Shown here: positions 1 to 36,351 of the stretch, piece by piece
How positions within the stretch are numbered: the stretch's first letter is position 1
Layout of the letters: each line of letters begins with the position of its first letter
Virus record (IMG/VR): IMGVR_UViG_3300006117_000030
Coordinates: 1-36,351 of that record
Origin: a virus
Length of the DNA: 36,351 nucleotides
Strand: one strand, 5' to 3'
Program-made: the position numbers and the translations under genes
Notes under the pieces: model-generated
Seen by the model: the letters and a program-made list of their open reading frames with translations, nothing else
The model's database searches: none
What the model was told of the DNA's origin: nothing

Positions 1-1
1 A

Positions 2-841
2 CCAGGAACTTATACATGGGTTGTGCCATGCCATGTATATTCAGTATCAGTTGTAGCTGTTGGTGCAGGTGGAAATAGTTGTGCTTCTGGAGGAGGTGGA
101 GGTCTTGGCTGGTACAACAATATTATTGTAAAACCTGGTGCTCGTGTAACAGTAAAAGTTTCTGGCCAGAATGTCGTTGGTGCAAGTTATTTTGCTAATA
201 GATATCTTGTTGCTGGTGGACATGGAGATTACAATTCAAATTGTCAGTCATGTCCATATGCACACAGCGGATTTTATGTTGGCCAAGGCGGTGGTGTTGG
301 AGGTGGTACAGGTTATAGTTCTGGATCTGGTGGCGGTGGCGCAGGAGGTTATGCTGGTGGAGGCGGCCAAGGTGGTTATGCTTTTTATGGTTATGGTTCA
401 GGACAATATTATGTTGGTTATAGAGCAGGTGGATCTGGCACTGGAGGTGCTGGCGGAGGCGGCGCTTCAGGTAATTTCTATTGTTACACATATGCTTGTA
501 GTGGATATCACACAAGTTCAGGCGCAGGCGGTGGAGTAGGAATATACGGCCAAGGTGGTAATGGCAATGGTGGTCAAGGACCAGGTGGTGGTGGTTCCGG
601 TGGTTCAGGCGGTAACTCAGGTTGTGGTGGAAATTCATATGGTTCTTCACCCGGCAATAGAGCATTTGGTGGTGCATATGGCGGTGGTGCAGGTTCTAAT
701 GCATCACCTAGAACTTGTAGCAATCAACTGTATCAATGGCCATGTAACTGCTCAACTCGTTCATTTGGTGGTAATGGTGCTGTTCGTGTTATATGGCCAG
801 GTTGTTCTCGTGGATTTCCTTCAACGGATACTGGTACTTAA
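2..841 (+). CDS. Glycine-rich, cysteine-rich tail adhesin or fibre tip, 5' truncated by window
   Basis: The frame is open from base 2, so the start lies upstream; an internal GTG at 23 is not the likely start. The first visible residues (PGTYTWVV, then VYSVSVVAVGAGG) and the last ones (GNGAVRVIWPG, then FPSTDTG) match the start and end of a glycine-rich repeat domain common in fibre tips of aquatic T4-like phages. Between them lie long GGGG and GGSGG runs that probably form polyglycine-II type loops, as in T-even gp38 adhesins; that link is by analogy. About eleven cysteines are scattered through the domain (for example NCQSC and PCNCS), which is unusual here and could mean disulfides or metal binding. 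The likely role is host receptor recognition. Family assignment is good, exact role inferred. Confidence 0.75.
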   Translation, partial: PGTYTWVVPCHVYSVSVVAVGAGGNSCASGGGGGLGWYNNIIVKPGARVTVKVSGQNVVGASYFANRYLVAGGHGDYNSNCQSCPYAHSGFYVGQGGGVGGGTGYSSGSGGGGAGGYAGGGGQGGYAFYGYGSGQYYVGYRAGGSGTGGAGGGGASGNFYCYTYACSGYHTSSGAGGGVGIYGQGGNGNGGQGPGGGGSGGSGGNSGCGGNSYGSSPGNRAFGGAYGGGAGSNASPRTCSNQLYQWPCNCSTRSFGGNGAVRVIWPGCSRGFPSTDTGT

Positions 842-856
842 TTTATAGGATTTTTT

Positions 857-1522
857 ATGTTTAATTATTGTCCGCCAAAAGTTTTGGCTGATTTGAAGTC
901 TCAAACCTTTCCTGATGGTAAGCGTTACTACACACTAGAAGATGGTACTCGCTTGCCTTCTGTAACCACAGTCATTGGTTTACAGAAGAAAAAGTCTATC
1001 ATGGAATGGCGTGCTCGTGTTGGTGATGAAGAAGCCAATCGTATCAGTAAACAGGCCACATCACGTGGAACTAATGTTCACACCATCTGTGAGAACTACC
1101 TCAACAACAAGACAGACTACATGAGTAAGGCAATGCCTGATGCAATGGAGATGTTCCTGTCGATTAAACCATTACTCAACAATATCAACAACATACATTA
1201 CCAAGAAGCTGCCTTATGGTCTAAAGGCATCGGTATGGCAGGTCGTGTAGATTGTATTGCAGAGTATGAAGGTGAGTTATCAGTCATTGACTTCAAGACC
1301 TCATCTAAACCAAAAGATAAGAAAGATATACAAGATTACTTTTGGCAAACTACTGCCTATTCCTTAATGTATGAAGAGTTGATTGGTGAGCCAATAAATA
1401 ATTTAGTCATCATCATGGCTGTAAGAGATTCTGAGCCTCTAATATTTAAAGAGAAAACATCAGACCACATTGATGGATTGGCAGAAGCAATTTACTACTA
1501 TCAACAAAATGGAAAATCCTGA
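857..1522 (+). CDS. PD-(D/E)XK nuclease, RecB/Cas4-like exonuclease
   Basis: A 221-residue protein with the RecB-type PD-(D/E)XK core: His75 in a G-T-N-V-H context, Glu117, Asp132 in GRVDCIAEY, the catalytic Asp145-Phe-Lys147 in VIDFKTS, and the downstream Gln164 (QTTAYSL) typical of RecB and Cas4 relatives. Such stand-alone nucleases occur in many T4-like phages and are thought to act in recombination, end processing or host DNA breakdown. The start is supported by AGGA at 847-850 seven bases upstream. Its end overlaps the next gene by 14 bases, so the two are probably translationally coupled. It is too short to carry a helicase domain and has no visible Cys cluster, so the iron-sulfur Cas4 form is unlikely. 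The fold is confident; the substrate is unknown. Confidence 0.85.
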   Translation: MFNYCPPKVLADLKSQTFPDGKRYYTLEDGTRLPSVTTVIGLQKKKSIMEWRARVGDEEANRISKQATSRGTNVHTICENYLNNKTDYMSKAMPDAMEMFLSIKPLLNNINNIHYQEAALWSKGIGMAGRVDCIAEYEGELSVIDFKTSSKPKDKKDIQDYFWQTTAYSLMYEELIGEPINNLVIIMAVRDSEPLIFKEKTSDHIDGLAEAIYYYQQNGKS

Positions 1523-1973
1523 AGACACAATCATATTGACAGAAAGACAGTATGTATATTTTGGTATGTGTCCTGATGCAGTTCAAAAACTTAGAGCTGC
1601 CAATATGTTTGGTAAGACCAACAAAGAGGTCAAAGAGTTTCTAATTGCATCAGGTGCAGATGATTGGGACGAAACACATTTGTCACCAGAAGTATTAGAA
1701 AGAATAAAGAAAACACTTCATCCTGAATACTATACGTCTACTTTTGTTGTGACGGATGACTTCGCTAAGACACAGTTTACATACAATACACTAGATGAGG
1801 CCAAGGCCAAAGACCAAGAAAATAAGGTGGAATTCCTAAATAGAATAGGCGACCCGTATAATCCTACTCTGGATGTTACAAGCCAGCTAGGTTATCATTG
1901 TAAATTGTTCAGGATTGAAGAGCAAATGACTACATTTACGGGTCATGTGGTAAATAAGGTATTAAGTGCTTGA
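1509..1973 (+). CDS. Hypothetical protein, coupled to upstream nuclease
   Basis: A soluble, acidic protein of 154 residues that I do not recognise. I chose the ATG at 1509 (MENPEDT) over an in-frame ATG at 1470, which would lie deeper inside the nuclease gene; the chosen start leaves a 14-base overlap. There are no signal peptide, membrane segment or cysteine motifs. A segment near residues 20-50 (CPDAVQKLRAANMFG, then EVKEFLIASGADDW) looks helical. The 3' end overlaps the -35 box of the strong promoter at 1970-1998. Its job may be linked to the nuclease, but that is only a guess from position. Confidence 0.7.
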   Translation: MENPEDTIILTERQYVYFGMCPDAVQKLRAANMFGKTNKEVKEFLIASGADDWDETHLSPEVLERIKKTLHPEYYTSTFVVTDDFAKTQFTYNTLDEAKAKDQENKVEFLNRIGDPYNPTLDVTSQLGYHCKLFRIEEQMTTFTGHVVNKVLSA

Positions 1974-1998
1974 CATTTCTGTTAGGAAAGGATATAAT
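1970..1998 (+). promoter_or_regulatory. Consensus sigma70-type promoter (TTGACA-17-TATAAT)
   Basis: TTGACA at 1970-1975 and TATAAT at 1993-1998 are separated by exactly 17 bases, a perfect match to the host housekeeping promoter consensus. The expected transcription start, 6-8 bases past the -10 box, falls at about 2004-2006, on the ATG (2005) of the next gene. The promoter would serve the exported protein, the 43-residue ORF and the tmRNA, with a terminator at 2697-2735. It is probably used early by unmodified host RNA polymerase. Confidence 0.75.
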
Positions 1999-2004
1999 AC
2001 TACC

Positions 2005-2310
2005 ATGAAAACAAAACTTTTATTAGCATTAATTTTGGCAGTAACATCTGCTAGTACAATGGCTCAATGGCACCATCATGGTGGTTATTGTTGCTATCGT
2101 GGCGGTTACGGTGGTGGTTGGATTGCACCTGCTTTAGTTGGCGGTGTAATTGGTTATGAACTATCTAAACCAAATACGGTTTATGTTGAACCTGCACCAG
2201 TCATTGTTCAACAACCAATCATACAACAACCTCCTGTTGGTTATCATTGGCAACAAATGATTGATCCACAGACTAACACACAAAAAATTGTATTGGTACC
2301 AAATCAATGA
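2005..2310 (+). CDS. Small exported protein with glycine-rich and proline-rich regions
   Basis: A protein of 101 residues with a clear Sec signal peptide (MKTKLLLALILAVTSA; cleavage likely after STMA). The mature part starts with QWHHHGG, then a glycine and tyrosine-rich stretch, a short hydrophobic segment (WIAPALVGGVIGY) like a glycine zipper, and a tail rich in Pro, Gln and Val ending VLVPNQ. I associate this layout with small periplasmic or outer-membrane proteins of Gram-negative bacteria, and infer host origin. An upstream ATG at 1966 is rejected because it would put a charged leader before the signal peptide. GGAAAGGA at 1985-1992 is a possible but distant ribosome site; if transcription starts at about 2005 the mRNA would be leaderless. 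Function unknown. Confidence 0.75.
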   Translation: MKTKLLLALILAVTSASTMAQWHHHGGYCCYRGGYGGGWIAPALVGGVIGYELSKPNTVYVEPAPVIVQQPIIQQPPVGYHWQQMIDPQTNTQKIVLVPNQ

Positions 2311-2438
2311 AAATCAAAAAACTAATACTGAAATTGAACCGTGCAGAGTTCGAACACAACTTGGAGAAAGCAAAGAAGTTGTGGTTTAAGATTCTAAAGA
2401 AGTCTCTGAAGCATAAGCATACAGAGTCTGTTAGATGA
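2307..2438 (+). CDS. Small basic ORF upstream of tmRNA (43 aa)
   Basis: The ATG overlaps the stop of the exported-protein gene (ATGA), a typical coupled arrangement, and the frame runs 43 codons to TGA at 2436-2438. The product is strongly basic and probably helical (MKIKKLILKLNRAEF at the start, KAKKLWFKILKKSLKHK near the end). It ends where the acceptor piece of the tmRNA begins. It could be a real small nucleic-acid-binding or membrane-active peptide, or a chance frame in a transcribed leader; lysine-rich composition alone does not decide this. No family recognised. Confidence 0.45.
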   Translation: MKIKKLILKLNRAEFEHNLEKAKKLWFKILKKSLKHKHTESVR

Positions 2439-2725
2439 TTATGGTTGTATGAAGTAAATCAAAAAGTATTCTGGACGGGGGTGCAAATCCCCCCAGCTCC
2501 ACCAAAAGCATACTGTGAGTCGGCTTGCTGATAAACTTTAAGTAGAGATGGTATGCTTTTGATGGGGCTGCATAGTTTCGACAGGGTAACAAGTAGAGGC
2601 ATGGACAACTCGACACAGAGAGTCGTTAAAAGTAAATTAAACTAAACGCAAATGATGAAAAATTTGTATTGGCAGCCTAAACGCTGACTAGGGTTCGGTG
2701 GGTTCCTCGTAACAGAATACCCACC
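2435..2725 (+). ncRNA. ssrA: Circularly permuted (two-piece) tmRNA
   Basis: tmRNA rescues stalled ribosomes by acting as alanyl-tRNA and then as template for a degradation tag. Here the 3' acceptor piece comes first: T arm GGGGG/TGCAAAT/CCCCC (2477-2493), acceptor strand CAGCTCC (2494-2500), discriminator A and encoded CCA (2501-2504). A 59-nt intervening segment follows, then the 5' end GGGGCTG (2564-2570), a D-loop-like TTCGACAGGG, and the tag frame GCA AAT GAT GAA AAA TTT GTA TTG GCA GCC TAA (2648-2680), encoding ANDEKFVLAA. The acceptor strands pair as seven base pairs with the G3-U70 wobble that alanyl-tRNA synthetase needs. The order is that of permuted ssrA genes of Alphaproteobacteria, some cyanobacteria and some Betaproteobacteria. 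The exact 5' edge of the acceptor piece is uncertain by about 15 bases. Confidence 0.93.
2504..2560 (+). repeat. Inverted repeat closing the tmRNA intervening segment
   Basis: AAAAGCATAC at 2504-2513 is the exact reverse complement of GTATGCTTTT at 2551-2560. It lies directly between the CCA end of the acceptor piece and the GGGGCTG end of the coding piece, so in the precursor it would stack on the acceptor stem with a small bulge (GAT, 2561-2563) and hold both pieces together for end processing. The first A is shared with the encoded CCA. This is the hallmark layout of a permuted tmRNA precursor. Confidence 0.85.
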
Positions 2726-2735
2726 ATATTTTTTT
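2697..2735 (+). terminator. Rho-independent terminator at the end of tmRNA
   Basis: GGTGGGT (2697-2703) pairs with ACCCACC (2719-2725) around a 15-base loop, followed by ATATTTTTTT to 2735. It ends the tmRNA transcript; the hairpin may also stay as the last helix of the mature coding piece. The next gene starts 18 bases later with its own ribosome site. Confidence 0.75.
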
Positions 2736-2752
2736 AATAACAAGGAGTTTGA

Positions 2753-3649
2753 ATGGGAACAACAGTAACAATTGGCCAAACGCCAATTAATACAACATAT
2801 GTCGGTGTCACAGGCACAACCGGTGGTGCTGGTACAGGTGCCAAATTTGACGTAACGAAAACTAATGGTGTATATACCACAGTCATTGAGGCCGCAAATC
2901 TTGGTACTGGTTATGCAATTGGTGATACTGTTACTATTGCAGGTACAAATTTAGGTGGAACAATTGCTAATCCTGATGTGGTCGTAGTGACTGGTATCGG
3001 TACAGGCGGTAAGATTTCTACATTTAGTGCTGCAGGTACAGGCCAGATTGGTAATGGTTTGAATTATACTATCATTGACGTTACAGGTGTTACATCTTAT
3101 AACCTAGGCGATAAGAGTGCTAACTTCACCGTAGTAAATGATACAACAAACAAAAACATTCTAGTTACATCTGCATTGATGACTGCTGTTTCTTATAAAT
3201 TAGAAGGAGTGAATCGTGTTGCATATACTGACAAATCCACTGCTTTTGACCTTACTGGTACTGCTGGTGATGTATACGCATTATTGAAGGCCGGTTTTGG
3301 TACAGTTAATACAACATATGAAGGCATCGGTATCAAATTAGAAGATGCAGGTACAACAAGTGCTACTATTGCTCAGGCAATCGTGACATCTGCACCATTC
3401 ATTCTTGCTAATCCTGATATTGCTACATTTGTTAACAACTTATATACTAACGTGATGGGTGTTGCACCAACACCAACACAAGCATCACCATATATTAGTG
3501 CATTGGCCACAGGAGCAACAACACAAGCAGCGTTGTTAAATGCGGCCGCACATCTTACTACTTTCCAACAAACTATCGGTTTGATTGGTGTAGCGCCAGC
3601 AACAACTGGTGTTCTCTCAACTTCTGGTATTGATTATATACCAGCATAA
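2753..3649 (+). CDS. Phage beta-repeat protein with DUF4214-like C-terminal domain
   Basis: A 298-residue protein with a strong ribosome site AAGGAG at 2742-2747. Residues 20-110 are glycine-rich beta repeats (LGTGYAIGDTVTIAG, then VVTGIGTGGKIST) like the GxGY modules in the baseplate proteins of this same phage. Residues 150-220 (VNRVAYTDKSTAFDLTG and following) resemble the region preceding DUF4214 domains, and residues 222-275 (ATFVNNLYTNVMG, then GATTQAALLNAAA) resemble DUF4214 itself, which is found in bacterial secreted and S-layer-type proteins. No signal peptide is visible. It looks like a fusion of a phage structural module with a host surface-protein module, perhaps a virion decoration that mimics or binds the host surface. 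The domain match is from memory of the motif, and the role is inference. Confidence 0.65.
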   Translation: MGTTVTIGQTPINTTYVGVTGTTGGAGTGAKFDVTKTNGVYTTVIEAANLGTGYAIGDTVTIAGTNLGGTIANPDVVVVTGIGTGGKISTFSAAGTGQIGNGLNYTIIDVTGVTSYNLGDKSANFTVVNDTTNKNILVTSALMTAVSYKLEGVNRVAYTDKSTAFDLTGTAGDVYALLKAGFGTVNTTYEGIGIKLEDAGTTSATIAQAIVTSAPFILANPDIATFVNNLYTNVMGVAPTPTQASPYISALATGATTQAALLNAAAHLTTFQQTIGLIGVAPATTGVLSTSGIDYIPA

Positions 3650-3673
3650 TTCATTTAAGAAAAGGAAATATAA

Positions 3674-4123
3674 ATGAAAAAGACTCTATTAGTAGCAGCA
3701 ATGTTAGCTACATTTGGTGTTGCACAAGCTATGGACTTAGGTCTTACTGCTGGTCGTGACTATGCAAACCCACATAGCAATGACTATGGTATTTCTCTTG
3801 GCCAACAAATGGGCAAGTATAGTGTAACTGGTGAAATCGAGAGTGTTAAACACGCAGGTTTCAAAGAGAACCGTTATGACCTTATTGGTGGTTATGACCT
3901 TTATTCTTTCAAAGGTAACACATTGACTGCTAAAGTCGGTGGTGCATATGTCAGAGTTGAAGGTGTTAAATCTGGTTATGCCGGTTCAGCAGGCCTTGGT
4001 CTAACATTACCTGTAGCCAAAAACGTAGCATTGACAGCAGACTATCGCTACCAACAAACACAAAAACGCATTGACACCTACACAGGCAATAGCGTTACTG
4101 CTGGCATCAAAATCTCCTTTTGA
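3674..4123 (+). CDS. Outer-membrane beta-barrel protein
   Basis: A 149-residue protein with a textbook signal peptide (MKKTLLVAAMLATFGVAQA, cleaved before MDLG). The mature part has alternating amphipathic strands with many Tyr and Gly residues and ends AGIKISF; a C-terminal Phe preceded by alternating hydrophobics is the BAM recognition signal of outer-membrane barrels. The length suits a small barrel of about eight strands in the OmpA/OmpX/PagP size range. A ribosome site AAAGGA precedes the start. Phage genes of this kind can alter the infected cell surface, for example by blocking adsorption of competing phages; that role is inferred, not shown. A repeated GGTGGGTT hairpin follows the gene. 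Confidence 0.82.
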   Translation: MKKTLLVAAMLATFGVAQAMDLGLTAGRDYANPHSNDYGISLGQQMGKYSVTGEIESVKHAGFKENRYDLIGGYDLYSFKGNTLTAKVGGAYVRVEGVKSGYAGSAGLGLTLPVAKNVALTADYRYQQTQKRIDTYTGNSVTAGIKISF

Positions 4124-4132
4124 GATAGTTTC

Positions 4133-4153
4133 GGTGGGTTCTTAAAACCCACC
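4133..4153 (+). terminator. Hairpin without U-tract after the barrel gene
   Basis: GGTGGGTT (4133-4140) pairs with AACCCACC (4146-4153) over a 5-base loop. The sequence around it (TTCGGTGGGTTC, ACCCACCAT) repeats the tmRNA terminator at 2694-2727. No T-run follows (ATCCCTTAACT), so it may be a weak terminator, a processing site or an mRNA 3'-end stabiliser. Confidence 0.5.
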
Positions 4154-4176
4154 ATCCCTTAACTCTAAAGAAACAC

Positions 4177-4731
4177 ATGAGAAGTAAACCTGTACTCATT
4201 AGCGTATTCTTTTCTGCAATTATTGTGATGTTATCTTGTATCAATATTGATACACAAAAACTTTTACCATTCAAAACATCATATAGTGAATTGGCCGAAC
4301 CAACAAAGGTTCAAATCACTTGTTTGGCAGAAAATATCTACTTTGAAGCGGCACATGAACCTGTAGATGGTTGGAAAGCCGTGGCATTTGTGACTGTAAA
4401 CAGAGTCCAGTCTGGTTATGGTGACACCATATGTTCCGTGGTTAAACAAAAGACCAATGGGACATGTCAATTTTCTTGGTATTGTGAAAGAACTACCGAA
4501 AAAGACTTGACAATACATGATAGAAGACTGTATAATGAGATTTTGGAACTTGCAACCAATCTGGTTGTTAATTATGACATAATGAAAGACGTAACAGATG
4601 GAGCAACCTACTATCACGCCACTTATGTCCAACCAGGTTGGACAAAGTTGGAGAAAGTTAAACAAATTGGTAACCACATTTTTTACCGGTCGAAAAAAGA
4701 TTCAATTGACAGAAACAAGGAGTTCATTTAA
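4177..4731 (+). CDS. Cell wall hydrolase, SleB family, membrane-anchored or exported
   Basis: A 184-residue protein. The N-terminus (VLISVFFSAIIVMLSCIN, residues 6-23) is one hydrophobic segment: a signal anchor or signal peptide. The rest fits the SleB/Hydrolase_2 family: Cys49-Leu-Ala-Glu52-Asn-Ile-Tyr-Phe-Glu57-Ala, then AVAFVTVNRVQSGYGDTIC, then the CQFSWYC motif at 97-103. SleB enzymes are lytic transglycosylases acting on peptidoglycan. In a phage this is the best candidate in the window for the lysis enzyme, and the hydrophobic N-terminus suggests export by the host rather than via a canonical holin. Its coding sequence also contains a consensus promoter at 4507-4536. Family confident; lysis role inferred. 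Confidence 0.85.
   Translation: MRSKPVLISVFFSAIIVMLSCINIDTQKLLPFKTSYSELAEPTKVQITCLAENIYFEAAHEPVDGWKAVAFVTVNRVQSGYGDTICSVVKQKTNGTCQFSWYCERTTEKDLTIHDRRLYNEILELATNLVVNYDIMKDVTDGATYYHATYVQPGWTKLEKVKQIGNHIFYRSKKDSIDRNKEFI
4507..4536 (+). promoter_or_regulatory. Intragenic consensus promoter (TTGACA-18-TATAAT)
   Basis: TTGACA at 4507-4512 and TATAAT at 4531-4536 with an 18-base spacer, inside the SleB gene. It would start transcripts at about 4543 that carry the small membrane protein, gp33 and gp59. Both boxes are perfect; chance is possible but less likely given two other such promoters in the first 6 kb. Confidence 0.55.
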
Positions 4732-4732
4732 A

Positions 4733-4948
4733 ATGGAAAAAAATCTATTAACAGTCGCAGTATGTGGAACTATTCTAGCTGGTTCATCCATCATTGGTGG
4801 ATTCATGTACAGTATCAATGACAGAAACAATATGTCTAAAAATATTGAGGCTGCAATACAAAAAGGTGTAGACCCTATTGCTGTTAAATGTGCCTATGAA
4901 ACAGATGCAAAACCAGTTTGTATGGCCTATGCATTAGGTAGAAAATAA
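4733..4948 (+). CDS. Small membrane protein (71 aa)
   Basis: The ATG at 4733 is set by AAGGAG at 4717-4722; a longer frame from 4598 would run through the SleB gene and is rejected. The N-terminal half holds one hydrophobic segment (LLTVAVCGTILAGSSIIGGF), followed by a charged tail with two cysteines (KCAYETDAKPVC). It is probably an inner-membrane or exported small protein. Its place right after a wall hydrolase makes a lysis role (holin or spanin-like) conceivable, but no holin motif is visible. Its stop overlaps the gp33 start (TAATG). Confidence 0.7.
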   Translation: MEKNLLTVAVCGTILAGSSIIGGFMYSINDRNNMSKNIEAAIQKGVDPIAVKCAYETDAKPVCMAYALGRK

Positions 4949-5169
4949 TGCCTTCTAAAGATGAAATCCGTGAATTTAGCCTGAAGATTGAAGAGATTGC
5001 TGACGTATACCGTGTACCGTGTATGGAAGCAATCATTCAACATTGTGACGAGACAGGTATTGAAGTTGAAGTGGCTGCAACACTTATATCATCACACCTC
5101 AAGGCTAGAATAAGAGAAGAAGCCCAATCAGCAAACCTAATAAAGAAAAGTTCTAAATTGCCAATATGA
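4948..5169 (+). CDS. gp33: Late-transcription coactivator gp33
   Basis: A 73-residue protein matching the T4 gp33-like late-transcription coactivator family: a helical N-terminus (EFSLKIEEIADVYRV), the family-typical stretch EAIIQHCDETGIEVEVAATLI and a short C-terminus (KKSSKLPI). In T4, gp33 bridges the host RNA polymerase beta-flap and the gp45 sliding clamp to activate late promoters together with gp55. Synteny is strong: the order 33-59-32 is the T4 order. The start is coupled to the upstream stop (TAATG), and its own stop overlaps the gp59 start (ATGA). The C-terminus may be the clamp contact, by analogy. Confidence 0.82.
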   Translation: MPSKDEIREFSLKIEEIADVYRVPCMEAIIQHCDETGIEVEVAATLISSHLKARIREEAQSANLIKKSSKLPI

Positions 5170-5771
5170 CTGAGAACACAGGCTTTGATGCCTTTGCCTT
5201 ATATAATGCTCTGAAGACACACTTTACCTCATCCTCATACGACTTCTTTAAGTACAATGGCAAAACCAATGTGAGCAAAGATTCTTTTATGAAGAACAAG
5301 GCCAAGTACCAGTTCTACAAACTATCTCGTAAGTATTCATTGGAACAACTCAGGAACTTTTTTCTGGCTAATTTCATATACGGAGACAGTACATGGGTTG
5401 GTGAGATGTTAGGACCAGAAGGCGATAAGGCATATTCAAAGTGGCAAAAGACCAATCAGTCCTTGACATATGTGTTTGAAAATGATATAATACGTCTTGT
5501 AGGTAATGATGCACCGGAACAGATGTTGGTTGTCAATGATGGCCAACATCCAAAACTTCTCCGTGAAGTAATGTCTGGTTCAATCGCTATTGAAACGATG
5601 GTCATACTGAATGATATAATGCATTTCTTTCCCATGTGGAATAGAAAGATAAGTGATGATATTATTTGGCCGAATTGGCGGCTAAAATGTGAAAAGTATG
5701 CACCATTCGTTACCTATGACAAGGTTAAATTTAAAAACATTTTAAAAGAGATAGTAATAGAACATGCATAA
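5166..5771 (+). CDS. gp59: DNA helicase loader gp59
   Basis: A 201-residue protein close in size to T4 gp59 (217). Shared features include YDFFKYNGKTNVS near residue 24 (T4: YDVIKYNW with VS following), KYQFYKLSRKYSLEQLRNFF near 47-66, and the WVGEM motif near residue 77. gp59 binds forked DNA and gp32 and loads the gp41 helicase for recombination-dependent replication. It sits between gp33 and gp32 as in T4, with a nucleotidase gene inserted before gp32. It overlaps gp33 by 4 bases and the next gene by 8. A perfect promoter lies inside it at 5463-5491. Confidence 0.85.
   Translation: MTENTGFDAFALYNALKTHFTSSSYDFFKYNGKTNVSKDSFMKNKAKYQFYKLSRKYSLEQLRNFFLANFIYGDSTWVGEMLGPEGDKAYSKWQKTNQSLTYVFENDIIRLVGNDAPEQMLVVNDGQHPKLLREVMSGSIAIETMVILNDIMHFFPMWNRKISDDIIWPNWRLKCEKYAPFVTYDKVKFKNILKEIVIEHA
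5463..5491 (+). promoter_or_regulatory. Intragenic consensus promoter with extended -10
   Basis: TTGACA (5463-5468), a 17-base spacer, and TATAAT (5486-5491) preceded by TGA, giving the extended -10 TGnTATAAT. It lies inside gp59 and would fire toward the nucleotidase and gp32. A second TGATATAAT at 5613-5621 in the same gene has only TTGAAA at 19 bases as a -35 box. Confidence 0.6.
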
Positions 5772-6255
5772 GTTTACAAAAGTCTATTTGGACATGGATG
5801 GAGTCATTTGTGATTTCGAAAAGAAGTTCAAAGAGATGTTCAATGTATCACCGGCATCAGCCGAAAGTCGCCATAGATTTGGTGACCTGTTTCATAAATT
5901 CTATAATGCAGGCGCATTTGCAGAATTGGACAAAATGCCTGATGCAGATGAACTATTAAACTATTTAAAAACGATTGAAGTGCCTATTGAGATACTATCA
6001 TCTACAGCAAGGCCTTCAAGCAATGTCACCATATCACGCCAGAAACAAATATGGCTTGATAAGAATGGCATTACATATCCTGCAATCTTTGTGCCTGGCG
6101 CTTCATTGAAGGCACAATATGCAGACGAAAATTCTATACTCATTGATGATACTGAAGGCGTTATCGATGCGTGGAATAAGGCTGGTGGTACTGGTATTCT
6201 TCACAAAGATGCCTTGACAACCATCAGCATTTTAAGTACACTCCTGAGTGTATAA
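5764..6255 (+). CDS. HAD-family 5'(3')-deoxyribonucleotidase
   Basis: A 163-residue HAD phosphatase. Motif I is YLDMDGVICDF (nucleophile Asp10, acid/base Asp12), motif II ILSSTA (residues 77-82), motif III probably Lys116 (ASLKAQY), motif IV ILIDDT (Asp128-Asp129). This pattern and length fit the NT5C-type 5'-nucleotidases that dephosphorylate deoxynucleoside monophosphates. In a phage it could adjust dNMP pools from degraded host DNA or remove unwanted nucleotides. It is coupled to gp59 by an 8-base overlap and stands between gp59 and gp32, where T4 has none. Catalytic residues are all present; substrate is inferred. Confidence 0.85.
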   Translation: MHKFTKVYLDMDGVICDFEKKFKEMFNVSPASAESRHRFGDLFHKFYNAGAFAELDKMPDADELLNYLKTIEVPIEILSSTARPSSNVTISRQKQIWLDKNGITYPAIFVPGASLKAQYADENSILIDDTEGVIDAWNKAGGTGILHKDALTTISILSTLLSV

Positions 6256-6258
6256 ATA
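6251..6258 (+). promoter_or_regulatory. T4-type late promoter motif before gp32
   Basis: TATAAATA, the exact T4 late promoter -10 consensus, overlaps the stop codon of the nucleotidase gene. It lies 73 bases before the gp32 start, leaving room for a leader. The presence of gp33 supports use of this motif class. Could be chance in AT-rich DNA. Confidence 0.55.
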
Positions 6259-6282
6259 TGTTTATATTATGTACAATGTGGA

Positions 6283-6311
6283 CAATCCGTCAATAATCCG
6301 TAATACTCCGT
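6283..6311 (+). repeat. Three spaced TCCGT repeats in gp32 leader
   Basis: CAATCCGT (6283-6290), TAATCCGT (6294-6301) and TACTCCGT (6304-6311) are spaced 11 and 10 bases apart, just upstream of the gp32 ribosome site (AAAGG, 6316-6320). T4 gp32 represses its own translation by cooperative binding to its leader; these repeats may serve a similar purpose. That role is inference. Confidence 0.5.
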
Positions 6312-6330
6312 TTATAAAGGAAATAAAATC

Positions 6331-7209
6331 ATGGTAGATTTCGCAAATCTAAAGAGAGACTCAAACAAGAATCTCGACAAACTAAAAGCCAAAGTTGAGC
6401 AACTCAACTCGTCAGAAGGCTCAGATAAATCCAACAATTTTTGGCGACCAGAAGTAGACAAAGCTGGTAACGGCATGGCTACTATCCGTTTTCTGCCTAC
6501 ATCAGCAGCCGATGGTGATGACTCATTGCCATGGGTTAAAATCTTTGAACACGGCTTTCAAGGTCCTGGTGGTTGGTTAATCGATAAGTGTTTGACTACT
6601 AAGAGTCAGCAATGTCCAGTATGTGAACACAATAACAAATTGTGGAACTCTGGTATCGAAGCCAACAAAGATGTTGTGCGTAAACAAAAACGTAAGTTGA
6701 GTTATATCGCCAATGTTTATATCGTATCTGATCCTAAGCATCCAGAGAATGAAGGGCAAGTTAAATTGTTCAAGTTCGGTGCCAAGATTTTTGAAAAGAT
6801 TACAGGCGTAATGAATCCTACATTTGAAGATGAGGCTGCATTCAATCCATTTGATTTGTGGACTGGTGCTAACTTCAAGTTGAAGATTACTAAAGTTGCT
6901 GGTTATCAGAACTATGATAAGTCCGAATTTGCAACACCTGCACCATTGCTTAACGATGATGCTAAGTTGGAAGAAATCTGGAAGTCAGAGTTTGGTTTGA
7001 AAGAACTAACTGCCGAGAAAGAGTTCAAGTCATATGATGATTTGAAATCACGCCTAGAGAAAGTTCTAGGACTTAATGGTGATGTACTTGTACCTAAAAC
7101 CACAGTAGAGACATTGAAGGCTATGCCACGTAAATCAGAACCTGAACCAGAACTTGTTACTGAAGAAGACGATGATTTGGCTTACTTTGCAAAGTTAGCT
7201 GAAGAATAA
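6331..7209 (+). CDS. gp32: Single-stranded DNA-binding protein gp32
   Basis: A 292-residue protein (T4 gp32: 301) with all expected parts. There is a basic N-terminal helix for cooperativity (LKRDSNKNLDKLKAK). The core contains the zinc ligand set His74, Cys87, Cys95 and Cys98 (FEHGF, DKCL, QCPVCEH), equal in order to T4 His64-Cys77-Cys87-Cys90. The C-terminal tail is acidic (ELVTEEDDDLAYFAKLAEE) and would recruit replication proteins such as gp59. It coats single-stranded DNA in replication, recombination and repair. It stands at the end of the plus-strand replication block, with its own leader carrying a late-promoter motif and a triple repeat, and is followed by a strong terminator. Confidence 0.95.
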   Translation: MVDFANLKRDSNKNLDKLKAKVEQLNSSEGSDKSNNFWRPEVDKAGNGMATIRFLPTSAADGDDSLPWVKIFEHGFQGPGGWLIDKCLTTKSQQCPVCEHNNKLWNSGIEANKDVVRKQKRKLSYIANVYIVSDPKHPENEGQVKLFKFGAKIFEKITGVMNPTFEDEAAFNPFDLWTGANFKLKITKVAGYQNYDKSEFATPAPLLNDDAKLEEIWKSEFGLKELTAEKEFKSYDDLKSRLEKVLGLNGDVLVPKTTVETLKAMPRKSEPEPELVTEEDDDLAYFAKLAEE

Positions 7210-7217
7210 AACATTTT

Positions 7218-7261
7218 CACTTTTCCCGAAGTGTTTTTCCCCGCCTAGTGCGGGGTTTTTT
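7218..7261. terminator. Bidirectional tandem terminator between convergent genes
   Basis: Two hairpins lie side by side. CACTT/AAGTG (7218-7222 and 7229-7233) is followed by TTTTT and flanked by an A-rich stretch. CCCCGC/GCGGGG (7239-7244 and 7250-7255) is followed by TTTTTT (7256-7261). The second is a classic plus-strand terminator for gp32; the A-rich left flank of the first gives a U-tract for minus-strand transcripts. The structural operon on the minus strand ends at 7260, inside the T-run. Confidence 0.85.
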
Positions 7262-9020
7262 ATATGGGTCTTAGATTGGACTTCTGTAATTTTTGCCATG
7301 TAGATTCATCATTACGAACAGGTACACCTTCCACAACTATATTTTCCGTAGTTGAACGACCTGTCTTACTGATGTTCTTGGAATTATCAATGACTGTGGT
7401 TTTAGGTGTCATAGTTTGTTCCATCTTGTTTTCATTATTTGTCTTAATAGCATTTTGTACACGTTGGCCTAATGGACTAGGTTGTGATTCCATTGGTACT
7501 GCCTTCTTCATTTGTGGAAATACACCAAAAGATGCCTTATCAGGTGTAGTACGTCTTTCATAATCTATTGCACTTGCATTGCCTCGGCCTTGTCCTGCTG
7601 TTGATGGTTCTACACCAAGTCTATGAATAGTATCAGGTTCCGTTTTTACTGATGACTGATACATGGAACGATTGTCTGGATGTTCTTGTAACCACTTCTT
7701 TAGACCTGAACGGTCATCACCATATTCTTCTTTAAGAACATTATCATCTATTTTAGAATCTACTGCTTGAGCAATTTCTCCACGACCAAATTGTTTTAAT
7801 CCCTTTTGCCTATTCTTGGCTGCACCTTCTTCTTCAGTCTTTACTTCACCACGAACCTTCATCGCATAAGGATTGTCCTTATACTCTGGTGCATTTGGAT
7901 TTTGTTCTATCTTTCTTCTTTCTTTTGCATTATAAACCCAAGGAGACAAAAGCGCACCATATACTGCTGTTGCACCTACTAAAGCAGAAGTTCCAACGGC
8001 ACCACCTAAAAGTAAAGCACTTTCAGCGCCTACTCCTGCACCAGCACCAGCACCAGCTGCAGCCGAAGCCGCAGCAGCTTCACCTGCACCTGCGGCAGCT
8101 GTACTACGACCAAGTAACTTCAAAACACCAACTTCTTCCAACAATTGAGTAATAAACTTTTCTATTGCATCAAATACACTTAGACCCTCTTCTATTGCTG
8201 TCTTATTACCTTTACCTTTCATACCTGTGATAGCATGAATGAGTTCTTCATGCCATCTTTCTTCGGCTGCAGCTTTTTCTTTTTTGAAATCTTTTTCCAA
8301 TTCCATTCTCTTGACATCTTGCTCACGATATTGTTTGGTTAGGTTGTATAATTTAGCTAACACATTAGAAACACTATCACCTTTTTTAATATTCTGTCTT
8401 TGGCCTTCTGATATCTTGGTGTACAAAGCATTATTAATATCATTCTTCTTATCACCACCTCGTGTCTGACCGACTGATGCAAGTCTATTGTTTCTTGGTT
8501 TGATGCCAGTAAAATGTTGTATGTCTTTTTGGTTACGACCAATTACACGACCCAAAATGGCTGCACCAAGAGGTCCTGTTAATATTTTAGCAATGTTTAA
8601 TGGGTCAAATGCTTCTTTGATGCCCATCACTTTTGCTTTTGTTATTTCTGATATGCCTTGTTTGATAGAAGAACCTACAGAACCACTTTCAATAATTTTT
8701 TGTGTGATAATTTCGGTTATTTTTGTTTCTCTAATCTTTTCCGCATCAGAATAAGACATACCTTTTTGTTCAGGTGGTGTCTCTAACAAAGGTATTTCTT
8801 TTGGAATATTTGATATGGTTTTTACTGGTGAGGCAGATTCGACTGCTTGTGGTGCAGATTGTTCTGTTACTGCTTGACCTAAAGATTCTGCCTCTTTTTT
8901 ACTGGCTGCTTTACCATAACCACCTTTTGTGCCCAACACAAACCAATAACCTTTATTATTAAAGGCCTTTGGATCCCAAATGAAAATTTCTTCGCCTAGT
9001 TTCTTTGTTATTGTTTTCAT
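7260..9020 (-). CDS. Large virion structural protein, possible tape measure; paralogue of neighbour
   Basis: A 586-residue protein. Residues 110-265 resemble residues 42-188 of the upstream neighbour: DPLNIAKILTG versus DPINIAKSLTG, KKGDSVSNVLAKL versus RKGDSFTDVATKL, and WHEELIHAI versus RHEELIKAI, followed by predicted coiled coils. Residues 305-360 form an Ala/Gly-rich hydrophobic stretch long enough to insert in a membrane, and the tail has a VIDNSKNIS-type segment seen in phage structural proteins. Its length is near that of T4 gp29 (590), the hub protein and tape measure, and the hydrophobic segment and gp26 nearby fit that role, but I see no direct gp29 motif. Its ATG overlaps the upstream stop (ATGA). 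It ends within the terminator T-run. Confidence 0.7.
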   Translation of the reverse strand: MKTITKKLGEEIFIWDPKAFNNKGYWFVLGTKGGYGKAASKKEAESLGQAVTEQSAPQAVESASPVKTISNIPKEIPLLETPPEQKGMSYSDAEKIRETKITEIITQKIIESGSVGSSIKQGISEITKAKVMGIKEAFDPLNIAKILTGPLGAAILGRVIGRNQKDIQHFTGIKPRNNRLASVGQTRGGDKKNDINNALYTKISEGQRQNIKKGDSVSNVLAKLYNLTKQYREQDVKRMELEKDFKKEKAAAEERWHEELIHAITGMKGKGNKTAIEEGLSVFDAIEKFITQLLEEVGVLKLLGRSTAAAGAGEAAAASAAAGAGAGAGVGAESALLLGGAVGTSALVGATAVYGALLSPWVYNAKERRKIEQNPNAPEYKDNPYAMKVRGEVKTEEEGAAKNRQKGLKQFGRGEIAQAVDSKIDDNVLKEEYGDDRSGLKKWLQEHPDNRSMYQSSVKTEPDTIHRLGVEPSTAGQGRGNASAIDYERRTTPDKASFGVFPQMKKAVPMESQPSPLGQRVQNAIKTNNENKMEQTMTPKTTVIDNSKNISKTGRSTTENIVVEGVPVRNDESTWQKLQKSNLRPI

Positions 9021-10450
9021 GGTTGTGCCATATAAGTTGGTGGTATGTCTTTAGCAGGTGTAGTCATGATTTGTTTGTTTGTCGTACCACCGCTAATAGA
9101 AGTCACCGAATTGTTTACGATGACTGTGTTGTTTGTTGTCTTTTCTTTTAACTTTTGGTTTTCCACAGAAGACTTATTGATTTTATCTCCCACTTTAGGT
9201 GGTGTATCTACTTCTTTTACCTTTGAACCAGATTCAAACAATGCAGCCTCTTCATGTCGTCTTCTATCTAGAGATGGCAAATAGCCTTCTTTTTGGCCAG
9301 TCTTCACACCCTTTTCACTTATAATTCTAGCTGCAGCTTTCATGTCGCCAGAATCTATTGCTTCTTTTAAGCCAGCGTTAACCAATGTTTGTGTAGAACC
9401 AGTATTATATGCATATGATGTTAATGCTGCCTTTTGTTCTTCTGATAATTTATTCCAAGATTCACCCAAAGGTTCTCTAGCAGCCTTCTCATATTTTGGT
9501 AAATCTGTTTGCAATAACTTGGTTGCTTGTTCTTTAGTTATGACTGTACCAAGACCTCTATTACCCACCAATGGTATTTTTTCATCACCTGCAACCACAA
9601 AACCTTGTCTTTGTTCTTGTTCTGTTATATTATGACCATAACCTATAGCAGTATGGCCTTGGTCAATCATTGCTTTTCCACCACTTGGTAAACCTTCTTC
9701 TTGTGCAATGACAGAAGCTGCAGATGCTGCACCAGCGCCAAAAATTACACCAGAAACAGAAGAAGAAAGAGATTGGCCAACTCTTTGTGTAGCTTTTGAT
9801 AACATTTTAGTTGCAGATGCAACCTTAGCCACTTCTTTTTCTTTTTCAAGTTTTTCTTCTAGTTTCTCTGGTAACTGTTTAGTGGTCTTGATGGCTTTGA
9901 TTAATTCTTCATGCCTTTCTTTGTCTTTATCATGTTCTTCTTTTTCAAAGTCTTTAGCCAATTCAAATTGAAGGGTCTTTTCTTCATTAGTCTTCTTCAT
10001 AAATGCAAACAACTTTGTAGCTACATCGGTAAAACTATCACCTTTTCTAATTCTTTGAGCACGAACTACTGTAGCATAGAATGCAGTATTGATTTTACCT
10101 AGTTTACCACGCTCACGTTTTGGTAAATCTTTACCTGCAAAGTATGCAATGTCTTCAGGACTTCTATTAAGTAAAGAACCAACAATAGAAGCACCTAGAT
10201 TGCCTGTCAGTGACTTTGCTATATTGATAGGGTCTAATCGTTCTTTAAGTCCTGTGGCTTTGGCCTTAAATGTATCAGATATGCCTCGTTTGAATGAACC
10301 ACGAACACTATTACCGGCAATTATATTGTCGGTGATATTACCAAGTAAGCCACGTTTTCTTAGGTGTTCTGCATTTTCATATGCAGTAGCACGACTATAC
10401 CTCTGATTGTCTTCAGAATCTATATCTTGTAGTTCGTTTATTCTTTTCAT
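9017..10450 (-). CDS. Baseplate-associated structural protein with GH24 lysozyme domain
   Basis: A 477-residue protein. Residues 40-190 share the structural module of the next gene (see it for matching words). Residues 245-405 form a T4-lysozyme-like GH24 domain: catalytic Glu251 or Glu252 (IAQEEGL), Asp263 (MIDQGHT) and Thr267, then the diagnostic AIGYGHNIT, and later ALTSYAYNTG with the helix near GDMKAAARI. The C-terminus (VIVNNSVTSISGG) is typical of phage tail proteins. GH24 enzymes cleave peptidoglycan; within a virion the domain would open a local hole during injection, the job that the lysozyme domain of gp5 does in T4. Here it is carried by a different polypeptide. It is ATGA-coupled on both sides. 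Confidence 0.85.
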   Translation of the reverse strand: MKRINELQDIDSEDNQRYSRATAYENAEHLRKRGLLGNITDNIIAGNSVRGSFKRGISDTFKAKATGLKERLDPINIAKSLTGNLGASIVGSLLNRSPEDIAYFAGKDLPKRERGKLGKINTAFYATVVRAQRIRKGDSFTDVATKLFAFMKKTNEEKTLQFELAKDFEKEEHDKDKERHEELIKAIKTTKQLPEKLEEKLEKEKEVAKVASATKMLSKATQRVGQSLSSSVSGVIFGAGAASAASVIAQEEGLPSGGKAMIDQGHTAIGYGHNITEQEQRQGFVVAGDEKIPLVGNRGLGTVITKEQATKLLQTDLPKYEKAAREPLGESWNKLSEEQKAALTSYAYNTGSTQTLVNAGLKEAIDSGDMKAAARIISEKGVKTGQKEGYLPSLDRRRHEEAALFESGSKVKEVDTPPKVGDKINKSSVENQKLKEKTTNNTVIVNNSVTSISGGTTNKQIMTTPAKDIPPTYMAQP

Positions 10451-10629
10451 CTACTGTTTTGCTTCTGCTTAATCTTTTCGTTTTCTTGTTCGATGTATTG
10501 TATAAGCATTGCAACGTATATGTCCCTTTCCCAAGGTATCATATTTTCAAGTTCTGTCAAACTGTACTTGTGATGCTGCACGAGAGAGAAATTGGTTGTG
10601 TAATAATTTCTCAAGTTATCGTGCCGCAT
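10447..10629 (-). CDS. Small baseplate-hub-region protein, possibly gp51-like
   Basis: A 60-residue protein from the ATG at 10629; a GTG directly before it (10632) overlaps the upstream stop and could also serve. The motif LTELENMIPWERDIYVAMLI, followed by a charged helix, recalls small tail-assembly proteins that sit next to gp26 in aquatic T4-like phages, where they are sometimes named as the hub assembly catalyst gp51. T4 gp51 itself is about four times longer, so I leave the symbol empty. Its stop overlaps the start of the lysozyme-bearing gene (ATGA). Confidence 0.65.
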   Translation of the reverse strand: MRHDNLRNYYTTNFSLVQHHKYSLTELENMIPWERDIYVAMLIQYIEQENEKIKQKQNSR

Positions 10630-10631
10630 CA

Positions 10632-11357
10632 CTAGCCGAAAAAACTTTCGAGGCCCTCCACATTTATTTTATGGTGAAACTTACACTTCTTACATGTCAT
10701 CTCTATTGTCTTGTCTAGCTTTGGCATGTTGTTGAAGAACTCTTCAATCTTTGAGAACTGGTCTTGGTTCAACGATTCAATGAATTCGATGAGCTCACCT
10801 GGATTGGTTTCTTTTGCATAGTAATATTGTTCACCATCAAATATGTAGTCTACACTTTCAGCAATCATGTCAAAAGCCATATCAGTTGGGTTTTCAAATT
10901 TGGCTGCACGTTCGATGATAGAGAATTCTGGATATTTCATACCAATACTAATCTTATTGGTCAATGGAATGTGACTATCTGGTACATTGGTCATATCAAC
11001 GTTTATGTCCAATAGATTAACTTTAGACTCCATCAAAGTGCCACACTTCTTACCATCAACCTCATTCTCACAACGGTATTTACTTTCTATAACTTCACCT
11101 ACAGACCTTGCACGTAGGTTTAAAAAGTAATACTCTACATCGATGATTGGCAAAGTATCAACGTTGATGTCTTCTGTTAGTGTGCAATTGTGTAGAACTT
11201 GCTTGATGTTCTTTTCAATCGTTTCACTATCATTGGCCTCCATGGCCATCATTAGATTACGTTGTTCTTTGACCAGAAATGGTCTGAAACGAATGTGTTT
11301 CTTTGATAGGGGTAAATCCAATTCATAAATTGGCACATCAATTTTTGGTAAAGCCAT
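10632..11357 (-). CDS. gp26: Baseplate hub assembly protein gp26 (T4_baseplate family)
   Basis: A 241-residue protein of the T4 base plate protein family (gp26-like). It starts MALPKIDVPIYELDLPLS, continues with FRPFLVKEQRNLMMAME near residue 25, and ends in an NVEGLESFFG tail. Cys96 and Cys105 together with Cys222 and Cys225 (CKKC) could form a zinc site, as seen in relatives. gp26 helps build the hub on which wedges assemble. It has the best ribosome site of the minus block (GAGGAG at 11368-11363). The order gp26, small protein, large structural proteins parallels T4 26-51-27-28-29 in part, with gp27 moved to the plus strand. Confidence 0.82.
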   Translation of the reverse strand: MALPKIDVPIYELDLPLSKKHIRFRPFLVKEQRNLMMAMEANDSETIEKNIKQVLHNCTLTEDINVDTLPIIDVEYYFLNLRARSVGEVIESKYRCENEVDGKKCGTLMESKVNLLDINVDMTNVPDSHIPLTNKISIGMKYPEFSIIERAAKFENPTDMAFDMIAESVDYIFDGEQYYYAKETNPGELIEFIESLNQDQFSKIEEFFNNMPKLDKTIEMTCKKCKFHHKINVEGLESFFG

Positions 11358-11387
11358 TATATCTCCTCAAATAAAATAATTATGTTA

Positions 11388-12074
11388 TCAGGTTGCTGTT
11401 GGTGTAAAATATTGTTCTACGAGTTTGCTGGTTGAAAGTATTTGGAATTCTTGGCCTTGCGGTTTTAACACTACTCCTAATGATTCAACACCTTGATTTT
11501 GCCAGTAATCATAAGCAAATACTACTGTCACTCTATGGTAACCATCATTAGACCAATCCAAGTCCATTTGATTGACCACGATTGGATATGCATTAAAGAA
11601 GTTAACTACGTATACAGGATTATCTTGTAAATCATACTGTATGACAGCAATATCAGATACAGTATTTTTCTTATAATCGAAATCAAATGAAGATGTTGGA
11701 TTGATATACTCCATCCAAACGTCAAAAATTGTACGCTCTATCATTGTATCGGAAACAATAAATGTCATTGTCAAATCATTGTAAGACGAATGCATTGGAA
11801 ATTTTGTTGTAGGATTTGAACCAAACTTTTGGTCAACAGTACCAAAAGTTCTTCCTGGTAACTCTGTGGCTTCACAACGTAATTGTAATATTCTGGTTGT
11901 TAGATTATTATTTTCGGATGCATTTAAATTGTCCAAAATTTTTGCTGGTAAAATAATTCTAACATCAAACCTATTTGGTCTAGCAACATCAACCATTGAT
12001 TGCAAAAAATTATCAATCGGAGCATGAGTTGGTTTTTCAATTACTGTAATTTTTCCTAAATCTGCGTCTGCCAT
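11388..12074 (-). CDS. Tail-tube-fold protein (gp19/gp54 type)
   Basis: A 228-residue protein with the pattern of the T4 gp19-like tail tube fold: NRFDVRIILP near residue 34, LQLRCEATELPGRTFGTVDQ near 63-82, then the NDLTMTFIVSDTM strand, and FFNAYPIVVNQMDLDWSNDG near 158-177 followed by VTVVFAYDYW. Both the major tube protein and the baseplate tube initiator gp54 have this fold. Being in a baseplate operon beside gp26 rather than next to the sheath, it may be the initiator; a dedicated tube gene would be expected outside this window. Fold confident, exact T4 equivalent not. Confidence 0.75.
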   Translation of the reverse strand: MADADLGKITVIEKPTHAPIDNFLQSMVDVARPNRFDVRIILPAKILDNLNASENNNLTTRILQLRCEATELPGRTFGTVDQKFGSNPTTKFPMHSSYNDLTMTFIVSDTMIERTIFDVWMEYINPTSSFDFDYKKNTVSDIAVIQYDLQDNPVYVVNFFNAYPIVVNQMDLDWSNDGYHRVTVVFAYDYWQNQGVESLGVVLKPQGQEFQILSTSKLVEQYFTPTAT

Positions 12075-12076
12075 TT

Positions 12077-12703
12077 TTATTCGTCCTGATTAAAGTGAGC
12101 CATGTGGTCTTTCCATTCTTTCACAGAATCTTGCCACACTTTTTGTGGCTTTGCACCTCTGAATTGTTGGATAGGCAACATAGTGGCCACATCCCATTCA
12201 CTTGGTTCTATCATCAATATTCTAGACCTCATGTGACTATACAAATAACGTTTTAGACATGGCCTAAACTCTGCATATCTTTTGGATGCAGTTAATATAT
12301 CATAAGAAATTCTCATTCTTTTGATATCCGCATCAGGTGTTAGTTGAGCATACTTCATCAGCTTCTGTAAGAAGGCTACACGATACTTGACTGGCAAGTA
12401 ATGTATATTCAATCCTAGAAACCCATCATTGTACTTCTCTAGTACCAATACCATTGGGAATCTATCCCAATAAGGCAAATCATCTTTAGTCTTTGGATCA
12501 TAATAATAACAATACATCATGCCAATTCGTAACTGGCCTGGTTGTTTCTGTCTGCCTACTTCACTTCTAATAGTATTTGGAATAGAAGAAGGTCTTTTTA
12601 TCTCATTTATCTTACCTTGTAACCAAGTGACGGCATCCTTGGACATGGTTTTATGTCCTGCCGATTTCTTTTCCTCTGCAAGTGTGGTAAGTTTTGAAGT
12701 CAT
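12077..12703 (-). CDS. gp2: Probable DNA end protector gp2
   Basis: A 208-residue protein. The stretch GMMYCYYYDPKTKDDLPYWD followed by RFPMVLVLEKYNDGFLGLNI and HYLP resembles proteins labelled gp2 (DNA end protector) in aquatic T4-like phages, and it lies directly beside gp4 as gene 2 does in T4. T4 gp2 caps the ends of packaged DNA and shields them from RecBCD after injection. The last part (EWDVATMLPIQQFRG and following) also fits my memory of those relatives. It is shorter than T4 gp2 (about 274), and the naming rests on recollection of the motif plus synteny, so the function is moderately supported. The start is preceded by AAGG. Confidence 0.6.
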   Translation of the reverse strand: MTSKLTTLAEEKKSAGHKTMSKDAVTWLQGKINEIKRPSSIPNTIRSEVGRQKQPGQLRIGMMYCYYYDPKTKDDLPYWDRFPMVLVLEKYNDGFLGLNIHYLPVKYRVAFLQKLMKYAQLTPDADIKRMRISYDILTASKRYAEFRPCLKRYLYSHMRSRILMIEPSEWDVATMLPIQQFRGAKPQKVWQDSVKEWKDHMAHFNQDE

Positions 12704-12714
12704 GCCTTATTTAG

Positions 12715-13149
12715 TTAGAGGCCCAACTCTTTTTCCGTCAGTACTTTAAACTGCCAACCTTTATCTAAACAATATTCCTGAGCAGCTTTCCACTTGGCTT
12801 GATTGATACCGTATGTCATGACCTCAGTTATGTATTGTTTCGTCACACGGCTTCGTTTGGCTGGTTCCACAGACTGTTTTTGAGGTTTGACCTCAATCAT
12901 CATAGTGCTTACCTTACCATCTTTATTCTTTACTTTGACGATAAAATCTGGAAAATACCTATGGCGTTTGCCATCCACAGGTGATATATAAGGGATTGCT
13001 AGCTCTTCTGATGCCCATGATATGACATTAGGTTCTTTATCTAACCATGTCATTACCCTTGCCTCCCATGACGAGCGATAAGTGATTTTGGTGTAATCAC
13101 CCACGTACTTTTGTGGATTTTTTGGGGTAAACTTGCCGGTATATGCCAT
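12715..13149 (-). CDS. gp4: Head completion protein gp4
   Basis: A 144-residue protein very like T4 gp4 in length and sequence: GKFTPKNPQKYVGDYTKITY then RSSWEARVMTWLD at the start, WASEELAIPY, HRYFPDFIVKV (Asp68), MIEVKPQKQ (Glu86 and Lys88), and an end with NQAKWKAAQEYC then FKVLTEKELGL. The Asp68 and Glu86-x-Lys88 layout is that of a PD-(D/E)XK nuclease fold, probably used to trim DNA at the portal when heads are completed. It is the first gene of the minus block; its start codon overlaps the candidate late promoter that points toward gp48. Confidence 0.92.
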   Translation of the reverse strand: MAYTGKFTPKNPQKYVGDYTKITYRSSWEARVMTWLDKEPNVISWASEELAIPYISPVDGKRHRYFPDFIVKVKNKDGKVSTMMIEVKPQKQSVEPAKRSRVTKQYITEVMTYGINQAKWKAAQEYCLDKGWQFKVLTEKELGL

Positions 13150-13165
13150 AAATAGTATGTATAAT
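13147..13165 (+). promoter_or_regulatory. Divergent promoter region before gp48
   Basis: CATAAATA (13147-13154), one mismatch from the T4 late promoter TATAAATA, and a separate TATAAT (13160-13165) lie in the 36-base gap between divergent gp4 and gp48. The first overlaps the gp4 start codon on the other strand. No good -35 box is seen for the TATAAT. This gap must hold promoters for both structural blocks unless transcripts enter from outside. Confidence 0.5.
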
Positions 13166-13185
13166 CAATTTTCAAAGAAAAAATA

Positions 13186-14202
13186 ATGCCAATTATAGAT
13201 TTAGTTGCTGTTTCTACTGGTGGATCAAAGCTTACAGAAGTCACTGGTCCATTGGGTATTTTAGAAGCCGATACGACAAAGTTATCACCATTAGTCTATC
13301 CGGCAGACTTAGGTTCTTCAACCAAGAATCACTATGTCAAATTCTCAATAAAACAGATTGTTCCTTCAGCACCTGTTAGTGGTTCAACAACAGCTGCATT
13401 GAAAAATGCTTACGATAAAATCACAACATGGAACTATCAACCAAACGTAACAGACTCTGTTGGTGTTATTTGTTTATATATGCCTGATACTTTGAATGCT
13501 TCTTATGATGCTTCATATGATGAACTGAGTGTCACTAATGATTTAGGCAAAGGTATTACAGCAATCCAAGGTATATCTACATATTTGAATAGTCCAAAAA
13601 GCGGAAAAAACACAGCAGGCCAAACTGGTTCTGATCCAGCCGCAATCGCTGCAGCGGCTTTAGGTGTTGGTACCTTATTGGACAAATTCAATTTAGGCGG
13701 TCAAGGTTTAGTTGATGTTGCATTACAAACACAAGGTTATGCAATCAATCCACAACTACAACTAATCTATCGTGGTGTCGGTTTTAGAAAGTTTCAATTG
13801 AATTTCTTGTTCACACCAAATACACAAGATGAAGCGAAAACCATAAATCAAATTATTGGAACATTTAAATATCATTTTGCACCACAGTTATTGACAACGA
13901 CAGGTGCAGTCAGTGGCATGTTCTTTGTTCCGCCATCTTATTTTAACGTTGAGTTTATGTTCAACTATGGTGAGAATCAATTTTTACCAAGATATGGAGA
14001 TTGTGTGTTGACGGACATCAATGTAGATTATGCACCTAACGGATTTGCAGCTCACAATGATGGTGCACCTGTTCAAACACAATTGACATTGAGCTTCCAA
14101 GAAATTGAGATTGTTACTAAGGCAAAAATTGCTGCTGGTTATGGTGCGGATAGTGCATTCGCAACCAGCACATCAACAGATACTGTCGCAGGATTACGTT
14201 AA
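13186..14202 (+). CDS. gp48: Baseplate tail tube cap gp48
   Basis: A 338-residue protein (T4 gp48: 364). The family pattern includes LVYPADLGSSTKNHYVKFSI near residue 36, ICLYMPDTLN near 94, the middle Ala/Gly-rich helix AAIAAAALGVGTLLDKF, FRKFQLNFLFTPNTQDEAKT then IIGTFKYHFAP near 205-235, and GAPVQTQLTLSFQEIEIVTK near the end. gp48 caps the hub and nucleates tube assembly with gp54. It opens the plus-strand structural block, and its stop overlaps the gp53 start (TAATG). No strong ribosome site is visible, only AAAGAAAAA. Confidence 0.82.
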   Translation: MPIIDLVAVSTGGSKLTEVTGPLGILEADTTKLSPLVYPADLGSSTKNHYVKFSIKQIVPSAPVSGSTTAALKNAYDKITTWNYQPNVTDSVGVICLYMPDTLNASYDASYDELSVTNDLGKGITAIQGISTYLNSPKSGKNTAGQTGSDPAAIAAAALGVGTLLDKFNLGGQGLVDVALQTQGYAINPQLQLIYRGVGFRKFQLNFLFTPNTQDEAKTINQIIGTFKYHFAPQLLTTTGAVSGMFFVPPSYFNVEFMFNYGENQFLPRYGDCVLTDINVDYAPNGFAAHNDGAPVQTQLTLSFQEIEIVTKAKIAAGYGADSAFATSTSTDTVAGLR

Positions 14203-14858
14203 TGAAATACTTCCAACAGTTTCCAATCATCAAAATGACAGATTACAATGGCAATTATGTCAATGTAACAAATATAATGGAAAGAGTTGAACTTATTCCA
14301 AGTCTTTTAGATAATGCACTACTTTTTTACAATTACAATATCAAAGATAGTGACACTCCAGACATCATTTCACAAAAGTATTACAACGATAGTTATAGAT
14401 ACTGGATAACACTATATGGTGGTCAAATATTAGATCCAATTGGTGACTGGCCAATGCCACCAAACCTATTCAATGATTTTTTAATTGACAAATATGCAGG
14501 TGCTACGGCTAATTCACTCAACATTGCTGTTGCAAATGTTACCTCTTCACAGGTGTTAACGTATACACAAAACACCATATATCAGTATGTGGAGTCTATA
14601 ACCACAATAGATTCTACATCTTCCGAATCGAACACTACGATTTACTATATTGATGAGGCTGCGTATAATAATACAGTTGTTGGCACCACAAACTCTTTGT
14701 TACCTTCTGGTGCAAGTGTAACACAAACAATCACAACATATCCACAATACATTTATGACTACGAGATTGAAACTAATGAAGCCAAAAGAAGCATTAACCT
14801 TGTAAATTCTAGTTATTCTGGTGCATTAGAAACACAATTGGCTGCATTGTTAAAGTAA
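14202..14858 (+). CDS. gp53: Baseplate wedge subunit gp53
   Basis: A 218-residue protein (T4 gp53: 196). It starts MKYFQQFPIIKM and has the gp53/LysM-like signature NIKDSDTPDIISQKYYNDSY then RYWITLYGGQILDPIGDWPM near residues 48-85, a motif shared by wedge proteins that read the state of the tail. gp53 links neighbouring wedges into the ring in T4. The C-terminal third (Ser/Thr-rich, from about residue 130) is extra relative to the core and of unknown use. Coupled to gp48 by TAATG. Confidence 0.82.
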   Translation: MKYFQQFPIIKMTDYNGNYVNVTNIMERVELIPSLLDNALLFYNYNIKDSDTPDIISQKYYNDSYRYWITLYGGQILDPIGDWPMPPNLFNDFLIDKYAGATANSLNIAVANVTSSQVLTYTQNTIYQYVESITTIDSTSSESNTTIYYIDEAAYNNTVVGTTNSLLPSGASVTQTITTYPQYIYDYEIETNEAKRSINLVNSSYSGALETQLAALLK

Positions 14859-14861
14859 AAA

Positions 14862-16205
14862 ATGTCACAAGGAATTCTTAATACAAGGGACTATGACCTA
14901 AAGAGTCTGTTATTGCTAACACCCGTTGGCACAATTGAGCTACGTCTAATCATGAATGAAATATCATACCATGAAGACCTCTTTGGTGGTGTAATATCTG
15001 GTTATGTGATGGTGACAGAAGCGAATGCCTATGCAGAACTTTTGGCATTGAATGGTAATGAATATCTACAACTGATATTCAGTAAGTACGATGATCCTAC
15101 AGACACAATCACTAAAAAGTTTCGTGTCTACAAGATGGACAAAAGAAAACTGGCTGCGAATATGTATACTGAAGTATATACGTTACAGTTTTGTTCTGAA
15201 GAATTGGTGATTTCTGAGCAATACAAGATTAGCAAATCATATCCAAACCAATCAGTAAGTACAGTCATAACCGACATCTGTATCAATGATTTGGGTATAA
15301 GTGGCAATAGGTTGAACATAGATGACTCTTATGGTATATACAGCTTCATTACACCAAACTTGAAACCACTCGATGCAATTAATTGGTTATCGAATTATGC
15401 TAGACCTATGCCACCATTTCTTGGTGCAGACATGATTTTTTATGAGAACAAAGATGGTTTTAACTTTAAATCTTTGCAAACTCTGACAGATGGCCAAGGT
15501 GTCACCATCTATAATACTTACAGATATGATCCAAAAAATGCAAACGAGAAGAACCTAACTGAAGAAGTGTTCAACGTAACGACTTATGAGATTTTAAACT
15601 CATATGACACATTGAATGCAGTCAATTCTGGTATGTTTGCAAATCAGTTGATATCGGTTGACATCGTTACAAGAAAGAAGATAACAACCAACTTTGATTA
15701 CTTCCAATATTGGAACAATCCAGATTCTGGTGGTCTTAATAAGTTTCCAGTCACAAACAATTTACAGAATCGTTTTGGTGATAAGCTAAATGAAACAAGT
15801 CAAGCAACTTTGAAGTTGGTGTTCTCAAACTTTGACCAAGCCAACAATGAAGTTGTACAATCAAAGCCAGGTTCTGTTGCACAAAACATTTTTGCAGAGA
15901 CCTACATACCATACAGAACAGCACAATTAGCGTTGGCAAACTATACAAGACTAAAGATATCTGTGCCTGGTGATCCAATGCTTACAGTCGGTACTATTAT
16001 CAAGTTCGACTTGTTAACTAAGAATCCAGCTAGTTCAGATTTGGATATGTTCTATTCTGGTTTTTATTTGATTACTGCTGTGAGACACATGATTACACAA
16101 AATGATTTTAAAACTGTTTTGGAAATAGCCAAAGAAAGTGTTCGTACTCAATATCCAGATATAGATTCTGGTTCACCAACTTGGCAAAATGTTGTGGGTG
16201 GATAA
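14862..16205 (+). CDS. gp27: Baseplate hub protein gp27-like
   Basis: A 447-residue protein with the layout of the gp27/gpD hub family: an N-terminal tube-like beta domain (GTIELRLIMNEISYHEDLF near residue 23), KFRVYKMDKRKLAANMYTEV then YTLQFCSEE around 85-112, the linker KPLDAINWLSNYARPMPPFL typical of hub proteins, and a last beta domain with LTVGTIIKFDLL then FYSGFYLITAVRHMITQNDF near 378-418. In T4 a gp27 trimer forms the hub that carries the gp5 spike. The next gene is the gp5 OB-fold protein, with overlapping stop and start (TAATG), which supports the assignment. Confidence 0.82.
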   Translation: MSQGILNTRDYDLKSLLLLTPVGTIELRLIMNEISYHEDLFGGVISGYVMVTEANAYAELLALNGNEYLQLIFSKYDDPTDTITKKFRVYKMDKRKLAANMYTEVYTLQFCSEELVISEQYKISKSYPNQSVSTVITDICINDLGISGNRLNIDDSYGIYSFITPNLKPLDAINWLSNYARPMPPFLGADMIFYENKDGFNFKSLQTLTDGQGVTIYNTYRYDPKNANEKNLTEEVFNVTTYEILNSYDTLNAVNSGMFANQLISVDIVTRKKITTNFDYFQYWNNPDSGGLNKFPVTNNLQNRFGDKLNETSQATLKLVFSNFDQANNEVVQSKPGSVAQNIFAETYIPYRTAQLALANYTRLKISVPGDPMLTVGTIIKFDLLTKNPASSDLDMFYSGFYLITAVRHMITQNDFKTVLEIAKESVRTQYPDIDSGSPTWQNVVGG

Positions 16206-16561
16206 TGAAAGTAGTAAATAATTTTGCAGGTCTTAATGGTTTTTGTTGGTGGGTTGGTGCAGTCGAAGCAAGAGATGATCCACTTGGTCTAGGTCGTTGC
16301 CGTGTTCGTATATTTGGTTGGCACACAGACGATAAAAGTAAAATTCCTACCATAGAATTGCCTTGGGCACACCCAATGTACTCAATAAATACGGCCAAAC
16401 AATTTCAACCATTGGAAATAAACGATTGGGTTGTAGGTTTCTTTATGGATGGTGAGAGCGGGCAGTTTCCTATAATGATGGGTGTTTTACCTGGTTTTGC
16501 AGCTGCTAATAGTGCAACATCATCTTCAGTAACAACATCAGCAACATCAACAGGAGGTTAA
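16205..16561 (+). CDS. gp5: gp5 OB-fold hub/spike base protein
   Basis: A 118-residue protein. Residues 10-105 form the gp5/VgrG OB-fold: WWVGAVEARDDPLGLGRCRV then RIFGWHTDD, IELPWAHPMY, and FFMDGESGQFPIMMGVLPG, followed by a Ser/Thr/Ala-rich tail. T4 gp5 carries OB-fold, lysozyme and beta-helix in one chain; this gene holds only the OB part. The spike part is in 17514-18317 and the lysozyme is found on a minus-strand protein. The ATG at 16205 overlaps the gp27 stop; an upstream in-frame ATG at 16181 is rejected because it lies inside gp27. Confidence 0.85.
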   Translation: MKVVNNFAGLNGFCWWVGAVEARDDPLGLGRCRVRIFGWHTDDKSKIPTIELPWAHPMYSINTAKQFQPLEINDWVVGFFMDGESGQFPIMMGVLPGFAAANSATSSSVTTSATSTGG

Positions 16562-16562
16562 T

Positions 16563-17504
16563 ATGGCAACCGCATCAGACGCATTTGCAGGTGGCATAAC
16601 ATCTGCCGCAACTACTATATCAAACGCTGTAACAGGTGCTATCAATAATGCACAAAATAATGCAGCTGCGATAACTTCTACTTCTTTTCTTAATTTGACA
16701 CCCACTAAAATATTAGATGGTGGCGCAGTGCTTGAAATCAAGTCACCAATTCTACCAAATGGTGGTTATTTCTATACAGCAGGTTCACAAACACTTCCAG
16801 GATTGTCAAGAGGTGCATTAAAAAATTCATCTCTATTGAATAACAACAATGACCTTTCACACGTTTGTGATTTCAAGTTTGACTTTTCTCTTGGTATTAG
16901 TATATCAGGACTCACAAACCCATTCACACAAATAGCAAATGCTATCAAGAATGGTAAAATGGCAGGTGCAAATGCAGTTCGAGCAGCTGTTGGCCAATTA
17001 CAACAAGCATTTCGTGAAGGTTTAAAAGCATTATTAGCAGCCCTAAATCTTGATCCAACAGGCCAAATCTCCTTGACGATTTCTGTTAGTAAATCTCTTG
17101 TGAGACAATTAAATGCAATAACTGATCAGATTGCTCAGATTGCTTATGATGTTGCTTTGATTCAGAGTATTGCTACCAATTTAGAACAAATTGTTACATG
17201 GATTAAAAGTTTACCTGGCCAAATCCAAAAACTATTACAACAATGTTTGACAAACTTCCAAACATCTCTGACCAATACAAACAACACAATAAAGAATGCC
17301 ACAAACATTAAGAACATTGTTAATAATATAGGACAACAAGCAAGTAATGCAGCTGCAGCTGAATCAGCAAACACGAGTGCTTCTATGATGGCTATTATTA
17401 ATGGTACAGCCGGTACAGCGGCTATTACAAGTCTCATCAATTCGACAGTTGCATCTGCGCCACCATCATCTGGTGCAACACAAAAAACAGCGTCTAGTCC
17501 CTAA
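16563..17504 (+). CDS. Unknown structural protein between the two gp5 halves
   Basis: A 313-residue protein that I do not recognise. It is Ala, Asn and Thr-rich with few charges. A beta-rich part (residues 45-120, with LDGGAVLEIKSPILPNGGYF) is followed by long helices (about 125-270, with AGANAVRAAVGQLQQAFREG and VALIQSIATNLEQIVTWIKS), then a low-complexity tail. Its place between the OB-fold gene and the spike gene, and the helical middle, suggest a hub or spike partner or chaperone. It starts two bases after the OB-fold stop, without a clear own ribosome site other than GGAGG at 16554-16558. Confidence 0.65.
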   Translation: MATASDAFAGGITSAATTISNAVTGAINNAQNNAAAITSTSFLNLTPTKILDGGAVLEIKSPILPNGGYFYTAGSQTLPGLSRGALKNSSLLNNNNDLSHVCDFKFDFSLGISISGLTNPFTQIANAIKNGKMAGANAVRAAVGQLQQAFREGLKALLAALNLDPTGQISLTISVSKSLVRQLNAITDQIAQIAYDVALIQSIATNLEQIVTWIKSLPGQIQKLLQQCLTNFQTSLTNTNNTIKNATNIKNIVNNIGQQASNAAAAESANTSASMMAIINGTAGTAAITSLINSTVASAPPSSGATQKTASSP

Positions 17505-17513
17505 GGATATTGA

Positions 17514-18317
17514 ATGGCAACACAACCAAGTTTCTTTACAGCATGGACAGAGCCTGAGTCGGCAGCTAATGCCACATATCAGCCTGTATTTCCTTACAAC
17601 AATGCAACACAAACACCAAGTGGACATTCATTTGAGTTGGATGACACTCCTACAAGGGAACGTGTAAGACTGCAACACCGTTCAGGTACATTTATTGAGA
17701 TGCATCCTAATGGTGATGAGGTGCATAAGGTGTATGGTGATGGGTATGAGATTACTATCAACAACAAAAATATGTTGGTTAAAGGCCGTCTAAAGATTGA
17801 GGTCCAAGGAGATTGTGAGATACATGTCCAAGGTGACTTAATAGAACAGATTGACGGTAATGTAGAACAACACATCAAAGGCAACTTTTCACAAGTTGTG
17901 GAAGGTGTCAGTAGTATGACCTCTCAAGGCGACATGATTATCAATGCAGCTGGCGGACTAACAGGTGGTTTGAAACTCAATACACCAGATTATATGCATC
18001 TTGGTGGAGACCTAACAGTAGATGGTGAAATTACTGCTGGTAAAATAACATCTTTAGGTCGAGTTGATGCTGTCGGTGGTATAAGTGCAGGTCTTCAAGG
18101 TATTGTTACTCTAGGCGGTGTTTCTGCTGGTTTACCTGTTGCAGTACCTGGAACAATTAGTGCTGCGGCTGAAGTAGATGCACCATTAGGCACGTTTGGC
18201 GTAATGAGTGCTATATGGGCATATGACACAGTAAACGTTAGCCTACATAATGCACATATACACGTTTCACCAAAAGGTCCAACTGGACCTCCTGTACCAA
18301 CTGAAGTAGGAATTTAA
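17514..18317 (+). CDS. gp5 C-terminal beta-helix spike protein
   Basis: A 267-residue protein with the spike half of gp5/VgrG. The lead-in HSFELDDTPTRERVRLQHRS, then FIEMHPNGDEVHKVYGDGY, is followed by short hydrophobic repeats (VKGRLKIEVQGDCEIHVQGD, IDGNVEQHIKGNF, VEGVSSMTSQGDMIINAAGG) that build a trimeric beta-helix. The tip region ends with HNAHIHVSPKGPTGPPVPTE, a His-rich end that in related spikes binds metal. It punctures the outer membrane on contraction. It is separate from its OB-fold (16205-16561) and has no lysozyme domain. Confidence 0.85.
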   Translation: MATQPSFFTAWTEPESAANATYQPVFPYNNATQTPSGHSFELDDTPTRERVRLQHRSGTFIEMHPNGDEVHKVYGDGYEITINNKNMLVKGRLKIEVQGDCEIHVQGDLIEQIDGNVEQHIKGNFSQVVEGVSSMTSQGDMIINAAGGLTGGLKLNTPDYMHLGGDLTVDGEITAGKITSLGRVDAVGGISAGLQGIVTLGGVSAGLPVAVPGTISAAAEVDAPLGTFGVMSAIWAYDTVNVSLHNAHIHVSPKGPTGPPVPTEVGI

Positions 18318-18321
18318 TATT

Positions 18322-19161
18322 ATGAGCATTTATGCAAGATTGGGTTTCAATTCTAGTGACCCCGCAACTAACGCATTGTCTATGCCGTATTCAAGTAACG
18401 TAATGGTTCAAATGGACCTGTTACCTCCCTTGATTAAACCATGGCAAGCCAATGCAATTGGTAATAGTGCAGTATCTGGATTCTTTATGAATCCAGTGGC
18501 TAACGTCACTCAATCAATTTGGGATACATCCAACACATTGATTACTTTGACATCTGGTTTGACTGCTTCACCTGCAAACAATACTGTAAATACTGCAATG
18601 GCTAACGTATATGCCACTTCAACTGTATTATCTGCAAACTCAGCACAAACGTATTTGTATATAACAAATCGACAATCGAATGTCACTCCACCTAATTCCG
18701 ATACAAGTACACCTCATTACAATACTGCTATTGCACAAGGTAAAATGTTATCTTACATAACTAGCCAATCGGATAACATATCAAACAGCTCGGTTATGTT
18801 AGGTAGTTTCACAAGTGTGACTTTAGGCAATACATTAGCTAATTTGTATAGTACAATGCACACTTTGACCAATATTTTGGCCAATACGATAACATATTCT
18901 ACTGATCCAATAACTGGTGATCCTCACAACACAACAAATGTATCTGCGGCCAATGCTTCCGCATTACAAAATGTTGTTTCGACTGTTAATTTTGTTATGT
19001 CCTTCTATCCAGCACAGGATTCAGCGTTCTTTCAAAACTCAGCCAATGTATTGCACGACTATGGAACAGTTAGCCAATTTAATAACCTTGGCGCTTCACA
19101 AAATTACCTTTTGCAGAATTACATTGGTACGCCAACTCTTCTTACCAATTTGAACTCATAA
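18322..19161 (+). CDS. Unknown virion structural protein
   Basis: A 279-residue protein, rich in Asn, Ser, Thr and Ala with very few charged residues, as in other structural proteins of this block. It starts MSIYARLGFNSSDPATNALS and has alternating helical stretches (TVNTAMANVYATSTVLSANS, NTLANLYSTMHTLTNILANT) and a Tyr/Gln-rich C-terminus. No known domain recognised. The position between the spike and gp25 suggests a baseplate component. Its stop overlaps the candidate late-promoter motif upstream of gp25. Confidence 0.65.
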   Translation: MSIYARLGFNSSDPATNALSMPYSSNVMVQMDLLPPLIKPWQANAIGNSAVSGFFMNPVANVTQSIWDTSNTLITLTSGLTASPANNTVNTAMANVYATSTVLSANSAQTYLYITNRQSNVTPPNSDTSTPHYNTAIAQGKMLSYITSQSDNISNSSVMLGSFTSVTLGNTLANLYSTMHTLTNILANTITYSTDPITGDPHNTTNVSAANASALQNVVSTVNFVMSFYPAQDSAFFQNSANVLHDYGTVSQFNNLGASQNYLLQNYIGTPTLLTNLNS

Positions 19162-19164
19162 ATA
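19157..19164 (+). promoter_or_regulatory. Late promoter-like CATAAATA before gp25
   Basis: CATAAATA overlaps the stop of the preceding gene, five bases before the gp25 ATG. There is no purine-rich ribosome site in the gap. Its 21-base context (ATAAATAAACAATGGCAAAT) is nearly repeated before gp8. It may be a promoter giving a leaderless or very short leader, or an A/T-rich translation enhancer. Confidence 0.4.
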
Positions 19165-19168
19165 AACA

Positions 19169-19561
19169 ATGGCAAATGTACAGAAACTTTACTCCGACTT
19201 GGACTTAACCTTCAAGAAACTACCAGTAACTGGTGATGTTTCTTTGCGTTATGACGACCAGGCGGTGATTGCTTCTGTAAGGAATCTCTTGCTGACTAAC
19301 TTTTATGAGAGGCCTTTTCAACCAAATTTAGGTTCCAACCTATCTGGATTGTTATTTGAGCCTGCAACAAACATCACTTCAAGTATTTTGGCCGATGAAA
19401 TACGAAATGTCATTTCAAATTTTGAACCAAGAGCACAAATAAACAGTATCAATGTGACGCTTGCACCTGATAACAACAGTTTTAATGTTTTTATAAGTTT
19501 TTTTATTGGAAACAATACTACGCCAACGAATGTTAATCTTCTTCTTCAAAGGTCCAGATAA
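19169..19561 (+). CDS. gp25: Baseplate wedge subunit gp25
   Basis: A 130-residue protein (T4 gp25: 132), a clear match: SDLDLTFKKLPVTGDVSLRY, the hallmark YERPFQPNLGSNLSGLLFEP near residues 46-65, and the EPR core motif at 86-88 (NFEPRAQI) that builds the gp6-gp7-gp25 core bundle. It is one of the most conserved sheath-initiator proteins in contractile systems and contacts the first sheath ring. Its stop overlaps the gp6 start (TAATG), as in other T4-like phages where 25 and 6 are adjacent. T4 itself has these genes apart. Confidence 0.93.
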   Translation: MANVQKLYSDLDLTFKKLPVTGDVSLRYDDQAVIASVRNLLLTNFYERPFQPNLGSNLSGLLFEPATNITSSILADEIRNVISNFEPRAQINSINVTLAPDNNSFNVFISFFIGNNTTPTNVNLLLQRSR

Positions 19562-21633
19562 TGGCATCTAATACAAATATACAAGTTGCTAGCTTAGACT
19601 TTAGTGGCATTAAGCAAAACTTCATCAATTACCTACAGAACCAACAGACATTTAAAGATTACAATTTTTCTGGTTCTGCATTGTCTACTTTACTGGATGT
19701 TTTAGCATACAACACACAATATAATGCTTTTTACTTAAATATGGTGGCCAATGAGATGTTCTTGGACTCCGCATTACAGCGTTCTTCTGTGGTTTCTCAT
19801 GCTAAATTATTGAATTATGTACCACGTTCCGCTGTCGGTGCAGTTGCTGAAGTCAATATTGCATTTACTGGTGTGACAACTCCAACGTTTACCATACCAA
19901 AACATACCAACTTTTTGTCTGAAGCCATCGACAATGTAAACTATAACTATGTGACACTAGCTGATGCTACAGTACAGGTTACAGCAAATACTGCTGTGTT
20001 TACTGGTATTGAACTTAAACAAGGTACAGTCAAAAATTATACATTTACAGTCGATAGTACATCAAATCCAAAATACATCTTTGAGGTGCCTGATCCTAAT
20101 ATCGACACATCTACTTTGACTGTAAGTGTAAAACAATCGTCATCTAATTCTTCTTACACGGTTTTTAATCCGACAATAGATTATTTAAGTCTTACACCAA
20201 CTGATCCTGTATATTTTTTACAAGAGGCGGTTGATGGCAACTATCAAATCTATTTTGGCGATGGCATCTTGGGACAAAAATTGTCAGATGGCAACCTTGT
20301 TCAAATCAATTATGTTTCAACCAAAGGCACAAAAGGTGGTCTAGCCAACTCATTCACATTGATGGATTCTGTTGCTGCTCACAATACTGTCACAGTAACT
20401 CCTTATTTGGCCGCAACTACTGGTGAAGATAAAGAAACTATTGATTCTATCAAGTACCAAGCACCCAAGGCATTTGCAGCTCAAGGTCGTGCAGTCACTA
20501 AGAACGATTATATCACATTGTTACAACAGAACAATCTAGGTATTTCGTTTGATGCAGTTTCTATTTGGGGTGGAGAAGAGAATGATCCTCCTGCATATGG
20601 CCAAGTCTTCATTTCTTTGAAACCAACTGGTGCATATGACTTAACGGATGTGCAAAAACAATTGATTGTTAATCAAGTCATTGCACCTTATAGTGTTTTG
20701 ACTGTGAAGCCAACGATTGTAAATCCTGATTACACATATATCCGTCTATCTTCTAATGTATTGTTCAATCAATCACAGACAACATTGACGCCATCTGGAA
20801 TACAAAGTTTGGTTCAACAGGCTGTATATGGTTATGCAGCCAATAACCTAAACACATTCAACTCTACGTTCAGTTCATATGACGTATTGAGTGCAATCAA
20901 TAGTGCAGACAAGTCAATCATTACAAGTGATTTTGGTATCAACTTACAGAAGAAGTTCTATCCAACACTAGGTGCTTCACAAACATACACATTATATTAC
21001 AACACATCGTTGAATCGTGGTATGTTCCAAAGTGGCGTGACAAGTTCTCCTGCCATGAGTTTTGTCGATCCTGCTAATAACATCAATACGATTCAAGGTG
21101 TTTTCATTGAAGAAATACCAACATCAACTGGCGGTGTTGATTCAATATCCATCTTAAATCCAGGTTTCAATTACTCAATCACACCAATAATAACAATTCA
21201 AGGTGATGGCACTGGTGCTACAGCAGTTGCTACAATCGTTAATGGAAGTATATCGGCCGTGACCGTGGCAAACACAGGTTCAGGTTATACAAGTGCTATT
21301 GCTACTGTTACTCCTGCATATGGCGACACAACAGGTACGAATGGTGCATTGATTGTTAACTTGCAAAACAAGTTTGGAACATTGAGAACATATTATAATG
21401 ATACATTGAATGTTAAGACAGTATTGAATGCTAATGCAGGTACGATTGATTACAACAATGGTATTATAACACTGACCAATTTTAGTCCATTAGATATAAA
21501 TAATAGCCTAGGTCAATTGACAATATCAACGACACCTACGACAACAATCATTTCTTCGTCATACAACAGAATTATCACAATTGATCCATACGATCCAGCA
21601 GCAATCAGCGTTACTGTCAATGCAAAAAGTTAA
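19561..21633 (+). CDS. gp6: Baseplate wedge subunit gp6
   Basis: A 690-residue protein (T4 gp6: 660). The N-terminus (LDFSGIKQNFINYLQNQQTF, then LSTLLDVLAYNTQYNAFYLN) and LQRSSVVSHAKLLNYVPRSA then the FLQEAVDGNYQIYFGDGILG stretch near 220-240 are characteristic of gp6/gpJ wedge proteins. gp6 forms the inner ring of the baseplate. Residues about 525-590 (SILNPGFNYSITP, then ANTGSGYTSAIATVTP) hold a glycine-rich GxGY beta module not in T4 gp6 and also found in four other proteins here. Coupled to gp25. Confidence 0.9.
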   Translation: MASNTNIQVASLDFSGIKQNFINYLQNQQTFKDYNFSGSALSTLLDVLAYNTQYNAFYLNMVANEMFLDSALQRSSVVSHAKLLNYVPRSAVGAVAEVNIAFTGVTTPTFTIPKHTNFLSEAIDNVNYNYVTLADATVQVTANTAVFTGIELKQGTVKNYTFTVDSTSNPKYIFEVPDPNIDTSTLTVSVKQSSSNSSYTVFNPTIDYLSLTPTDPVYFLQEAVDGNYQIYFGDGILGQKLSDGNLVQINYVSTKGTKGGLANSFTLMDSVAAHNTVTVTPYLAATTGEDKETIDSIKYQAPKAFAAQGRAVTKNDYITLLQQNNLGISFDAVSIWGGEENDPPAYGQVFISLKPTGAYDLTDVQKQLIVNQVIAPYSVLTVKPTIVNPDYTYIRLSSNVLFNQSQTTLTPSGIQSLVQQAVYGYAANNLNTFNSTFSSYDVLSAINSADKSIITSDFGINLQKKFYPTLGASQTYTLYYNTSLNRGMFQSGVTSSPAMSFVDPANNINTIQGVFIEEIPTSTGGVDSISILNPGFNYSITPIITIQGDGTGATAVATIVNGSISAVTVANTGSGYTSAIATVTPAYGDTTGTNGALIVNLQNKFGTLRTYYNDTLNVKTVLNANAGTIDYNNGIITLTNFSPLDINNSLGQLTISTTPTTTIISSSYNRIITIDPYDPAAISVTVNAKS

Positions 21634-21637
21634 GTAA

Positions 21638-24583
21638 ATGATACAGAGTAATCAAAAAACCTCGCTACTGGTACCATATCAGCTACCAAAATTTATAGCT
21701 GAAGATCCAAATTATTCTGTTTTTGTACTCTTCTTGCAGGCTTATTATGAGTGGATGGAGCAAGAGAATAATGTCCTAGACTATACGAAAAGTCTATTGA
21801 CATACATGGACGTGGACACAACCACGCAAGAGTTTCTAAATTACTTTATCAATGACTTCATGTCATATTTTCCGCCAGATATTCTTGCGGATCAAACCAA
21901 AGTATTGAAAATTGCAAAACAGTTGTATCAATCAAAAGGTACACCTGCATCATATAAGTTTTTGTTCCGTGTTCTGTTTGATTCCGATTTTGACTATTTC
22001 GTTACTGGTGATACAGTACTGAAGGCTTCTGCCGGTACTTGGTATGTACCTAAAAGTGTTAGGTTGGAAACAATCGATCCAAACTTCTTGTACATCAACA
22101 ATCTACGTTTGTTTGGCCAAACATCCAAATCAATTGCAACGGTAGAAAATTCAATTAGGTCTGGTACAAAAACAGAAGTTTTCATTTCTAACATTGAACG
22201 CCTTTTCCAATCTGGTGAGACTGTTACTGTTGTAGATTCCGCAAATCAACCAATATATTTCCTAAATGGTCAACAAGTACCTGCAGGAACATTGAATGCT
22301 GAGACACTAAGTGCAAAGATTGTTGGCCAGATTAGTCAAATCAATATCAATCCAATATATCGTGGCACATTGTATCAACCTGGCGATCCAGTAATTGTAT
22401 ACAATGGATTAAATTCAAATACACCAAATCCAATTGGTGCTACTGCTGTTGTGGGAACTACAACAACTGGTTCAATTCAAAACATTAATGTGTTGAATGG
22501 TGGTTACGGTTATACTTTTTCACCCAACACAAAAATTAATATTGCAAATGCACCAGGCGCCAATGCAATTATTGGTAACTTGAATCCTGCTGCAAACGGA
22601 GTATCTAACGTCACATACTTTGCAATTGATTCTATTGCAAACAAACATAGTATCACAATTGGCGCTACTGCATACAATTTTGCAAATCTTACTTCTGCCA
22701 ATGCAAACACTTCATTAGCAAATGCATTGACATTCTTGTCATTCACGACCTATCCAATTTCTTCAGTAACTCTATTGAATGGTGGCGGTGGAATTTCTAC
22801 TCCACCTTTAGTAACAGCAATTGCTGGACAACCATCAGACAGCTTAGACACTTCTAATAATGGTCCTGCCCTTTTAACGTCCGCAGGTATACTTGCACCA
22901 ATTCAAATTATATCAGGTGGTGTTGGTTATCAAAACAATGACACCATTTTAATTAAAGGTGGCGGTGGTTATGGTGCCCATGCAAATGTGTTGAGTGTCA
23001 ATGCAACAGGTGCAATTCAGACTGTTGGTTATGTTTATCCAAATCCAGATAGTCCTCATCATTATCCATTGGGTGGATTAGGTTATAGTGCATCTGTAAC
23101 ACCAAATGTAACAGTAGTTTCAGCAAACAATCAGGCGTCAAATGCTGTTCTTTACATTCCTGGCATTCTAGGATCAGGCGCCACATTCACTACTGTTACA
23201 AGTAGAGTCGGTTCTATATCTACAATCAACATCATTAATCCTGGTGAAGATTATGTTTCTGCACCTAATGTTTCTTTGTCTGTACAAGACATCGTGGTGT
23301 CAAATGTATCGATTGCTAACTTACCTAAGACTGGTGACATAGCATTCCAAGGTTCTAATGTTTCTACTGCATTGTATAAGGCTACAGTCAACAACATTAC
23401 ACTATTAGTTCCTAATGCAGACCCAACACAATCATTATACAATCTAAGGGTATTCAATTACACTAGCAGTCCAGGTCCAGGTAAAACAATCAATATTCTT
23501 GGCAAGAACATTCATTTGGCTTCACAGAACGTAGCATACAATTCATATTACAACTCTCATGGCGTAAGAACATATGGTGACGGACTTGCACAAGCTACAA
23601 CTAAATTCTTGAATGGTTTGGTTGTTGGTGCAGGCCAATACTTGAATACAAGTGGTCAGGCCAGTTCTTATGATGTGTTACAAAGTTCAAAATACAACAA
23701 TTTCACATATGAAATCACAGTCGAAAAAGAGATTGCAAAATATCGTGACGTATTGTTGAACTTATTGCATCCTGCCGGTATGCAAGTACTTGGACGTTTT
23801 GCTATTAAATCTAATGCAAACTTCAATACAACAGCAACTGAAGCCTTGTATCACGCTTATCCATTGCCACACTACACCGGAACAAATGCTTCTGGTGCAA
23901 CAATGAGTGCTAATTTTACGTCATTGAGTTCAAATACTGTTACATTTACAAATTTGGCTGGTGCAGATATCTCCACATTCATCTTTAGTAACCAAGTTGG
24001 ATACGCAAACAGTATCATACAGATTGAAACACCACATGGTCCAAATGTCAGGTCAGAAGTATGGAGTATTAATTTAGCTAAAGATGATTTGTTGTCTGAA
24101 TCTGGTTCAGAGGATTTGAAAACGGAATCTGGTGGTGAAGATTTGTTGACAGAAACTACATCATTGAATTTGAAAGAAAGTTACTGGTTGACATTCCCAA
24201 ATGTTGCAACAGTTACAGCAAATTCAGGTTCAAACACAATAAATATAGTGACACTAACTGGTTCGTATGACATTGTTAATGATGGTGTTTATAGTAATGC
24301 AAATTGTTTCTTAGCTGACATTGTATTTTCTGGTGATTTGGTACAAGTCAACAACACAGTTTATACTGTATCCAGTGTGAATTATTCAAATGGAATAATA
24401 ACAGTTGCGAACAACTTCACATCAAATGCAAGTGGTTTCTTGTCAGTCAATAGAACATTGACGGCAACCGATGGCCAAGTAGTGATTTATGGACCAATAG
24501 GTTTGGCCTATACTCCAGAATTGACAACAGAAAATGACCAGATATTGTCCACAGAGACAGGAACAATACTCATATTAAACTAG
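21638..24583 (+). CDS. gp7: Baseplate wedge protein, gp7-like
   Basis: A 981-residue protein (T4 gp7: 1032). The N-terminus (LVPYQLPKFIAEDPNYSVFV, LFLQAYYEWMEQENNVLDYT, then FLNYFINDFMSYFPPDILAD and SKGTPASYKFLFRVLF) is a helical domain common to large wedge proteins of aquatic myoviruses. A middle region (nt 22470-23290) has several GxGY beta modules (VLNGGYGYTF, IISGGVGYQNNDTILIKGGG, INPGEDYVSAPNV). Residues 690-735 return to a helical segment (YEITVEKEIAKYRDVLLNLL) ending in LHPAGMQVLGRF. Near the C-terminus LLSESGSEDLKTESGGEDLL is a short repeat, echoed by LTTENDQILSTETG. It lies after gp6, so gp7 is inferred mainly by position and size. Confidence 0.65.
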   Translation: MIQSNQKTSLLVPYQLPKFIAEDPNYSVFVLFLQAYYEWMEQENNVLDYTKSLLTYMDVDTTTQEFLNYFINDFMSYFPPDILADQTKVLKIAKQLYQSKGTPASYKFLFRVLFDSDFDYFVTGDTVLKASAGTWYVPKSVRLETIDPNFLYINNLRLFGQTSKSIATVENSIRSGTKTEVFISNIERLFQSGETVTVVDSANQPIYFLNGQQVPAGTLNAETLSAKIVGQISQININPIYRGTLYQPGDPVIVYNGLNSNTPNPIGATAVVGTTTTGSIQNINVLNGGYGYTFSPNTKINIANAPGANAIIGNLNPAANGVSNVTYFAIDSIANKHSITIGATAYNFANLTSANANTSLANALTFLSFTTYPISSVTLLNGGGGISTPPLVTAIAGQPSDSLDTSNNGPALLTSAGILAPIQIISGGVGYQNNDTILIKGGGGYGAHANVLSVNATGAIQTVGYVYPNPDSPHHYPLGGLGYSASVTPNVTVVSANNQASNAVLYIPGILGSGATFTTVTSRVGSISTINIINPGEDYVSAPNVSLSVQDIVVSNVSIANLPKTGDIAFQGSNVSTALYKATVNNITLLVPNADPTQSLYNLRVFNYTSSPGPGKTINILGKNIHLASQNVAYNSYYNSHGVRTYGDGLAQATTKFLNGLVVGAGQYLNTSGQASSYDVLQSSKYNNFTYEITVEKEIAKYRDVLLNLLHPAGMQVLGRFAIKSNANFNTTATEALYHAYPLPHYTGTNASGATMSANFTSLSSNTVTFTNLAGADISTFIFSNQVGYANSIIQIETPHGPNVRSEVWSINLAKDDLLSESGSEDLKTESGGEDLLTETTSLNLKESYWLTFPNVATVTANSGSNTINIVTLTGSYDIVNDGVYSNANCFLADIVFSGDLVQVNNTVYTVSSVNYSNGIITVANNFTSNASGFLSVNRTLTATDGQVVIYGPIGLAYTPELTTENDQILSTETGTILILN

Positions 24584-24591
24584 GATAAAAG

Positions 24592-26712
24592 ATGTCAACG
24601 ATAAAGATTTCACAATTACCTTTAATAACGCAGTTAAATGCGAACACAGCAAATACATTATTTGTTGCTGTTGATGTTCCTTCTGATACGACAGGTAAAT
24701 TTACTGCAACCACATTAGCTGCAGGATTGTATTCAAACAATGCACTTGTAGTTGGTGTAAATCCAATTGTGTTCACCAATACGATTGCTCAATTTTCTGG
24801 TGTTGATCCTTCTTTTACACAGGTAAATTTACAAAACTTCAGTAATACTGGTGCAGGTGATATGATTATCACTGCTGACACAGGCACAAATGCAAATGCA
24901 TATATCGACTTAGGATTAAACAATTCACAATGGAATGCTGCAGCATACGGTCAAACATCACAATTCGCATATGATGGTTATTTGGTAGTTCAAGGACCTG
25001 GACCAGTCAATCAAGGTAATTTAGTAATTGGTACTGCTGTTGCTGGTGCGAATCTTGTATTTGCAGTTGGTGGTCAATACGCAAACAATATATCAGCAAC
25101 AATAACTGCAAATGGATTGGTGTTGAATACTCAATCATATATTGTATTCGCTGACGGAACATCACAAACTACTGCGGTATCTAATACATTTGTTAATGCA
25201 AATGACTATTCAACATTGGTTGCGGCAAAAAATTATGCCAATTCAGTTGTTTCTGTACAGACTGGAACATTATCAAACACAGTCAATGTTGTATTCAATC
25301 AAGCTAATGCGGCTTTTGCAGAGGCCAATGCGGCTTTTGCGGCAGGTAACACACTTAGTGGTACAGTAACAATCGTATCTGGAGTAGCCAACGTAGCAGC
25401 ATATAACGCTAGTTCTGGTTGGCTTGTTGCAAATTCTGCTTCATCCAATACAGTTGTCACTCAAGGTGTCGATGCAACACAGAACACAAGTATCACGGCT
25501 GCATTTATACAAGCAAACTCAGCATACAATCAGGCCAATACAGCTAATGCAAATGCAGCTGCAGCAAGTTCTTATGCTAACAGCGCTTTCTTACAGGCCA
25601 ATAGTACAACAAGTAATTCTGCAACTGTTGGTTCTTATGCTAACTCTGCATTTATTGCGGCTAATTCTGCCGGTGCATATGCAAATTCAGCCTTCACAGT
25701 AGCAAATAATGCTATTGCTAATTCAGCTGCAGCCTCTGCATATGCAAATTCAGCATACACACAAGCGAATACTGCAACCACTAATGCTGCGGCAGGTAGT
25801 GCATATGCAAATTCAGCATTTACAGTAGCAAATAATGCCACAAGTAATGCGGCCGCAGCTTCAGCATATGCTAACTCTTCTTTTATAGTGGCTAACAATG
25901 CAACAAGTAACGCTGCAGCTGCAAGTGCATACGCTAACTCGGCATATGCACAAGCCAACACAGCTACAAACAATGCGGCCGCAGGAAGTTCTTATGCTAA
26001 CTCTGCATTTACAGCAGCCAACAGTGCTTCTAGTAATGCAAATTCGGCAGGTTCATATGCTAACTCAGCATTTAGTTATGCAAATACACAAATTGCAATA
26101 ATATTTGGTATCGACACAACACAAAATACAACTATATCAAATAACATCATTCAAACAAGTTTGGCTTATAATCAGGCAAATCTTGCAAACTCTATTGCAA
26201 ATACAGCAGTACAGAATACTGCAAACATTTTACTGCCAGGTAATGTAACGTTCAATGGTGCAAATACATTCTTTAATGGTAATATTGTCACTTATGGTAC
26301 GATGACCACCACCGGTAATGTAGTGACTACTGGTAACTTAACTGCAAATACTGTTGTTGCTAATGTTTTCCAATACAATGCAAATGTTAATAATTCAACA
26401 GTAACTCAATCAACTAGTAAATCTACTGCTGTCACAGCAAATGGTAGAACAGGCCAAATCACAACATCAAATGCAGCATTAAATAAAGGCGTTGCAGTTC
26501 AATTTACTGTTAATAATAGTTACATAGTTTCCGCAAAAGATGTTGTTATTGTAAATATTGCATCTGGAGCTTCTGTTGGTTATGACATATCTGTAAACTC
26601 AGTAACACCAGGAAGTTTTGTGGTTAATTTGCATAACTCTGATAGTACTCCTTCAGGTTCAAATGCCTCAGATACACTAGTAATCAACTTTGCAATCATC
26701 CGAGTAGCATAA
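24592..26712 (+). CDS. Coiled-coil tail fibre or whisker-like structural protein
   Basis: A 706-residue protein. The N-terminus (MSTIKISQLPLITQLNANTA, then a TGKFTATTLAAGLY stretch) resembles virion-attachment domains of aquatic phage fibres. Residues 85-200 form a globular part with DMIITADTGTNANAYIDLGL and NNSQWN, then IVFADGTSQTTA. Residues 240-505 are Ala/Asn-rich heptads with a 21-residue unit (SAYANSAFTVANNATSNAAA) suited to a long trimeric coiled coil. The C-terminal 150 residues are beta-rich, probably a trimer foldon. It stands between gp7 and gp8, so it probably attaches to the wedge, perhaps in the place of T4 gp9 or gp12. No S74 or lectin domain is seen. Confidence 0.72.
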   Translation: MSTIKISQLPLITQLNANTANTLFVAVDVPSDTTGKFTATTLAAGLYSNNALVVGVNPIVFTNTIAQFSGVDPSFTQVNLQNFSNTGAGDMIITADTGTNANAYIDLGLNNSQWNAAAYGQTSQFAYDGYLVVQGPGPVNQGNLVIGTAVAGANLVFAVGGQYANNISATITANGLVLNTQSYIVFADGTSQTTAVSNTFVNANDYSTLVAAKNYANSVVSVQTGTLSNTVNVVFNQANAAFAEANAAFAAGNTLSGTVTIVSGVANVAAYNASSGWLVANSASSNTVVTQGVDATQNTSITAAFIQANSAYNQANTANANAAAASSYANSAFLQANSTTSNSATVGSYANSAFIAANSAGAYANSAFTVANNAIANSAAASAYANSAYTQANTATTNAAAGSAYANSAFTVANNATSNAAAASAYANSSFIVANNATSNAAAASAYANSAYAQANTATNNAAAGSSYANSAFTAANSASSNANSAGSYANSAFSYANTQIAIIFGIDTTQNTTISNNIIQTSLAYNQANLANSIANTAVQNTANILLPGNVTFNGANTFFNGNIVTYGTMTTTGNVVTTGNLTANTVVANVFQYNANVNNSTVTQSTSKSTAVTANGRTGQITTSNAALNKGVAVQFTVNNSYIVSAKDVVIVNIASGASVGYDISVNSVTPGSFVVNLHNSDSTPSGSNASDTLVINFAIIRVA
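25570..26073 (+). repeat. 63-base coding repeat (three heptads) in the coiled-coil fibre
   Basis: Nine copies of the unit beginning (S/A)YANSAF start at 25570, 25633, 25675, 25738, 25801, 25864, 25927, 25990 and 26053. The intervals are 63, 42, 63, 63, 63, 63, 63 and 63 bases, so every unit is three heptads except one with two. Synonymous codons differ between copies (gcatatgcaaattca against tcttatgctaactct), so they are not recent duplicates. Confidence 0.9.
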
Positions 26713-26718
26713 TAAATA
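26711..26718 (+). promoter_or_regulatory. Late promoter-like AATAAATA before gp8
   Basis: AATAAATA lies five bases before the gp8 ATG and overlaps the stop codon of the preceding gene. There is no Shine-Dalgarno sequence. The whole context matches the gp25 start region at 19160-19180 with two mismatches in 21 bases. Confidence 0.35.
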
Positions 26719-26722
26719 AATC

Positions 26723-28102
26723 ATGGCAAATCAAAACATTCTTACTTATGGTGCAGCAATCACCAACATAGAACAAACGTACTATGCTCCGGTTGCTGTT
26801 ATTCCACCAGCATATAATATTCCTTTAGGAACATCGTATGTCTTTCTTTCTAAAGTAGACCCATGGCCAGTTGATGCTACGCCGCCTCTTCCAACACAAG
26901 ACCAACAATACATCAAATCTGTATTTAAAAATATGTTTGTGGCCAAAAAGGTCACATCAAACGATTTGAGTCCTGTAATACGAAGAATCGATTGGACAGC
27001 CAATACTGTTTACGACTACTATCAAGACAATGTGAATATGTTTGCAAAAGACGTAGATGGTTATCCCATTTACGAATTCTATGTAAAAAACACTTACGAC
27101 CAAGTATTCAAATGTCTATGGAATAACAATGGTGCACCATCAACTGTGATGCCATTCTTCCAACCTGGTACTTACGGAAACAACCCAGCAACAACAAACA
27201 TCTTCCAAGGTGCAGACAATTACAAATGGGTGTACATGTATACTGTGAGTTCTGGCCTAAAGATCCAGTTTATGGATTCTTCATGGATTCCAGTACCAGT
27301 AGGTGCAAATACACCAAATCCACTTTTGACTAATGCTGGATCTGGAGACATTGAGGTTATTAACGTAACAAATGGCGGCTCTGGATATGATCCTGCAAAT
27401 GCCATCATTACTGTTACTGTAACAGGTGATGGTTCAGGTGCATCTGGAACAGCCGAGGTAACAGATGGTGTAATCACCGATATCGTGGTGACAAGTTCAG
27501 GTTCCAACTATTCCTACGCAAACGTGATGATAACCTCGTCATTAGGATCCAATGCAACGGCAATTGCTTCTGCTTCTCCAGTTGGTGGTCACTCATATGA
27601 TCCAATTTCAGAATTAGGTTGTACGAACTTGATGGTGTCAGTTGAGTTCAATGGTTCTGAAGGTGGTTATATTCCAACAGATGTCATTTACCATCAACTA
27701 GGTATTCTTGTTGATCCAACGACCACACAACTCTCACCATATCCTGCCAACGGAACAATTTATTCAACATCCACAAAATTGGTTGTCGCTCCAGGTTTTG
27801 GTTCTTATTTGAGTGATGAGACAGTATTTCAAGGTACTAGTTTAGAAGCAGCCACATTCACCGCAACAGTATTGAGTTTTGATGTTGGAAACAACGTTGT
27901 AAGCGTCATAAATACAAACGGTACTCCCACATTAAACGGCCCATTGTTTGCGGCATCATCTGGAACAACAAGAACTCTGTTAAATTACAGTCCACCAAAC
28001 TTCACCTTGTTCTCAGGTTATATGTCTTTTATCGAAAATAGAAGCGCAATTCAACGAAGCACAGACGGAATAGAACAATTTAAGATTGTATTAGGTTACT
28101 AA
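26723..28102 (+). CDS. gp8: Baseplate wedge subunit gp8
   Basis: A 459-residue protein (T4 gp8: 334). The first 220 residues follow the gp8 family: YVFLSKVDPWPVDATPPLPT, IKSVFKNMFVAKKVTSNDLS, then VIRRIDWTANTVYDYYQDNV and YPIYEFYVKNTYDQVFKCLW, NNNGAPS, and NYKWVYMYTVSSGLKIQFMD. gp8 is an outer wedge protein contacting gp6, gp7 and gp10. Residues about 209-275 hold an inserted GxGY module (VINVTNGGSGYDPANAIITV, VTSSGSNYSYANV), which explains the extra length. The end (FIENRSAIQRSTDGIEQFKI, VLGY) is typical of the family. Confidence 0.88.
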   Translation: MANQNILTYGAAITNIEQTYYAPVAVIPPAYNIPLGTSYVFLSKVDPWPVDATPPLPTQDQQYIKSVFKNMFVAKKVTSNDLSPVIRRIDWTANTVYDYYQDNVNMFAKDVDGYPIYEFYVKNTYDQVFKCLWNNNGAPSTVMPFFQPGTYGNNPATTNIFQGADNYKWVYMYTVSSGLKIQFMDSSWIPVPVGANTPNPLLTNAGSGDIEVINVTNGGSGYDPANAIITVTVTGDGSGASGTAEVTDGVITDIVVTSSGSNYSYANVMITSSLGSNATAIASASPVGGHSYDPISELGCTNLMVSVEFNGSEGGYIPTDVIYHQLGILVDPTTTQLSPYPANGTIYSTSTKLVVAPGFGSYLSDETVFQGTSLEAATFTATVLSFDVGNNVVSVINTNGTPTLNGPLFAASSGTTRTLLNYSPPNFTLFSGYMSFIENRSAIQRSTDGIEQFKIVLGY

Positions 28103-28111
28103 AGGAAAAAA

Positions 28112-31100
28112 ATGGCACTCAATTTTGATGTATCACCATATTATGATGATTTTGATCCTACGAAGAATTACTATCGTATTCTTTACAAGCCAGGATATGC
28201 CGTTCAAGCGAGAGAATTAACACAATCTCAAACAATACTACAAGACCAAATCTCCAAGTTTGGATTGGGTGTTTTTCAAGATGGTTCTAAAGTTTCTGGT
28301 GGTAATATTACTGTTGACACCAACATTGTTACATGTAAATTAACATCTGGATCAAATTCTGTTCTTTCCAGTTTTATTGGAATGTATGCGGTAGGTCAAA
28401 CTTCTGGTTTCGTTTCACAAGTTACTGGTGTTGACACATTAAACAATTATATTAAAACTAAAGCATTAAATACCTCTAACGGAAAGGCCTTTGCATCTGG
28501 AGAAACCATAAATTTATACACATCAAAAATTGATGCCTTAAATTCTATCGTACTAGCAGTATCTCCACAGTTCTCAACGACAGCTTTAACAACTAACACA
28601 CTAACAAGAACATCATCTGGAACATATTTGAGCAATAACCTTGCCATCTCCAGTGCAGGTATTAGTGTCGGTGATACCATCAGTATTTCTTCTATCCAAT
28701 TTACTGCTACTGTAGCTGCAATTGTTGATGCATCAAATGTGACATTGAGTGTGTACTTACCACAAGATGTCAGCAATATTTCAACAACAGTAACAAACAA
28801 CATCTCTGTAAATGCATTAGAAGTTAACGTAGACAATGGTGTCTGGTTTACTAATGGTGTGTTTGTTGAAAATTATGCATCTTCAATCGTACCTGATCCA
28901 CTTAACGCTTATCCATCATGTGTTGTTGGTTTTGAAGTTGATGAGATTATTGTAGATTCTTACTCTGACCCATCATTGTTGGATCCAGCAGTTGGTGCAT
29001 CAAACTATCAAGCACCTGGTGCAGACAGATATTCGATACAATTGAATTTGGTGTTCAAACCATATATTAGCGACCAAGTTGTTGCTAATTTGACTACGGC
29101 CAAATTTATTGAATTGGCCAGAATCAATGCTGGTAATGTAGAGAATCTTAGTAACGTTCCTATTTTCTCCGATGTTTCTACTGCAATTGCTACTGCGGTT
29201 TCAGACATATCTGGAGACTTTATTGTCAATCCATACAGTCTATTGATTGGAAGTACATCTAACACTACATCCAATACAGTCATTTCTTCTATCTCCGCAG
29301 GTAAAGCATACATTAGTGGTTATCCTGTTGAACATATTGCACAGACACCATACACATTGCAGAAGGCTAGAAATACAAATGTATTATTGAGCCAAGACAT
29401 TGAAACATATTATGGTGACTACACAAAAGTACAGAACTTGAATGGTTCTATTGCTAATTTCCAAACAGGCACAGTAGTCGAATTGCATAATGTTGCATTT
29501 GGTGCAGCCAATACAAATACAAAAATTGGTACTGCTCGTGTTCGTAACTTCTCTTACGACTCAGGCAATCTAAGCACAACAGAATACAAGACATTCTTGT
29601 TTGATATCAAATTAGCAAACAACACATTTGCTAGTGTGAATTCAATGATTATTCCTGGTGCAGCAAACAGTTATACATCTGTTTCATTCTCAGCCAATAC
29701 AGTTTCACCTGTAACTTTGATTGATAACACATATAATTCATTGGTGTTCCCAATGCCACAGAAGAACATCTCAAATGTTTCATCTGTCAATTATGTTACT
29801 ACAAGGTTGTTTACAGTACCAACATTTTCTGCTGGTGTTGCAACAATTACAACAAACGGAACATTTGAAACATTCGTTGGTGGTTCTGGTGCAATATCAT
29901 CCGCAGCAAGGCAAATCAATTACTTTATCGTAACAACATCCGCATCTGGAAGCTATGCAAATGGTCAGTTCATTCCTATGGACCAGTCCAACGTGTCAAT
30001 TACCATCACAAATTCTCCAGGTACACCGCAAGCTGTGGTGAATATCGGTGGTGGATTTAATGGCTCTGGTCAAATCTATGCAACCATTTCCGTTGTCAAT
30101 GATACTCCAAAAACAAAAACTTTGAATCAAAAATATGTTGTTCAAGTTTCTGCAAACACATATGGTCAACCAATCGACTTAGGTATATCTGACATATACC
30201 AATTTGATGGCATCTATGAGATGTCAAACACATACACTTACGTTGGTGCATATTCAAACACAACAAACTATTCTGCTAATAGTGCTGTTCTAGATCCAAA
30301 TGGTAATGTCTATGTAGCTCTCACAAGCACGACTGGACATTATCCAAATACATTTGTCTCTATTTGGTCTCCATTAACCAACAATGTTGCATACTATACA
30401 ACAGATAATGGCCAAAGAGATACTTACTATGACCACGGTAAAATTACAAACATATCTGGTGCACCAAGAGGTAATGTTGTTGTAGTATTTGATTACTTCA
30501 CACATTCTGGTGGTACAGGATTCTTTGATGTAAATTCTTATCCTGTGGCCTACGCAAACATTCCATCATTTACATCACCACAATATGGTACAACATATCC
30601 ATTGACAGATGTAATTGACTTCAGACCACGTAGAGCAGACGGTGGAACAGGATTGAATTCATTCCAATTGCCTGCACCATTTAACAATGTGTTCTTGAAC
30701 TATGGTTACTATCTAAGTCGTATCGACAAGATTGTTTTGTATCCAAATGGACAGTTCCAAACAATCACTGGTGTTCCAGCATACACAAATCCTGTTGCAC
30801 CATCTGATGTGCCAGGTGCTTTGACTATATTTACAATTTACTATCCTGCATACACATACACAAAACAGTCTATTCAGGTGACACCAACAAATCTCCGTAG
30901 ATATACGATGAGAGATATTGGTGTGCTAGACAAGCGTATTTCTACTATCGAGGCATACACATCATTGTCCGTTTTGGAAAATCGTGTGACTGGTTCTGAT
31001 GTTACAGATTCTACTGGTTCAAATCTATTGTTTAAGAATGGTTATCTGGTAGATGGTTTCACAGGCCAAAGTGTTGCTGACGTTCAGAATGCTGATTATA

Positions 31101-33976
31101 TTGCTTCTATCGATACAATTAACCAATATTGTACAAACTTCTTCTTGTCAAATGTTGCTTCATACTATGTTGATACAACACAAGGTACATTTGTAACATC
31201 ACCAGGCAACAAGACAAATAACCAATTGTCAATCAAAGACAATGTTATTACCTTCTCTTATAACGAAGCATCTTTGGTGTTCCAAAATACTGCTACAGAA
31301 GTCATCAACGTTAATCCTTTCAACGTGATTAACTTTACTGGTACAGTAGCACTAACACCATCAAGTGACGTTTGGTACTCCACAAACTCACAACCAAATA
31401 TCAATATTGTGACTGATGACCAAGCTGCATGGCTTGCGGCAGTTGGTGGTACAGGTAATGGTTCACAATGGAATGATTGGCAACTAAACTGGACAGGCCA
31501 ATCAACTGATACTGTTGTCACTTCTGCTGACCAAACATCGATTACAAGAGATACGACTGCAATCACAAATGCAATCACGACTCAAGGATTAAGTTCTGCT
31601 GTAAAAGGTGGTCCAATCCAAGTAAGTTCTACGACTAAAGTTCTTTCTAGTGCAATTATTCCTTTCGCAAGGTCTATTCCTATACAATTCAAAGTGAATG
31701 GTGTTGCACCATACACACAACTACACACATTCATGGACGGCATTTGTATTGATACATATGTTACTCCTGATGTGGGTTATACTGATTCTGTTAATTACAT
31801 TAACATTGTAAATGCAGGTGCAGGATATACCAACGGAAATAACCAGTCAATCATCCAAGTTGTTGGTGCAAATACAACACCAGCAGTATTTACTGCCAAC
31901 GTATCTGGTGGCCAAATTGTTGCAATCAATTATGTTCAATTAGGCTCAGGATATCGTTCAATTCCAACAATTCAAGTTACTGGTTCTAACACTTCTACTG
32001 CCGTATTGACTGCAAATGGTGCTGGTTATTTGGGTGGCAGATTGATATCTGATGTTAATGGTACTGCAACAGGTACAATACAAATACCTAATGATAACTT
32101 TGCAAAGATACCAACAGGAACAATTATAATTGAGTTTGGTGATAACTTCCTTTCACCAGCTGTAAGTACTGTCTATGCAAAGGCAACATTTACTGCACAA
32201 GGAACATTACAGACAACACAAACAACTGTAATCTCTACAAGACCACCAATTACTACACCAAAACCACAAGTTGTTACGGCAACGGTAACACCAGCTGCAC
32301 CTGTTGCAACACCTGTTACGACTGGTGGTAATTCTTCACCTCCAGTTTACATTGGTGATTCTTCTGTAGCAGTCAGCAGTCAGGCTGCTTACACTATCGC
32401 TGCAACAATTGCAGGTAATTATGGTATCCAAGTTACTGGCCAAAATGCAGCCTTGCAACAAGCAGTTAACAGTATTGATACAACATTACAAACCACTTTA
32501 AATGGTGGTGCATACGGTAATATTCCTGGTCCAGTTGCAGCTGCAGCTGCGGCCGCAATTGCTCAAGACGTTGCTAACGGACAAGATGTAACAACTGCTA
32601 CTAATACAGTAGATATGTTCTTATCAAATAATAAGAACAATTTGGATCAAGCTGCAAAAGATTTTGCGACTGGTGGTTTTGCTGCCATTCAGGCTGGTGT
32701 CAATGCAGGAACATATACTGACCCATTATCACAAAACTTCCTTGTTGATTCTGGAAAGTATCCAAATGGTGTCTTCTTGTCATCATTAGATTTGTTCTTT
32801 GCAACTGCTGATGCAACAATACCTGTGTCTGTTCGTATTAGACCAACAGTCAATGGTTATCCTGATGCAGTCAATGATATTCCAGGTTCTATTGTTTGGT
32901 TGAATCCTTCTGCTATCAATTTACCTGCACCAAGTGCAATCACAAACTCAATTGGACCTGCAACAACATTTACATTTGCTCATCCAGTTTACTTGCAACC
33001 AGGCCAGTATTCAATTATGGTCTCATCTAATTCAAATGCATACACACTGTATGCTTCGAAATTAGGTCAAGTACAATACGGTACAACTAATGTGGTAAAT
33101 GCATTGAATTATGCTGGTTCACTATTCAAATCACAAAACTCTTCTACATGGGTTGCTGCACCAAGTGAAACAATGTGTTTCAACTTGAAGATTTGTGACT
33201 TTGCTGGTGGTACACAAACATTTAATGTAACATCAAATAATTCACCGACTCCTGCCAAGTTTGATTACTTGCAACTAATGACATCTGACTTGTCGTTTAC
33301 ATCGTTAGACTCTATCAATTACAATGTACAAACAAAAGATTATGTGACATCTGCAACATTGTTGTCTAATGTTCTTGAAGGCCAAACACATCAGTTTGCA
33401 ACAAGACAAGTACAAAGTTCTTCTGGTGATATTGTAATTAAACCAACAGTATCTAACGTTGACCGCTGGACATCTCCAGTGATTGACTTAGAACGTTTGA
33501 ATACAATTTTGATACAAAACGTTATTACTCCTTACTATTCTGCTAACACAGTATCAGAATCTTTGGGTGGTTTCAATAACGGTGGTGCATCTGCAAGGTA
33601 CATTACACGCCGTGTCACATTGAATAATAACTTTGTGTCTACTGGCTTGACTGTGTATTTGGATGTCAATCGTCAACCAGGAACATCAATTGAAGTATAC
33701 TATAAAGTATTGAATCAAAATGATCCAAACAACTTTGACCTAAATCCATATGTGAAGATGAGTCCAATTTTGGCACCAGGCGCTGGTCTTGGAGTAACAG
33801 GTGCAACAGACTATACATCAGATACATATCAGGCATTGAACATTCAGTACCATGATTTGACAACTGGTGCATTGTACACCAACTTCAACGTGTTTGCAAT
33901 TAAGGTAGTATTCTACTCAAGCAATCCGGCCATCGCACCAAGAATTAAAAACTTTAGGGCAATCGCAACAGCATGA
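28112..33976 (+). CDS. Giant baseplate-fibre connector, DUF4815-like, gp10 position
   Basis: A 1954-residue protein, the largest in the window. The N-terminus (FDVSPYYDDFDPTKNYYRIL, YKPGYAVQARELTQSQTILQ, DQISKFG) is the signature of the DUF4815 structural family. A GxGY module (YINIVNAGAGYTN, VQLGSGYRSIPTIQV) lies near residues 1225-1310. A Pro/Thr/Val linker (TPAAPVATPVTTGG) follows at about residue 1390, then an Ala-rich helical part, and a C-terminal set of jelly-roll-like domains (FLVDSGKYPNGVFLSSLDLF; FTFAHPVYLQPGQYSIMVSS; VYLDVNRQPGTSIEVYYKV). In aquatic T4-like phages this protein stands where gp10 does and would link wedges to fibres. Ribosome site AAAGGAAAA. Function inferred from place. 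Confidence 0.75.
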   Translation: MALNFDVSPYYDDFDPTKNYYRILYKPGYAVQARELTQSQTILQDQISKFGLGVFQDGSKVSGGNITVDTNIVTCKLTSGSNSVLSSFIGMYAVGQTSGFVSQVTGVDTLNNYIKTKALNTSNGKAFASGETINLYTSKIDALNSIVLAVSPQFSTTALTTNTLTRTSSGTYLSNNLAISSAGISVGDTISISSIQFTATVAAIVDASNVTLSVYLPQDVSNISTTVTNNISVNALEVNVDNGVWFTNGVFVENYASSIVPDPLNAYPSCVVGFEVDEIIVDSYSDPSLLDPAVGASNYQAPGADRYSIQLNLVFKPYISDQVVANLTTAKFIELARINAGNVENLSNVPIFSDVSTAIATAVSDISGDFIVNPYSLLIGSTSNTTSNTVISSISAGKAYISGYPVEHIAQTPYTLQKARNTNVLLSQDIETYYGDYTKVQNLNGSIANFQTGTVVELHNVAFGAANTNTKIGTARVRNFSYDSGNLSTTEYKTFLFDIKLANNTFASVNSMIIPGAANSYTSVSFSANTVSPVTLIDNTYNSLVFPMPQKNISNVSSVNYVTTRLFTVPTFSAGVATITTNGTFETFVGGSGAISSAARQINYFIVTTSASGSYANGQFIPMDQSNVSITITNSPGTPQAVVNIGGGFNGSGQIYATISVVNDTPKTKTLNQKYVVQVSANTYGQPIDLGISDIYQFDGIYEMSNTYTYVGAYSNTTNYSANSAVLDPNGNVYVALTSTTGHYPNTFVSIWSPLTNNVAYYTTDNGQRDTYYDHGKITNISGAPRGNVVVVFDYFTHSGGTGFFDVNSYPVAYANIPSFTSPQYGTTYPLTDVIDFRPRRADGGTGLNSFQLPAPFNNVFLNYGYYLSRIDKIVLYPNGQFQTITGVPAYTNPVAPSDVPGALTIFTIYYPAYTYTKQSIQVTPTNLRRYTMRDIGVLDKRISTIEAYTSLSVLENRVTGSDVTDSTGSNLLFKNGYLVDGFTGQSVADVQNADYIASIDTINQYCTNFFLSNVASYYVDTTQGTFVTSPGNKTNNQLSIKDNVITFSYNEASLVFQNTATEVINVNPFNVINFTGTVALTPSSDVWYSTNSQPNINIVTDDQAAWLAAVGGTGNGSQWNDWQLNWTGQSTDTVVTSADQTSITRDTTAITNAITTQGLSSAVKGGPIQVSSTTKVLSSAIIPFARSIPIQFKVNGVAPYTQLHTFMDGICIDTYVTPDVGYTDSVNYINIVNAGAGYTNGNNQSIIQVVGANTTPAVFTANVSGGQIVAINYVQLGSGYRSIPTIQVTGSNTSTAVLTANGAGYLGGRLISDVNGTATGTIQIPNDNFAKIPTGTIIIEFGDNFLSPAVSTVYAKATFTAQGTLQTTQTTVISTRPPITTPKPQVVTATVTPAAPVATPVTTGGNSSPPVYIGDSSVAVSSQAAYTIAATIAGNYGIQVTGQNAALQQAVNSIDTTLQTTLNGGAYGNIPGPVAAAAAAAIAQDVANGQDVTTATNTVDMFLSNNKNNLDQAAKDFATGGFAAIQAGVNAGTYTDPLSQNFLVDSGKYPNGVFLSSLDLFFATADATIPVSVRIRPTVNGYPDAVNDIPGSIVWLNPSAINLPAPSAITNSIGPATTFTFAHPVYLQPGQYSIMVSSNSNAYTLYASKLGQVQYGTTNVVNALNYAGSLFKSQNSSTWVAAPSETMCFNLKICDFAGGTQTFNVTSNNSPTPAKFDYLQLMTSDLSFTSLDSINYNVQTKDYVTSATLLSNVLEGQTHQFATRQVQSSSGDIVIKPTVSNVDRWTSPVIDLERLNTILIQNVITPYYSANTVSESLGGFNNGGASARYITRRVTLNNNFVSTGLTVYLDVNRQPGTSIEVYYKVLNQNDPNNFDLNPYVKMSPILAPGAGLGVTGATDYTSDTYQALNIQYHDLTTGALYTNFNVFAIKVVFYSSNPAIAPRIKNFRAIATA

Positions 33977-34164
33977 TGAACTTATATAAAGTAAAAGACC
34001 ATCCTGATTTGGTTAAAGATATGAACAGCAAGGCTATATTGAATACAAACTATGCAGCCTTGTTGGAATATAAAAAGAAAAAACAGATGGAAGAAGAATT
34101 CAATTCATTGAAATCTGATGTTGAAGATATTAAGAAGATGCTTCAGGCATTGTTGAATAAATAA
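33973..34164 (+). CDS. Small coiled-coil protein (62-63 aa)
   Basis: The start is one of two adjacent ATGs (33973 or 33976) that overlap the stop of the giant protein gene. The product is charged and helical; its second half (KKKKQMEEEFNSLKSDVEDI then KKMLQALLNK) has heptad spacing for a short coiled coil. The N-terminus has LYKVKDHPDLVKDMNSKAI, which resembles small proteins found at this place in aquatic T4-like phages. It may be a fibre-assembly chaperone or minor virion part. Function not known. Confidence 0.7.
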   Translation: MMNLYKVKDHPDLVKDMNSKAILNTNYAALLEYKKKKQMEEEFNSLKSDVEDIKKMLQALLNK

Positions 34165-34188
34165 AACAGGCAATAGAAAAAGGCAAAA

Positions 34189-36351
34189 ATGGCTAATTAT
34201 TCTCAAGCGCAAGTATTTCCAATATTAAGTTACGCCAATACGTTCTCTGACATGATGCAGAGTATCAACTCATTGGTACAAGACAACAACGACCTTGCAG
34301 CTAACAACTTTACAAAGCCATCTGGAACATTATTTTTAGGTGATAGTACACTAGGTTTACAGGTTAATACTGCCGCCATTATTGCAGGTGCTTTCCAAGT
34401 TCAAGGTACTGGTTCTTCTGCATATGTACAAAACACATTACGTGTGGATGGTCAAACTAGTTTTACTAATACATCAATCAGTTTGTTGGCCAATGGTGCA
34501 ATTCAGGCTTATGGTTCAAATCTAGGTCTTTATGTTGCCAATACTGCAACTATATCCGGCACTTTGAATCTAGGTACACTGGCAGTATCAGGAAATGCCA
34601 ACGTGACAAGCAATCTTGTTGTATCTGGAATAACTACGGCTGCAAATGTAACTGCAAATAATATTTCTGTTGTTGCGGCATTGAATTCCGCTACACTAGG
34701 TGTATCAGGTCCATCGACTTTAGCCAATGCAATCATATCAGTTGAAACAGTTGGTACAAGTTCCATCACGACAGCAACAATTGGTTCTGAAACTGTTACC
34801 AATTCAAGCATCAACTATCTAGCTTCAGGTAATGTTGTGGTGTCTAATACGATAACTGCCAACGTAGTTACAGCGAACTCACAAATAACAGCAGGCAATT
34901 TAACTGTTAGTGGTACAACAACAGTCAATAACATTACCGCAACAGGTCAGTTCTCTGTTGGTGGTAACTTCGTCATCAATGGTACAACGGTATACAACAG
35001 CAATGTGTTTACTATCAATGCAGGTAGTTCGACTGCTGCTAATAGTATCTTCTCTGTCAATCGTGGCACTACAGGAACAAATGCAGTTCTCCGTTGGAAT
35101 GAAAGTGGTAAATATTTTGATGTACTAGATGTTACAAGTAACACATACTATCAGATTACTACAGCTAAAACACCTACAAACATTACAATCAACGGAACAA
35201 CTGGTACATCCACATCACTCAACGCAATATTTACTTTTGCAAGTAACAATGGTGTGGTTATTTCTGGTACATCTGCAAATACAATTTATATTAACTCTGC
35301 ACAAGATTTAAGAACATCTGGTTCTCCAACACTTGCTGGTCTAACCTTGACTTCACCTTTGGCCATTGCAAGTGGCGGTACAGGTGGCACAACAGGTAAT
35401 ACCGCACTTGCAAGTTTGACACCAACAAATACTGTATCTGGTTATGTGCTGACATCAAATGGTAATAGTGGTTTCTATTGGTCTTCTGTGTATGCAAACT
35501 CAATTACATATACAGTCAACTCAAATCTACCTGCATCAGCAAGTAATGTACAGTCTGCTATTGATAGTACAGTTTCTAAATTGGTGACATACTATGCTAA
35601 TACACAATTAGCAACTGTATTTGTAAACAATGTAAATGCAGCCACACCAGCAACAAATACATCTAATACTCAGGTTGCAACAACAGCATTCGTACAAAAC
35701 CAGATTAACAATGGTAACACATACACAATGAGTGTGTCCGGTAATGCCGGTACAGTTACCAACGGAGTATATACGAATGGATCCTATGCGAATCCTAGTT
35801 GGATTACATCACTAGCCAATAGCAAGATAACAGGTCTTGCATCCTCAGCGACCACGGATACAACCAATGCATCCAATATATCATCTGGAACATTAAATGT
35901 AGGTAGATTACCAACGATTCCTACATCCTATATTAGTGGACTTGCCACATCGGCAACCACGGATACTACTAACGCATCAAATATTACCGCAGGAACTTTA
36001 GCTGCAGCGAGATTGCCTTATACCGTCAATCAAAGTCTTGGCACAAGTAGTGATGTACAACACAATTCATTAGGTGTTGGTACTGCTGGTTCAGGAACTA
36101 CTGGTGAGATTCGTGCAACAAATAACATTACTGCATACTATTCTTCTGACAAGAAACTTAAAGAGAATATACAAGACATTACAAATGCTCTTGATGCAGT
36201 TGTTGCAATTGGTGGTAAGACATTCGATTGGACAGATGAGTACATTGAAGACCATGGCGGTGAAGACGGTTACTTTGTACAGAAAAAAGATTTTGGTGTT
36301 GTGGCGCAAGATGTACAACAAGTATTCCCATTGGCAGTACGTCAAAGAGAT
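34189..36351 (+). CDS. Tail fibre with C-terminal S74 intramolecular chaperone, 3' truncated by window
   Basis: The frame is open for 721 codons to the last base. The start ATG at 34189 has AAAAAGG (34177-34183) upstream. The N-terminus is MANYSQAQVFPILSYANTFS then MMQSINSLVQDNN, an attachment domain; the body is beta-rich with short hydrophobic repeats (VSGNANVTSNLVVSG). A linker at codons 540-605 has two copies of an ATTDTTNASNI-xx-GTL repeat. The end is an S74 peptidase/chaperone: Ser653-Asp-Lys-Lys-Leu-Lys658 in SSDKKLKENI, then IGGKTFDW and FGVVAQDVQQVFPLAVRQRD. S74 domains trimerise the fibre and then cleave themselves off before the Ser, using the Ser-Lys pair. The stop lies outside the window. 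Confidence 0.88.
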   Translation, partial: MANYSQAQVFPILSYANTFSDMMQSINSLVQDNNDLAANNFTKPSGTLFLGDSTLGLQVNTAAIIAGAFQVQGTGSSAYVQNTLRVDGQTSFTNTSISLLANGAIQAYGSNLGLYVANTATISGTLNLGTLAVSGNANVTSNLVVSGITTAANVTANNISVVAALNSATLGVSGPSTLANAIISVETVGTSSITTATIGSETVTNSSINYLASGNVVVSNTITANVVTANSQITAGNLTVSGTTTVNNITATGQFSVGGNFVINGTTVYNSNVFTINAGSSTAANSIFSVNRGTTGTNAVLRWNESGKYFDVLDVTSNTYYQITTAKTPTNITINGTTGTSTSLNAIFTFASNNGVVISGTSANTIYINSAQDLRTSGSPTLAGLTLTSPLAIASGGTGGTTGNTALASLTPTNTVSGYVLTSNGNSGFYWSSVYANSITYTVNSNLPASASNVQSAIDSTVSKLVTYYANTQLATVFVNNVNAATPATNTSNTQVATTAFVQNQINNGNTYTMSVSGNAGTVTNGVYTNGSYANPSWITSLANSKITGLASSATTDTTNASNISSGTLNVGRLPTIPTSYISGLATSATTDTTNASNITAGTLAAARLPYTVNQSLGTSSDVQHNSLGVGTAGSGTTGEIRATNNITAYYSSDKKLKENIQDITNALDAVVAIGGKTFDWTDEYIEDHGGEDGYFVQKKDFGVVAQDVQQVFPLAVRQRD
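35827..35998 (+). repeat. Tandem SATTDTTNASNI repeat in S74 fibre
   Basis: Two coding copies of GLA-x-SATTDTTNASNI-xx-GTL, at about 35836-35895 and 35940-36000, separated by about 105 bases. The repeat occurs in many phage fibres just before the C-terminal chaperone and is a frequent site of recombination that swaps fibre tips. Confidence 0.6.

Follow-up and report, generated by a model that had tools for sequence, protein, structure and literature searches.

A conserved circularly permuted tmRNA gene in a clade of T4-like phages carries an exchangeable spacer hairpin

Introduction

That some aquatic phages carry two-piece tmRNAs is not new. Buchholz et al. described in 2022 a two-piece ssrA gene in the OM43 phage Melnitz, counted 133 unique phage tmRNAs, 53 of them two-piece by ARAGORN prediction, found a two-piece tmRNA in 17 of 47 Melnitz-clustered contigs and suggested that phages acquired tmRNA from hosts or prophages (PMC9004378); a 2025 tmRNA database lists 79 unique sequences of phage tmRNA, whatever their form (PMC11915505). 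Stenotrophomonas phage Mendera also carries a permuted tmRNA, and an IMG/VR pattern scan for permuted tmRNAs returned at least 120 stretches. The locus studied here had been put forward with the remark that no characterised example was known, a remark that the 2022 report on Melnitz and the Mendera gene overturn.

The window, by which we mean the whole 36,351-nt stretch analysed here (IMG/VR record IMGVR_UViG_3300006117_000030, positions 1–36,351), is a 36-kb contig, a fragment of a T4-like phage genome. Its gp32 gene, gp59-type loader and baseplate genes bear out the T4-like identity first proposed for it, and genes for an end protector, head closure and tail tube accompany them; we know of no tmRNA gene in T4. 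Judging by its sequence, this virus of lake bacteria carries its own two-piece ribosome-rescue RNA gene.

Melnitz and the window are alike in having a permuted tmRNA in a T4-like aquatic phage, behind a proposed early promoter and with no sign of host integration; the Melnitz gene, which carries a glutamine riboswitch motif, falls among those of alphaproteobacteria, whereas the window gene has beta affinity. No Rfam riboswitch was found near the window tmRNA. Mendera and its relatives (Menderavirus) are likewise large phages with a permuted tmRNA but belong to another clade and have the tag VAANDDSYTVRIAA and another spacer family. Bacterial ssrA genes matching RF01850 and RF04321 share with the window gene the order of parts, the acceptor stem with its G3.U70 pair, the helix joining the two pieces, the tag start ANDE, the 3′ hairpin and the closing helix P1 of the spacer; the window gene differs from them in its identity of about 58% to the nearest sampled genes and in the apical module of its spacer.

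Anatomy of the permuted tmRNA gene

In the window, cmscan gave full-length matches to RF04321 tmRNA_permuted (125.2 bits, cut-off 47, E 2.7e-24, model 1–213 of 213) and to RF01850 beta_tmRNA (121.8 bits, cut-off 84, E 8e-37, model 1–331 of 331), and ARAGORN placed a permuted tmRNA with the tag ANDEKFVLAA at 2412–2771. The covariance-model check proposed with the original prediction thus came out in favour of a phage-encoded circularly permuted tmRNA, as did every sequence test available. Each part lies where it had been predicted, from the T-arm at 2477 to the tag stop at 2680, all on the plus strand, and the T-arm and acceptor 3′ half precede the 5′ half with an intervening segment between them.

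The acceptor piece contributes GGTTG (2443–2447), which pairs with CAACT (2606–2610) in the cmscan alignments to both RF04321 and RF01850 and would join the two pieces. It is followed by the T-arm (2477–2493), with the loop TGCAAAT, in which G at position 55 is nucleotide 2483, and a covarying stem in which three of five pairs are changed on both sides. The acceptor 3′ strand CAGCTCC (2494–2500), with the discriminator A and encoded CCA (2501–2504), completes this part (2494–2504) at the predicted 3′ end of the acceptor piece. The intervening segment, or spacer, comprises 59 nt (2505–2563) and consists of P1 and an apical module with the core GAGTCGGCTTGCTGATAAACTTTAAGTAGAGAT (2517–2549). P1 is formed by the perfect 10-bp inverted repeat pointed out earlier, AAAAGCATAC (2504–2513) with GTATGCTTTT (2551–2560), which is real. 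The acceptor 5′ strand GGGGCTG (2564–2570), before which RNase P is predicted to cleave, restores an acceptor stem that has the G3.U70 wobble, the alanine identity pair, and ends in CCA. Next come the D-loop-like CATAGTTTCGAC (CATAGT-TTCGAC, 2571–2582; A18 is 2574 and G19 is 2575), whose position 18 covaries with T-loop position 55, and the tag frame found by ARAGORN (2648–2680), which has a resume codon, a stop and a hydrophobic degron. The 3′ terminal hairpin GTGGGT...ACCCAC followed by seven T (2698–2735) is part of RF01850 and could mark a transcription end in the window phage; the hairpin recurs in relatives, and the T run after it is missing in some of them, for example L045. By these features, the gene is a complete circularly permuted tmRNA of a T4-like phage.

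A series of small genes precedes the tmRNA gene, and a gene on the same strand for a DUF4214-domain protein follows it (2753–3649; Pfam PF13946, 24.1 bits, cut-off 23.2). Upstream on this strand lies a sigma-70-type promoter match, TTGACA-17-TATAAT (1970–1998), a putative early promoter of the operon; shuffles led us to expect 3.1 sites and the promoter scan gave 3, and this one stands out solely through its perfect match (12 of 12 consensus positions). The placement next to envelope genes that had been claimed is loose: the genes downstream encode the DUF4214 protein, a protein with a sub-threshold YfaZ match and a cell-wall hydrolase. Farther along the window, after the baseplate genes, 28112–33976 encodes a 1,954-residue protein with very high scores to phrog_358 and phrog_877, both of unknown function.

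The spacer hairpin and its exchangeable apex

Across 120 distinct phage spacers the closing helix has the consensus CCA-NAAGYRYAYT ... ARTRYRCTTYTGAT-GGG. It starts at CCA and, since a similar helix occurs in bacterial beta-type precursors, P1 is probably an inherited processing hairpin. The apex is not part of that inheritance. Among 192 distinct phage tmRNAs, about 83 families of apical part can be told apart. Seventeen further contigs share the apical core of the window and between them show several acceptor and T-arm types; the core is identical even where the bodies of the phage tmRNAs are no more than 61–85% alike. The intervening segment had been described correctly in its length and its inverted repeat, but the conserved, exchangeable element within it had gone unnoticed. 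On the sequence evidence, what is new here is that the spacer holds a conserved apical-hairpin module that moves from one phage tmRNA gene to another and is likewise placed behind tRNA genes; our literature search found no paper on spacer modules. A known Rfam ribozyme or riboswitch was considered for the spacer and rejected, as no such family matched there at gathering score and only tRNA appeared among the matches listed (the best 150 of 204). Three spacer families tested had no match in isolated phage records, and the module family fam105 was not found in 398 bacterial genomes, in a search without a positive control.

Mobility of this kind could arise if the apical modules were neutral loops, spread only by recent recombination and lacking a function of their own. 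Transfer of spacers between backbones does occur, and P1 and the acceptor arms, being common to them, provide homology for such exchange: in a sample enriched for five families, 92 pairs have bodies at least 90% alike and unrelated apices. The same sample also holds 185 pairs with apices at least 95% alike and bodies at most 75% alike, which speaks against neutrality, as does the fam105 core. This core has 15 copies in tmRNA spacers and 10 elsewhere, the latter mostly directly after the CCA of clustered tRNA genes and on the same strand. Among 20 distinct copies, 11 of 14 closing-helix pairs are doubly changed, so that P1 has diverged through compensated changes. The apex hardly varies, whether it stands in a tmRNA or beside a tRNA, and this holds also for positions that the search pattern left free. 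We consider neutral loops unlikely. That stems vary with compensation around a conserved apex, and do so in two genomic settings, supports selection on the apex itself.

Modules behind tRNA genes

Copies on the tRNA side are found in several forms. At L265, one of the 17 other contigs with the window core, the core lies outside a tmRNA, between a protein gene and tRNA-Gly, and in the 214-kb record L378 a diverged homologue of it follows tRNA-Lys, with an inner stem that is altered and still pairs. Two further families, fam1 and fam160, also have tRNA-side copies, and several clusters have a tRNA-side helix whose first bases are the CCA itself, CCATATTGAAGCACATT ... ARTGTGYTTCAATATGG, and whose apices are of many different kinds. 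Stems were counted at 32 of 327 tRNA-side positions against 17 at random places, a weak signal alone, and the tRNA-side argument therefore rests on the shared cores and the stem sequence rather than on the stem count.

Small mobile DNA elements, as opposed to RNA elements, would likewise be expected to form discrete units with inverted-repeat ends, and such units do stand at sites of several kinds, with extra hairpin units in tandem in L174 and L034. The copies examined, however, lie on the tRNA or tmRNA strand, directly after CCA in most tRNA settings, and their stem variants are compensated, which makes mobile DNA quite improbable. The apex may serve as a released small RNA, as a processing controller or as a mobile element. 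More tentative, and in our judgement doubtful, is the wider idea that the spacers form a large undescribed class of phage small RNAs, hairpin modules built on a common closing helix that would be released at tmRNA or tRNA maturation, pass from phage to phage and either act in trans, with host defence or RNA enzymes of the host as conceivable targets, or control processing.

The tRNA cluster of phage T4 contains, between its tRNA genes, the stable RNAs C and D, which are small, structured and of unknown role. By this description, the spacer modules are alike to them in kind. In the cultured phage Mendera, a same-style hairpin of 15 pairs, GAAAGCATCTTAG...CTAAGATGCTTTC, stands just after the neighbouring tRNA-Leu and upstream of the permuted tmRNA (L082:3918). 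A hairpin after tRNA-Arg (L378:6804) contains the T-arm-like GAGGTTCGAGTCCTC, possibly a tRNA-like domain within it. At L034:2190–2890, two extra, longer spacer hairpins in tandem precede an intact tmRNA, with the mini acceptor hairpin TGATGGGCCTGCAATGCAGGTCCACCA between them and a truncated mRNA-like part after them, an arrangement that resembles a partial tandem duplication. On the minus strand of L174:5540–6400, several successive hairpin-bounded elements lie upstream of the tmRNA, and among them is another copy of the spacer module that the tmRNA itself carries.

Conservation among phage relatives

We gathered 80 phage loci through gp32, independently of the tmRNA. In nearly all relatives with enough upstream sequence, a permuted tmRNA lies on the same strand 2.2–4.2 kb upstream of gp32, the exception being L070, and 33 of 47 records, which are often fragmentary, score above the tmRNA cut-off. 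Acceptor, elbow and helix counts were obtained by tmRNA core extraction with T-stem scoring. Among 25 distinct gp32-found relatives, pairing reaches 96% in the helices of T stem, acceptor stem and spacer; there are 100 doubly changed cells against 29 in shuffles, distributed so that 15 of 25 pairs are doubly changed, and sliding the helix partners abolishes the covariation signal. The acceptor stem varies at pairs 4–7, and G3.U70 is kept in all 36 gp32-selected relatives, a count confined to these because the search pattern forces G3.U70 in the others; CCA is encoded in 34 of the 36. The permuted tmRNA, as its sequence relatives show, is a conserved gene of the phage clade; in this T4-like lineage the two-piece tmRNA belongs to the lasting core genes and is not an occasional capture.

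A set of 230 phage loci encodes 88 distinct tags, 82 of which end in AA and 70 in LAA. A phage tmRNA that acted as a decoy or inhibitor, displacing host tmRNA instead of performing full trans-translation, would have no need of a complete tag frame and a conserved LAA end, and we hold this to be very improbable.

Subtype, origin and SmpB partner

Beta is the best subtype model for the window gene and lies above its cut-off; the alpha model RF01849 scores 78.8 bits (cut-off 50) and the cyanobacterial model 38.2 bits. Among 398 Pseudomonadota genomes, a single one passes the RF01850 cut-off (251 bits) and the next best reaches 74.3, so the 121.8 bits of the window gene reflect a real beta affinity. 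The beta type occurs in 4 of 150 genomes from the order of that one genome and in 19 of 151 in one family. In a tree of the tmRNA core, which is built from short sequences with a few alignment rows shifted by some bases, the window falls within a clade of 77 phage sequences and no sampled bacterium (support 0.98), itself inside a larger group that also holds bacterial beta genes (support 0.88). The closest phages are 82–95% identical to the window tmRNA and the closest sampled bacteria at most 58%. No near-identical bacterial tmRNA tag DNA was found among the genome contigs searched, and a pattern of the exact acceptor and D-loop matched in bacteria only an alphaproteobacterial MAG and Chloroflexi. 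By ARAGORN, three of the Chloroflexi loci have ordinary one-piece tmRNA genes.

That the gene is a captured host ssrA, a passenger or decaying copy with no phage function, is hardly credible: copies do decay, as the partial second copy beside the intact one in L034 attests, and acquisition from hosts or prophages has been suggested (PMC9004378), but strong compensatory change, the invariant G3.U70, conserved tags and synteny in a deep phage clade apart from the sampled bacteria all argue otherwise.

SmpB was not found in 32 viral records, including some of 150–580 kb, and host SmpB is therefore the likely partner of the phage tmRNA. The window is a fragment, and the rest of its genome may hold an smpB, but longer related records lack the gene.

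Covariation of the T-loop 55 / D-loop 18 contact

The tertiary contact between T-loop position 55 and D-loop position 18 covaries in the sequences compared. Of 170 loci, 91 have U/G and 66 have G/A, and 13 are exceptions. When both parts are kept out of the tree, positions 55 and 18 each change at least 23 times on it, and of 17 independent supported pairs about 16 show the two switching together (p 3e-5). The window has A18/G55, in contrast to G18/U55 in the sampled bacterial beta genes; alpha-type bacterial genes are G/A (55/18), and the phage clade shows both states among near relatives. Joint recombination of a T-arm/D-loop block could contribute to this covariation, yet several pairs differ in the elbow and share the spacer located between positions 55 and 18.

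Proposed function

We propose that the phage ssrA gene in the window is functional, has been kept by vertical descent and belongs to the betaproteobacterial permuted type, with two-piece processing and an apical module under selection of its own, and we assign this reading a probability of about 0.86. Gene anatomy, covariation, conservation, synteny and module recurrence are seen directly in the sequences; charging, tagging and any module role beyond processing are put forward by extension from them. From family membership, a single precursor RNA would be cleaved at 2504 and before 2564, so that the acceptor (3′) piece ends at the CCA and the mRNA-like piece starts at 2564; the 2505–2563 hairpin would be removed, presumably by RNase P at 2564 and host 3′-end nucleases at 2504. 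The acceptor helix and the 2443–2447/2606–2610 helix would hold the two RNAs together. Host alanyl-tRNA synthetase would recognise G3.U70 and charge the RNA with alanine, and host SmpB would bring it to stalled ribosomes, leading to their release, with ANDEKFVLAA marking the unfinished protein for proteolysis. The excised hairpin would combine a closing helix from bacterial permuted pre-tmRNA, presumably presenting both spacer ends for processing, with an apical module exchanged between phage tmRNA genes and found also behind tRNA CCA. A part of the precursor usually treated as waste carries conserved modules common to tmRNA and tRNA genes, a testable observation; should these modules prove to be stable RNAs or to control processing, an RNA layer so far unrecognised would be encoded in phage tRNA and tmRNA regions.

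Divergent relatives

Two near relatives of the window gene (L018:1333 and L019:427) have ATTA instead of an encoded CCA and a spacer of only 25 nt, and would therefore need CCA addition. Three divergent permuted tmRNA-like genes (L271, L277 and L278) have GGATCGAC in place of TTTCGAC at the D-loop and carry a spacer module of the fam2 family.
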